Source of the DNA: a virus
IMG/VR virus record: IMGVR_UViG_3300036444_000046
Coordinates: 1 to 38,595 of that record
DNA: 38,595 nucleotides
Direction: 5' to 3' (one strand)
Of the stretch, positions 1 through 38,595 are shown in pieces (within the stretch, counting starts at the first letter, position 1; each line of letters begins with the position of its first letter). Below the pieces are notes generated by a model. The model did no database searches. It had not been told where the DNA came from and saw nothing but the letters and a program-made list of their open reading frames with translations. The position numbers and the translations under genes are program-made.

Positions 1-1053
1 GAAATGCTCATCGCCAAGGCCGCCCCGATGATATAGCTCCAGTGTTGCCTTTGCCCGCTCCAGCGCGCCCGCCGCCTTCTCTGAGGCGATGTCCTGCACT
101 GGCTGTGCTTTGGGCGCGGCGGCGATGGCGGCTTCAAGGGCATCGCAAATCGTGAGGATGTATTTCGGGTCAAGCCGCCATTGGGTGTTGGCCGCAAGCA
201 TTTCGTTCGCCGCCGCCCGAGCAATGCTGAGGGCTGGTTCCGCCTCCACCGCTCTCTCATCTGAGACGATGTCCTGCACTGGCTGTGCTTTGGGCGCGGC
301 GGCTGACTGCGGGCGAAGGGCAAGAATGCGATTGGCTTTTGACAGGGCCAGCTCCTGCGAGCTTTTGACCATGTCCTCTTCCCACTCATGCTCGCTTCGG
401 ATCAGCAGGAAGGAATGCGGATCGATGATTTTGGCGATATCTTCCGCCTCCACCGCTCTCTCATCTGAGGCGGTGACGGGGTAGACGGGCAAAGGCGAAT
501 GCTTGGGCTTTGCGGCTTGCTTGGCTCTGATCTGCTCAACCTTCGTCCAGATGCGCGCCAGTTCGGTTTCTCCAGCTACGTGCTTGTCGAGGCCGTGCGC
601 GAGGCAGTAGGCCGCGAGTGTGACCTCGACGCCGCCAACTTCCTGCGATGGCTCGCCTGCATCGCGAGACCACACGTAATCGCGCAGTGGCAGCACGCGA
701 GCTGGATCGTAGCCGCCCGATTGCAGTAGTTCGAAAACCTCCTCAAGGAGCCGGTCTCCTCGCTCGACGCGATCCGCGCTGATCTCTTCGCCGAAGCAAG
801 CCAGCATCCACGGCTGAACACGCTGCTGGAAGGTCTCCGCCACCGCCTGCGGCTCTATCGCTGCTAGGATGCGGGCTTCGTATTTCGCGATGGCGTCGAG
901 AGCACGATCAAGCTTGTCTTCGCCTTCCTCACGGGAACTTTCGTCTTGACCGTAGCCGGGCGTTTTCATCGCATGTTCGAAAACTGGCACCAGTTCGGAC
1001 AGGGCGGCATGGAGGCTCCCGGCCTGTGCGGCTATATCGGCGGTGTTAGGCAT
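1..1053 (-). CDS. MazG-like protein with C-terminal repeats (3' end outside window)
   Basis: I read an uninterrupted frame of 351 codons from an ATG at 1053 to the left edge with no stop, so the gene is 3'-truncated by the window. Residues about 95-155 resemble the all-alpha MazG-like nucleotide pyrophosphohydrolase fold: an EExxE motif in LLEEVFELLQ and, about 30 residues later, EVGGVEVTLAAYC at the place of the usual ExxD helix, with the Asp replaced by Gly. A catalytic role as a nucleotide pyrophosphohydrolase is therefore inference. After about residue 195 the protein becomes repetitive, with AAPKAQPVQDI and SDERAVEAE recurring every 60-68 residues and separated by variable segments, a layout like modular phage early proteins. 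The start overlaps the ssb stop by one base (TGATG), so translation is probably coupled. It is the most distal visible gene of the leftward early operon. Confidence is high that it is a gene and moderate for MazG. Confidence 0.72.
   Translation of the reverse strand, partial: MPNTADIAAQAGSLHAALSELVPVFEHAMKTPGYGQDESSREEGEDKLDRALDAIAKYEARILAAIEPQAVAETFQQRVQPWMLACFGEEISADRVERGDRLLEEVFELLQSGGYDPARVLPLRDYVWSRDAGEPSQEVGGVEVTLAAYCLAHGLDKHVAGETELARIWTKVEQIRAKQAAKPKHSPLPVYPVTASDERAVEAEDIAKIIDPHSFLLIRSEHEWEEDMVKSSQELALSKANRILALRPQSAAAPKAQPVQDIVSDERAVEAEPALSIARAAANEMLAANTQWRLDPKYILTICDALEAAIAAAPKAQPVQDIASEKAAGALERAKATLELYHRGGLGDEHF
80..303. repeat. 44-bp direct repeat pair, 180 bp apart
   Basis: Positions 80-123 and 260-303 are identical except for one base (86 versus 266). 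Both lie in the same reading frame of the minus-strand MazG-like gene and encode the APKAQPVQDI segment. The 180-bp period is a multiple of three, so unequal recombination between the copies would add or delete 60 residues without breaking the frame. Confidence 0.9.
238..469. repeat. 28-bp direct repeat pair, 204 bp apart
   Basis: Positions 238-265 and 442-469 are identical. They encode the SDERAVEAE segment of the minus-strand MazG-like protein. The pair interlocks with the 44-bp repeats at 80-123 and 260-303, so the C-terminal half of the gene consists of two degenerate repeat units. The 204-bp period also preserves the frame. Confidence 0.9.
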
Positions 1054-1592
1054 CACCCCCTCCATTCCGGAGCGAACGGGATTTCGTCATCCAGTTCCCG
1101 ATTGCCGCCGCCGAAGCTGCCGCCACCACCGCCGAACCGCGACTGCTGGTCGCGTGCGCGGTTCTCGATCTGGCGTCGCTGGTCGGCGTCGCGCGTTGTG
1201 CCGTAGTCTTCAGGATCGTCGGATGACGGCGGGCGATTGGACGCCTTTTCGAGGATCTGCAGTTCGCCCCGGAAACGGTTCAGGACCACTTCGGTCGAGT
1301 ATCGCTCGATCCCGTCCTGGCCGGTCCACTTGCGTGTCTGCTGCTGGCCTTCGATGTAGACCTTCATGCCCTTCTTCAGGTACTGCTCGGCGACCTTGGC
1401 GATCTGCTCGTTGAACACGACCACTGAATGCCATTCGGTGCGTTCCTTGCGCTCGCCGCTTTCCTTGTCCCGCCAGGTCTCGGACGTGGCGATGCGGAAC
1501 GACACGACAGGCTGATCCGACTGCGTGCGGCGCACGTCGGGCTCGGCACCGAGGTTGCCGACGAGAATGACTTTGTTGACTGATCCGGCCAT
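1053..1592 (-). CDS. ssb: Single-stranded DNA-binding protein
   Basis: This 179-residue protein opens with MAGSVNKVILVGNLGAEPDV, the canonical start of the bacterial SSB OB-fold, followed by the conserved SFRIATSE and EWHSVVVFN segments up to about residue 110. A Gly/Asn/Arg-rich linker (GGGGGSFGGGNRE) follows. It should coat single-stranded DNA at the phage replication fork and recruit partner proteins. The acidic protein-interaction tip DDEIPF is present, but six residues (APEWRG) follow it, whereas in most bacterial SSBs the tip is the C-terminus. The ATG at 1592 shares a base with the upstream gene's stop (TAATG), so no separate ribosome-binding site is needed. It lies in the leftward early operon with clamp and GapR genes, which supports a replication role. 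Confidence 0.95.
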   Translation of the reverse strand: MAGSVNKVILVGNLGAEPDVRRTQSDQPVVSFRIATSETWRDKESGERKERTEWHSVVVFNEQIAKVAEQYLKKGMKVYIEGQQQTRKWTGQDGIERYSTEVVLNRFRGELQILEKASNRPPSSDDPEDYGTTRDADQRRQIENRARDQQSRFGGGGGSFGGGNRELDDEIPFAPEWRG

Positions 1593-1837
1593 TACGGTTC
1601 GATCCCCATTGCGGTCAGGGTGGAATTGATGGTGGCGATCTGCTGGTCGAGTGAGGCTTTGACATCGCCGACGATGCCGCCGAGATAGGCGGTCGACAGT
1701 GACACGGCGCCGGCCGAAGCGCCGTCACCGACCATCAGTCGCACCGGCTCGCTGTCGAGGCGGGAGCGCATGGCCATGGCGGCCTTGCGTTCCTCGAATA
1801 GCTTCAGTGCGCGGTTGATGTCCTGATGGTTCAGCAT
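1592..1837 (-). CDS. Hypothetical protein (81 aa)
   Basis: I do not recognise this 81-residue protein. It starts [20 protein letters not shown] and is predicted mostly helical, with no membrane segment, cysteine cluster or signal peptide. Its stop overlaps the ssb start by one base and its ATG overlaps the stop of the GapR gene by one base (TGATG), so it is embedded in a translationally coupled chain between gapR and ssb. That position suggests an early DNA-metabolism accessory role, but this is inference from context only. Confidence that it is a real gene comes from the seamless overlaps on both sides. Confidence 0.7.
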   Translation of the reverse strand: MLNHQDINRALKLFEERKAAMAMRSRLDSEPVRLMVGDGASAGAVSLSTAYLGGIVGDVKASLDQQIATINSTLTAMGIEP

Positions 1838-2097
1838 CAGGCCATTCCCAATGCGGCCTTGTAGAGGTCGAGGATCGTTTCCTCTTCATGGCGTTCGGCC
1901 TGATCCTTCTTGCGGAGCCTGACCAACTGGCGGATGGCGGACACCTCAAAACCGGTCCCCTTCGCTTCCGCGTATACGTCCTTGATATCGTCGGCGATCG
2001 TCTTTTTTTCTTCCTCGAGACGCTCGATGCGTTCGATGAGAGCACGGAGCTGACCAGCAGCCACCGTCTGGCTGGTTTCGGTGATTTCGTCGGCCAT
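1837..2097 (-). CDS. gapR: GapR-family DNA-binding protein (DUF2312)
   Basis: This 86-residue protein carries the full DUF2312/GapR signature: [35 protein letters not shown], then [19 protein letters not shown] and [10 protein letters not shown]. In Caulobacter GapR is a nucleoid protein that binds overtwisted DNA, stimulates topoisomerases and is needed for replication; a phage copy may act at its own fork. I chose the ATG at 2097 rather than the longer frame to 2184 because MADEITE matches the family N-terminus and AGAAGGA lies at good spacing upstream. The frame above it lacks similarity and overlaps a palindromic repeat. The stop overlaps the next gene by one base. A truncated paralogue lies just upstream at 2174-2350. 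Confidence 0.93.
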
Positions 2098-2116
2098 TGT
2101 GTAATTCCTTCTGGAA

Positions 2117-2152
2117 GAAGGCGTGTCGCCTAAATCGAAGGCGTGTCGCCTA
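2117..2152. promoter_or_regulatory. Two 13-bp palindromes in 20-bp phase (candidate operator)
   Basis: The 16-bp sequence GAAGGCGTGTCGCCTA occurs twice, at 2117-2132 and 2137-2152. Each contains a perfect palindrome, AGGCG-TGT-CGCCT, at 2119-2131 and 2139-2151. The centres are exactly 20 bp apart, about two helical turns, so bound dimers would sit on the same DNA face. The pair lies between the truncated and intact GapR genes, about 20 bp before the intact gene's start codon. Its binding protein is unknown; it could also act as an RNA structure in the leader. Confidence 0.65.
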
Positions 2153-2173
2153 GTTAAGTACTTGATCCTATTA

Positions 2174-2350
2174 CTAGGCTGCAATCTTTAGGGAGGATAC
2201 GAAGCCGGTGCCCTTCGCCTCGGCGTAGACATCCTTGATGTCGTCACCGATGGTCTTCTTCTCTTCCTCCAGGCGCTCGATGCGCTCGATGAGTGCGCGC
2301 AGCTGGCCAGCGGCGACCGTCTGGCTGGTCTCGGTGATTTCGTCGGACAT
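2174..2350 (-). pseudogene. C-terminally truncated GapR/DUF2312 paralogue
   Basis: A 58-residue frame from ATG at 2350 to TAG at 2174-2176 begins [16 protein letters not shown] and matches the neighbouring GapR at about 48 of the first 50 residues, ending in AEAKGTGF. It then diverges into VSSLKIAA and stops, so the C-terminal helices of the family (about 35 residues) are missing. A proper AAGGAG ribosome-binding site precedes the ATG, 11 bp after the dnaN stop. Nucleotide differences from the intact copy are mostly synonymous third-position changes, so this is not a recent tandem duplication and the N-terminal part seems to have been under selection. It may be a decaying copy, or a functional short form made of the long coiled-coil helix. 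Confidence 0.8.
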
Positions 2351-2361
2351 GAAAAACTCCT

Positions 2362-3510
2362 TTAGAAGCGACGTGGGCCGATCAGGAAGGTCGCGCCTTC
2401 GCTGCCGACGACGTGGAAGAACCGGCCGATTTCGGGCGGCATGTGGATGGCGATTTCCTTAGACCGCGCGGCGTCGATCGCGTCGCGCAGGTAATGGGCG
2501 GCAAAGGCGACTTCGGAACCGGCCGGCGTCGAGCCGGTGTCGGCGTCCACCAGGTCTTCGGCGTCGCCATTGTCGCCGCGTCCGAAGAGTTCGATGGCGT
2601 CGTCGCGCACCGTCATCCTGATGGTTCGGATGGCTTCACGCTTGCCCTTGCCGTCCGTCTTCGGCGCGACAAGCAGGCCGTCGATCGCGCGCTGCATTGC
2701 CTCGGCCGAGACGCGAACGATGAGGTCGCTCAACTCCGGCAGCATGCCGGGATAGTCGAAGAAGGTGGCGTCGATAAGCTTCGAGACGATGCGAATGCGC
2801 TGGGCCTCGATCGTGATAGTGTTTTCGTTGCCGGAAACGGTGATGCCGCTTTCGTCGCCGCCGAAGATGCGCAGCACTTCCTTGACTGTCTTCGGCGGGA
2901 TGATCACGCCTGGCAGGCTGCCGTCGCGCGTCGGAAATTCGCCGGTCATCTCGGGATCGTCCATGTCGACGATATGGATGTGGTAGCCGTCCGCCGCGAT
3001 GACGCGCAGCTGGCCGTCGAATTGGTGCAGGAACGGGCCATGCAGCATGGTGCGGTTCAGGTCTGTGCTGACCGCCCTTTCGGTGCGGGACAGCACGTCG
3101 CACAACTCGTGCGCCAGCAGCTTGATTGACCAGCTTGCCTCGCGGCCATGCAGGTGCGGGAACATGTCGGCAGGCAGGATCGCCTGCGTGAGTCGCGCCT
3201 TGCCGTGACGGGCGGTGACGTTGCGCAGGTCCTCGTCGAATTCCAGCGTGCCGGTTTCGTCGCCCTTGCCGGCGCGCAGGATGAAGAATTCGAGGATCGA
3301 GCGCGGGATCGCGGTGCTGACCTCGGCGTCGGCTTTGCACTCGACGATGACGCGGGCCTCAACATCCATATCCGACATGGTCAATTTCAGCGAGGTCCGG
3401 TCGGCGTCGAGCAGGGCGTGGTCGAGGATCTCGAAATCCCTCGATCCGGCCGGCACGTTACGAATGGCCTTGGCTGCTTCGGCGAAGGCGGAAGCGTTGA
3501 AGGAGATCAT
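2362..3510 (-). CDS. dnaN: DNA polymerase III sliding clamp (beta subunit)
   Basis: The 382-residue product matches the bacterial beta clamp in length and layout. [18 protein letters not shown] corresponds to the first clamp helix, [12 protein letters not shown] to the central conserved strand (the family's ATDGHRL-like motif), and [20 protein letters not shown] to the start of the third domain. It should encircle DNA and tether a replicative polymerase. No phage polymerase is seen in the window, so it would be expected to work with the host polymerase III. The annotated frame could extend to 3630, but the ATG at 3510 is the family start and overlaps the upstream stop by four bases (ATGA). 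A chromosomal dnaN is always present in the host, so this is an accessory phage clamp. Confidence 0.93.
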
Positions 3511-3920
3511 AGCGAGAGGCTTCCCTGTCCGGAGTGAATTTGCGCCAGCATCTTGGCGGCGGCAGGCGACATGAAGCCTTGGTCTGGAACCATGGATTGG
3601 AGCAGGGCCAAGGCCTCGTCGACGCGGCATTCTGCTATGAGGCGCTGTAAGCGCTCGGCGTCTGTTCGGAAGTCACCGATCCAATCTGGCTCGTATTCTT
3701 CAGGCAACCGGCCGAGAGCATGTGCTCGCTCAACCATGAGGTCGAGAAGGATCGTCCCGCGTTCAGTCAGTTGCCACTCATCGTTGATGAGCTTTGCGGT
3801 GCGATCTTCGAGAGACTCGAGAAGCTCGCTTGCCGCAGTGCCGTTGACAAGCAAGGCAAACAGCTTCGCGCTTGCCACGCTGTCAAGAATATCGACGAAG
3901 TCGGTCGCGTTAACGCCCAT
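3507..3920 (-). CDS. Hypothetical protein (137 aa)
   Basis: I do not recognise this 137-residue protein. It begins MGVNATDFVDILDSVASAKL and contains WQLTERGTILLDLMVER, which has the look of a winged-helix or helical-bundle segment. The C-terminal part is helical and rich in Ala and Leu. There is no signal peptide or membrane segment. I placed the start at 3920 because GAGGAGG lies just upstream and the ATG overlaps the stop of the HD-domain gene by one base; the longer frame to 4130 is the antisense-like extension and is Arg/Pro-rich. The gene lies between the HD phosphohydrolase and the sliding clamp, so a role in replication is possible but unproven. Confidence 0.7.
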   Translation of the reverse strand: MGVNATDFVDILDSVASAKLFALLVNGTAASELLESLEDRTAKLINDEWQLTERGTILLDLMVERAHALGRLPEEYEPDWIGDFRTDAERLQRLIAECRVDEALALLQSMVPDQGFMSPAAAKMLAQIHSGQGSLSL

Positions 3921-4576
3921 CACATCCTCCTCGCGTTGGGGCAAAGCTGGTCGAGCCGGCGGCGGAATTCCTCGACCGCCTTGGCAACGGGCCATGCGGC
4001 GAGCTTGCCGCGCAGGCGGATAGGCTTGGCGGTTTCGACGCCACCGCCCCATTCGGCGGGCGGCGGCATCAGGAGATGGCGCCGCTCGGTGGCGAGCATG
4101 CGGATGTCGTATTCCTTGACGCGTTCCCAATAGGTTTTGCCGGGTTGCGGCAGGCCAGCGGCGCGCCAGATGGCCACGTCGAGCTTCGACTTGGCTACGG
4201 CAATCACAGTGCGGACGCGCTCGGTCGAGCCGAAGATGTCCAGTTCGATGCTGGCGAGCCAGTTCGCCACGGGCGTCGTCAGGTCGCCGATGATATATTC
4301 ATGCGCGTCGTGAAGCAGAAAATAGGCGGCAAGGTTCGCGTCGCCGGTCTCTTCCAATGCCGCGTCGGCGCCGACGACGCTGTGCTGGATAACCGAATAG
4401 GGATTGCCGGGAACGTGGCCGCCGAAGCGGCAGACGCGAGCCAGGCTTTCGGCGACATCACCGTAAAGGTCGATGTCGAGCGCCGAGAAAGCGGTGAGCG
4501 GGAAGGCGCGGCCGCTGATGGTCTGCTGCCACGGCTTGCTGTCGTCGATGGGGAAGGCGGAAGCGTGGACGGTCAT
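3920..4576 (-). CDS. HD-domain phosphohydrolase (YfbR-like nucleotidase)
   Basis: The 218-residue protein has the metal-binding pattern of the HD superfamily: His at about 65 in VIQHSVVGAD, the His-Asp pair at about 89-90 in FLLHDAHEY, and Asp at about 98 in IIGDLTTPV. Spacing and the HEYIIGDL-like string resemble YfbR-type 5'-deoxynucleotidases and related phage enzymes, which remove phosphate from deoxynucleoside monophosphates. The likely role is adjusting the nucleotide pool during phage replication; substrate is inference. The protein is cytosolic, with no signal or membrane segment. Both ends overlap neighbouring genes, by four bases upstream and one base downstream, so it belongs to the leftward early operon. 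Confidence 0.85.
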   Translation of the reverse strand: MTVHASAFPIDDSKPWQQTISGRAFPLTAFSALDIDLYGDVAESLARVCRFGGHVPGNPYSVIQHSVVGADAALEETGDANLAAYFLLHDAHEYIIGDLTTPVANWLASIELDIFGSTERVRTVIAVAKSKLDVAIWRAAGLPQPGKTYWERVKEYDIRMLATERRHLLMPPPAEWGGGVETAKPIRLRGKLAAWPVAKAVEEFRRRLDQLCPNARRM

Positions 4577-5163
4577 TGCGCCGGCCTCCCTTCGATCTTC
4601 TGTTGGGCGGCGAGCGCATAGACGACGCGGTTGCGCTCACGCTCCAGCAGGGGCAGGCGTGACAGGAACGCTTCAAGCAGCTTCAGGCAGCGTTCGCCTT
4701 GACTCACCCATGGATCGAGCTTCCAGGCGGCGCGCGCCGTGCAGTAGCGACGCCACGCCCCTGCGGCGATGTCCTCGTCCTCGGGATCAAGGCCTGCTGT
4801 TTTGGGCATGTTGTGCGAGGCGGCCGCCAGTGCCTTGGTGACGATGTCGGGCACACGGTCGCCGGGTGGATCGACGCGTCGCACCCAGCTTTCCGACACG
4901 ATCAACGTGGCGGACGGCAGATGCTCGACGATCTCGGCCATGGTGAAGCCGCGGCTGCGCAGTTCGGCTTCACTGGCGCCGCCGTCGGCGCCAGTGAGTT
5001 CGCGCAGCATGTCGGCTAACTCAACGGCACGATGGTGCAGCTTCTGTTCGCCGGCAGGATGATCGGGACGCACCTGACTGGACGCGCGGTGGCCGGGTTT
5101 GTCGGCGAGGCTGGAGGCGATGGGACGCGGCATGGCGCCGCCACTGCGGACATGTGTCAGCAT
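4573..5163 (-). CDS. Hypothetical protein (196 aa)
   Basis: I do not recognise this 196-residue protein. It starts MLTHVRSGGAMPRPIAS, has a basic, probably disordered N-terminus, then a mixed region with SRGFTMAEIVEHLPSATLIV, which looks like a helix-turn-helix-type segment near residues 70-90, and a helical C-terminus ending in a coiled LLERERNRVVYALAAQQK. No signal peptide or membrane segment is visible. The ATG at 5163 overlaps the stop of the small membrane-protein gene by one base (TGATG), and its own stop overlaps the HD-domain gene start by four bases. It is therefore one of the first genes of the leftward early operon. An internal ATG exists a few codons in, so the exact start is uncertain. 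Confidence 0.72.
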   Translation of the reverse strand: MLTHVRSGGAMPRPIASSLADKPGHRASSQVRPDHPAGEQKLHHRAVELADMLRELTGADGGASEAELRSRGFTMAEIVEHLPSATLIVSESWVRRVDPPGDRVPDIVTKALAAASHNMPKTAGLDPEDEDIAAGAWRRYCTARAAWKLDPWVSQGERCLKLLEAFLSRLPLLERERNRVVYALAAQQKIEGRPAQ

Positions 5164-5312
5164 CAGTAAATCCTCGTGAGAAGGGAAACGGCGTAGAGAA
5201 AAACGGCGATGGCCAGCAGCGAGGCGAGCGCGCGCGGCAGACTGCAGTCCTCGTCGAAGCCGCGCGTGTTCCGCTTGCGTTCGCCTTCGAACGTGCCAAG
5301 ATGGCTGGTCAT
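5163..5312 (-). CDS. Small membrane protein, first gene of the leftward operon
   Basis: A 49-residue frame from the ATG at 5312 ends in LASLLAIAVFLYAVSLL followed by TRIY, a single hydrophobic membrane-spanning segment with a charged, basic N-terminal part (EGERKRNTRG). Its stop shares a base with the next gene's start (TGATG), the same coupling used all along this operon, which is the main reason to accept it. No good ribosome-binding site precedes the ATG; the bases upstream are the complement of the neighbour's Shine-Dalgarno, so expression may depend on read-through from elsewhere. The frame stays open upstream to 5684, but that extension is antisense to a convincing plus-strand gene. The function is unknown. 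Confidence 0.5.
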   Translation of the reverse strand: MTSHLGTFEGERKRNTRGFDEDCSLPRALASLLAIAVFLYAVSLLTRIY

Positions 5313-5317
5313 CGGTG

Positions 5318-5682
5318 GGAGGGGTTTATGCGTCGAGCGATAGCCGTTGCAGCCATTGTGCTGGCTGGAACTTGTGGCGGCACGTTGGCTGAAAGTCAGC
5401 GCGACATCGTTGCCAAGAAGTATGGGGACGCCATGGCAGCGGCTGAGGCCTGTCAAACTCTCAAATTCAACAGTTCGCGCGGTTCGCTCTACATCGTGGC
5501 CCTGGGTCTCAAGTTCGACGACAAGTTTCAGGCTATCGTCAAAAAACAGCGGGCCAAGGCGTTGGACGGGTTTCGGGAACGTTCCCAGATGGCTGTCTGC
5601 CAGGCCGGACTGTTTCTGTACGGTCCGGAGGGGACTGAAGCGCCCGGATTGCTGGAAGCTGAATGAGGACATAAACCCCTCC
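5318..5682. repeat. 13-bp inverted repeats flanking a secreted-protein gene
   Basis: GGAGGGGTTTATG at 5318-5330 and its exact reverse complement at 5670-5682 bracket the plus-strand gene 5328-5666. Each arm holds a Shine-Dalgarno and an ATG. Recombination between the arms would flip the 365-bp segment and place the secreted-protein gene behind the leftward promoter with its ribosome-binding site intact. Whether inversion occurs is not known. Confidence 0.8.
5328..5666 (+). CDS. Small secreted protein, probable moron
   Basis: The 112-residue product starts MRRAIAVAAIVLAGTCGGTLA, a clear Sec signal peptide with likely cleavage after Ala near residue 21, so the mature protein is periplasmic or secreted. 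The mature part contains two cysteines about 60 residues apart (AEACQTL and MAVCQAGLF) that could form a disulphide, and a C-terminal LYGPEGTEAPGLLE stretch. I do not know its function. GGAGGGG sits five bases before the ATG at 5328. It is transcribed against all its neighbours, between the leftward promoter and the leftward operon, which is typical of a moron (an accessory gene expressed from the prophage). No own promoter is obvious. A strong hairpin follows its stop. Its start and end are bracketed by 13-bp inverted repeats. Confidence 0.75.
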   Translation: MRRAIAVAAIVLAGTCGGTLAESQRDIVAKKYGDAMAAAEACQTLKFNSSRGSLYIVALGLKFDDKFQAIVKKQRAKALDGFRERSQMAVCQAGLFLYGPEGTEAPGLLEAE

Positions 5683-5700
5683 ATCGCGGTTTCGATGGAG
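5679..5700. terminator. 8-bp stem hairpin after the secreted-protein gene
   Basis: CTCCATCG at 5679-5686 pairs perfectly with CGATGGAG at 5693-5700 around a 6-base loop. It lies 12 bp after the stop of the plus-strand gene, where a terminator is expected, but no T-run follows on either strand. It also falls at the predicted 5' end of the leftward transcript, where it could fold over the ribosome-binding site. The function is uncertain. Confidence 0.4.
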
Positions 5701-5704
5701 CGGA

Positions 5705-5732
5705 ATTAAGTACGGAAATTATTCCGTGTCAA
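5705..5732 (-). promoter_or_regulatory. Leftward promoter PL
   Basis: On the minus strand a perfect -35 box TTGACA (5732-5727) is followed after 16 bp by CTTAAT (5710-5705, four of six matches to TATAAT). Operator-like sequence fills the spacer. Transcription would start near 5698 and run into the leftward early operon, passing first through the antisense of the secreted-protein gene. Confidence 0.65.
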
Positions 5733-5756
5733 TACGATGTAAGGAAATTATTCCGT
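5712..5756. promoter_or_regulatory. Left operators OL (two sites)
   Basis: Two near-identical 16-bp sites with dyad symmetry lie at 5712-5727 (ACGGAA-ATTA-TTCCGT) and 5741-5756 (AAGGAA-ATTA-TTCCGT), 29 bp apart. The first lies inside the PL spacer and the second overlaps the repressor stop codon. The same GGAA-N4-(T/A)TCC pattern recurs three times upstream of the repressor, so these are very probably repressor-binding sites. Confidence 0.75.
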
Positions 5757-6418
5757 CACGCCGTTTCGGCGTCTGAGGCGATTCGGTGGAGTTTGAGGAT
5801 GGCTCTTGCGGGGATTTCGATCTCCGCAGGCGGATTGAGTTTGCCGAGTTTGATCGTTTCTCCGCGCGTGTTGAGGTGTCCGATCATGGCTTCGGGGCCT
5901 ACCTCGGGATCTTTGATGAACTCGACCACTACGCTGTCGCCGATGCGAGGTGGAATGCCTGGGGTTACAAAGCGGATTGCGCCCGGCTTGTGCTCCGGCC
6001 ACATCGAATCGTTGATCACAACCAGCGCATAAACGCCGGTTTGTTTCTTTAGCCCTCGGGGCAGGGGTGCATAGCCTATAGCATTGTCAAACAGTTGGAT
6101 CGCCCCGTGGTCATGTGATCCTGCTGCTGTGGCCTTAATCTCCACTTCGTCAACGTTCGCCGATGAATGAGTCGCGCTGCTGTCTTCCACATTCCGGGGC
6201 GGCTGTTGTCCATCCGGTCCCGATATCAGCCACTGTTCCGTTGTCCTTAGAGCCTTCGCGAGCCCTGTCAGGCTGTCGCCACGGGGCAGACCTGCTCCTT
6301 CCTTGAGCATCTTGCCCACAGCATCGGGCGACAAGTCGGCCGCAAGGGAAGTTGCCCTAGCGGACAAATTCAGTTCAGCCATGCGGATTCGTACGCGCAT
6401 TTGGAAATCGGTTGGCAT
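5756..6418 (-). CDS. S24/LexA-like phage repressor
   Basis: This 220-residue protein has an N-terminal helix-turn-helix (NLSARATSLAADLSPDAV, about residues 17-34) and a C-terminal S24 peptidase fold. The nucleophile Ser is about residue 138 in INDSMWPEHKPG, GDSVVVEF follows, and Lys is near 190-193 in TIKLGKLNP. An Ala-Gly pair near residues 99-100 in the linker could be the self-cleavage site. It should repress PL and PR in the lysogen and be inactivated during the SOS response. The frame extends to an ATG at 6499, but I prefer 6418: it matches repressor N-termini, leaves the operators outside the gene, and lies seven bases after a TAAAAT box, implying a leaderless mRNA. No Shine-Dalgarno precedes either start. 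Confidence 0.9.
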   Translation of the reverse strand: MPTDFQMRVRIRMAELNLSARATSLAADLSPDAVGKMLKEGAGLPRGDSLTGLAKALRTTEQWLISGPDGQQPPRNVEDSSATHSSANVDEVEIKATAAGSHDHGAIQLFDNAIGYAPLPRGLKKQTGVYALVVINDSMWPEHKPGAIRFVTPGIPPRIGDSVVVEFIKDPEVGPEAMIGHLNTRGETIKLGKLNPPAEIEIPARAILKLHRIASDAETA

Positions 6419-6422
6419 GTGA

Positions 6423-6493
6423 GGAATTTTATCCGCAAATCGGTTTTCTGTATCGCGGAAAACAATCCGTTGACGATAAGGAAAAAGTTCCGT
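6423..6493. promoter_or_regulatory. Right operators OR (three sites)
   Basis: Three matches to the operator pattern GGAA-N4-(T/A)TCC lie between the repressor and the Cro-like gene: 6423-6434 (GGAA-TTTT-ATCC), 6456-6470 (CGGAA-AACA-ATCCGT) and 6478-6493 (AAGGAA-AAAG-TTCCGT). The third lies in the spacer of the rightward promoter. The first overlaps the -10 box of the repressor's own promoter, which would allow negative autoregulation. The symmetry is less perfect than in the OL sites. Confidence 0.65.
6426..6454 (-). promoter_or_regulatory. Repressor promoter (PRM-like)
   Basis: On the minus strand TAAAAT (6431-6426) lies seven bases before the ATG at 6418, with a weak -35 match GATACA (6454-6449) 17 bp further up. 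The start of transcription would coincide with the start codon, so the repressor mRNA would be leaderless, as is the case for Lambda cI from PRM. The weak -35 box would fit a promoter needing activation. Confidence 0.45.
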
Positions 6494-6498
6494 ATCCA
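6470..6498 (+). promoter_or_regulatory. Rightward promoter PR
   Basis: TTGACG (6470-6475), a 17-bp spacer and TATCCA (6493-6498) form a good sigma-70 promoter. An operator site fills the spacer, the same arrangement as in PL. The expected transcription start, about seven bases after the -10 box, falls on the ATG at 6505, so the first gene of the rightward operon may be translated from a leaderless mRNA. Confidence 0.65.
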
Positions 6499-6504
6499 TA
6501 ATGC

Positions 6505-6807
6505 ATGAACCTGAAACAGCAGCTTGTCGTGGTGGGTGACGTCTATGCCGGCGCGGTCGGCCTTAGCCGTGCGCGTATCTCAACGATCGTTCTCAATCGC
6601 GGTGCAACACTGAGTGCAATTGCAGAAGGTCGCGCCGACGTAACAACTTCGACTTTCGAAGCTGCCATGCAGTGGTTCTCCAACAATTGGCCCGCACCTC
6701 TCCCTTGGCCTGAAGCTATCATTCGGCCTGAGCCGCAGCGGCCCGCCACCTTTGACCCTGACCACATCGCCGCCTTGCGGTTTCCTGCACAGGAGGCGGC
6801 GGAATGA
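6505..6807 (+). CDS. Cro-like regulator (putative)
   Basis: The 100-residue product is divergent from the repressor and is the first gene of the rightward operon, the position of cro in lambdoid phages. Its middle (VGLSRARISTIVLNRGATLSAIAEG, written here in part as residues about 18-42) reads like a helix-turn-helix, followed by a helix with the pattern FEAAMQWFSNNWPA that I have seen in similar small proteins next to rhizobial prophage repressors. DNA binding is inference. No Shine-Dalgarno precedes the ATG at 6505; another ATG at 6501 is out of frame. The predicted PR start of transcription falls on this ATG. The C-terminus is Pro-rich and probably disordered. Confidence 0.7.
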   Translation: MNLKQQLVVVGDVYAGAVGLSRARISTIVLNRGATLSAIAEGRADVTTSTFEAAMQWFSNNWPAPLPWPEAIIRPEPQRPATFDPDHIAALRFPAQEAAE

Positions 6808-6877
6808 AAGGAACTGCATGCGGACCCCCGTAACGTTCTGACCTGACGACAACACACCTTCCGAGCCGTTCTCACCA

Positions 6878-6902
6878 CGAGAAAAAGCAGACGCTTTTCT
6901 CG
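6878..6902. terminator. Hairpin in the leader of the second rightward gene
   Basis: CGAGAAAAAGC at 6878-6888 pairs with GCTTTTCTCG at 6893-6902 with one bulged A and a 4-base loop. It lies in the 132-bp gap between the Cro-like gene and the next gene. No T-run follows directly. It may be an attenuator comparable in position to Lambda tR1, but that is inference. The rest of the gap shows nothing else except a GGGAG ribosome-binding site before 6940. Confidence 0.4.
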
Positions 6903-6939
6903 CGAGGAGAAAGCTTTTGCCTTCTGGGAGCTTTCGCCC

Positions 6940-7437
6940 ATGACCGCCGCCAATGCAGACCAGCGACACTATCGCATCAAGGCAGCCCAACGCGACCTGA
7001 TCGCCGCCTGCGGTGGCATCCAGCGTGCCGCCGTTATCGTCGCCTTCTCCGATGCGCAGGTCGGCCGGTGGAACAACGGCGCACAGCCGGACATGATGCC
7101 GGTGCATGTCGCGCTGGCGCTCGAAGGCGAGTGCGGCATGCCCCTGGTAACTTCGGCGATGGCGTCGCTGAACAACCGCCGTCTGGCCGATCCGGATGGT
7201 GCCGTCGAGGCGGCAAACTCGGTTACGCGCTCCTACACCGATGTCGTTCGCCAGATCGGCGAGGTCATGACCGCCGCCGCCCTGCATCTGTCTGATGGCC
7301 AGATCACGCCCGCCGAGGCCAACGAGCAGGACAAGCTGATGGCGCATCTGGAACGCGCCATCGCCGATCACCGCAAGTCGCTTGCCCAGGTCAAGGCGGT
7401 TGGCGGCTTCACGGTGGTGCACGGGGGCGCGGCATGA
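6940..7437 (+). CDS. Putative DNA-binding regulator (CII-like position)
   Basis: This 165-residue protein has an N-terminal segment, RDLIAACGGIQRAA followed by FSDAQVGRWNN (about residues 18-46), that matches helix-turn-helix proteins where the second helix carries SxxxVGRWxN. The rest is helical, including a long C-terminal helix (KLMAHLERAIADHRKSLAQV). It follows the Cro-like gene, the place of cII in lambdoid phages, so a role in the lysis-lysogeny decision is a reasonable inference; I do not recognise the family precisely. GGGAG lies nine bases before the ATG. Its stop overlaps the start of the next gene by four bases (ATGA). Confidence 0.65.
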   Translation: MTAANADQRHYRIKAAQRDLIAACGGIQRAAVIVAFSDAQVGRWNNGAQPDMMPVHVALALEGECGMPLVTSAMASLNNRRLADPDGAVEAANSVTRSYTDVVRQIGEVMTAAALHLSDGQITPAEANEQDKLMAHLERAIADHRKSLAQVKAVGGFTVVHGGAA

Positions 7438-8024
7438 GCGGCGGCAAATACATCTCGGCCGGCGCCACCGTCTCGCAAGACGGCAAGTATCGCTATCGGC
7501 TCTGGCGTGAGTGGCGCCTGCATCCCAAGCCCGCGCAATGGAGCATGTGGAAGGATGAAGCCGGGAAGCCAATGCTTGATGGCAAGGGCGCTCAACTGGG
7601 TGATCCGATGACCTGTGTCTTCATCATGCTCAATCCGTCCATCGCCGACAGCGAACGAGACGATCCCACAATTCGCCGCTGCGTGGCCTTTGCCAAGGCA
7701 TGGGGCTTCGATCGTCTGGAGGTTTTGAACCTCTTCGCCTATCGCGCCACCGATCCGCAGGAACTGCTGGCGTTGAATGATGTCGATGATCCGGTCGGAC
7801 CGGAAAACAGACATGCATTCTATGTTGCACTTGATCGAGGATATCCGGTCGGGAGGATCGTGTGCGCCTGGGGTGCGCACGGTTCCCATCTTGGACAGGA
7901 CGAAACGGCCCTAGGGTGGCTGGAAGACCGCAAGCGGTACGCGCTCGGCCTGACCAAGGACGCACATCCGAGGCATCCCCTGTACGTTCGTGCCGATGCG
8001 CCTCTTGTGAGGTTTCGGCCATGA
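7434..8024 (+). CDS. DUF1643 family protein
   Basis: The 196-residue protein shows the DUF1643 signature: YRYRLWREW, then FIMLNPSIADSERDDPTIRR, CVAFAKAWGFDRLEVLNLFA, and a C-terminal GRIVCAWGAHG followed by HPRHPLY. The biochemical function of the family is not established; members are common in phages and bacterial genomes and resemble small nucleic-acid-processing enzymes only loosely. It is cytosolic, with no signal or membrane segment. It overlaps both neighbours by four bases, so it belongs to the rightward early operon between regulators and the primase. Confidence 0.85.
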   Translation: MSGGKYISAGATVSQDGKYRYRLWREWRLHPKPAQWSMWKDEAGKPMLDGKGAQLGDPMTCVFIMLNPSIADSERDDPTIRRCVAFAKAWGFDRLEVLNLFAYRATDPQELLALNDVDDPVGPENRHAFYVALDRGYPVGRIVCAWGAHGSHLGQDETALGWLEDRKRYALGLTKDAHPRHPLYVRADAPLVRFRP

Positions 8025-9187
8025 TCCCCGCCGAGACCGTCGCGCAGGCGCATGCCGCTTCCATCCTGGCCACCGCCTATCTGTGCGGCTCCACGTCCAA
8101 GACCTTGCTGCGCAGGGGTAGCGAATTGAATGGTCCGTGCCCCGCCTGCGGCGGGCGTGACCGCTTCTGGCTGAACGAAGCCGGGAACGTGTTCCTGTGC
8201 CGCGCTTCGGGCGAGGGCGGTGATGCGATCGTGCTGATCCGCCACAAGCATGGATGCAGCTTCGCCGAGGCCGTCGAGATGCTGACCGGCGAGCGGCCGG
8301 TTCCGGCCGCAACGCACGCGCCTGTCTCGAAGAACGAAGACAACAAGTTCCGTGAATGGGCGCGGAAGGATGCCTGGGACATCTGGCAATCGGGAAGACC
8401 GACCGACCCGTCGCGCGGCGGTCATCTCGTCGTTCGATACCTCGCTATTCGGGGCGTCGCCATGCCGGACTGGCACATCAGGGCGCTGCGGGAGGTCGAC
8501 AATCTTGCCTATTGGCACAAGCGCGCAAGCGACCAGCACAGCACGATCATCCATCGCGGCCCTGCCATGCTGGCGGCGATCACCGGGCCGGATGGCCGGT
8601 TCATCGGCGTGCATCGCACATGGCTCGACCTGTCGCGACCGAACGGCAAGGCGGTCATCGCCGACCCCGATACCGGGGAGGTTCTTGACGCCAAGAAGGT
8701 GAAGGGCACGCAGCGCGGTGGCAGGATCGTCCTGCGCGACGGAGAACCCGGTGCCGGCCTGACGATAGGGGAGGGCATCGAGACGGTGTTTTCGTGGCGC
8801 GAGCTGCGCGAAGACACGACCTCGGCGCTGTGGTGCGGCATCAATCTCGACAATATCTCGGGCAAAGCCCTCGGCCAGATCCCGCACCCTTCACTCACCG
8901 TCAAAGACACGCTTGGCCGGGTGCGCAAGGCGAAGGTCGGCAGCCATGAGCCGGACCTAACCGATGCGCGTTGTCTGACGCTGCCGGCCGGCGTCTTTGG
9001 TCGCCTGACACTCATCGGCGACGGCGACAGCGACCGTTTCTCCACGCAGGCTGCCATGCTGCGCGCTCGCAAGCGCCACGCGCTGACCGTGCCGGATTGC
9101 CTGATCGACTGGGCCGATGACGGCCTGGACTTCAACGACATGCTGCGGCGGTTGCGTGAGCGCCGGCCGGCGAGGGCGGTGGCGTGA
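8021..9187 (+). CDS. DNA primase with zinc-finger and Toprim domains
   Basis: The 388-residue protein begins with a CHC2-type zinc-binding region: CPACGGRDRFWL and VFLCRASGEGGDAI (Cys about 40, 43 and 60). The usual fourth ligand, found in FxCxxCG, is replaced, so only three Cys are visible. The C-terminal half has Toprim-like motifs, LTIGEGIETVFSW (catalytic Glu) and LTLIGDGDSDR (Asp-x-Asp). It should make RNA primers for phage replication. I chose the ATG at 8021, which overlaps the previous stop by four bases; the longer frame from 7862 is a shadow of the preceding gene. A second primase-helicase lies at 12578-14335, so labour may be divided between them. Confidence 0.85.
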   Translation: MIPAETVAQAHAASILATAYLCGSTSKTLLRRGSELNGPCPACGGRDRFWLNEAGNVFLCRASGEGGDAIVLIRHKHGCSFAEAVEMLTGERPVPAATHAPVSKNEDNKFREWARKDAWDIWQSGRPTDPSRGGHLVVRYLAIRGVAMPDWHIRALREVDNLAYWHKRASDQHSTIIHRGPAMLAAITGPDGRFIGVHRTWLDLSRPNGKAVIADPDTGEVLDAKKVKGTQRGGRIVLRDGEPGAGLTIGEGIETVFSWRELREDTTSALWCGINLDNISGKALGQIPHPSLTVKDTLGRVRKAKVGSHEPDLTDARCLTLPAGVFGRLTLIGDGDSDRFSTQAAMLRARKRHALTVPDCLIDWADDGLDFNDMLRRLRERRPARAVA

Positions 9188-9642
9188 TGTCGGACTATGA
9201 GGCGGCAAGCGATATCCTTTGTCTCTTTCGCTATTCGGTCAAGTGCGACCGGGAGACCAACGCGGCGATCGAGCGGGCAGCACGTGCTGCCGGCATCAGC
9301 CCGACGCAATTCGTGCAAAGCCACTTCGAAAGCATCTTCGAGGCTGCGCAGACGGTCCAACCCGAACCGGACAGCACTGCCGCTGAGTTGGCGCTTGCGC
9401 GGTCCTGCGGCATCACCGTCACGCAGCTGCGCATCCACACGGCGATGAAAAAGCAGGCCAGCCAGCGCGGCACCTTTGCCGGCGGCGTCGCGGCCGTGCA
9501 TGCGGCGACGAATATACCGACGCAGACCATCCGCGTGATGCAGTCGCAGCTGGTGAAGAAGGGACTGCTGCGGCGCCTTAAGAGCGCGATCGGCGGCACC
9601 ACGGCGATCTTCCATGTCGTCTCCCTGGGAGACGACCGTTGA
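9187..9642 (+). CDS. Hypothetical protein with winged-helix-like C-terminus
   Basis: The 151-residue product is not recognised by family. The C-terminal segment, ATNIPTQTIRVMQSQLVKKG followed by LLRRLKS, has the look of a winged helix: a recognition helix then a turn into a basic wing. The N-terminus (RETNAAIERAARAAGISPTQ) is helical, like ribbon-helix-helix or HTH accessory proteins. DNA binding is therefore possible. The ATG at 9187 shares a base with the primase stop (TGATG); a GTG at 9184 in the same frame is an alternative start. Its stop overlaps the TTG start of the helicase gene by four bases. Confidence 0.65.
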   Translation: MSDYEAASDILCLFRYSVKCDRETNAAIERAARAAGISPTQFVQSHFESIFEAAQTVQPEPDSTAAELALARSCGITVTQLRIHTAMKKQASQRGTFAGGVAAVHAATNIPTQTIRVMQSQLVKKGLLRRLKSAIGGTTAIFHVVSLGDDR

Positions 9643-11036
9643 CCATCCAGGCCTATCACCAATTCCTTGAAGCCAAGCGCCAGGTCGATCCCGACAGCGG
9701 CATGGACAAGATCAGGGACCTGCCCGATTTCCTGTTTCCGCATCAGCGCGACATCATCCGTTGGGCTCTGTTGCGGGGAAGGGCTGCCATCTTTGCGGGT
9801 ACCGGTCTTGGCAAGACCCTGATGGAACTGGTGTGGAGCGAAGAGGTTGCCCGCTTCACCGACAAGCCGTCGCTGATCTTCGCTCCGCTTGCGGTCGCGC
9901 CGCAGCATGTCGACGAGGGCGCTGAACGTGGCATCCAGGCAACCATCGTCACGAAGTCTGGCGTTGACGACGTGCTGCAGCTCACCAACTACCAGAAGCT
10001 CGACCATTTCGAGCTGGACCGGTTCGGTGGCGTCGCTCTCGATGAAAGCTCCATCCTCAAAAGTCATGACGGCTACTACCGCACACGCCTGATCTCAGGG
10101 GTGCAGCGCCATCGTTTCAGGCTGGCGGCAACCGCGACCCCGGCACCGAATGACTTCATGGAACTCGGCAACCATGCCGAATTCCTTGGCATCATGTCGC
10201 ACTTCGCGATGCTGGCGACCTTCTTCACGCATGATGGTTCCGACACCAAGGCGTGGCGCCTGAAGGGACACGCCGAAGACGATTTCTGGCGCTGGATGGC
10301 GTCATGGGCGGTGATGCTGCGCAAGCCGAGCGATCTCGGTTATCCGGATGACGGGTATGATCTGCCGCCGCTGACCAAGCGTCTGCATGTGGTGCCGACG
10401 GAAGGCAGTCACTGGACAGCGGACGGGCAGTTTTCAATGCTGCCTGTCCAGGCCCGGACATTGGCGGAACGTGGTCATGCCCGCCGTTCCTCGCTGGAGG
10501 CGCGCATAGCCAAGGCGGTCGCGCTGACGCCCCCCGACGAACCCTATGTCTGGTGGGGAAACCTCAACGCCGAGACCGAAGGCGTGACCAAGGGCATTCC
10601 GGGTGCCGTCGAAGTGCGCGGTTCCGACCATGACGACTGGAAAGAAGAGAAGCTTCGGGATTTCAAGGCCGGCAAGATCCGTGTGCTGGTGACCAAAGCC
10701 TCGATCTGCGGCTTCGGGATGAACTGGCAGCACTGCCGCCGCACCGGCCTGATCGGCATGAACGACAGTTGGGAACAGGTCTATCAGATCATCCGCCGCT
10801 TCTGGCGTTTCGGCCAGCGAATGCCGGTGACGGCCGACTTCATTGCCGCCGATACCGAAGGCGCGGTCATCGCCAACCATGACCGCAAGGAACATGACGC
10901 CGACCGCATGGCTGAAGCCATGGTCCGGCACATGGCTGATTTCTCCAGCCACGCCGTGCGCGGCGCCGCGCTGGAGCGTCACGACTATCAACCGAAACAG
11001 AAACTCATCCTGCCGGCATGGGAGGAATTTGCGTGA
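9639..11036 (+). CDS. SNF2-like DEAD/H-box helicase
   Basis: The 465-residue protein carries the superfamily 2 helicase motifs in order: motif I GTGLGKT (about 54-60), motif II LDESS (about 134-138, a DExx variant), motif III ATATPAPND (about 164-172), motif V-like TKASICGFGMNW, and motif VI QIIRRFWRFGQ. It is likely an ATP-driven DNA translocase of SNF2 type. Size and context, next to a methyltransferase, match a phage module often seen in proteobacterial phages. The role may be replication, recombination or protection from restriction. The start is a TTG at 9639 that overlaps the previous stop (TTGA); no ATG nearby gives a better N-terminus. Confidence 0.88.
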   Translation: MTIQAYHQFLEAKRQVDPDSGMDKIRDLPDFLFPHQRDIIRWALLRGRAAIFAGTGLGKTLMELVWSEEVARFTDKPSLIFAPLAVAPQHVDEGAERGIQATIVTKSGVDDVLQLTNYQKLDHFELDRFGGVALDESSILKSHDGYYRTRLISGVQRHRFRLAATATPAPNDFMELGNHAEFLGIMSHFAMLATFFTHDGSDTKAWRLKGHAEDDFWRWMASWAVMLRKPSDLGYPDDGYDLPPLTKRLHVVPTEGSHWTADGQFSMLPVQARTLAERGHARRSSLEARIAKAVALTPPDEPYVWWGNLNAETEGVTKGIPGAVEVRGSDHDDWKEEKLRDFKAGKIRVLVTKASICGFGMNWQHCRRTGLIGMNDSWEQVYQIIRRFWRFGQRMPVTADFIAADTEGAVIANHDRKEHDADRMAEAMVRHMADFSSHAVRGAALERHDYQPKQKLILPAWEEFA

Positions 11037-11218
11037 TACTTTTCGTCGTCTCCGTACTGACAACTATTCAATTTTTTGGCGCGTTCAATTTCGCTCGATA
11101 CATCATTGCCTTTGAGGGAAAGCCGCAGACCAAACTTGAATTCTGCGGTTTGGTCGTAGCGGCAACGCTCTGGCCAATACTCTGGCCGATTATCGCTTAT
11201 CTGCGTTGGACGCGCTGA
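11033..11218 (+). CDS. Small two-span membrane protein
   Basis: The 61-residue product consists of two hydrophobic segments, ILFVVSVLTTIQFFGAF and FCGLVVAATLWPILWPIIA, joined by a short charged loop (EGKPQTKLE) and ended by a basic tail (LRWTR). It is probably an inner-membrane hairpin. I chose the GTG at 11033, which overlaps the helicase stop (GTGA) and follows GGGAGG by seven bases; the ATG at 11018 would place the ribosome-binding site inside the gene. Its stop shares a base with the methyltransferase start (TGATG). It is AT-richer than its neighbours and its function is unknown; its placement between helicase and methyltransferase is unusual. Confidence 0.65.
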   Translation: MILFVVSVLTTIQFFGAFNFARYIIAFEGKPQTKLEFCGLVVAATLWPILWPIIAYLRWTR

Positions 11219-12240
11219 TGCGCAGCCTTCCCGCCATCAAGGCCGTCGACCAGGACGTGACCGACCGCTACGCGATCTATCACGGCGATTCGTGCGAGCT
11301 GATCCGAGCCATCCCCGACGACAGCGTCCAGTTCGGTGTGCATTCGCCACCTTTCGAAGGCCTCTACAAGTTCAGCGGCTCCGAGCGCGACCTTTCGAAT
11401 TCCGAAGGCGGCGACTTCTGGAAGCACTATCACTTCCTCATCGCCGAGATGCTGCGCATCACCATGCCCGGCCGCATCCATGCCGTGCACGTCATGCAGC
11501 TGCCCGCCTCGAAAATCCGCGACGGCCATATCGGCATGAAGGACTTCCGCGGCGAGGTGATTCGGGCATGGCAGGACGCTGGCTGGATCTTCCATTCCGA
11601 AACGATGATCCGCAAAGACCCGGTGGCGGCGCAGCACCGCTCGAAGTCGCACCGGCTGCTGCACAAGCAGCTGGTGAAGGATTCGACGATCGTCGGCTCG
11701 ACGCTGGCCGATTACATCGTCGCCTTCCGCAAGCCGGGCACGAACCCCGAACCGGTCGCCGGTTGCCTGAAGCGCTATGTCGGCGCCGGTTCCGGGCCGG
11801 ATCAGGCGAAGTATACGACCGACAGCGACAGCCGGAACTGGTATTCGATCGAGGTCTGGCAACGCTATGCCGAGGTCGTGTGGACCGACATCCGCCAGCA
11901 GCGCACGCTCCAGTACCTGACGGCGCGCGACGGTAATGACGAAGCGCACATCTCGCCGCTTCAGCTCGACGTGATCGAGCGCTGCATCGACCTCTGGTCG
12001 AACCCCGGCGACATCGTGTTCACGCCGTTCCTGGGCATCGGGTCGGAGGTGTGGGCGGCGGTGCATGCCGGCCGTCGCGGCATCGGCTTCGAGCTGAAGG
12101 ACAAGTATTTCAAGCAGGCGCGCATCAATATGCGGCGCGATCCCGAGCGGGTCGAGGCCGACGCGCTGGCGGGCTTTGCCGCATCGATCGATGGCGGGCA
12201 GCGGGAAAATGCCGGCGATGACGTAGAGGCCGTTTCCTGA
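11218..12240 (+). CDS. DNA methyltransferase (N6-adenine/N4-cytosine type)
   Basis: The 340-residue protein has the layout of the beta-class amino-methyltransferases (N6_N4_Mtase). Motif IV appears early as VHSPPFEGLY (about 42-46 for HSPPF, the DPPY/SPPY catalytic motif), and the AdoMet-binding motif I appears late as VFTPFLGIGSEVWAAV (about 260-275), followed by GRRGIGFELKDKYF, the next conserved strand. It should methylate phage DNA, perhaps to evade host restriction or mark replication. No cognate endonuclease is seen. The target base and sequence cannot be read from the protein. The ATG at 11218 is coupled to the preceding membrane-protein gene, and its stop shares a base with the next gene's start. 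Confidence 0.9.
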   Translation: MRSLPAIKAVDQDVTDRYAIYHGDSCELIRAIPDDSVQFGVHSPPFEGLYKFSGSERDLSNSEGGDFWKHYHFLIAEMLRITMPGRIHAVHVMQLPASKIRDGHIGMKDFRGEVIRAWQDAGWIFHSETMIRKDPVAAQHRSKSHRLLHKQLVKDSTIVGSTLADYIVAFRKPGTNPEPVAGCLKRYVGAGSGPDQAKYTTDSDSRNWYSIEVWQRYAEVVWTDIRQQRTLQYLTARDGNDEAHISPLQLDVIERCIDLWSNPGDIVFTPFLGIGSEVWAAVHAGRRGIGFELKDKYFKQARINMRRDPERVEADALAGFAASIDGGQRENAGDDVEAVS

Positions 12241-12581
12241 TGGCCCGTGTACACGCTTGCCTGGAGTGCGCCAAGCCGAAGCCGGAGCGCGGTGATTTCT
12301 GCTCTACCAAGTGCCGTCAGACATTCAACAACCGCCGCAAGCTGCGCGGCGCCGAGCTCTACGACCTCTATATGGCGCTGCGCTTCGAGCGCGACGCCGC
12401 CAAGCAGCTCGGCGTCTTCCAGCTGATCAACCGAATGGCCTCGAACTTCCGGCAGGAAGACAAGGCCGAGCGTGCCGGCCGCAGGTCTTGGCGCAGGACG
12501 CAGGCGGTGATCGAGGAACGGCCATATCTACGCGCCGTGGTCACTAGTGTGCGCATCGGCAGGCAGGGAGCGGCACGATGA
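12240..12581 (+). CDS. Small zinc-ribbon-like protein
   Basis: The 113-residue product has four cysteines near its N-terminus in a C-x2-C-x10-C-x3-C arrangement (ACLECAK and FCSTKCRQTF, residues about 7, 10, 21 and 25), typical of a small zinc-binding finger. The following region is helical and strongly basic (RRKLRG, RAGRRSWRR), suggesting nucleic-acid binding. I do not recognise a named family. The ATG at 12240 overlaps the methyltransferase stop by one base and its own stop overlaps the primase-helicase start by four bases, so it is part of the same early operon and could be an accessory factor for either neighbour. Confidence 0.72.
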   Translation: MARVHACLECAKPKPERGDFCSTKCRQTFNNRRKLRGAELYDLYMALRFERDAAKQLGVFQLINRMASNFRQEDKAERAGRRSWRRTQAVIEERPYLRAVVTSVRIGRQGAAR

Positions 12582-14335
12582 CCTTTCACGATCCTCATCT
12601 TGAACCCGATCCCGAGGAAGCGAAGCGCCAGCTATTGCTGGCCTGCACGCAGGAGCCGGAAACCGACATCGGCAACGGCCGGCGTCTCCGTCGCCGGTTC
12701 GGCGATCTAGCCGAAAAGCACTTGGGTGCTGCAAGCCACATCGCCATCCATGTCGCGAATATCGGCTGGCACATCTATGACGGCCGCCGCTGGAAAGAGG
12801 ATGTCGATGAATCGCTTGTGCGCAGGCTGGTGCATCGGGCGGCCGAGGCGATCCGCAAGGAAGCCGAGCTGATCGAGGCGACCGAGGAAGAGCTTGCCGT
12901 CATCAGTGCCGGCGAGGTGGCATCGGAAGCGCTGGAAAGCTTCCTGTCCGGGGCCAAGAAAAAGAAGCTGCCGACGCCGGATGATCAGCGTTTCATCAAG
13001 GACCAGCAGGAGGCGATCAAGGCGGCCGAGGCCATCTACGGCCTGATCGAAGATCGCCGGTCAGCCAGGCGCCGCCACGCGAAGTCGACTGCAGGCTCTT
13101 CCAAGCTGACCAACATGATGGCCGAGGCGCAGCCTTATGTGTCCAGGCTGGTCAGCGACCTGAACCCCGATCCCCTTTTGGTGAACTGCCTTTCCGGCAC
13201 CATCGCATTCAACCAGGTCGAGGACGAGGAAAGCGACCCGGAAGATCCCCGATATGTCTGGAAGGCCGAGCTGCGCGAGCATCGGCAGGCGGACATGATC
13301 ACCAAGCTGATCGAAGTCGAGTGGTTGCCGGATGTGAAGCACGAGACGCCGGCATTCACCACCTTCCTGCACCAGGTCCAGCCCGATCCCGAAATCCGGC
13401 AGTTCCTGAAACGCTTCGCCGGCTACCTGTTGACCGGCCTGACCGTCGAACAGGTGATGCTGTTCTTCTACGGTGCCGGCCGCAACGGCAAGTCGACCTA
13501 CCTCGACCTGCTCTGCTTCATCCTCGGCGACTATGCCGTCACGCTGTCGATCGAAAGCTTCTCGGGCGACAACAAGCGCGGCGGCGGCGAGGCGACGCCG
13601 GACCTTGCACGCCTGCCCGGCGCGCGTCTCGTCTCAGCTTCGGAACCGGAAGCAAACGTCAAGCTGAAGGATGCACTGATCAAGACGCTGACCGGCGGCG
13701 AGAAGATCCCCGTCCGCCGCCTGCACAAGGATTTCTTCGAGGTCGATCCGCACTTCAAGATCATCCTGTCGGGCAACCACAAGCCGCGCGTCGACGACGA
13801 TTCGGACGGCATCTGGCGGCGCCTGCTGCTGGTGCCGTGGATGATCCAGATCGACAAGGCCAAGGTCGACAAGGCGCTGTCTTCCAAGCTGCGCAAGGAA
13901 GCGGTGGGCGTCTTCGCCTGGATGGTAGAGGGCGCGCTGGAATACCTGAATTGCGGGCTGGAGACGCCCAAGCAGGTGACGGCCGCCAGCGAGGAATACC
14001 GGCAGGAAAGCGACGGCATCGGCACGTTCATCCGCATCGCCTGCGTGGTGTCCGGCGACACCAACGACAAGGAAGAACCGCTGGACCTCTACATGGCGTT
14101 CGAGAAGTTCGCTGACCGCGAAGGTGTGTTCAAGGTCACGCGCTCAACTTTCGAGAAGCGGTTCTCCAAGGCGACCGAACGTGCCTTCGAGGGACCGGAC
14201 GGCCAGATGCGGCAATTCAAGCGGCACCGGTCGAACGGGCGCACCTACTATCAGGGGATCAAGCTTCTTCCCGATTGGCGCCCCGGCACCGGGGACAGTT
14301 CGCACCATCCTCATGAAGAGGATGAGCGCTCGTGA
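12578..14335 (+). CDS. P4-type primase-helicase (D5-like, SF3)
   Basis: This 585-residue protein is a phage/plasmid primase of the P4 C-terminal type. The centre holds an SF3 helicase: Walker A GAGRNGKST (about residues 299-307), Walker B-like LARLPGARLVSASEPE, motif C-like FKIILSGNHKPRV, and DGIWRRLLLVPW. The C-terminus (STFEKRFSKATERAF, about 520-535) is a likely winged-helix DNA-binding domain as in D5/P4-alpha proteins, which recognise origin repeats. The N-terminal third is charged and shows no obvious catalytic primase motif. It should unwind the phage origin. A 9-bp repeat array that could be its target lies about 0.8 kb downstream (15108-15412). Confidence 0.9.
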   Translation: MTFHDPHLEPDPEEAKRQLLLACTQEPETDIGNGRRLRRRFGDLAEKHLGAASHIAIHVANIGWHIYDGRRWKEDVDESLVRRLVHRAAEAIRKEAELIEATEEELAVISAGEVASEALESFLSGAKKKKLPTPDDQRFIKDQQEAIKAAEAIYGLIEDRRSARRRHAKSTAGSSKLTNMMAEAQPYVSRLVSDLNPDPLLVNCLSGTIAFNQVEDEESDPEDPRYVWKAELREHRQADMITKLIEVEWLPDVKHETPAFTTFLHQVQPDPEIRQFLKRFAGYLLTGLTVEQVMLFFYGAGRNGKSTYLDLLCFILGDYAVTLSIESFSGDNKRGGGEATPDLARLPGARLVSASEPEANVKLKDALIKTLTGGEKIPVRRLHKDFFEVDPHFKIILSGNHKPRVDDDSDGIWRRLLLVPWMIQIDKAKVDKALSSKLRKEAVGVFAWMVEGALEYLNCGLETPKQVTAASEEYRQESDGIGTFIRIACVVSGDTNDKEEPLDLYMAFEKFADREGVFKVTRSTFEKRFSKATERAFEGPDGQMRQFKRHRSNGRTYYQGIKLLPDWRPGTGDSSHHPHEEDERS

Positions 14336-15051
14336 GGTTACTCCCGCTCCCTCTTGATCTGGCCGAGCCAATCACTCCGGTCACAGCAAAGCCCCTTCGC
14401 ATTCTCATCGGTTGCGAGACCAGCGGCATCGCCAGACGCGCTTTCGCTGATCGGGGTCATGACGTCTGGTCATGTGACATCGAGCCGGCGGAAGACGGAA
14501 GCAACCGGCACATCATCTGCGATATTCGTGGCGGCATCCTGAACGAAGGATGGGATCTGCTGGCGGTGATGCATCCACCATGCACCAGGCTTTGCCGGTC
14601 AGGCCGCCGATGGATGAGTGGTCCCGGCCTATGGACGCCCCCGAAAAAGCTTCCTGTTGGCCGCTCATGGGAAAGCATGAAAGCGGAATTCGAGTTGGGT
14701 GTGTCGATCTTTTCCGCGTGCTGGCAAGCACCGATCGAGCGGGTAGCGATCGAAAACCCCGAAATGAACGACCTCGCTCGCGACCGGATGCCGGACGATC
14801 TGCCGGCCGCGCATATGGTCCAGCCGTACTGGTTCGGCCATCCTGAATTCAAGGCTACCGGTTGGTATCTGCGCAACCTGCCGCAACTCCAGCCAACCGA
14901 CATGCTGGAAAAGCCGGAACGCGACACAGATGAGTGGCGGCGGTGGAACCGCGTGCATCGCATGTCGCCTGGTCCTGAACGCGCCCGTCTGCGCAGTCGG
15001 TCCTATCCTGGAATGATGGCCGCGGCTGCAGTCCAGTGGGGTGGCGCCTAG
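14332..15051 (+). CDS. C5-cytosine-methyltransferase-like protein
   Basis: The 239-residue product has Rossmann-type methyltransferase motifs in C5-methyltransferase order: motif I LRILIGCETSGIARRAF then WSCDIEP, motif IV MHPPCTRLC with the Pro-Cys catalytic pair, and motif VI as IENP instead of the usual ENV. QPYWFGHPEFKATGWYLRNL follows. It is shorter than classical enzymes, with little room for a target-recognition domain, so its DNA specificity or even activity is unsure. It starts with GTG at 14332, overlapping the primase-helicase stop (GTGA). Immediately after its stop lies a remnant of a second, dcm-like gene. Confidence 0.75.
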   Translation: MRLLPLPLDLAEPITPVTAKPLRILIGCETSGIARRAFADRGHDVWSCDIEPAEDGSNRHIICDIRGGILNEGWDLLAVMHPPCTRLCRSGRRWMSGPGLWTPPKKLPVGRSWESMKAEFELGVSIFSACWQAPIERVAIENPEMNDLARDRMPDDLPAAHMVQPYWFGHPEFKATGWYLRNLPQLQPTDMLEKPERDTDEWRRWNRVHRMSPGPERARLRSRSYPGMMAAAAVQWGGA

Positions 15052-15216
15052 ATGCTCAAGTACGGCTCCGTCTGTTCCGGCATCGAGGCCGCTACCGAGG
15101 CCGGTTTATCGGCACTGTTTTGCAGGGCAGTAAGTGCCGATATGGCTTACCCGGTGCAGGATGTGCACTTCAAAAGGGTTCGGGAAATCAATGGGTTGTG
15201 CAGCAAGTGCCGATAG
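15052..15216 (+). pseudogene. Remnant of a dcm-like C5-methyltransferase
   Basis: The frame from the ATG at 15052 begins MLKYGSVCSGIEAATEA, the characteristic N-terminus (motif I) of phage and bacterial C5-cytosine methyltransferases. After about 16 codons the similarity ends and the frame closes at TAG 15214-15216 after only 54 residues. The break coincides with the first of a series of 9-bp repeats (from 15108), so the rest of the gene seems to have been replaced or deleted. The ATG follows directly on the stop of the preceding gene. It may still be translated as a short peptide, but no function is expected. Confidence 0.7.
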
Positions 15217-15412
15217 TGCCGGTAGCTGCGCCCCACATGTGCGCGCGATGTGAATAGGGGATAGGGGACTGGTTGCCTTCCTATGCGTTACCAGTGGTCA
15301 TCAGCACTATCGGCACTTGCGGCCCTATCCCTTCTTTTTTGCTTGCGAAAGCAAGGAGTTAAACTGTGAAAGGACAGTGCAGATGTTGAAAAACAGTGCA
15401 GATAGTGCAGAA
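15108..15412. repeat. Iteron-like array: nine copies of AGTGCNGAT (candidate origin)
   Basis: The 9-bp unit AGTGC(C/A/T)G(A/G)T occurs six times on the plus strand (15133, 15206, 15215, 15376, 15395, 15404) and three times on the minus strand (15108-15116, 15300-15308, 15309-15317). Several copies are tandem pairs. Two larger inverted repeats result: a 10-bp pair at 15107-15116/15133-15142 and a 17-bp perfect pair at 15203-15219/15304-15320. A further 9-bp inverted repeat, GGGATAGGG (15258-15266) and CCCTATCCC (15323-15331), a T-rich stretch and a GAAA-loop hairpin near 15340 lie between. It sits downstream of the P4-type primase-helicase and is a candidate replication origin or multi-site operator. 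Confidence 0.6.
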
Positions 15413-16384
15413 ATGGGCTTCGTGAGGAGCAAATTGCCGTTTCTGCCGCGCAATGCGGCGGGCAAACGCTATGGACCAGTCGAGGAGGTGATTGCCTGGG
15501 CGTGGCGGGAAGAGCTGCCGAAGACCGGACCACACCTGAACGGGCCAATGCCCTACGGCTCCAGTTGGGCAAAGACCGACCGCTTTGCCGAATACCTCAC
15601 GCTCGTCGACAGCTACGGCATCGTTCCCGATTTCTCGGCAGGAGACTGGCCGCACCATGACGCGGTGCTGATCGGTGGCGCGGTCATGGCGCTGGATGAA
15701 CTGGTGCTAGAGCTTCCAGAGGATTGGCGACCCGCTCCGGAACTGGATGGCTTTGGCGGTCTTGGTGCCAAGGCCGTAGCCGACGCGTGGCGCAAGATGA
15801 CGATCGAGCGCGAAGGCGGCATGATGGCGCTGCGGCTCAAGCCTTCTGAACTGATCATCCGCCGTGCGATCATGGGATACGACACCGATGCCATGAAGAT
15901 CGACGATGTCGAAAAGCGGTATGAGGCGTTTGGCAGTGGACAGGATAAGTGGTTCGTCCGCAGGCATCAGACCGTTCTCGACGGCATCAATGCCGATGGA
16001 ACCGAGCGGACGAAGATCGTCAACGTCGAGGTGGACGGATGGAGCAGCAGAACGCGCCGGCCTCTTCCTGGCGCCTACCGCAAACCCTACCTCGATCCCG
16101 ATCCGGTTACGGCGATCATCGCTCGCGCCGAGCATGAAATCTGGCTATCGGCGCTATCTCTGGTGGTCGATGATATCGCGCGGCAACTTAGCGATGTGGT
16201 GATGTTGTCAACTGCCGTACCCGCAGCGCCATGGTTGGTCGAGAACAAGACGCGCTCGCTTCCCGATCTGGTGACGGCTGCGCGACTGGAGCAGGAAGAG
16301 CATGAGCGCCACGAAGCCGCTCTTGCCGCGCGCTTTCCAAGATGGTTTCGGCGGCTGCAAAATATCTCTCCAGCACCAGCTTGA
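15383..16384 (+). CDS. Hypothetical protein (333 aa), last early gene
   Basis: I do not recognise this 333-residue protein. It is largely helical, with MALDELVLELPEDWRP, DVEKRYEAFGSG and WFVRRHQTVLDGI among its clearer segments, and a basic C-terminus (AARFPRWFRRLQ). No membrane segment, signal peptide or cysteine cluster is present. I placed the start at the ATG at 15383, where AAAGGA lies eight bases upstream; ATG 15413 is an alternative, and the frame above 15383 runs through the repeat array. The first codons themselves contain copies of the 9-bp repeat. It precedes the early/late terminator, the place of an antiterminator in lambdoid phages, but nothing in its sequence shows that role. 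Confidence 0.75.
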   Translation: MLKNSADSAEMGFVRSKLPFLPRNAAGKRYGPVEEVIAWAWREELPKTGPHLNGPMPYGSSWAKTDRFAEYLTLVDSYGIVPDFSAGDWPHHDAVLIGGAVMALDELVLELPEDWRPAPELDGFGGLGAKAVADAWRKMTIEREGGMMALRLKPSELIIRRAIMGYDTDAMKIDDVEKRYEAFGSGQDKWFVRRHQTVLDGINADGTERTKIVNVEVDGWSSRTRRPLPGAYRKPYLDPDPVTAIIARAEHEIWLSALSLVVDDIARQLSDVVMLSTAVPAAPWLVENKTRSLPDLVTAARLEQEEHERHEAALAARFPRWFRRLQNISPAPA

Positions 16385-16433
16385 CTGCGACCGAGATTTG
16401 GAGGATCACTTGTCACGGATAAAAAGATTGATC

Positions 16434-16461
16434 ACCCGCTTCGGCAACGAGGCGGGTTTTT
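16434..16461 (+). terminator. Rho-independent terminator at the early/late boundary
   Basis: ACCCGC at 16434-16439 pairs with GCGGGT at 16452-16457 around a 12-base loop, and a run of five T (16457-16461) follows directly. It lies 50 bp after the last early gene and 20 bp before the gpZ-like gene, whose AGGAGG ribosome-binding site comes right after the T-run. Late transcription must either read through it or start beyond it. Confidence 0.75.
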
Positions 16462-16480
16462 CATTTCAGGAGGTGCGGCG

Positions 16481-17002
16481 ATGTTTCAGGCTGATGCTTC
16501 CGACTTCCTGCGTCTGAGCAGGGCAATCGCCAAGCTACCGCATGAGATCAGGGCCAAGGCCGCAAACCGAGCGTTGCGACGTATCGAGGCAATGGCCAAG
16601 ACACGCGTTGCCCGCCGTTCTGCCGAGCGCATCAAGGCGCCGGTCGGCAAGGTGAAGCAACGCATCGGATCGGGCCGGCTTTCTGCCGATGCGCTGGAAT
16701 TCAAGGTGCGGTCAGAATGGCTTCGATTGATCGACCTCGGCGCTCGCCAGACTGCGCAGGGTGTTACGGTGCGGGGGCGCGGTTCGTATAGGTCAGCCTT
16801 CATCGCCAGCATGAGGTCGCGCGGCGTCTTCATGCGTGAGGGCAAGGCTCGCGGCCCGGTGAATGAACTGTTTGGTCCGAACCCGGCCAACGATATGAAC
16901 AACCATCCCGATGTCTTCGCGGCTGTACTCGAAGACCTGATCGCCTCGCATCTCCTGCCGCGTGTCTTGCACGAGATCGAGTACCTTCTCCCAAGCCGAT
17001 GA
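16481..17002 (+). CDS. Phage minor tail protein Z-like (gpZ family)
   Basis: The 173-residue protein resembles the minor tail protein Z family (Lambda gpZ, about 190 residues). It has a helical N-terminus (LSRAIAKLPHEIRAKAANRA), a basic KAPVGKVKQRI segment, a central LRLIDLGARQT strand, then VRGRGSYRSAFIA and GKARGPVNELFGPNPA, and a helical C-terminus. In tailed phages this family finishes the tail end that joins the head. The position is unusual, since it comes before the terminase genes rather than among tail genes. AGGAGG precedes the ATG at good spacing, directly after the terminator. The fold match is by pattern reading, so the name is moderately certain. Confidence 0.7.
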   Translation: MFQADASDFLRLSRAIAKLPHEIRAKAANRALRRIEAMAKTRVARRSAERIKAPVGKVKQRIGSGRLSADALEFKVRSEWLRLIDLGARQTAQGVTVRGRGSYRSAFIASMRSRGVFMREGKARGPVNELFGPNPANDMNNHPDVFAAVLEDLIASHLLPRVLHEIEYLLPSR

Positions 17003-17124
17003 CCTCGGCCGCGTGCCCCGCACGGGTCCTTCCTGGCCACCGCCCCCATACGGGTCGGGGCGACCCCGAAATCTCGCTAGTCAGCCCCTTCGAAAAGCTG
17101 ACCTGACAAACCTGACGAAAGACC
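17003..17124. other. Non-coding gap upstream of terminase (candidate cos/packaging site)
   Basis: The 122 bp before the small terminase gene hold no gene. They contain several small dyads: CGTGC-CCC-GCACG, GGGTCG-GGG-CGACCC, and GTCAGC-N11-GCTGAC, plus CCTGAC repeated before the start codon. In cos phages with a GpA-family large terminase the packaging site lies just upstream of the small subunit gene, so this is the best candidate here. No cohesive end can be identified by reading alone. Confidence 0.4.
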
Positions 17125-17748
17125 ATGACGACCTTACAACCTGCCGGAAGCGCATCGCTGCCGCCGGTCGACGGCGTGTGGATTTCGATCTCGGACCTTG
17201 CCAAGCGCAAGGGCATCCATCGCCAGTCCGCCAAGGAGCGGGTTGACCGCCTCGTCGAGCGTGGCGTGCTGGAAACGCGCTTTCAGGGGCGTTCTCGCAT
17301 GGTTGACCTCGCCGCCTTCGACCGCGCGGTCGGTCAGGTCGGCGACAGTGCCAAGGAGCAGGCCGAGGAGACGAAGCGTCAGATCAGCATCGAAGAGACG
17401 ACGCCACGTCTGCGCGACGCACAGACGGAGCGCGCTCAATACGAGGCGCGGCTGAAGGCCCTCGACCTGGCTGAACGTCAAGGCGAACTTGTGCCGATCA
17501 AGGATCTCGAACGCGCGTTGGTTCGCGCGGCCACAGCCATTACGCGGATACTGGATCAGTCACTCAACTGGAGCGGCGATCTAGCGGAAGCTGCCGCGAA
17601 CGGCGGACAGCCTGCCGTCAGCCGGGTATTGCGTCAAAAGGGCCAGGCGCAGCGACAGGCCGTCGCCAAGGCCCTCGCGGACCTGGTTGAGGCCGGTAAG
17701 ATCGAAGAAGCCGAAGGCGGTTCCGAAACCGATCTGTTCGAGGAATAG
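17125..17748 (+). CDS. Terminase small subunit (putative)
   Basis: The 207-residue protein has an N-terminal winged helix-turn-helix, WISISDLAKRKGIHRQSAKE followed by RVDRLVERGVLETRF (about residues 19-55), then a long helical region (RLRDAQTERAQYEARLKALD) and an acidic C-terminus (EEAEGGSETDLFEE). This layout, DNA-binding head plus oligomerisation helix plus tail contacting the large subunit, is that of Nu1-like small terminases. It should bind the packaging site and load the large subunit. The gene ends three bases before the large subunit start. The assignment rests on domain pattern and on its position. Confidence 0.82.
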   Translation: MTTLQPAGSASLPPVDGVWISISDLAKRKGIHRQSAKERVDRLVERGVLETRFQGRSRMVDLAAFDRAVGQVGDSAKEQAEETKRQISIEETTPRLRDAQTERAQYEARLKALDLAERQGELVPIKDLERALVRAATAITRILDQSLNWSGDLAEAAANGGQPAVSRVLRQKGQAQRQAVAKALADLVEAGKIEEAEGGSETDLFEE

Positions 17749-17751
17749 ACG

Positions 17752-19734
17752 ATGCGCGTCCGCTTTCCTCGATCCGCGCTGGCAATCGTGGCCGGTGCGC
17801 TCGCAGCCGTCATCTCGCCTTCGGAGCGCTTGGCTCCGTCAGCTTGGGCGCAAGAGCATCTGATTGTTCCGGACGGCCCGAAGGCCGGCGAAATCTGGGA
17901 CGCTGGCCTCACGCCGTACATCCTTGAACCGCTCGACATGCTCGGCATGGACAGCGGCATCAACGAGATGGCCGTGAGGAAGTCGGCGCAAACCGGCTTC
18001 ACCATGATGCTGCTGGCATCGACGGCTCACTACATCGATCAAGATCCTTGCCGGATCATGATCGTCCAGCCGACCAGCGGCGCACTGGCTGACTTCAACC
18101 GCGAAAAGCTCTCGCTGGTCATCGAGAAGTCCGAACCGCTCAAGAGCAAGGTTCGCAGCCAGACATCGCGGCAAGCCGGCGCCTCTACCGGAACGTCTAA
18201 GGTCTATCCCGGCGGTTCGCTGACGCTGGCAATCGCCACTTCGGCGGCAGATTTGCGCAGTAAGACCATCAAGGTTGCGCTGCTCGATGAGATCGACGAG
18301 TATCCCGACGATCTCGACAACCAGGGCGATCCGCTGGTGATGGTCGAGGCCCGTCAGGAATCGTTCCTGATGTCGGGCGACTGGAAGCGCGCCAAGATTT
18401 CGACGCCGACGATCAAGGGTGATTCCAAGATCGATCAGGCTTTCGAGGCCGGTGATCAGCGATACTGGTTCATGCCTTGCCCCGGTTGCGGCGAGCAGTT
18501 CCACTTCGTCTTCGATCGCAAGCATTTCAAGTTCGAAGAGGTCTACCCGTTCAAGGCGCACTACGTGACGCCGTGTTGCGGCTCGATCGTGGAAAGCCAC
18601 GAAAAGGTCGCCCTGATGAAGAAGGGGCGGTGGATCGCCACCGCTACGCGTCCGGGAGCTTACCCAAGCTATCATTTCGATGCCCTGACATCTCCGTTCG
18701 TGCCCTGGGAAAAGATCGCGCAGCGCTTCATCGAGGCCTCCGGCGACCCGAAGAAGCTGAAGGCGTTCTACAATCTGACGCTCGGCCTCGCCTATGACGT
18801 GAAGGGCGACGCGCCTGACCACGTGCAACTGATGGCGCGGCGTTCGCCAGAGCTGAAGCGGGGACACATTCCGCCGCTCGGTCTGGTGCTGGTCGGCTCG
18901 GCCGACGTGCAGATGAATGGCATCTGGTACGTCATCAAGGCTTATGGTCCTGACCGTCAGTCCTGGCGTGTGGACGCAGGCTACATTGCCGGCGCAACCG
19001 ACGATCCCTTCTCGGGGGCGTTCGCGGTGCTGGAAGAAATCCGCCAGCGTCGCTGGCCCGATGCTTTCGGCAACACGCGCCAGGTCGATGCCTTCGGGGT
19101 GGACAGCGGCTATCGCAGCCATGTCGTCTATACATGGGTTCGCGGCAAGGCCGCCACCTTCGCGCTTAAAGGGCTAGACGGCTGGTCGCGGCCGGCACTC
19201 GGGCAGCCGACACCGGTCGATATAGACTTCAATGGCAAGCGCATCCGCAGCGGCGCCATGGTTTGGGGTGTCGGCACGTGGTCGCTGAAAGCCGCATTTT
19301 ATGCCGACCTTGCCAAACAGGGCGGCGCCGATGGCATGCAGCTGACCTTTCCTGCAGGCTATTGCCACTTCGGCGGATGGATGGACGAAGTCTATTTTCG
19401 CCAGATCACGTCCGAGTATCTCGGCAATGAGAATTATCGCGGTCGCATCCGTCGCGTCTGGCTGGTCCGAAGCGGCGAGGAAAACCATCTGCTCGACTGC
19501 GAAGTCTACGGCGCGGCTCTGGCCGAATACCTCGGCGTCTCGCGCATGACGGAAGAGCAGTGGCGCACCTTGATCGCCGATCGCGGTGTGCCGGATGAAG
19601 TGAAGCTGCCTGACATGTTCGCCCCGGCGCCGATGAAAGCGCAGGCTAATACGCAGCCCTCGAACACTATGAAGAGCGAACGGGCATACGACAGCGACGA
19701 TGGTGTCGCGGATAGCTGGTGGAACCAAGACTGA
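17752..19734 (+). CDS. Terminase large subunit (GpA family)
   Basis: The 660-residue protein matches Lambda gpA-type large terminases. The ATPase has a deviant Walker A, KSAQTGFT (about 77-84), and Walker B IKVALLDEIDEYPDD. A zinc-binding insertion (MPCPGCGEQFHF, then TPCCGS) follows, and the C-terminal nuclease carries acidic residues in VGSADVQMNGIWYV and FGVDSGYRSHVVY. It cuts concatemeric phage DNA and pumps it into the prohead. GpA-family enzymes usually produce cohesive ends. The first 30 residues are hydrophobic (ALAIVAGALAAVIS) but are part of the family N-terminus rather than an export signal. The stop shares a base with the next gene's start. Confidence 0.95.
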   Translation: MRVRFPRSALAIVAGALAAVISPSERLAPSAWAQEHLIVPDGPKAGEIWDAGLTPYILEPLDMLGMDSGINEMAVRKSAQTGFTMMLLASTAHYIDQDPCRIMIVQPTSGALADFNREKLSLVIEKSEPLKSKVRSQTSRQAGASTGTSKVYPGGSLTLAIATSAADLRSKTIKVALLDEIDEYPDDLDNQGDPLVMVEARQESFLMSGDWKRAKISTPTIKGDSKIDQAFEAGDQRYWFMPCPGCGEQFHFVFDRKHFKFEEVYPFKAHYVTPCCGSIVESHEKVALMKKGRWIATATRPGAYPSYHFDALTSPFVPWEKIAQRFIEASGDPKKLKAFYNLTLGLAYDVKGDAPDHVQLMARRSPELKRGHIPPLGLVLVGSADVQMNGIWYVIKAYGPDRQSWRVDAGYIAGATDDPFSGAFAVLEEIRQRRWPDAFGNTRQVDAFGVDSGYRSHVVYTWVRGKAATFALKGLDGWSRPALGQPTPVDIDFNGKRIRSGAMVWGVGTWSLKAAFYADLAKQGGADGMQLTFPAGYCHFGGWMDEVYFRQITSEYLGNENYRGRIRRVWLVRSGEENHLLDCEVYGAALAEYLGVSRMTEEQWRTLIADRGVPDEVKLPDMFAPAPMKAQANTQPSNTMKSERAYDSDDGVADSWWNQD

Positions 19735-19931
19735 TGGCCTGGACACAAGACGATTTCACCGCGATCAGCGCCGCCATTGCGACGGGCGCGCGCAAGGTGC
19801 GCTTCCAGACGCATGAAACGGAATTCCGTTCTCTCGACGAGATGCTGCGCATCCGCGACCAGATCAAAGCGGAAGTCGACGGCGCCACGACCGGCGGTCT
19901 GATCGTCGTCGAATACCAGAGCGGTACCTGA
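19734..19931 (+). CDS. Head-tail joining protein (gpW-like)
   Basis: The 65-residue product MAWTQDDFTAISAAIATGAR and onward has the size and beta-hairpin pattern of Lambda gpW: a helix, then ARKVRFQTHETEFRSLDEML, then a second helix, with the basic-aromatic hairpin in the middle. gpW plugs the portal after DNA packaging and forms the site for tail joining. It lies between large terminase and portal, exactly as in Lambda. I chose the ATG at 19734, which shares a base with the terminase stop; the frame from 19719 would extend it into the terminase gene. Its stop overlaps the portal start by one base. Confidence 0.88.
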   Translation: MAWTQDDFTAISAAIATGARKVRFQTHETEFRSLDEMLRIRDQIKAEVDGATTGGLIVVEYQSGT

Positions 19932-21406
19932 TGAACATCCTCGACAAGGCCATTGCGGTCTTTGCGCCAGGGACAGGCCTGAAGCGCGCCAACGCCAGGG
20001 CGGTGCTCGACCAATACCAGGAACGTGACTATGCGGCTGCCCGGCACGGTCGCCGCAATCGCGGATGGCGCTCCCGCTCTACCTCGGCGAATGTCGAGAT
20101 TGCCGGAGCGCTGACTGCGCTTCGCGACCGTGCCCGCGAATTTGTCCGTGATAGCTGGCAAGGCCAGCGTATTCTCGACGTTCTGGTCTCGCACGCTGTT
20201 GGGACGGGCATAACGGTCGTACCGAATACCGGTTCTGACCGTGCGGACAACCGATTCCGCATGCTGTGGCAGGACTGGCTCGGCGGTGCAGATGCCGAGG
20301 GCGTCATGGACTTCGGCGCCATGCAGGCACTTGCCGTCCGCTCCATGATCGAAGGCGGCGAATCCGTGCTGCGCTTCATCGATCCTGGCATTGATCAGGC
20401 TGGCGGCCTCGTACCGCTCTGGCTCCAGGGCCTCGAAGGCGACCAGATTGACAGCACAAAGGATCGTGGCCTTGCGGGCGACAACTTCAGGCTCGGTGTC
20501 GAGCTTGGGGACTATCACAGGCGGCAGGCCTTGTGGCTGCATCCCGAGCATCCAGGCGACATGACCCTGGCCGGCGCGCGCAATTCCACACGCGTGCCGT
20601 GGGCCGATCTGTGCCATCTCTACCGCCCGCTCCGTTGGGGCCAGATCAGAGGCGTCTCGTGGTTTTCCGCCATCCTGCTCACCGGCAAGGAGGATCAGGA
20701 TTTGATCGAGGCGGCAATCGTCCAGGCACGCACGCAGGCCAGCTTCGCCGGCTTCCTGAAGCGGCAACCGGGCGGCACCAATGTGCTGGCCGCCAAGAAG
20801 GAAGAGGACGGCGAAAAGGTCACCAAGATCGCACCGGGCACCATCGCCGATATCGGTGATTCGGACATCGTGTTTGCCAATCCGTCATCGCAGTCGTCGT
20901 TTCAGGAAATCCACGTCGCGGCCATGCAGGGCATGGCGGCCGGCGCCTGGCTGACTTACGACCAGCTGACCGGCGACCTGACACGCGCCAATTATTCGTC
21001 ATTGCGCGCCGGAAAGATCGAATTCCGTCGCCTCGTCGAACAATTGCAGTGGGGCATCCTGGCGCCGCGCATGGTCATGCCGACCGTTCGCCGGTTCACT
21101 GGCCGCGCCTTGCTGGCCGGCATGCTGCCGCAGCGCAGGGGTGGCTATCCTGTCGATCTCATCATGCCGGCGAACGAACCGATCGATCCGAAGAAGGACA
21201 TGGAAGCCGACATCATGGCCGTCAGGAGCGGTCGTATGACGCCGCAGGAATTCATGTCCGCTTGGGGCGTCGACTGGCGCAAGAACATCGGTGACGTGGC
21301 GGCCTTCTTCGCCGTTACCGACAAGGCCGGCGTCGCCCTGGATATCGATCCTCGTCGACCGGCGCAGGGTGGCACGCAACGCGTGGAAATGGAGCAACAG
21401 CCATGA
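19931..21406 (+). CDS. Portal protein (Lambda gpB family)
   Basis: The 491-residue protein is a Lambda-type portal: an N-terminal NVEIAGALTALRDRAREFVR segment, LVSHAVGTGITVVPN, a central WLQGLEGDQIDSTKD, the HRRQALWLHPEHP strand region, HLYRPLRWGQIRGVSWFSAI and a C-terminal YSSLRAGKIEFRR stretch. It forms the dodecameric ring at the capsid vertex through which DNA is packaged. The C-terminus (PAQGGTQRVEMEQQP) is a disordered tail. The start shares a base with the gpW stop and the stop overlaps the protease start by four bases. Length and context agree with family norms. Confidence 0.95.
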   Translation: MNILDKAIAVFAPGTGLKRANARAVLDQYQERDYAAARHGRRNRGWRSRSTSANVEIAGALTALRDRAREFVRDSWQGQRILDVLVSHAVGTGITVVPNTGSDRADNRFRMLWQDWLGGADAEGVMDFGAMQALAVRSMIEGGESVLRFIDPGIDQAGGLVPLWLQGLEGDQIDSTKDRGLAGDNFRLGVELGDYHRRQALWLHPEHPGDMTLAGARNSTRVPWADLCHLYRPLRWGQIRGVSWFSAILLTGKEDQDLIEAAIVQARTQASFAGFLKRQPGGTNVLAAKKEEDGEKVTKIAPGTIADIGDSDIVFANPSSQSSFQEIHVAAMQGMAAGAWLTYDQLTGDLTRANYSSLRAGKIEFRRLVEQLQWGILAPRMVMPTVRRFTGRALLAGMLPQRRGGYPVDLIMPANEPIDPKKDMEADIMAVRSGRMTPQEFMSAWGVDWRKNIGDVAAFFAVTDKAGVALDIDPRRPAQGGTQRVEMEQQP

Positions 21407-22035
21407 GCACGATCATCCGATTGCCGCAGATGATGCGCGACGCAGAGATCCGCGCCGGATCGTTCGACGAAGTCGCATCAACCGTGGAAGTCATCTGGAC
21501 AACGGGCGCCATCGGCCGGCGCGTGACCTGGCAGGACGGCGAGTTCGACGAAGAGCTTGTCGTCGACACAAGGAGCGTTCGCCTCGATCGGCTCAATGCC
21601 GGCGCGCCACTGCTCGATACGCACAGCAAATGGAGCCTTGCCGATGTGCTGGGCTCCGTCGTTCCCGGCACTGCTCGCCTTGAAGGCGGCAAGGGGCTTG
21701 CCCGTATCCAGCTGTCGAATTCGCCGGACGCCGCCGATCGGGTCGCCAAGATCAAGGAAGGCGTGGTCCGCAACATCTCCGTCGGCTACCGCATCCACGC
21801 CGTCGAGAAGAAGGAACGGGCAGGCCAGATCACCTTGCATCGAGTGATCGATTGGGAGCCATGGGAGCTTTCGGCCGTTCCCGTCCCGTTCGATGCAGGG
21901 GCACAGTTCCGCAATGCCGAGGCCGACACAGGCCTGTTCGCCTGCCGTGTCGACGCCGATCCTGACATGCTCAACGCCAATCAGCGCCTGCGTCGCGAAA
22001 TGCGCATGCGTTCCTACGGAATGGGCAACCGCTAA
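21403..22035 (+). CDS. Prohead protease (HK97 family)
   Basis: The 210-residue protein fits the caudovirus prohead serine protease fold. The catalytic His is likely in LLDTHSKWSLADVLG (near residue 73), and the Ser is in GVVRNISVGYRI (near residue 128), followed by the WEPWELSAVPVPFDAG strand typical of the family. It should cleave scaffold or capsid N-termini during head maturation. It lies between portal and major capsid, the normal place. A 79-bp gap without a gene follows before the capsid gene. The C-terminal part (LNANQRLRREMRMRS) is a basic tail. Confidence 0.9.
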   Translation: MSTIIRLPQMMRDAEIRAGSFDEVASTVEVIWTTGAIGRRVTWQDGEFDEELVVDTRSVRLDRLNAGAPLLDTHSKWSLADVLGSVVPGTARLEGGKGLARIQLSNSPDAADRVAKIKEGVVRNISVGYRIHAVEKKERAGQITLHRVIDWEPWELSAVPVPFDAGAQFRNAEADTGLFACRVDADPDMLNANQRLRREMRMRSYGMGNR

Positions 22036-22114
22036 GCCGGTCGCTCACCGCCGCCTGCAAGGCGGATGCCCGACAATCTGCCTTCTCGGGCGAGGCGCAC
22101 TCTGGAGACACATC

Positions 22115-23614
22115 ATGAAGAAGCTGCTGAGGAAACTCCGCGGGCTGGAGGCGCGCGCCGCCGCAAAGCTTGCCGAGTTGAATGACGATACCGCCGCCGA
22201 GGCCGCGAGAGCGATCGAGGCACAACATCAGGCAATCCTCGACGAAATCACGACCCTGCGCGGTGAAATCGATCGACTTGCCGGCGCCGAGGAAGACGAC
22301 GACACGGACGATGATGACAACAACAGCAATCGCCAGCGTACCGGCGGCACCGACGCTGTGACGACGCGCGCCGCCGATATCGTCGGCATCGCGGCAGTCG
22401 CCCGCCGCCAGGGCGTGGAACTGACGACCGAGGAAGAACAGACCGCCATCCGTTCCGGTACGTCGCCGCAAGCGTTCCGCGCGCAGCTGTTCGATCGCTT
22501 GGCCGATCGGTCCCGTTCGACGCAGACAACCCCTGGAGTGCAGGTCGGACAGGACGAAACCGAGACCCGGCGCAATGCCCAGATCGAGGCACTCGCCTAC
22601 CGCTTCGGCGCTCCGATGCCGCAGGCCGGTCCAAGCCAGCAGGCGCGCCAGTACATGGAGCGCGGCTTGGTCGACATCGCCGCCGACGCGGTCAACTTCC
22701 GTGGTGGCCGCATGCTCAATGCCCGTCAGGTGGATGATCTGTTCTCGCGTGCCGGCTCGCTGTCCACTTCCGATTTCCCCATCATCTTCGAAGGTGCGAT
22801 CAACCGCACACTTGAAGGCCGCTACGCCTTGGCGCAGCCCACCTATCGACGCATCGCACGGCAGCGGAATTTCCGTGACTTCCGTCCGGCAACCGTCGTC
22901 AAGGTCGGTGATTTCCCGCTGCTCCAGCGCGTGCTGGAGACCGGCGAGATCAAGTATGGCGCTTTCAAGGAAGGCAAGGAGACGGTGCAGGTGTTCTCCT
23001 ACGCCATCGCCTTGCGCGTCTCCCGGCAGATGCTGATCAATGACGATATCGGCGCCATCGCCGATATGTTGTCCGGCTACGGCGACACCGTCGCGCTCTT
23101 CGAGGAAATCACCTTCTACACTGGTGCCTTCAACGGGGTTCTCGCAGACGGCAAGGTGGTCTTTCACGTCGACCACAAAAACCTTGCAGCGGCCGGCACC
23201 GCGATCGATGTCGACAATGTCGGCAAGGGACGCGCCGCCATGTCGAAGCAGAAAAGCATCGGCGACAATCCACTGCTCCAGAACCGTGCCCGTATCTTGC
23301 TGGTCGGTCCGGACAAGCTGACGGAGGCTGAAAAGCTGGTGGCATCGATTACGCCGGCAACCGTGTCCAACGTCAACATCTTCTCCGGACGTTTGGAGCC
23401 GGTGGAGACCGGAATGATCACCGACAATGCGTGGCATCTGTTCGCCGATCCATCGACTGGCTCCAATTACCGCTGGGGCTATCTGGAGGGTTACGAGGCG
23501 CCGCGCGTCCGCACCGACGAACCGTTCGGCCAGCAGGGTTTCGCTATGTCGGTCGAACACGACTTTGGTGCAGGCGCCACCGACTTCCGCTTCGGCTGGA
23601 AGAACCCCGGATAA
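22115..23614 (+). CDS. Major capsid protein with N-terminal delta/scaffold region
   Basis: The 499-residue protein has two parts. Residues 1 to about 200 are charged and coiled (LRKLRGLEARAAAKLAELND, an acidic EEDDDTDDDDNNSN linker), like the delta/scaffold domain removed by the prohead protease. Residues from about 205 on (GLVDIAADAVNFRGGRML, LPISPIIF-like strands, RVLETGEIKYGAFKEGKETV, FTYAI-like regions) form a Mu/HK97-type capsid fold ending in AGATDFRFGWKNPG. The protein builds the icosahedral head. The ATG at 22115 follows GGAG and fits the coiled start; the longer frame from 21893 overlaps the protease and is a shadow. A hairpin follows the gene. Confidence 0.9.
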   Translation: MKKLLRKLRGLEARAAAKLAELNDDTAAEAARAIEAQHQAILDEITTLRGEIDRLAGAEEDDDTDDDDNNSNRQRTGGTDAVTTRAADIVGIAAVARRQGVELTTEEEQTAIRSGTSPQAFRAQLFDRLADRSRSTQTTPGVQVGQDETETRRNAQIEALAYRFGAPMPQAGPSQQARQYMERGLVDIAADAVNFRGGRMLNARQVDDLFSRAGSLSTSDFPIIFEGAINRTLEGRYALAQPTYRRIARQRNFRDFRPATVVKVGDFPLLQRVLETGEIKYGAFKEGKETVQVFSYAIALRVSRQMLINDDIGAIADMLSGYGDTVALFEEITFYTGAFNGVLADGKVVFHVDHKNLAAAGTAIDVDNVGKGRAAMSKQKSIGDNPLLQNRARILLVGPDKLTEAEKLVASITPATVSNVNIFSGRLEPVETGMITDNAWHLFADPSTGSNYRWGYLEGYEAPRVRTDEPFGQQGFAMSVEHDFGAGATDFRFGWKNPG

Positions 23615-23631
23615 CCGACACACCATCGATC

Positions 23632-23661
23632 TTGCCGGCACGCCGCGCGCCGTGCCGGCAA
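23632..23661. terminator. 11-bp stem hairpin after the capsid gene
   Basis: TTGCCGGCACG at 23632-23642 pairs perfectly with CGTGCCGGCAA at 23651-23661 around an 8-base loop. It lies 18 bp after the capsid stop in a 88-bp gap with no gene. No T-run follows, so it is more likely an mRNA-stabilising or partially terminating structure that raises capsid yield over downstream genes. Confidence 0.65.
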
Positions 23662-23702
23662 TCATCGTCCGGCGCGCGTTTCCGTTTTCAAGGATCTGAT
23701 CA

Positions 23703-24035
23703 ATGAAGAATTTCGTTCAACCGGGTGATGCCATCGACATCACCGTGCCGGCAGGCGGTGTTGTCTCCGGCGTTCCTTTCGTGTCGGGCAGCCTTGTCGG
23801 CATTCCCGGTGTGACCGCTGCGGCTGGCGTTCAGGCAACCATCCACCTCGAAGGCGTCTATGATCTGCCCAAGGTGGCAGCGCAGGCATGGACACTCGGC
23901 GCCAAGGTCTATTGGGACGCCGTCGCCTCTCTCGTCACCACAGTGTCGGCTGGCAACACGCTTCTCGGATACGCGGCGGATGTCGCCGCCAACCCTTCGA
24001 GCACCGGTCGTGTTCGCCTCGGCACGCCGGTCTGA
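23703..24035 (+). CDS. Capsid decoration protein (DUF2190)
   Basis: The 110-residue protein MKNFVQPGDAIDITVPAGGV and onward, with GVPFVSGSLVGIPGVTAAAG and AKVYWDAVASLVTT, matches the DUF2190 family, which are small beta-rich capsid cement or decoration proteins found directly downstream of the major capsid gene. It would trim or stabilise the expanded head. No signal peptide is present; the hydrophobicity is due to beta strands. A ribosome-binding region precedes the ATG weakly (AAGGATCTGATCA). The stop shares a base with the next gene. Confidence 0.88.
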   Translation: MKNFVQPGDAIDITVPAGGVVSGVPFVSGSLVGIPGVTAAAGVQATIHLEGVYDLPKVAAQAWTLGAKVYWDAVASLVTTVSAGNTLLGYAADVAANPSSTGRVRLGTPV

Positions 24036-24451
24036 TGACGGCTGCGCTTTTTCGACGGCTGGCCAACGTATCGCGGTCAGTCGTCGAAACCGTTTACGGG
24101 GATGAATGCACGGTTCGTCCCGTCGACAAGGTCGGCGGTCCGAACGGCAAGTCGGGTTGGTCCACGCAGCGGCCAAGCTACGAGGTCAAGGCCTGCTTCT
24201 ATGAGAACAGCGACGCGCAACGTGTCGACGATCCCCGCCCCATGCTGCGGCCGGGCGTGCAGATCACGACCAACAGGGCTTCGGCGATCCAGGCTTCAAT
24301 CCGGCTCTACGATCCGTCCAGACTGCGCACTGACGATATCCTGCACCGCCACAGCGACGCCGCCTTCTTCGAAGTGACGGCCATCGACCCTGACGGCCTT
24401 GGCGGCGCCATGCTGACCCTTGCGGTCGCCAAACAGATTGGACCGATCTGA
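24035..24451 (+). CDS. Putative head-tail joining protein
   Basis: I do not recognise the family of this 138-residue protein with certainty. MTAALFRRLANVSRSVVETV opens with an amphipathic helix, and the rest alternates short strands (TNRASAIQASIRLYDPS, FFEVTAIDPDGLGGAMLTLA). Its place between the decoration protein and the tail genes is that of the Lambda FII-like head completion protein, so neck function is the best inference. I took the ATG at 24035, which shares a base with the previous stop; the frame from 23888 overlaps the decoration gene. Its own stop shares a base with the next gene's start. Confidence 0.65.
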   Translation: MTAALFRRLANVSRSVVETVYGDECTVRPVDKVGGPNGKSGWSTQRPSYEVKACFYENSDAQRVDDPRPMLRPGVQITTNRASAIQASIRLYDPSRLRTDDILHRHSDAAFFEVTAIDPDGLGGAMLTLAVAKQIGPI

Positions 24452-25191
24452 TGTTGTCTGCCGAGGCTGCGCGGCTTGCTGCGATAGAGGTGCTGTGTCC
24501 GACAGCATCGCTGACCGCGAATGCCAACTATCCAACGCTGGCCGGACGCAACATCCTCGACTCGCGGTCCACCGCAGTTCAGGACCTCGACCGGGACCGC
24601 GAGTACACGCCGACTGTCGCGCTGCACACCAGGTCCTCGACGATCGTTAGGCGGGGCGATGCTGCCGATGCCGCCGACAGCGAGTGCAGCACAGAGATCG
24701 AGATCGTTTGCGAGCTGGCTGTGGTTGCGCGCGACGAAAGCGGGCCGGACTATGCCGACGCCATGGCGGGCGACGATCCTGATGCGAGGCTGGTGCTGGC
24801 GGCGCTGACCAGCCAGGTCCGCAACCTTCTGGAATTCAGCCAGGCCGGCATCCTGTTTCGTCAGACGATCATCGGCGTACGCCGGATCGAGGAGGAAACT
24901 TTCGGTGTTCCGGAGCTGGGTCTGCGCTGGTTGCGAAACACCATGCGCATGTCGGCTGCGATCGAGGATGACAGTTTTGACCAGCTGCACGGCGGCATGC
25001 CCGAGCCGATGGCAACCCTGTTCGGCAAGCTACCTGTCGGTTCCTATGCGAAGCACAAGCTTTCGCAACTGGCCGGTCACTTCCTGGCCGATCCGCGTCC
25101 GCCGCTGGCGGGGATCGCGGCCTTCGACAATCCGGCCGCCGAACCGGCGACCGACAAACCCATTCTTTGGACAGGAGCGCCCCATGCTTGA
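24451..25191 (+). CDS. Putative tail-terminator / neck protein
   Basis: This 246-residue protein is not firmly recognised. The central ALTSQVRNLLEFSQAGILFR and VRRIEEETFGVPELGLRWLR followed by NTMRMSAAIEDDSF has the helix-strand rhythm of tail terminator proteins, and the gene lies just before the sheath gene, where Mu-like phages have such a protein. The C-terminal third (KHKLSQLAGHFLADPRPPLA) looks less ordered. A role in closing the head-proximal end of the tail is inference from order. Both ends overlap neighbouring genes. Confidence 0.6.
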   Translation: MLSAEAARLAAIEVLCPTASLTANANYPTLAGRNILDSRSTAVQDLDRDREYTPTVALHTRSSTIVRRGDAADAADSECSTEIEIVCELAVVARDESGPDYADAMAGDDPDARLVLAALTSQVRNLLEFSQAGILFRQTIIGVRRIEEETFGVPELGLRWLRNTMRMSAAIEDDSFDQLHGGMPEPMATLFGKLPVGSYAKHKLSQLAGHFLADPRPPLAGIAAFDNPAAEPATDKPILWTGAPHA

Positions 25192-25381
25192 ACGCTACAG
25201 GCTCGCCAGCGACGCGCTGAAAGTTCCCATGCCGGACAGGGACGGGCGGCTTTTCAGCGTCGAAGGTGAGACCGTCGACACCGAACATCCCTTCTACGCG
25301 GTGCTGATCGCGGATGGAGACATCGTCAAGGAACCCGCCGCAGGCGGACAACGCAAAGGGAAAGACAATGGCCCTGTTTAA
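25184..25381 (+). CDS. DUF2635 family small tail protein
   Basis: The 65-residue product has the pattern of DUF2635, a small protein encoded just before the sheath in Mu-like phages: KVPMPDRDGRLFSVEGE, then TVDTEHPFYAVLIADGD and a charged C-terminus. The function of the family is unknown. It overlaps the preceding gene by eight bases and the sheath gene by fourteen. CAGGAG precedes the ATG at 25184 at good spacing; the frame from 24905 is a shadow. Its presence supports a Mu-type tail module. Confidence 0.75.
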   Translation: MLERYRLASDALKVPMPDRDGRLFSVEGETVDTEHPFYAVLIADGDIVKEPAAGGQRKGKDNGPV

Positions 25382-26879
25382 TACCATCCCCGGCAACATC
25401 GTCGCGCCGGTCGTCGCCTTTGAAGTCAATTCGGGCGGGCAGTTCGAGAATTCGGCCCGCCTGCTGCTGATCGGGCACAAGACGGCCGCCGGCATGGCCG
25501 CGCTCGATCAGCCGGTTGCATGTCCTTCGACGCTCGAAGCACGCGCCTTGTTCGGCGCGGGTTCGATCCTCGACGATATGGTCCGGATCGCCCGCCGCAA
25601 CGCTCCGGCACAGGAAATCTGGTGCCTGCCTGTCACGGAGACCGGCGTGGCCGAAGTGCGCACCATCACCGTGGCCAATGTCCCGGCCGGTGGCGGCGTC
25701 GGCGTGATCGAGATTGCCGGCGAGCCTTTGGCGATCACCATCGCCGCTGGCGATACCGTCAACGGTGTGGCAGCAGCACTCGCCGCTGCGGTCAATGCCT
25801 ATTACAACCCGCTGACCGAAGCATCCCTGCCTTACACGGCAGCCGCCGCCGCTGCCGTTGTCACGTTGACTGCCCGCCACAAGGGCGTGGCGATGGCCGA
25901 TGTGGATGTCTCGGTGCCCGTCCTGACTGGCGCGAACGCTTTCTCTGGTGCCGCCTTGACTTTCGCGACCACAACCGCGGCAGCAGGATCGCCGGATGTT
26001 TCCGCTGGTCTCGCGGCCTGTGGCGACGATGCGTTCGACTGGATCGGGACGGCGTTCGGCGATGCCGCAAATGTCGGGCGCTACAAGGCGTTCCTGTCCG
26101 ATGTTGCCGGTCGCTGGGCCTGGAACCGCCAAGTCTACGGGCATGTCTTCTATGCCGTCACCGACAGCGTCGCGAACATCACCACGGCGGGGCTCGCCCA
26201 GGACGATCGCCACATCACCGCGTTGCCGCGCCCGTCCGGCGGCAGCAATCCGCAGCCGGCATGGCAGTGGGTGGCAGGCATCGTTGCACGGGTCGTGCCA
26301 TGGCTTGCGGATGGTTCCACAGGCAATGTGTCGCGCAACCAGACCGGCCTTTCGGTCGAAGGCATCGCGCCGCCGCGTGATCGCTCGAAGTGGTATGGCT
26401 ATGCCACGCGCGATGCCTTCCTGCGTTCCGGTATCTCGACATGGGCCGTCGATCAGGCCGGCCGTGTGCTGGTCGACAAGATCATCACCATGCAGCGCAC
26501 CACGCTTGGGGTGCCGGACACGACATTCCGCGATATCCAGAAGATAGGCCAGTTGGTCTATGCGCTGCGCAAGTTCCGCACGGCGTTGACCATGGAGCAT
26601 GGCCAGAAGGCGATTGCCGAGGACAACCCCGGCAACGTCCAGGCGATCAGCACGCCGCGCGATATCGCCGCGACCTTCGTGCACACCTATCAGGAGATGG
26701 TGCTGACCGGCGTGCTGGAAAACCTCGACCTGGCGGCGCGGCAGCTGAAAGTGCAGCGCAATGCCGACAATCCGAACCGTGTCGACATCTATGCGCCGCT
26801 CGACACCGTCAACCCGCTCGACGTGATCGCCACCAACGCGGTGATCTATTCGCAGTTCCGCGCGGCAGCTGCTGCGTAA
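25368..26879 (+). CDS. Contractile tail sheath protein (Mu gpL-like)
   Basis: The 503-residue protein matches Mu-type tail sheath subunits. The N-terminus (ALFNTIPGNIVAPVVAFEV) is the family start, the middle (TVNGVAAALAAAVNAYY) is the variable surface domain, and the C-terminal half (ALPRPSGGSNPQPAWQWVAG, DRSKWYGYATRDAFLRSG, GVPDTTFRDIQKIGQLVYAL, FVHTYQEMVLTGVLENL) is the conserved core that forms the contractile lattice. It makes the phage a myovirus. I chose the ATG at 25368, after a weak AAGGGAAAG site, because it gives the family N-terminus. A hairpin lies after its stop. Confidence 0.95.
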   Translation: MALFNTIPGNIVAPVVAFEVNSGGQFENSARLLLIGHKTAAGMAALDQPVACPSTLEARALFGAGSILDDMVRIARRNAPAQEIWCLPVTETGVAEVRTITVANVPAGGGVGVIEIAGEPLAITIAAGDTVNGVAAALAAAVNAYYNPLTEASLPYTAAAAAAVVTLTARHKGVAMADVDVSVPVLTGANAFSGAALTFATTTAAAGSPDVSAGLAACGDDAFDWIGTAFGDAANVGRYKAFLSDVAGRWAWNRQVYGHVFYAVTDSVANITTAGLAQDDRHITALPRPSGGSNPQPAWQWVAGIVARVVPWLADGSTGNVSRNQTGLSVEGIAPPRDRSKWYGYATRDAFLRSGISTWAVDQAGRVLVDKIITMQRTTLGVPDTTFRDIQKIGQLVYALRKFRTALTMEHGQKAIAEDNPGNVQAISTPRDIAATFVHTYQEMVLTGVLENLDLAARQLKVQRNADNPNRVDIYAPLDTVNPLDVIATNAVIYSQFRAAAAA

Positions 26880-26901
26880 GGGCGACGCCGTTCAATCAAT
26901 T

Positions 26902-26919
26902 GGCCGGTACTCGCCGGCC
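26902..26919. terminator. Hairpin between sheath and tube genes
   Basis: GGCCGG at 26902-26907 pairs with CCGGCC at 26914-26919 around a 6-base loop in the 71-bp gap after the sheath gene. A pyrimidine stretch (TTCCTCCTC) but no clean T-run follows. It may tune expression or protect the mRNA end. Confidence 0.4.
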
Positions 26920-26950
26920 TTCCTCCTCGAAAACTTGAAAGGACATTTCC

Positions 26951-27322
26951 ATGGCCGGACGCGATTTCGGCGGCAAGATCAGGGTAACCGGCTCGACCGG
27001 CTACTCTCTCTCGCTGCGTGGCACCATCAACATCCTTGGCGCATCTCAGTCCAACGATGCCGTCACCAACCAGGACGGTCGCTCCGACCGCATCATCACG
27101 CCGGATGCGCCTGCGGCCGAACTGGTTTTTGCCGATGACGGCCTGGACTTCGACCGTCTCTTGAATGCGGATCGTCACAACATCACGATCGTCGAGGAAA
27201 AGACGAACGTGACGCATCTGTTTACCTCGGCATTCTGGACTGGAAAGCCGAGCAGCAATCGCATCAACGGTGAGACTTCGCAGCTCGGCATTCGCGCAGA
27301 CAGCTACAGGAGGCTCGGCTGA
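26951..27322 (+). CDS. Tail tube protein (Mu gpM-like)
   Basis: The 123-residue protein MAGRDFGGKIRVTGSTGYSL and onward, with TINILGASQSNDAVTNQDG and VFADDGLDFDRLLNADRHNI, fits the Mu tail tube family, and it directly follows the sheath gene as in Mu. Tube subunits stack in hexameric rings inside the sheath. AAAGGA lies before the ATG at 26951. The stop shares a base with the next gene's start. Length matches the family (about 120 residues). Confidence 0.92.
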   Translation: MAGRDFGGKIRVTGSTGYSLSLRGTINILGASQSNDAVTNQDGRSDRIITPDAPAAELVFADDGLDFDRLLNADRHNITIVEEKTNVTHLFTSAFWTGKPSSNRINGETSQLGIRADSYRRLG

Positions 27323-27648
27323 TGGTCGGCAAGCCTGTTCCGCTGTCAAAGAAGTACGAGGTGTTTGGCATCGCCTTCGACAGCCTGGCAGTCAGGGAGC
27401 CGACCGGTGTCGAATACTGGTCGATAGGTCCGATAGCCGAATGGCAGCCGACCGAAAACGGCAACGTTCTGGTCACGCATCGCGACGCCCTTCGGACTTA
27501 CGCGGAACGCCTTGTCGAGGTGCCGGGTGACACGACTGCGCCAGCCGTCATTGGCGCTCTGTCTTTGGCGGATACGCTTCGGATCGAGAGTGCCGTGAAG
27601 GGTTTTTTTATCGAAGCGGCACAATTGAACGGGCCGCTGACCTCCTGA
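27322..27648 (+). CDS. Tail assembly chaperone, zero-frame product
   Basis: The 108-residue product lies between the tube and the tape measure genes, where Mu-like phages encode the gp41-type tail assembly chaperone. Its C-terminal part (SLADTLRIESAVKGFFIEAA) is helical. The sequence by itself is not strongly diagnostic; the call rests on position and on the slippery site near its end, from which a longer -1 product is predicted. The ATG at 27322 shares a base with the tube stop. Chaperones of this class wrap the tape measure protein during tail growth. Confidence 0.82.
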   Translation: MVGKPVPLSKKYEVFGIAFDSLAVREPTGVEYWSIGPIAEWQPTENGNVLVTHRDALRTYAERLVEVPGDTTAPAVIGALSLADTLRIESAVKGFFIEAAQLNGPLTS

Positions 27649-27764
27649 TCTGGCGCGCCCAAAAAGGCATCGCCGATGTCGGTGCACTGCCGCTTTCCCT
27701 CATTCTCCTGCATGCCGGGCGTTATATCGCTTGGCTGCAGGATCAGCCCAAGGGTTCACGCTGA
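27322..27764 (+). CDS. Tail assembly chaperone, -1 frameshift product
   Basis: A -1 shift at T-TTT-TTT (27603-27609) would join the first 96 residues of the zero-frame protein to 51 residues in the overlapping frame, giving a 147-residue protein. The added part reads YRSGTIERAADLLIWRAQKG, then a helical PLSLILLHAGRYIAWLQ and QPKGSR, and stops at TGA 27762-27764. That stop shares a base with the tape measure ATG, the same TGATG coupling used by most genes here, so the extension is very likely translated. Long and short chaperone forms made this way are a conserved trait of tailed phages. Coordinates span both frames; the reading frame changes at the slippery site. Confidence 0.8.
27603..27609 (+). 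other. Slippery heptamer T-TTT-TTT for -1 frameshifting
   Basis: Seven consecutive T in phase GGT-TTT-TTT form the perfect X-XXY-YYZ slippery pattern, with 39 bases of zero-frame coding (including the stop) left. After slippage the next codon is TAT at 27609-27611. It lies between tube and tape measure genes, the expected place. A stimulatory structure downstream was not identified by eye. Confidence 0.8.
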
Positions 27765-29851
27765 TGTCCAATCGCGAGATCGAGGCGATCCTGCGCGTAT
27801 CGTCCAAGCTCGGCAACATGCGGGCTCTGGAGACGCTCCAGACCAAGCTGGCGCAGGTCGATCGATCCGCAAAGGCTTTCAACCGCACGCAGGCGGCACT
27901 CGCCCGCACCCAGACAGCTGCCTACAAGCAGACCGTCAGCACGATGGCGGCAACGGCCCGCTACCTTGCGCCTGCGGCGCTGGCGATGAGCGTGCAGCGC
28001 TCGGTCGTGGCTTATGCGGCAGTGGAGCGACGATTGAACCGCATCGCCATTAATGCCGATCAGGGCAAGGAAGCGGTTGGCGGTATGCTGAAGTCCATCA
28101 ACCGGATCAGCTATGATTATGCTTTGTCCCAAGACGATGTGACGAGCGGTCTGGAGACGCTTGTGGCGGCGGGTCGTTCTGCCGACGATGCTATGAAGTT
28201 CCTACCTGCGGTTTCCGCAACCGCTCAGGCGGCCGGCGCCGACATCGCCGATATTGCGACTACGGCCGATGCAGTTGCCGGATCGTTCGACATTGCCGGC
28301 GACAAGATGCAGCACGCTTTCGATATCCTCGTAACATCGGGCAAGCAGGGCAAGTTCGAACTGAAGGACATGGCGCAATACCTTCCGTCGATGGCTCCGG
28401 CATTCGCGGCCCTCGGCTACAAGGGCGAGAAGGGCTTGGGCAAACTGGCTGCAATGTTGCAGACCATTCGCCAGCGTACGGGGTCGGCCGGTGAGGCTGC
28501 GACCGCCGCGCAGAACATCTTCCAGAAGATGGAGAGCGACGAAACGGTCAAGAAGTTTGCCAAGTTCGGTGTTGATCTTCGGGCCGAACTGGCCAAGGCC
28601 CGAAAGGAAGGCCGTGACCTGGTCGACACGTTCCTCGATCTTTCCGAAAAGGCGACAAAGGGCGATCTGTCGAAGATCCCGCAGCTGTTCACCGACGCGC
28701 AGTTCCAGGTTGGCATGCGCGCCCTGTTGCAGGGGCGCAAGGACATGGAGGGATTTCAGAAGGCGTTGGCCAGTGTCGATGGGGCCACAATCCGTGATGT
28801 GAACAAGGTATTGGCAGACACAGAGACAAAACTTGACCGCATGGCATCCTCTTGGACCCGGTTCAGCACGTCCCTAGGCAACACTATTGCTCCACCAATC
28901 ACCGGAATGATGGATGCTGCAACCAACTACCTCGACTTCGATCAGGCGATCACGGAAGGCCTGAACAAGCGCGGCCTGACGACCGGCCAGCAGCAGACCT
29001 GGCGTGCCCGCAACTGGTTCGACAAGGAGGCTCGTGGGCTTGCGGCATTTGAAGGCGGTTGGCGTTCGCCGGAAGGCAAGATCGCCGAGAAAGGGACGAT
29101 GGACCTTTCGCCGGAACTGCCGTCGAAACGCCAGGACGCCCCTGTCGTCGACCACAGGATCGCTGGATTGCCTGCAACCATGGAGGTCCCTGCATCGCGG
29201 CCCGACTTCAGCTTCGCCTTGCCGGACCTTCGATATAATCGGTTCGTGCCGCCTTCACCCGAAGGGATGCGCCAGAGGTTCGCGGATGAACGACGCGACA
29301 GGCGTGCGGCTTTGGCCGCGATGCCTTCCGCATCGAGCGGTGACCCGTCATATGATGAGTTTCGGCGCGCAACTGGCGGCGGCCAGTTCCTGGCGTCAGA
29401 CTTCGGCGCGGGTCCACCTCCCGATCAGGCTTCGACCGCCTCGTCGATCGCCCAGGCGCTTGGCGAGCTACCGGGAGCGATACGTGCCGGTATGTCGGAC
29501 CTGATGACGCCGATCAATGCCTTGCCCCCCGTCTCATCAGGTCAGGGCGGCCTTTCGAACGAGATCGAAAGTTCGTTGAACGCTGGCGGCAATGGCGCTG
29601 CGCAGTCGATCCGCGAGGCGGCTGAGGCGGTCAACCGGGCCGGAGGTGAGGCCGGGAACGCCTTCGCCCAGATACTGTCCGGCGTCGGCCGTCAGCTCGG
29701 GCAATCTGCCGGCCAGGCCTTCAGGGAGAGTGTTGGCAACATCACGGTCAACGCCAGTGTGAAGACATCACCAGTCGGCTCGATGGCACCGGCAACGGGT
29801 GACAAGGGCCGCACCATGCCCAATGCCGGCGGGCTTCGCGAGAAGATCTGA
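27764..29851 (+). CDS. Tail tape measure protein
   Basis: The 695-residue protein fits the tape measure role by size, position after the chaperone, and content. The N-terminal half is a TP901-type core (YAAVERRLNRIAINADQGKE, SGLETLVAAGRSADDAMKFL, PAVSATAQAAGADIADIATT, QYLPSMAPAFAALGYKGEKG), the middle is helical and charged, and the C-terminal third (SNEIESSLNAGGNGAAQSI and onward) is Ala/Gly/Ser-rich. Using the usual 1.5 angstrom per residue, the tail would be about 100 nm long. The ATG at 27764 is coupled to the frameshift product's stop; the frame from 27731 is not needed. The stop shares a base with the next gene's start. Confidence 0.92.
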   Translation: MSNREIEAILRVSSKLGNMRALETLQTKLAQVDRSAKAFNRTQAALARTQTAAYKQTVSTMAATARYLAPAALAMSVQRSVVAYAAVERRLNRIAINADQGKEAVGGMLKSINRISYDYALSQDDVTSGLETLVAAGRSADDAMKFLPAVSATAQAAGADIADIATTADAVAGSFDIAGDKMQHAFDILVTSGKQGKFELKDMAQYLPSMAPAFAALGYKGEKGLGKLAAMLQTIRQRTGSAGEAATAAQNIFQKMESDETVKKFAKFGVDLRAELAKARKEGRDLVDTFLDLSEKATKGDLSKIPQLFTDAQFQVGMRALLQGRKDMEGFQKALASVDGATIRDVNKVLADTETKLDRMASSWTRFSTSLGNTIAPPITGMMDAATNYLDFDQAITEGLNKRGLTTGQQQTWRARNWFDKEARGLAAFEGGWRSPEGKIAEKGTMDLSPELPSKRQDAPVVDHRIAGLPATMEVPASRPDFSFALPDLRYNRFVPPSPEGMRQRFADERRDRRAALAAMPSASSGDPSYDEFRRATGGGQFLASDFGAGPPPDQASTASSIAQALGELPGAIRAGMSDLMTPINALPPVSSGQGGLSNEIESSLNAGGNGAAQSIREAAEAVNRAGGEAGNAFAQILSGVGRQLGQSAGQAFRESVGNITVNASVKTSPVGSMAPATGDKGRTMPNAGGLREKI

Positions 29852-30312
29852 TGCGCAACTGGCTGAAGTTGCGGCCCGCCTCCTTCCGGGGCGTGCCGTT
29901 CCATGTCGAGGACGATGGCCCGATGCGCGGCCGCCGCGTCGCCGTGCATGAGATATCCGGCGGCGAGCGGCCGATGACCGAAGACTTGGGGCGGCTGGCG
30001 ACGGCTGTTTCGGTCAGCGCATACGTTGCGACCGATGCCGCCGATGTCATCGGCCTGGCTTTGGAGCGGGCTTGCGATGCGCCGGGGCCGGCCTTGCTGG
30101 TGTTGCCGATCGACGCCGCAAGGATGATGCATTGCGTCAATTGCGAACGGGAGCGTCGCAAGGATCAGGCCGGTTACATCGCCTATCGCCTTTCGTTCGT
30201 CGAGGCGGGCAGCAGTGCAGGCGGCGCGCTCGGTGGCATCACCTTGCTGCGGGATGTCTTCGATGCCGGTATCGCAGCCGTCAGCAGCGCCATAGGAGGC
30301 CTGTTCAAATGA
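29851..30312 (+). CDS. DNA circularisation protein N-terminal half (Mu gpN-like)
   Basis: The 153-residue product begins MRNWLKLRPASFRGVPFHVE, with RVAVHEISGGERPMTEDLG, LGRLATAVSVSAYV and KDQAGYIAYRLSFVEAG, the signature of the DNA_circ_N domain of Mu gpN, a tail/baseplate protein also called the DNA circularisation protein. In Mu the protein is about 490 residues; here it ends after the N-terminal domain and the next gene encodes the matching C-terminal part. In Mu-like tails gpN forms part of the baseplate hub. The two genes overlap by four bases (ATGA), so they are probably translated together. The C-terminus is Gly/Ala-rich and hydrophobic. Confidence 0.85.
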   Translation: MRNWLKLRPASFRGVPFHVEDDGPMRGRRVAVHEISGGERPMTEDLGRLATAVSVSAYVATDAADVIGLALERACDAPGPALLVLPIDAARMMHCVNCERERRKDQAGYIAYRLSFVEAGSSAGGALGGITLLRDVFDAGIAAVSSAIGGLFK

Positions 30313-30890
30313 CCGACTGGCTCTTTCGCCTGTGCGATCGGCTGCTCACGGATGCCGATGACCGCATTGTCGCGCAGCAGAAGCAGGCGACGATTGCAGC
30401 CGGCGGAACTGACGCCGCAGCCGCTTTCCTCGAACTGTGCCGTCTCGCAGGCGAGGCTGCCGATCCGGCCGCCGCGCTGATCGCGCTGGATGAAGTCGAA
30501 GATGCCGAGCCGGTCGATCTTCTCGGTCTGCTCGTCATCCACGCTTTTGCGGACCTGCGCGCTTCTTATCCCGCTCAACCCGATGCATCGGCCGCGAGGG
30601 AGCGACTGGCCTTGCGCGCCGAAGCTGCCTATCCGGCTATCGGGGATATGCTCGGCCATGCCGTTCTCGATTTCACGGTGCGGATGGTCGGCGAGGCGAC
30701 CGTCCAGCTGTCACGGCTGGCTGCGAATGCCGCGCCGCTTGTGCGGGTTGAAACCGGCATTTCCCTGCCATCCTCGCTGATCGCCTTCGACCTTTACGGT
30801 CAGGCATCGCGCGGTGCCGAGATCATGGAACGCAATCGCTGCGGCACGCCGATGATGCTGCCGTCGCCCCTGAAGGCGCTCGCATACTGA
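30309..30890 (+). CDS. DNA circularisation protein C-terminal half (Mu gpN-like)
   Basis: The 193-residue protein ends with ISLPSSLIAFDLYGQASRGA followed by EIMERNRCGTPMMLPSPLKA, which is the C-terminal motif of Mu gpN-type proteins (IAFDLYGDASRADEI-like). Its N-terminal part is helical (AAAFLELCRLAGEAADPAAA). Together with the preceding gene it reconstitutes most of a gpN homologue, so the protein seems to have been split into two subunits. I chose the ATG at 30309, which overlaps the previous stop by four bases; the frame from 30072 overlaps the N-terminal gene and is a shadow. The downstream gpP gene starts one base after its stop. Confidence 0.82.
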   Translation: MTDWLFRLCDRLLTDADDRIVAQQKQATIAAGGTDAAAAFLELCRLAGEAADPAAALIALDEVEDAEPVDLLGLLVIHAFADLRASYPAQPDASAARERLALRAEAAYPAIGDMLGHAVLDFTVRMVGEATVQLSRLAANAAPLVRVETGISLPSSLIAFDLYGQASRGAEIMERNRCGTPMMLPSPLKALAY

Positions 30891-30891
30891 G

Positions 30892-31956
30892 ATGTACGAG
30901 ACCGTTGTTTTCAATGTTGCGGGCAGGCCTCTGCCGCACAAGGCCTGCCGCCTGTCCGCCAGCGCGGAAGGTGCGGTCCGCGAAGCGACATTCACGGTTA
31001 TCCATGTCGGAGCCGGCATACCTTGCCAGCCCGATGACGTAGCGACGATCGCCGTCTCGGGAGAAGTCTGGGGCACCGGTTACGTGCGAGACGTGCGCGG
31101 CAGCCATGGGGAAACCGATCGCTCGTATGAAGTCACATTTGTATCGCGCACGATTGATGCGGTCGAATGTTCGATCGATCATCCGACCGGATACAAGAAG
31201 GATTGCGACCTACTCGACATCGCCAGGGAGTTCGACACGCTCGGCATTGGCGTGGAAGGCAGTCCGAAAACGGAACGCAAGGCACGGCACAAGGTCATCC
31301 CCGGTGAAAGCCTTTTCCAGACGCTGGAGACCGATGCGCGCGCGCAAGGGGTCCTGATACAGGATACCGAAAAAGGGAAGCTGAAGCTGGCCGACAAGCC
31401 TGAAGGCCGCCATGCTGGCGGCCTTGTTCGCGGCCGGAACATCAAGCAGGCCGATGCCCAGATAACGGGCGCCGGCAGGTTTTCGTCCGTGAAGGTGAGG
31501 GGGCAAAATTCCACGGGTGTTGCCTCGCCGGCCTTGCGTTCCGAAGGGGCGGCAACCGATGACGGCGTCAAGCGCAAACGGCCCCGTATCCTGCCCTACG
31601 AAGGCGAGGCGACATCAGCACGGCTGAAGAAACGCGCGAAATGGGAAGCGCAGCGCGGCGCCGGCAACGGCACATCCTGTTCCATCGTCACTCCGGGCTG
31701 GCGTGACGGTGCCGGCCGGCTCTGGACACGCAACTATCTCGTGCCGGTCGACGACGACTGGCTTGGCATCAATCAGGACATGGTCATTGCCGAGGTCGTT
31801 CTGGAGCAGGGCGCCGATGCGAACCAGGGCACGGTTGCCACCCTTTCCCTCAAGGATCCTCGTGCGCTGGGGGGCGATAATCCGCGCGGCAGTTCGGCGA
31901 GCGGATGGGGTGCGCCGTTGGCATCCGATCCGTCATATCGCGACGAAGGTGAGTAG
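30892..31956 (+). CDS. Baseplate hub protein (Mu gpP / gp44-like)
   Basis: The 354-residue protein matches the Mu gpP (gp44) hub family: PLPHKACRLSASAEGAVREA near the N-terminus, RSYEVTFVSRTIDAVECSID, HKVIPGESLFQTLETDARAQ followed by GVLIQDTEKGKLKLADKPEG, and a C-terminal NYLVPVDDDWLGINQDMVI. These are late-control-type domains that form the central baseplate hub through which DNA passes. Position after gpN and before the gp45 spike agrees with the Mu order. The ATG at 30892 follows the previous stop by one base. The C-terminus (GWGAPLASDPSYRDEGE) is a short polar tail. Confidence 0.93.
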   Translation: MYETVVFNVAGRPLPHKACRLSASAEGAVREATFTVIHVGAGIPCQPDDVATIAVSGEVWGTGYVRDVRGSHGETDRSYEVTFVSRTIDAVECSIDHPTGYKKDCDLLDIAREFDTLGIGVEGSPKTERKARHKVIPGESLFQTLETDARAQGVLIQDTEKGKLKLADKPEGRHAGGLVRGRNIKQADAQITGAGRFSSVKVRGQNSTGVASPALRSEGAATDDGVKRKRPRILPYEGEATSARLKKRAKWEAQRGAGNGTSCSIVTPGWRDGAGRLWTRNYLVPVDDDWLGINQDMVIAEVVLEQGADANQGTVATLSLKDPRALGGDNPRGSSASGWGAPLASDPSYRDEGE

Positions 31957-31961
31957 CTGCG

Positions 31962-32441
31962 ATGTTCGATAGCCATGTCACCCGCTTCCAGCTTGATGGC
32001 CAGGTCGAGCATAAGGACGGGCAGCAATTCGTCGGCGGCAAGGGCTTTGCCAATGACCGCTTCGAACGGGTTCATCGCATAGAACCGCACGGCTTTGCCT
32101 CGCACCCCGTCAAGGGCGGCATCGGCATCGCCATGTCGGCGCGCGGCAACCGCGACTCGGCCTATGTCTTCGGCGGGGAAAATCCGCAACTGCGCCCCGA
32201 TATCGCCTTGGGCGGAACGGCCATTTACGACCACACCGGCAACATTGTGTCGGTGGTGCAGGCCAACCTGCGTATCGTGCACTCGGCCGTCATCCACATG
32301 ATCGCCCCATCGATCATCCTCGAAGGCGCGGTCAAGCTTGGCGGTCCAGGCGCGAACAGGCCTGTGTCGGCACAAGGCACGATCGACAGCCGCGGCGATG
32401 TCGACAGCGACAACTTCGCCAATGGCGTGCTGACAACCTGA
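31962..32441 (+). CDS. Baseplate spike protein (Mu gp45 / gpV-like)
   Basis: The 159-residue protein has the Mu gp45 pattern: a short N-terminal part, GIGIAMSARGNRDSAYVFGG, RPDIALGGTAIYDHTGNIV, and a C-terminal repeat-like region (MIAPSIILEGAVKLGGPGAN) leading to DSRGDVDSDNFANGV. This family forms the trimeric beta-helix spike at the tip of the contractile tail that pierces the host outer membrane. The gene starts five bases after the gpP stop. The length is somewhat shorter than Mu gp45 (about 197 residues). Confidence 0.9.
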   Translation: MFDSHVTRFQLDGQVEHKDGQQFVGGKGFANDRFERVHRIEPHGFASHPVKGGIGIAMSARGNRDSAYVFGGENPQLRPDIALGGTAIYDHTGNIVSVVQANLRIVHSAVIHMIAPSIILEGAVKLGGPGANRPVSAQGTIDSRGDVDSDNFANGVLTT

Positions 32442-32450
32442 AAGTGACAC

Positions 32451-32987
32451 ATGCGGATCATTGCGCTCGACGGGCCGGCCTTGCCGATGCTCGATCCCGA
32501 TGTCGTATGGAACGGCATCGTCGGCGATCTTGAAATCACGCCGGCCGACGCCCCGATCAATCCGGCGGGACTGCGCGCCGGGCAGTCGCTGGCAACGGCG
32601 GTGCTTATCTGCCTGATGACGGATTGCCGCGTCGAGGCAACCGAATTGCGGGACGGGCAGGCCAATCGCGGCTGGCCAGGTGACAGCTTCGATCTTGAAC
32701 CCGGCGAAGTGGCTTTGGGTTCTCGACTCTGGCTGCTGAGGTGCCGCGCGCTCGCGCCGGATATCGAACTTGAAGCACAGGACTATGCCCGGGCGGCATT
32801 GCAGCCGTTGATCGACGACGGAGCATTCGCGCGTTTCGATGTGACGGCGTCGGTCAATCGACCGCAGAACCGTCTCGATCTGGATGTGCGCGGCTACGGC
32901 AATGCCGGCGAGCAGCGCTTTTCACAACGCTTTGCCTTGCTCTGGGGAGCCTTGGCACGCGATCCCCTAACACCAGCAGCCGGGTGA
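32451..32987 (+). CDS. Baseplate protein (Mu gp46-like)
   Basis: The 178-residue protein shows the GP46 family features: DVVWNGIVGDLEITPADAP, then LATAVLICLMTDCRVEATEL, RGWPGDSFDLEPGEVALGSR and LWLLRCRALAPDIELEAQDY. These are wedge-type baseplate proteins, the counterpart of phage T4 gp25 in this tail family. It follows the spike gene and precedes the gp47 gene, the Mu order. AAAGTGACAC lies before the ATG, a weak ribosome-binding site. Four bases separate it from the next gene. Confidence 0.92.
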   Translation: MRIIALDGPALPMLDPDVVWNGIVGDLEITPADAPINPAGLRAGQSLATAVLICLMTDCRVEATELRDGQANRGWPGDSFDLEPGEVALGSRLWLLRCRALAPDIELEAQDYARAALQPLIDDGAFARFDVTASVNRPQNRLDLDVRGYGNAGEQRFSQRFALLWGALARDPLTPAAG

Positions 32988-32991
32988 CCTG

Positions 32992-34074
32992 ATGGGCTTT
33001 CCGCTTCGCTCGCTCGAAGAGATCTCGCGCACGGTTCGCGGGGCCTTCAGGCAGTACCTTCCGGGCACCGACGCCAGCCTTCGCGTCAATGTCACTTATG
33101 TGATCGCCAAGGCCGTCTCGCTTCTGGCGCGCGAGTATGAGCTGCGTTTTGGCTGGCTGCATCGCAACATGTTCCTCTGGTCGGCCGACAATGCCGAGTG
33201 GGTATCGCTGCTTGCGGCTGATGTCGGCATCTGGGCAAAGGCACCGTCAGCCTCGTCCGGCGCGGTGACGGGGACCGGCGCGCCAGGTCAGGTCTATCCA
33301 GCCGGCATCCGTCTTTCGAGCGGCGGCCAGACGTTCGTCACCACATCGGCCGTCGCGGCCGACGCATTGGGCGGCGTAACGTTCCCGGTGCTTTGCGAAC
33401 AGTCGGGCGCGGCGACCAACCGCGATGCCGCCGCAGTGCTGATGCTGGCCGATCCGTCGCTTCAGCCGACGCTGTCGCAGGAGTTCGCTGTGACCTCTGG
33501 CGGCCTCGGCGGCGGTGCCGATGCCGAGACGCTGGAGGCGTTGCGTTCGCGGGCATTGCAGCGCAAGCGCAACCCGCCGCGCGCAGGAGCGTTGAGCGAC
33601 TACGAGGAGATCGCCTTGTCGGTTGCCGGCGTCATCAAGGCCTGGGCGTTCCGCGTTCCCGCTTCTCCTGGCGCGGTGACGGTGCTGTTCCTCTTCGCAG
33701 GACGCGTCAACTCCATCCCGTTGCCTGGCGACGTTGCCGCCGTACAGGCTGCGATCGATGCGCGGCGCCTGATCCGTGTCGACGCCGGCGAGGCTTCAGC
33801 TCCGGTTCCGCTGGCGATCAATGTTTCGATTTCCGGTCTCAGCCAGGATACGGCGGAAATCAGGGCGGCGGTGGAGGCATCTATCCGGACGATGCTCGTC
33901 AACCGGTGCCGTCCCGGCCTTGCTGGCAATACCTTCACCGTTTCCAGAAGCTGGATTTCGGAAGCGATATCGGCTGCCTCCGGTGAAGACCGGCATGTGC
34001 TGCTGGCGCCGGCCGGCGACATCGTCTTGACCGGCGGGCAGTTCCCGGTGCTTGGGGTCGTGACCTATGCGTGA
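32992..34074 (+). CDS. Baseplate wedge protein (Mu gp47 / baseplate J-like)
   Basis: The 360-residue protein is of the baseplate J/gp47 family: ISRTVRGAFRQYLPGTDASL, AKAPSASSGAVTGTGAPGQV, AADALGGVTFPVLCEQSGAA, GLGGGADAETLEALRSRALQ and RPPR-like RKRNPPRAGALSDYE in the core, with GVIKAWAFRVPASPGAVTVL and the C-terminal QFPVLGVVTYA. It forms the inner baseplate wedge that links hub to tail fibres. The ATG at 32992 follows closely on the previous gene and the stop overlaps the gp48 gene by eight bases. Length matches the family. Confidence 0.94.
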   Translation: MGFPLRSLEEISRTVRGAFRQYLPGTDASLRVNVTYVIAKAVSLLAREYELRFGWLHRNMFLWSADNAEWVSLLAADVGIWAKAPSASSGAVTGTGAPGQVYPAGIRLSSGGQTFVTTSAVAADALGGVTFPVLCEQSGAATNRDAAAVLMLADPSLQPTLSQEFAVTSGGLGGGADAETLEALRSRALQRKRNPPRAGALSDYEEIALSVAGVIKAWAFRVPASPGAVTVLFLFAGRVNSIPLPGDVAAVQAAIDARRLIRVDAGEASAPVPLAINVSISGLSQDTAEIRAAVEASIRTMLVNRCRPGLAGNTFTVSRSWISEAISAASGEDRHVLLAPAGDIVLTGGQFPVLGVVTYA

Positions 34075-34777
34075 TCCCGGCCTCAACACGGTCACGCGCG
34101 ATCCGTCGCCGGATCAGGTGCGCCACGTGGTTGCCAAGCCATACGACATCCTGGCCGATCCCTCCGTCGAGACGTTGCTGCCGGCCGCCTTGAACTTCTG
34201 GCCTCGAGGTGCCGCTTTCGGGTCGCCGGACGGATTGGCGGTCGACACCGCTTCGAATTGGGCGAAGCTGACAAGGGTGCTTCTGTCTCCCTTTGCAACG
34301 CTCTATCGCCGCGCCTTTGCCCTGGCGTTGGAAGCCAGTCCGGCGACACTCGACCAGACGCTTGATGACTGGGAAACGGAATACGGTTTGCCTGACAGTT
34401 GCGTTGCCGGCGAACAGACCCGTGCCGAGCGCATCGCGGCCGTGATGGCCAAGGTCAATGCGGCACCGCTGATAACACCCGGAGACTTTGTTCGTCTCGC
34501 GCTCGACTATGGATTTGTCATCGAGATCGAAGAGCCTGCAGTCTTCGAATGCGGCTTCTCCGAATGCGGTGGCGAACACGCAACCGGCGCGTGGCGCCAG
34601 GAAGTTTACTGGATCGTCCGTGTCAGCGAGGTCGCGGTCTTCTACTTCAGGACCGGCGAGGGGGAATGCGGTTCCGATCCGCTGTTCTCCTATGGCGATG
34701 CGGAGCGGCTGCTTTGCATTCTCATGCGCCTTTCCCCGGCCTGGACCATTCCCGTACTCGAAATCGTGGAGCCCTAA
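34067..34777 (+). CDS. Baseplate protein (Mu gp48 / DUF2313)
   Basis: The 236-residue protein has the DUF2313/gp48 pattern: LLPAALNFWPRGAAFGSPDG, LTRVLLSPFATLYRRAFALA, LDQTLDDWETEYGLPDSCVA and QTRAERIAAVMAKVNA near the middle, with Cys-bearing FECGFSECGGEHATG and a C-terminal AERLLCILMRLSPAWTIPV. The family forms the outer baseplate wedge next to the fibres. It overlaps the gp47 gene by eight bases and precedes the fibre gene by four bases. The four cysteines near residues 160-205 are unusual and could bind metal, but that is not shown. Confidence 0.92.
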   Translation: MRDPGLNTVTRDPSPDQVRHVVAKPYDILADPSVETLLPAALNFWPRGAAFGSPDGLAVDTASNWAKLTRVLLSPFATLYRRAFALALEASPATLDQTLDDWETEYGLPDSCVAGEQTRAERIAAVMAKVNAAPLITPGDFVRLALDYGFVIEIEEPAVFECGFSECGGEHATGAWRQEVYWIVRVSEVAVFYFRTGEGECGSDPLFSYGDAERLLCILMRLSPAWTIPVLEIVEP

Positions 34778-34781
34778 TCCC

Positions 34782-36119
34782 ATGAAGTATCAGGCGCCTT
34801 TCGGCTCGCTGGACCCCAACGCCCCCTACGTCGACAAGAACGTTCCCGGCGCCGTTGCCGGCTCCAAGGTTCCGGCCAAGGCTATCGAACATCCGCAGCG
34901 CGAAATCGAAACTGCCATATTGCAGGCGGGTCTTGTCCCTTCCGAGGGCGACCTGACGCAGCTGGCGCAGGCCATCCGGCGCCTGACGCGTGATGGCCGT
35001 GTCGATTTCGTCGTCGATGGCTGGCAGAACAATCCCCCGGCAGGTCCGGTCGAAGGTGCATGTTACGCCATTTTCGATGTGCCAACCGGCGCCTGGGCAG
35101 GGCAGGCAAACAAGCTCGCTTTCCGGCGCAACAATGCCTGGGATTTCGAAGTCCCGAAGACCGGACTGATGGTCCAGTATTGGTCAGCGGGAAGACCGTA
35201 TTTCATCGTCTACAACGGCGCCGGTTGGATCGAGGATATTGCTACCACGGCGATGCCGGGTCGCGTGACGCTCGCCAGCGAACAGGACGTCAAGGACGCC
35301 GTCGGCACAGGTGTCGTGCAGGCCCGATGGATGAAGCATTACACACGTTCGCTGCTCGCCAACTCGACGTTCTACATTCGAACGGACGGCAATGACGCGA
35401 ACGACGGCAGTGCCAACAACGCAGTCGGCGCGTTCCAGACCATTGCTGGCGCCCAGGCCTACATTCGCGATCGCTATGGCGTTCCGGGGCGACCGATCAT
35501 CTTCAAGCTTGGCGCTCCAGGGACGTTTGCGCAGGCTGCGATTTCAAACATGCCTGCCGGCCTGACGATCGAGGGCGACCTGGCCAACCAGGGCGGTTAC
35601 GTGCTTGCGGGCACCGGTGGCATTGCCGTCACCGGCTCGACCGTTGATTTGCGTGGACTTTCCATTTCCTTGATGGGCACACCCACGCAGCATGCCTTGA
35701 CCTCCGGCGCCAACGGCAGTGTCATCCTGAATGCTGTTACCTTCGGTGGTGTCGGTCAAACCACGTGGTCGCATATCCTCGCCGCGAGCGGTCAGGTCAC
35801 CGTCGTTGGTGGCGCGAGTTCCGTCTCATTCACAGCCAATGCCCGCCGCGCGCTCCATGCGACAGGCGGCGGGGGCATCTACATGGCCACAGGCGCCGGC
35901 CTCTATTTTTCGGTCGCGAACTACACCTATGCCGACGCTGTCGTGTTCGCCACGACAGGGGGAGCCATCGAGCTCGGCAACGGCACCGTCACCGGCTCCG
36001 CAATCGGCCAGCGCTACCGGGCCGATCTCAATGGCGTCATCAGCACGGCCGGCGGCGGCGCGAATTTCATTCCAGGTTCATCGGCCGGAACGGTCGCCAC
36101 GGGAGGTCAATATGTCTGA
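34782..36119 (+). CDS. Tail fibre/spike protein (DUF2793 plus beta-helix-like)
   Basis: The 445-residue protein has three parts. The N-terminal (KYQAPFGSLDPNAPYVDKNV) attaches to the baseplate, and residues from about 75 (GWQNNPPAGPVEGACYAIFD, WAGQANKLAFRRNNAWDFEV, GLMVQYWSAGRPYFIVYNGA) form a DUF2793-type domain seen in phage fibres. The C-terminal half (FYIRTDGNDANDGSANNAVG, then many short Gly/Ser/Thr/Val strands such as TGSTVDLRGLSISLMGT) reads like a right-handed beta-helix of a spike that may bind or cut host polysaccharide. No catalytic residues can be assigned. It is the receptor-binding candidate and the likely most variable protein. The start ATG 34782 lies after the gp48 gene; the frame from 34488 is a shadow. 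Confidence 0.85.
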   Translation: MKYQAPFGSLDPNAPYVDKNVPGAVAGSKVPAKAIEHPQREIETAILQAGLVPSEGDLTQLAQAIRRLTRDGRVDFVVDGWQNNPPAGPVEGACYAIFDVPTGAWAGQANKLAFRRNNAWDFEVPKTGLMVQYWSAGRPYFIVYNGAGWIEDIATTAMPGRVTLASEQDVKDAVGTGVVQARWMKHYTRSLLANSTFYIRTDGNDANDGSANNAVGAFQTIAGAQAYIRDRYGVPGRPIIFKLGAPGTFAQAAISNMPAGLTIEGDLANQGGYVLAGTGGIAVTGSTVDLRGLSISLMGTPTQHALTSGANGSVILNAVTFGGVGQTTWSHILAASGQVTVVGGASSVSFTANARRALHATGGGGIYMATGAGLYFSVANYTYADAVVFATTGGAIELGNGTVTGSAIGQRYRADLNGVISTAGGGANFIPGSSAGTVATGGQYV

Positions 36120-36678
36120 TTACACCCCTCAGGATTGGTATTGGCTGGCCGACGATGGGCGGCTTTATGGATCGGCGCGAAAGAAGCTCGTAACCAGCCC
36201 CGAAACCGACGAAGCCTATGGCGCATGGCTGGAGGGCGGCCGCCGGCCGACGCGCTGGCCTGCCGAGGACAATGGAGACCAGACCGACGCCGGCCTTGCT
36301 GCGGTGCTGTCTCCTTACGGCCTGACGCTTTGGGCCGTGCCGTTGAAAACACGGCTTGCCATCTATGCGGCGGACAAGCGCTGGCGGATCGAGACTGGCG
36401 GCATCACCGTGGCGGGTGCGCGCATCGATACGAGCCGCGAAAGCCAGTCCATGATCACGGGCGCCTACAGCTATTCGCAAGCCAACCCCGGCGTTGCCAT
36501 CAGCTACAAGGCAGCTTCCGGATGGGTTGTCATGGATGCCGCAACGCTGGCGGCCATCGCCACGGCGGTCGGAACCCATGTGCAGGCTTCGTTCGCGGCC
36601 GAGGCGACAGTTGCGGCCGCGATCGAGGCCGGAACGATCAAGACCGAGGCTCAGGTTGACGCGGCCAATTGGCCATAA
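36112..36678 (+). CDS. DUF4376-like tail fibre accessory protein
   Basis: The 188-residue protein starts MSDYTPQDWYWLADDGRLYG, with the aromatic N-terminus common in fibre assembly proteins, and ends in a helical domain like DUF4376: KTRLAIYAADKRWRIETGGI, then ASGWVVMDAATLAAIATAVG and VQASFAAEATVAAAIEAGTI. Such proteins lie after fibre genes and help fold or cap the fibre. The gene overlaps the fibre gene by eight bases; GGGAGG precedes the ATG at 36112. The frame from 35731 is a shadow. A 52-bp gap follows before the endolysin. Confidence 0.78.
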   Translation: MSDYTPQDWYWLADDGRLYGSARKKLVTSPETDEAYGAWLEGGRRPTRWPAEDNGDQTDAGLAAVLSPYGLTLWAVPLKTRLAIYAADKRWRIETGGITVAGARIDTSRESQSMITGAYSYSQANPGVAISYKAASGWVVMDAATLAAIATAVGTHVQASFAAEATVAAAIEAGTIKTEAQVDAANWP

Positions 36679-36730
36679 GGCGCGCCGCGTCTTCCTCGCC
36701 CCGTAAATACCCACAAACTTTGAGGTTCAC

Positions 36731-37405
36731 ATGACCACGACGCTGGAAATACAGCGCCGTCTGGCGGAGCTTGGCTATCAGCCAGGCCGGCTTGACGGCA
36801 TTCCCGGACGCGAGACGGCGGCGGCTGTCAAACAGTTTCAGCGCGCCCGAAACCTGAACGCCGATGGCATCGTCGGCCCGGTGACGATGGCGGTTCTGTT
36901 CCCGCGCAAGCCTGAAGGCGACGTGTCGCCACCCTGGCTTGACCTGGCGCGGGCCAAGATCGGCCTGCATGAGCGCCTTAACAACAAGACGCTGCGTGAC
37001 TGGCTTCGCAGCGACGGGAACACCCTCGGCGATCCGGCGCAACTCCCGTGGTGCGGCGACTTCATGGAGACGGTCATTGCACTCACGTTGCCGGACGAGG
37101 TGTTGCCGGCCAATCCCTACTATGCGCTCAACTGGCGTGAATTCGGGGTTCCGCTGAAGATTGTCGCGGCCGGCGCGATTGCTCCCTTCACGCGGCCGGG
37201 CGGTGGTCATATCGCCATGGTCGTTGGCCACGATAAGTCGACGTTCCACGTTCTCGGCGGCAACCAGTCGAACGCTGTCACCATCACGCGCATCGCCAAG
37301 GATCGCCTGGCTGGCCCGCTTCGCTGGCCAAAGACCTTTCCGCTTCCGACTGCCGAGCTGCCCTTCACGACTCTCGACGTGACGGTCTCACAGAACGAGG
37401 CCTGA
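36731..37405 (+). CDS. Endolysin with peptidoglycan-binding domain (TIGR02594-like)
   Basis: The 224-residue protein has an N-terminal peptidoglycan-binding domain (EIQRRLAELGYQPGRLDGIP, GRETAAAVKQFQRARNLNAD, GIVGPVTM, residues 4-55) and a C-terminal cysteine hydrolase of the CHAP/TIGR02594 type, with Cys about 108 in LPWCGDFM and His about 160 in GGGHIAMVVG. It should cut the peptide part of peptidoglycan at lysis. No signal peptide is present, so export would need the downstream small membrane proteins as holins. GAGGTTCAC precedes the ATG at 36731, a weak site. Confidence 0.9.
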   Translation: MTTTLEIQRRLAELGYQPGRLDGIPGRETAAAVKQFQRARNLNADGIVGPVTMAVLFPRKPEGDVSPPWLDLARAKIGLHERLNNKTLRDWLRSDGNTLGDPAQLPWCGDFMETVIALTLPDEVLPANPYYALNWREFGVPLKIVAAGAIAPFTRPGGGHIAMVVGHDKSTFHVLGGNQSNAVTITRIAKDRLAGPLRWPKTFPLPTAELPFTTLDVTVSQNEA

Positions 37406-37463
37406 CAGATCCCGCGCCCGGCCGGGTTCGTCGGGCACTCGTCCCTCACACAAACAAGGAAAC

Positions 37464-37772
37464 ATGACAATGCGACTGCTGCTATGCTTGGCAGCGGCGG
37501 TGCTTACGCTCGCCGGCTGCACGACTGTCGAGATCGATCAGTCGATCCGCAAGAACCTGCCACAAATCTGCAAGGCGTCGGCCGACGCGCACGGCCTTTA
37601 TCTGGTTGCTGTGACCTTCGGCAAGGTGTCCGAACGCAACCAGCAACGCGTCGACGGCGCCTGGAATGCACTTGTGCCGATTTGCAGGGACCCGTCGAGC
37701 CAGACCACGGCCGGCGTGCTGACCGCCGCCTTCGCCGCCTACCTGACGATCTCCAGCTACGCACGCGAATAG
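37464..37772 (+). CDS. Small lipoprotein in the lysis cassette
   Basis: The 102-residue product has a lipoprotein signal, RLLLCLAAAVLTLAGC, with lipobox LAGC and the lipidated Cys at residue 19. The mature part is helical with three more Cys and ends in a hydrophobic AGVLTAAFAAYLTISSYARE. It lies directly after the endolysin, where outer-membrane spanins (Rz1-like) are found, but typical Rz1 proteins are Pro-rich and this is not, so spanin function is only a possibility. AAGGAAAC precedes the ATG at 37464; ATG 37470 is an alternative start giving Cys 17. Confidence 0.75.
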   Translation: MTMRLLLCLAAAVLTLAGCTTVEIDQSIRKNLPQICKASADAHGLYLVAVTFGKVSERNQQRVDGAWNALVPICRDPSSQTTAGVLTAAFAAYLTISSYARE

Positions 37773-37828
37773 CACCGCGCTTCGCCTTGGCTAAGCACTC
37801 CATTCAATTCGAACAAAGGAACAGCATC

Positions 37829-37999
37829 ATGGGCAATTACAGCAAGCTCATCGGCTCCATCGTCGGCGGTGTTGCCGGCCTCCTCGTGGCTCGCGGGCTC
37901 CTGCCAGCAGAGTGGGCGACACCGGAAATCCAGGGCGCCATCGTCGTCCTGCTCTCGGCCGCTGCGACATTCGCATTTCCAGCAAACAGGCCGAACTGA
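37829..37999 (+). CDS. Small membrane protein, holin candidate
   Basis: The 56-residue product MGNYSKLIGSIVGGVAGLLV and onward has two hydrophobic stretches (IGSIVGGVAGLLVARGLL and AIVVLLSAAATFAFPA) separated by a short polar loop, the pattern of a small two-span holin. AAAGGA lies before the ATG at good distance. It sits in the lysis cassette between a lipoprotein and another membrane protein. Holin function is inferred from size, topology and position; a two-span helper or antiholin is equally possible. Confidence 0.7.
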   Translation: MGNYSKLIGSIVGGVAGLLVARGLLPAEWATPEIQGAIVVLLSAAATFAFPANRPN

Positions 38000-38043
38000 C
38001 AGCAAGCAAGCCGCACCCGCACCTAGCGCATATCGAGGCCGAA

Positions 38044-38385
38044 ATGACCCTGACTGACTTCCTCACCTCCATCGGCCTCGACCCGGCGATCCTGGGTGCC
38101 GGCGCGGCCGGCGGACTTCTCCGATCACTCTCGCGAAAGAGGTTCAAGGTGCGCGAGGTTTTCCTGTCTCCCGTCTGCGGCACGCTTGCCGCAGGCTATC
38201 TCACTCCGTGGGCGGTGCACATCGTGCGTTATTACGGCTGGCCGCCGATGCCGACCGACGCCTCGGCGGTCTACGCAATGGCTTTTCTCATTGGCACGAT
38301 TGCGATGTGGATCAGCGACCTTGTGTTCGAGGCCATCGTGCGACGCGTCAAAGGAGATACGCCACCAGCAGATCATGGCGCATGA
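38044..38385 (+). CDS. Membrane protein of the lysis cassette, holin candidate
   Basis: The 113-residue protein MTLTDFLTSIGLDPAILGAG and onward has two to three hydrophobic segments: PAILGAGAAGGLLRSL, VFLSPVCGTLAAGYLTPWAV and VYAMAFLIGTIAMWISDLV, followed by a basic tail (VRRVKGDTPPADHGA). Such proteins are found at the end of phage lysis cassettes and may be holins. With two candidates here (this and the previous gene) it is not possible to tell holin from antiholin. The ATG at 38044 follows GAGGCCGAA, a modest ribosome-binding site. The convergent HTH gene follows 15 bases after its stop. Confidence 0.7.
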   Translation: MTLTDFLTSIGLDPAILGAGAAGGLLRSLSRKRFKVREVFLSPVCGTLAAGYLTPWAVHIVRYYGWPPMPTDASAVYAMAFLIGTIAMWISDLVFEAIVRRVKGDTPPADHGA

Positions 38386-38400
38386 AAAGGGCGACGACAG

Positions 38401-38595
38401 TCACCTCCTGTCCATGGTAGCGGCCTGAAACTCCAGAAGCTCGAGCATGACGGCCAGCCAATCCGGGATGTCCCTGTCGCCAGCTTTCCAGCGCCTGACG
38501 GTGCGCGGTTCCACGCGTATCCGTCTCGCCAACGCAGTTTGCCACTGCTCTCCGAAGAGGGCAGTGGCGCGCTGTTCAAGTTCAGTTGCAGTCAC
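38401..38595 (-). CDS. Helix-turn-helix protein (5' end at or beyond window edge)
   Basis: The 64-residue frame reads back from the right edge, starting at a GTG on the last bases (38595-38593) and ending at TGA 38401-38403. The sequence FGEQWQTALARRIRVEPRTV followed by RRWKAGDRDIPDWL has a clear helix-turn-helix (about residues 19-42, with the recognition helix around PRTVRRWK), as in small XRE-like regulators. The true start may lie beyond the window. It is convergent with the lysis genes and separated by 15 bases, so it belongs to another unit, either another phage regulator or the flanking host gene. Confidence 0.7.
   Translation of the reverse strand: MTATELEQRATALFGEQWQTALARRIRVEPRTVRRWKAGDRDIPDWLAVMLELLEFQAATMDRR

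Follow-up and report, generated by a model that had tools for sequence, protein, structure and literature searches.

The window, a linear virus record of 38,595 bp (IMGVR_UViG_3300036444_000046) analysed over its whole length, carries a CI/LexA-type repressor gene set between a leftward and a rightward operon. The genes and predicted regulatory features of the locus are the following.

1–5163, − strand: leftward operon from PL (predicted), with a first gene without family match, then dNMP phosphatase-like, beta clamp, SSB and other genes
5679–5700, − strand: hairpin CTCCATCG...CGATGGAG, where the PL transcript is predicted to begin
5705–5732, − strand: predicted promoter PL (TTGACA 5732–5727, 16 bp, CTTAAT 5710–5705), which would drive the leftward operon
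5712–5727: predicted left operator distal from the repressor (ACGGAAATTATTCCGT), in the PL spacer, with an equivalent in about 25 relatives
5741–5756: predicted left operator proximal to the repressor (AAGGAAATTATTCCGT), located 5′ of the PL −35 box, its end reaching the repressor stop codon
5756–6418, − strand: repressor of 220 aa, with an HTH, a linker and an S24 peptidase-fold C-terminal domain
6421–6436: predicted right operator 3 (GAGGAATTTTATCCGC), which holds the PRM −10 box and lies at −10 from the ATG across relatives
6426–6431, − strand: predicted PRM −10 box TAAAAT, 7 nt 5′ of the repressor ATG
6455–6470: predicted right operator 2 (GCGGAAAACAATCCGT), adjoining the PR −35 box
6470–6498, + strand: predicted promoter PR (TTGACG 6470–6475, 17 bp, TATCCA 6493–6498)
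6478–6493: predicted right operator 1 (AAGGAAAAAGTTCCGT), within the PR spacer
6505–6807, + strand: Cro-position gene (PHROG_7669, a family without assigned function, 5.2e-26), divergent from the repressor in 50 examined loci
6940–7437, + strand: CII-like activator (PHROG_101, 1.1e-18)

Rightward, the Cro-position and CII-like genes are followed by primase, helicase and then virion genes from a gpA-type terminase onward. Two viral contigs and a Mesorhizobium sp. 1M-11 prophage encode repressors 89% identical to that of the window, and each of the three has the five sites too. The leftward operon of the 1M-11 prophage runs on into genes for an HNH nuclease and an integrase. A nucleotide search of the region against phage records gave no match. 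Since so close a repressor resides in Mesorhizobium sp. 1M-11, the host is taken to be Mesorhizobium-like, and the repressor locus is very probably the immunity region of a temperate phage that infects such bacteria. A small gene at 5328–5666 (+), with a leader-peptide-like N-terminus and no family match, is convergent to the repressor and crosses the path of the PL transcript; Aurantimonas phage AmM-1 has another gene in that slot.

The overall architecture of the repressor comprises an HTH at residues ~4–66 and an S24-fold C-terminal domain at ~90–216. It matches PHROG_4 (9e-13) and Pfam S24 (PF00717, 26.2 bits against a cutoff of 23.3). For the AF2 model (mean pLDDT 86.7) the best Foldseek match is intact lambda repressor (3bdn), and the C-terminal domain superposes with Z 12.7 on the lambda CI C-terminal domain (8gmu) and 12.6 on LexA. 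The gene starts at ATG 6418; a longer open reading frame from 6499 was rejected because it reads through all three right operators and relatives begin at the ATG equivalent to 6418.

The catalytic residue Ser138 and the Ala99–Gly100 cleavage site are both present in this repressor. Gly180 occupies the position of LexA K156 and CI K192, so that the catalytic lysine is missing there, and Lys193 aligns with CI Pro205. In the profile alignment, the lysine of the family motif 'yik' falls on K192 of lambda FTFK, and the Gln/Lys that precedes LNP in the family falls on the Pro of lambda PLNP, which belongs to the Omega subzone of the active site (PMC12984324). Among 147 aligned repressors, two of them truncated, residue 193 is Gln, Ser, Glu, Ala or a gap, and never Lys, in the 98 that have Lys180, while it is Lys in all 46 that have Gly or Ala at 180, the window repressor included. 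The remaining three are the two truncated sequences and one Arg180/Gln193 protein, the only full-length exception to both states. The sources of all 46 Lys193 repressors are genomes of Hyphomicrobiales, phages of these bacteria, or viral contigs without assignment. In the model, predicted strands 176–185 and 188–194 pair residue 180 directly with residue 193; in a control repressor (L060), strands 181–190 and 194–199 pair Lys185 with Gln199. The new lysine position appears, from this modelled strand pairing, to lie on the same β-hairpin as the place of LexA K156 and CI K192. The tree of the Lys193 state is poorly resolved, with a single clade not rejected (p-AU 0.33) and a shortest count of six changes. 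One origin is compatible with this tree, and the state may thus reflect a single event strictly kept, not many independent ones.

We lean towards the reading that a clade of Hyphomicrobiales phage repressors moved the general-base lysine to the cross-strand neighbour 193, keeping self-cleavage and SOS induction. A rather less probable reading is that the S24 domain is a dead peptidase and that lysogeny is ended by an antirepressor instead of by self-cleavage: Gly180 does align with lambda Lys192, and in phage 186 the CI repressor is known to have the S24 fold yet to lack an active site (PMC12984324). A dead domain would, however, be expected to drift, and among the 46 Gly/Ala180 repressors Lys193 is accompanied by Ser138 in every case and by the Ala-Gly cleavage site in 41. 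If the displaced lysine is active, it would be a natural test of how the active site of a Ser-Lys peptidase can be rewired without losing its activation by RecA. A literature search of incomplete coverage found no report of a displaced lysine in LexA-like repressors.

The promoters PL and PR had been read in the earlier note with 16-bp and 17-bp spacers, each enclosing one operator; both spacings hold, with one dyad in either spacer. Their −10 boxes are weak matches, and PL has an alternative −10 box, TTAATT, with a spacer of 17 bp. In most two-sided relatives, PL has its TTGAC at the same position with respect to the operator, and in nearly all relatives the TTGAC of PR keeps its place before the cro-like ATG. 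The position of the PRM −10 box is occupied in relatives by TAGAAT, TATAAT, GATAAT or TATGTT, 6–8 nt 5′ of the repressor ATG. Likewise, the Cro-position ATG lies 7 nt past the PR −10 box here and 6–9 nt past it overall, such that in about 45 loci both genes begin 6–9 nt past a −10 box. Both divergent reading frames therefore start at about the expected transcription start, and both mRNAs are predicted to be leaderless or nearly so; on this spacing, repressor and Cro-position transcripts are probably both leaderless. The lambda cI mRNA is leaderless as well. The hairpin at 5679–5700 is followed by no T-run and is thus not an obvious terminator; it could be a leader control element. Hairpins of differing sequence stand at the equivalent place in L007, L061, L062, L064, L089, L091 and L106, and the PL-leader hairpins of some relatives end in GGAG close to a start codon.

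A pattern search of the window places GGAA-N4-WTCC matches at 5714, 5743, 6423, 6457 and 6480. All five sites that the earlier note had described, two behind the repressor gene and three in front of it, are present. The window as a whole holds 10 strand-matches against 2.4 ± 1.8 expected, a number reached in none of 100 shuffles, and when a flanking G is added (GGAANNNNWTCCG) the matches in the whole 38,595-bp record are the five repressor-flanking sites only. The fuller description of the operator is a 16-bp dyad, (A/G)CGGAAN4TTCCG(T/C), with centres at 5719.5 and 5748.5 on the left, 29 bp apart, and at 6428.5, 6462.5 and 6485.5 on the right; left and right operators are separated by 680–766 bp. 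A weight matrix was built from 23 distinct sites taken only from relatives (L009–L054) whose repressors are 36–40% identical to the window's. The five window sites are its top five matches in the 38.6-kb contig, scoring 20.4 to 14.0, and the sixth-best score is 10.2; in 200 Markov-1 sequences the fifth-best match had a mean of 8.8 and a maximum of 12.2. The sequence GGAACGTGTTCC at 8184 lies within the primase gene and outside the 14 best matrix matches, and was taken as a chance occurrence. In the host genome, the loose pattern occurs 173 times in the 6.7 Mb of Mesorhizobium sp. 1M-11, against 279 for a backward control, and pattern density in the host was dropped as proof since this is background; the 1M-11 prophage, on the other hand, holds the same five sites in a cluster. 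What is decisive for the predicted operators is only the clustering of the sites together with the relatives' matrix.

In 80 loci, the flanks of the repressor gene were searched for a dyad of whatever sequence that recurs on both sides. The two-sided layout, with at least two sites upstream and two downstream, emerged in about 25 of these related phages and prophages, each scoring above all 40 dinucleotide shuffles of its own flanks. The upstream centres are constant at −67, −44 and −10 from the repressor ATG, despite changes in both the sites and the recognition helix, and the distance to the divergent ATG is 85–91 bp in nearly all relatives; left sites are spaced by 26–30 bp, with one case of 38. 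Only upstream sites were found in L092, L096, L098, L099, L105 and L113, and the left cluster is thus not universal. Most wider class-level matches do not show the cassette geometry, which therefore belongs to a subgroup.

Within the half-site, the outer CG is mostly invariant and the inner bases vary (GAA, GTC/GAC, TAT, GGT, GTT, GCA, GGCC). These inner bases go with the recognition helix: ERSYFRKLF-like helices occur with GTC/GAC, AKETLRKIL-like helices with TAT, and S(K/R)(D/E)xLRKLL-like helices, such as SKDTLRKLL, with GAA. The tree of the C-terminal domain places differing motifs inside one group (L056, L059 and L102 among GAA types), and joint changes of helix and operators are thus more frequent than changes of the C-terminal domain. 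This covariation argues more strongly than any other evidence for the linked repressor as the protein that would read these predicted sites.

Comparison with known systems helps to place the locus. In Rhizobium phage 16-3 (NC_011103), OL1/OL2, OR1/OR2, PL, PR and Pc are annotated around the C gene; as in the window, the host is alphaproteobacterial and the repressor is flanked by its own operators, which overlap PL and PR; in 16-3 the left and right sites are 0.85–0.9 kb apart. By that annotation, the two-sided circuit has a precedent among alphaproteobacterial phages and is not new in kind. The C-terminal domain of the 16-3 C repressor is 35% identical over 129 aa to that of the relative L009 (2e-18). 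In contrast, its half-sites are of the ACAA type, its annotated operators number four (2+2) rather than five, its N-terminal domain has no detectable similarity to the window repressor, and it carries the canonical Lys at 180 with Gln at 193. With lambda the window shares operators over PL and PR on both sides, a repressor with an HTH and an S24-fold C-terminal domain, the Cro-position and CII-like genes rightward and, as a prediction, the leaderless repressor mRNA; the 1M-11 prophage further shares with lambda a left operon whose far end holds the integrase. It differs from lambda in having three right and two left operators in place of 3+3, in a left-right distance of 0.7 kb versus 2.3 kb, in a Cro-position gene that is also predicted to be leaderless and in the displaced catalytic lysine, and no N-like antiterminator gene was recognised. 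Two cultured phages, Aurantimonas phage AmM-1 and Rhizobium phage RR1-A, belong to the same subfamily (Gly180/Lys193) and have the same cassette geometry and two-sided operators, with the inner half-site GGC/GGCC in AmM-1 and TAT in RR1-A. AmM-1 also shares the gene order of Cro-position gene, CII-like gene and primase.

We consider it highly likely, from the sequence comparisons above, that the locus encodes a lambda-like OL-cI-OR circuit with two left and three right predicted operators. The proposal of the earlier note, a two-sided circuit with a distinct operator in an alphaproteobacterial phage, is supported by the sites, their conserved layout, the joint change of motif and helix, and the 16-3 precedent. 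In the lysogen, the repressor would occupy all five operators. From the PL spacer it would turn off the leftward operon of replication, recombination and integration genes, and from the PR spacer the rightward operon of Cro-position, CII and replication genes. At the site that holds the PRM −10 box, it would limit the repressor's own synthesis, while the middle right site, centred at about −44 from the PRM start, could activate PRM; its placement resembles that of lambda OR2. Induction would probably proceed through self-cleavage at Ala99–Gly100 by Ser138, with Lys193 replacing the canonical lysine.

Whether such a circuit would loop, the left and right clusters being joined through a repressor octamer as in lambda, is a more tentative matter. 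Sites on both sides at the separation given above and a C-terminal domain with the lambda CI fold are consistent with looping, but the distances vary among relatives (in AmM-1 the left pair lies 548–577 bp past the repressor stop, beyond an additional gene) and some relatives have no left sites, so that looping is not obligatory in this repressor family; we regard it as possible but doubtful. The same one-sided relatives could suggest that only the right cluster regulates and that the left pair is a remnant, or serves the Cro-position protein or another regulator. This is improbable, as here the left pair has the best conserved sequence and lies in a promoter spacer with TTGAC, and as the left sites of all two-sided relatives change motif in step with their own repressor. 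That the dyads, palindromic and intergenic as they are, serve as transcription-terminator or recombination sites is very improbable, given that no T-run follows them, that dyads lie inside promoter spacers, and that their number and spacing are fixed while their inner bases covary with the recognition helix.

With the two-sided circuit as the preferred reading, predicted operators, promoters and start sites are now available for rhizobial prophages of a widespread group. In 2025, a survey of phiLM21-like prophages of Sinorhizobium looked for lambda or 16-3 operators, detected none and suggested a partial loss of regulation (PMC12429752); divergent operators like those of the window offer an alternative for these prophages, if such a repressor is present. 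In addition, the collected repressors and their operators, constant in geometry but variable in a three-base specificity, would constitute a ready recognition code.

An annotated tRNA gene lies directly 3′ of the Cro-position gene in RR1-A (L115, 3543–3619) and in Agrobacterium phage Rivra (L118, 2049–2124). In the viral contig IMGVR_UViG_3300048850_000056 the repressor region occurs twice (L009 and L010), the copies lying about 39 kb from each other and differing slightly in their operators; they are perhaps tandem prophages.

Follow-up and report, generated by a model that had tools for sequence, protein, structure and literature searches.

What is the function of a dense array of short repeats lying between a helicase gene and the terminase genes of a temperate phage? 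The array (15108-15412) lies in the virus record IMGVR_UViG_3300036444_000046, whose nearest relatives are Mesorhizobium prophages, and the whole 38,595-nucleotide stretch analysed is referred to here as the window. A preliminary description, made from the letters alone, had proposed an iteron-bearing replication origin, with regulation of the downstream gene as the alternative. The origin reading is upheld here as the best explanation, by the arrays found at related loci and by the co-variation of the repeat unit with the winged helix of the helicase, and comparative sequence evidence indicates that 15108-15412 is very probably the replication origin of this phage.

The repeat unit is AGTGCNGAT, a 9-bp sequence present in nine exact copies in the window (1.29 expected), a count reached in none of 100 shuffles. 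Seven of the nine fall inside 15108-15403, on the + strand at 15133, 15206, 15376 and 15395 and on the - strand at 15108, 15300 and 15309, and the remaining two are isolated, at 13746 and 33435. The Poisson probability of at least seven exact copies per 305 bp is ~2e-18, or ~3e-16 over all positions, which excludes chance as the source of the array. Two + strand copies with one mismatch, AGTGCCGGT at 15215 and AGTGCAGAA at 15404, bring the array to the six direct and three inverted copies originally described, all of which were found in place. A degenerate inverted copy, AGTGCACAT (15161-15169, - strand), had been overlooked and is probably a tenth, since relatives carry a copy at the same offset. 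The array thus consists of an outer inverted copy (15108-15116, - strand) and an outer direct copy (15133-15141, + strand), both exact, a head-to-tail direct pair AGTGCCGAT AGTGCCGGT (15206-15223, + strand), a head-to-tail inverted pair (15300-15317, - strand), and three direct copies over the start of the next gene (15376-15412, + strand). The 17-bp perfect inverted repeat of the preliminary description (15203-15219 with 15304-15320) and its second inverted repeat, GGGATAGGG (15258-15266) with CCCTATCCC (15324-15332), were both located. The region is mostly non-coding, as had been stated, and 15052-15382 contains only a 54-bp methyltransferase remnant. In 15052-15111 a C5 cytosine methyltransferase begins (MLKYGSVCSGIEAATEAG) and is broken off at the first iteron; the same N-terminus belongs to a longer gene between the helicase gene and the array in four relatives (L013, L014, L026 and L028).

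The genes around the array run in the order S24 repressor, CII-like activator, DUF7146/Toprim primase, DEAD-type helicase, N6 methyltransferase, D5-like helicase, DNA methyltransferase phrog_757, array, phrog_9306 gene, neck protein, and small and large terminase. The D5-like helicase (12578-14335, + strand; PF08706 and PF19263, hence an SF3/D5-type AAA+ helicase) is the candidate initiator, with a winged helix at residues ~478-563 that includes wing residues 549 and 551. This 585-residue protein had been called a primase-helicase, but it corresponds to the helicase part only of phage primase-helicases (phrog_1156 positions 355-832 of 855) and has no primase domain, the primase being encoded by a separate gene (7862-9187, + strand; Zn ribbon, DUF7146 and Toprim). 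The array starts 773 bp past the helicase stop codon, with one accessory methyltransferase gene between them (phrog_757, 14332-15051, + strand), and its final copies reach into the beginning of the phrog_9306 gene (15383-16384, + strand; ATG at 15383 or 15413), which serves as a marker of the locus and is dispensable for the array. The phrog_9306 protein is present in 40 of the 396 host-family genomes searched; it has no Pfam domain, and a Foldseek search with a fair-quality AlphaFold model gave no fold match.

Relatives were gathered via phrog_9306 and D5, giving 68 distinct D5 loci, and arrays were detected de novo by finding, next to each locus, the 9-mer repeated most often, with shuffled sequence for comparison. 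A strong array lies near the helicase gene in 61 of the 68 loci (mean score 6.0, compared with 2.5 for shuffled sequence), and these 61 arrays employ 42 different units. In two of the other seven loci (L084 and L091) the array lies immediately 3' of D5, while the remaining five (L003, L078, L108, L109 and L122) have no array above shuffles. In L003 a weak array, below the shuffle criterion, can be seen by eye. Loss of the repeats from relatives that keep the helicase had been named in advance as evidence against an origin; instead, the repeats are retained in these 61 loci and in the two beside D5. The non-coding iterons are 3' of the helicase gene, with one gene between in the window and directly after D5 in many relatives, and among relatives the gap between D5 and the array reaches ~2.7 kb.

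The position of the copies is kept while the unit changes. Relative to phrog_9306, the shared layout in many relatives consists of outer copies at ~-280 to -310, a direct pair near -210/-200, an inverted pair near -115/-105, and further copies at ~-37/-18. The unit class of the window, with nine-base spacing, includes AGGGACGCT, AGGACAGCA, GGTGCCGAT, AGTGCCGAT and others, and a second class with 10-11 base spacing includes GCGAGGGTT, GCGACAGTT and others. In most relatives a second element, AAAGGGATAGGGAAATCA, immediately precedes the direct pair, and a TTTCCCTTCTCCCC-like element is situated further upstream (15170-15200 and L003-L014); in the window, each of the two is eroded or absent.

The change in unit is accompanied by change in the helicase. 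Controlling for the D5 N-terminus in 36 phages of the window's unit class, unit distance correlates with distance in the D5 C-terminal domain (partial Mantel r 0.44, p 0.0002) and is unrelated to phrog_9306 (r 0.01). Every D5 and phrog_9306 residue was then compared with every unit base on the D5 N-terminal tree, using units registered by hand and a split into C and non-C picked after looking. All 36 phages have Arg at D5 residue 551 where the unit has C at base 5, and Lys where it has another base, with five parallel switches in both; of the 34,480 residue-base pairs this one ranks first, and not one of 1000 simulated traits did equally well. This binary scan was the third tried and is the one relied upon, a partial-Mantel scan of single columns being confounded by clades and a per-letter co-change scan being uninformative for base 5. 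About ten out-of-sample loci fit the rule of Lys with non-C, and in one more (L232) no array was picked out; these loci add little weight, because the single new Arg case comes from a close relative of L026. In an AlphaFold model, residue 551 lies in the first wing strand (548-552) of a winged helix with its recognition helix at 522-534, and Foldseek matches the protein to the SaPI5 primase-helicase (7ola, E 1.8e-14) and to viral primase-helicases. Base 5 is probably read by wing residue 551, and the co-change of the unit with one enzyme residue suggests how the helicase and its start site might recognize each other. It is more tentatively proposed, as a possibility a little short of probable, that a simple, evolving code ties SF3 initiator helicases to their origins, base 5 of each iteron being read by the Arg or Lys at residue 551, and that this residue and all the copies of an array have repeatedly changed in concert, giving rise within one phage group to dozens of origin classes that are incompatible with one another.

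The array might instead be an operator, through which a regulator such as the phrog_9306 protein would govern the gene that follows it together with the late operon. The copies at ~-37 and -18 do overlap the phrog_9306 start region in many phages, and in many loci other genes separate D5 from the array, which stays next to phrog_9306. However, arrays are present in D5 loci without phrog_9306 (RcapNL, Pan4, Nsp-JY21, L223, L224, L226, L227 and L229) and are absent from phrog_9306 loci having a lambda-O-type wHTH or Toprim-DnaB initiator (L036, L040, L167, L168 and L171), and on these grounds the phrog_9306 protein is also rejected as the reader. Loci combining phrog_9306 with a DUF5906-type helicase (L163, L169, L170 and L182) have dense arrays of other units straight after the helicase gene, further units again occur in the arrays of those with an unassigned AAA-like helicase (L174, L175 and L176), and three loci (L091, L084 and L182) have their array next to the helicase and well separated from phrog_9306. 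The arrays therefore follow helicase type and not the downstream phrog_9306 gene, in keeping with the lack of correlation between unit and phrog_9306 distances. An operator of the immunity repressor was also considered and rejected, since the S24 repressor (5400-6700) has no copy of the unit nearby. An operator is thus an unlikely main function, although the overlap of array copies with the phrog_9306 start, together with their 773-bp separation from D5, makes regulation of phrog_9306 possible as a side effect, and to that extent the regulator alternative of the preliminary description survives. One further phrog_9306 locus, with an unclassified small protein upstream (L172), has no array, and four loci (L101, L173, L188 and L035) have an array and no recognized helicase in the stretch covered; the first three of these resemble prophage remnants and the last is a short contig.

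Iterated sites and inverted repeats would also suit a packaging site (cosB or pac) recognized by the small terminase, which is encoded ~1.7 kb downstream, and in Rhodobacter phage RcapNL the array following D5 (L113:5653-5973) abuts the annotated cohesive end. A site of this kind should co-vary with the small terminase, but L026 shares the array type of L024 and L025 despite an unrelated terminase, 25% identical to that of the window, and arrays track helicase type. Packaging is rejected because the terminase swap leaves the array unchanged, and it is considered very improbable; the RcapNL arrangement suggests that origin and cos may overlap. A role as a secondary or replication-control element, with the main origin elsewhere, is the least probable of the readings considered. 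Phage P4 provides a precedent in having two iteron regions, ori and crr, and sequence by itself does not assign a function; against this, the remaining exact matches are the lone sites at 13746 and 33435, and so the window has no second array with AGTGCNGAT. Cumulative GC skew across the window has no clear turning point at the array.

Taking the array as the origin, we build on what is established here, namely the array itself, the layout it has in relatives, its linkage with the helicase and the co-variation of unit and helicase, and infer binding, hexamer loading, melting and replication from the precedents of SaPIs, PICIs and SCCmec. The D5-like SF3 helicase (12578-14335) would recognize each 9-bp iteron via its C-terminal winged helix, with base 5 probably contacted by wing residue 551, and the direct and inverted iteron pairs would position two opposed helicase hexamers. 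An unstable stretch at ~15335-15400 would then open, allowing the separate primase (7862-9187) and host polymerase to begin synthesis. This candidate DNA unwinding element is the least stable stretch of the region, its least stable 51 bp being centred at 15378 and belonging to the least stable 0.1% of the window, and it has the inverted pair on one side and the last direct copies on the other, so that iteron sets flank an AT-rich potential melting site. Among 47 relatives, the mean stability minimum occupies the same interval, near -70 from phrog_9306. Within the unstable stretch, 15339-15354 (TTGCTTGCGAAAGCAA) can form a 6-bp stem with a GCGA loop, and is retained in most Mesorhizobium relatives.

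Several known systems resemble this arrangement. The P4 alpha protein combines a helicase with its own primase domain and a C-terminal winged-helix origin-binding domain, and acts with short iterons at the origin. The P4-type analogy drawn in the preliminary description holds for the winged helix and the iterons but fails for the primase, which is unfused in the window, and the window also lacks a second iteron region corresponding to crr; among relatives of solved structure, the SaPI5 primase-helicase is nearer. In SaPIs, the C-terminal domain of the Rep helicase recognizes iterons directly downstream of the helicase gene (PMC7581432). PICI origins consist of two iteron sets around an AT-rich region, their sequences differing from element to element, and a plasmid could be maintained by a PICI pri-rep-ori fragment (PMC6092414). 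The window shares with these elements a D5/SF3-type self-loading helicase, an array 3' of its gene, iteron sets flanking an AT-rich stretch, and iteron sequences that vary among elements, while C-terminal iteron recognition is suggested here by the co-variation. It differs in being a full-size phage with capsid and terminase genes, and in having a separate Toprim primase gene, a methyltransferase gene between helicase and array, and copies extending into the next gene. The array has the sequence features that characterize Rep-iteron origins of the SaPI/PICI type.

The isolated C-terminal domain of the SCCmec protein Cch2 binds direct repeats (PMC7581432). Cch2 is likewise a D5-type helicase with direct repeats downstream of its gene, but has just three 5-nt iterons and belongs to a chromosomal cassette. 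A 302-bp non-coding origin element is described for phage Sfi21 in an account citing Foley 1998 (PMC6356513), and in Lactobacillus phage phiadh (NC_000896) the annotated rep_origin lies directly after a D5-type primase-helicase gene and contains the repeated 9-mer AACTATACA. Both resemble the window in having a non-coding origin in the replication module; they differ in their Gram-positive hosts and their units, and in phiadh the primase and helicase are fused. A lambda O-type arrangement does not apply, as the array lies outside the helicase gene, and the window genes scanned include no O-type initiator, the only hits being weak sub-threshold HTH matches of TerS.

Origins of this kind are already known from SaPI/PICI Rep-iteron systems and from Sfi21 and phiadh, and what is new is their spread in rhizobial phages, the turnover of units, and one candidate recognition residue. 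The 68 distinct D5 loci with their 42 units constitute a large natural set of matched initiator and origin pairs, through which the origin specificity of self-loading D5/SF3 helicases becomes testable residue by residue. The distinct units also predict which co-resident prophages can use, or block, each other's replication.

In the phages examined, the phrog_9306 gene is always ahead of the late genes. Directly 3' of it in the window, ahead of the neck and terminase genes, is a sequence resembling an intrinsic terminator (16435-16461, CCCGC...GCGGGTTTTT), an arrangement reminiscent of Q and its terminator.
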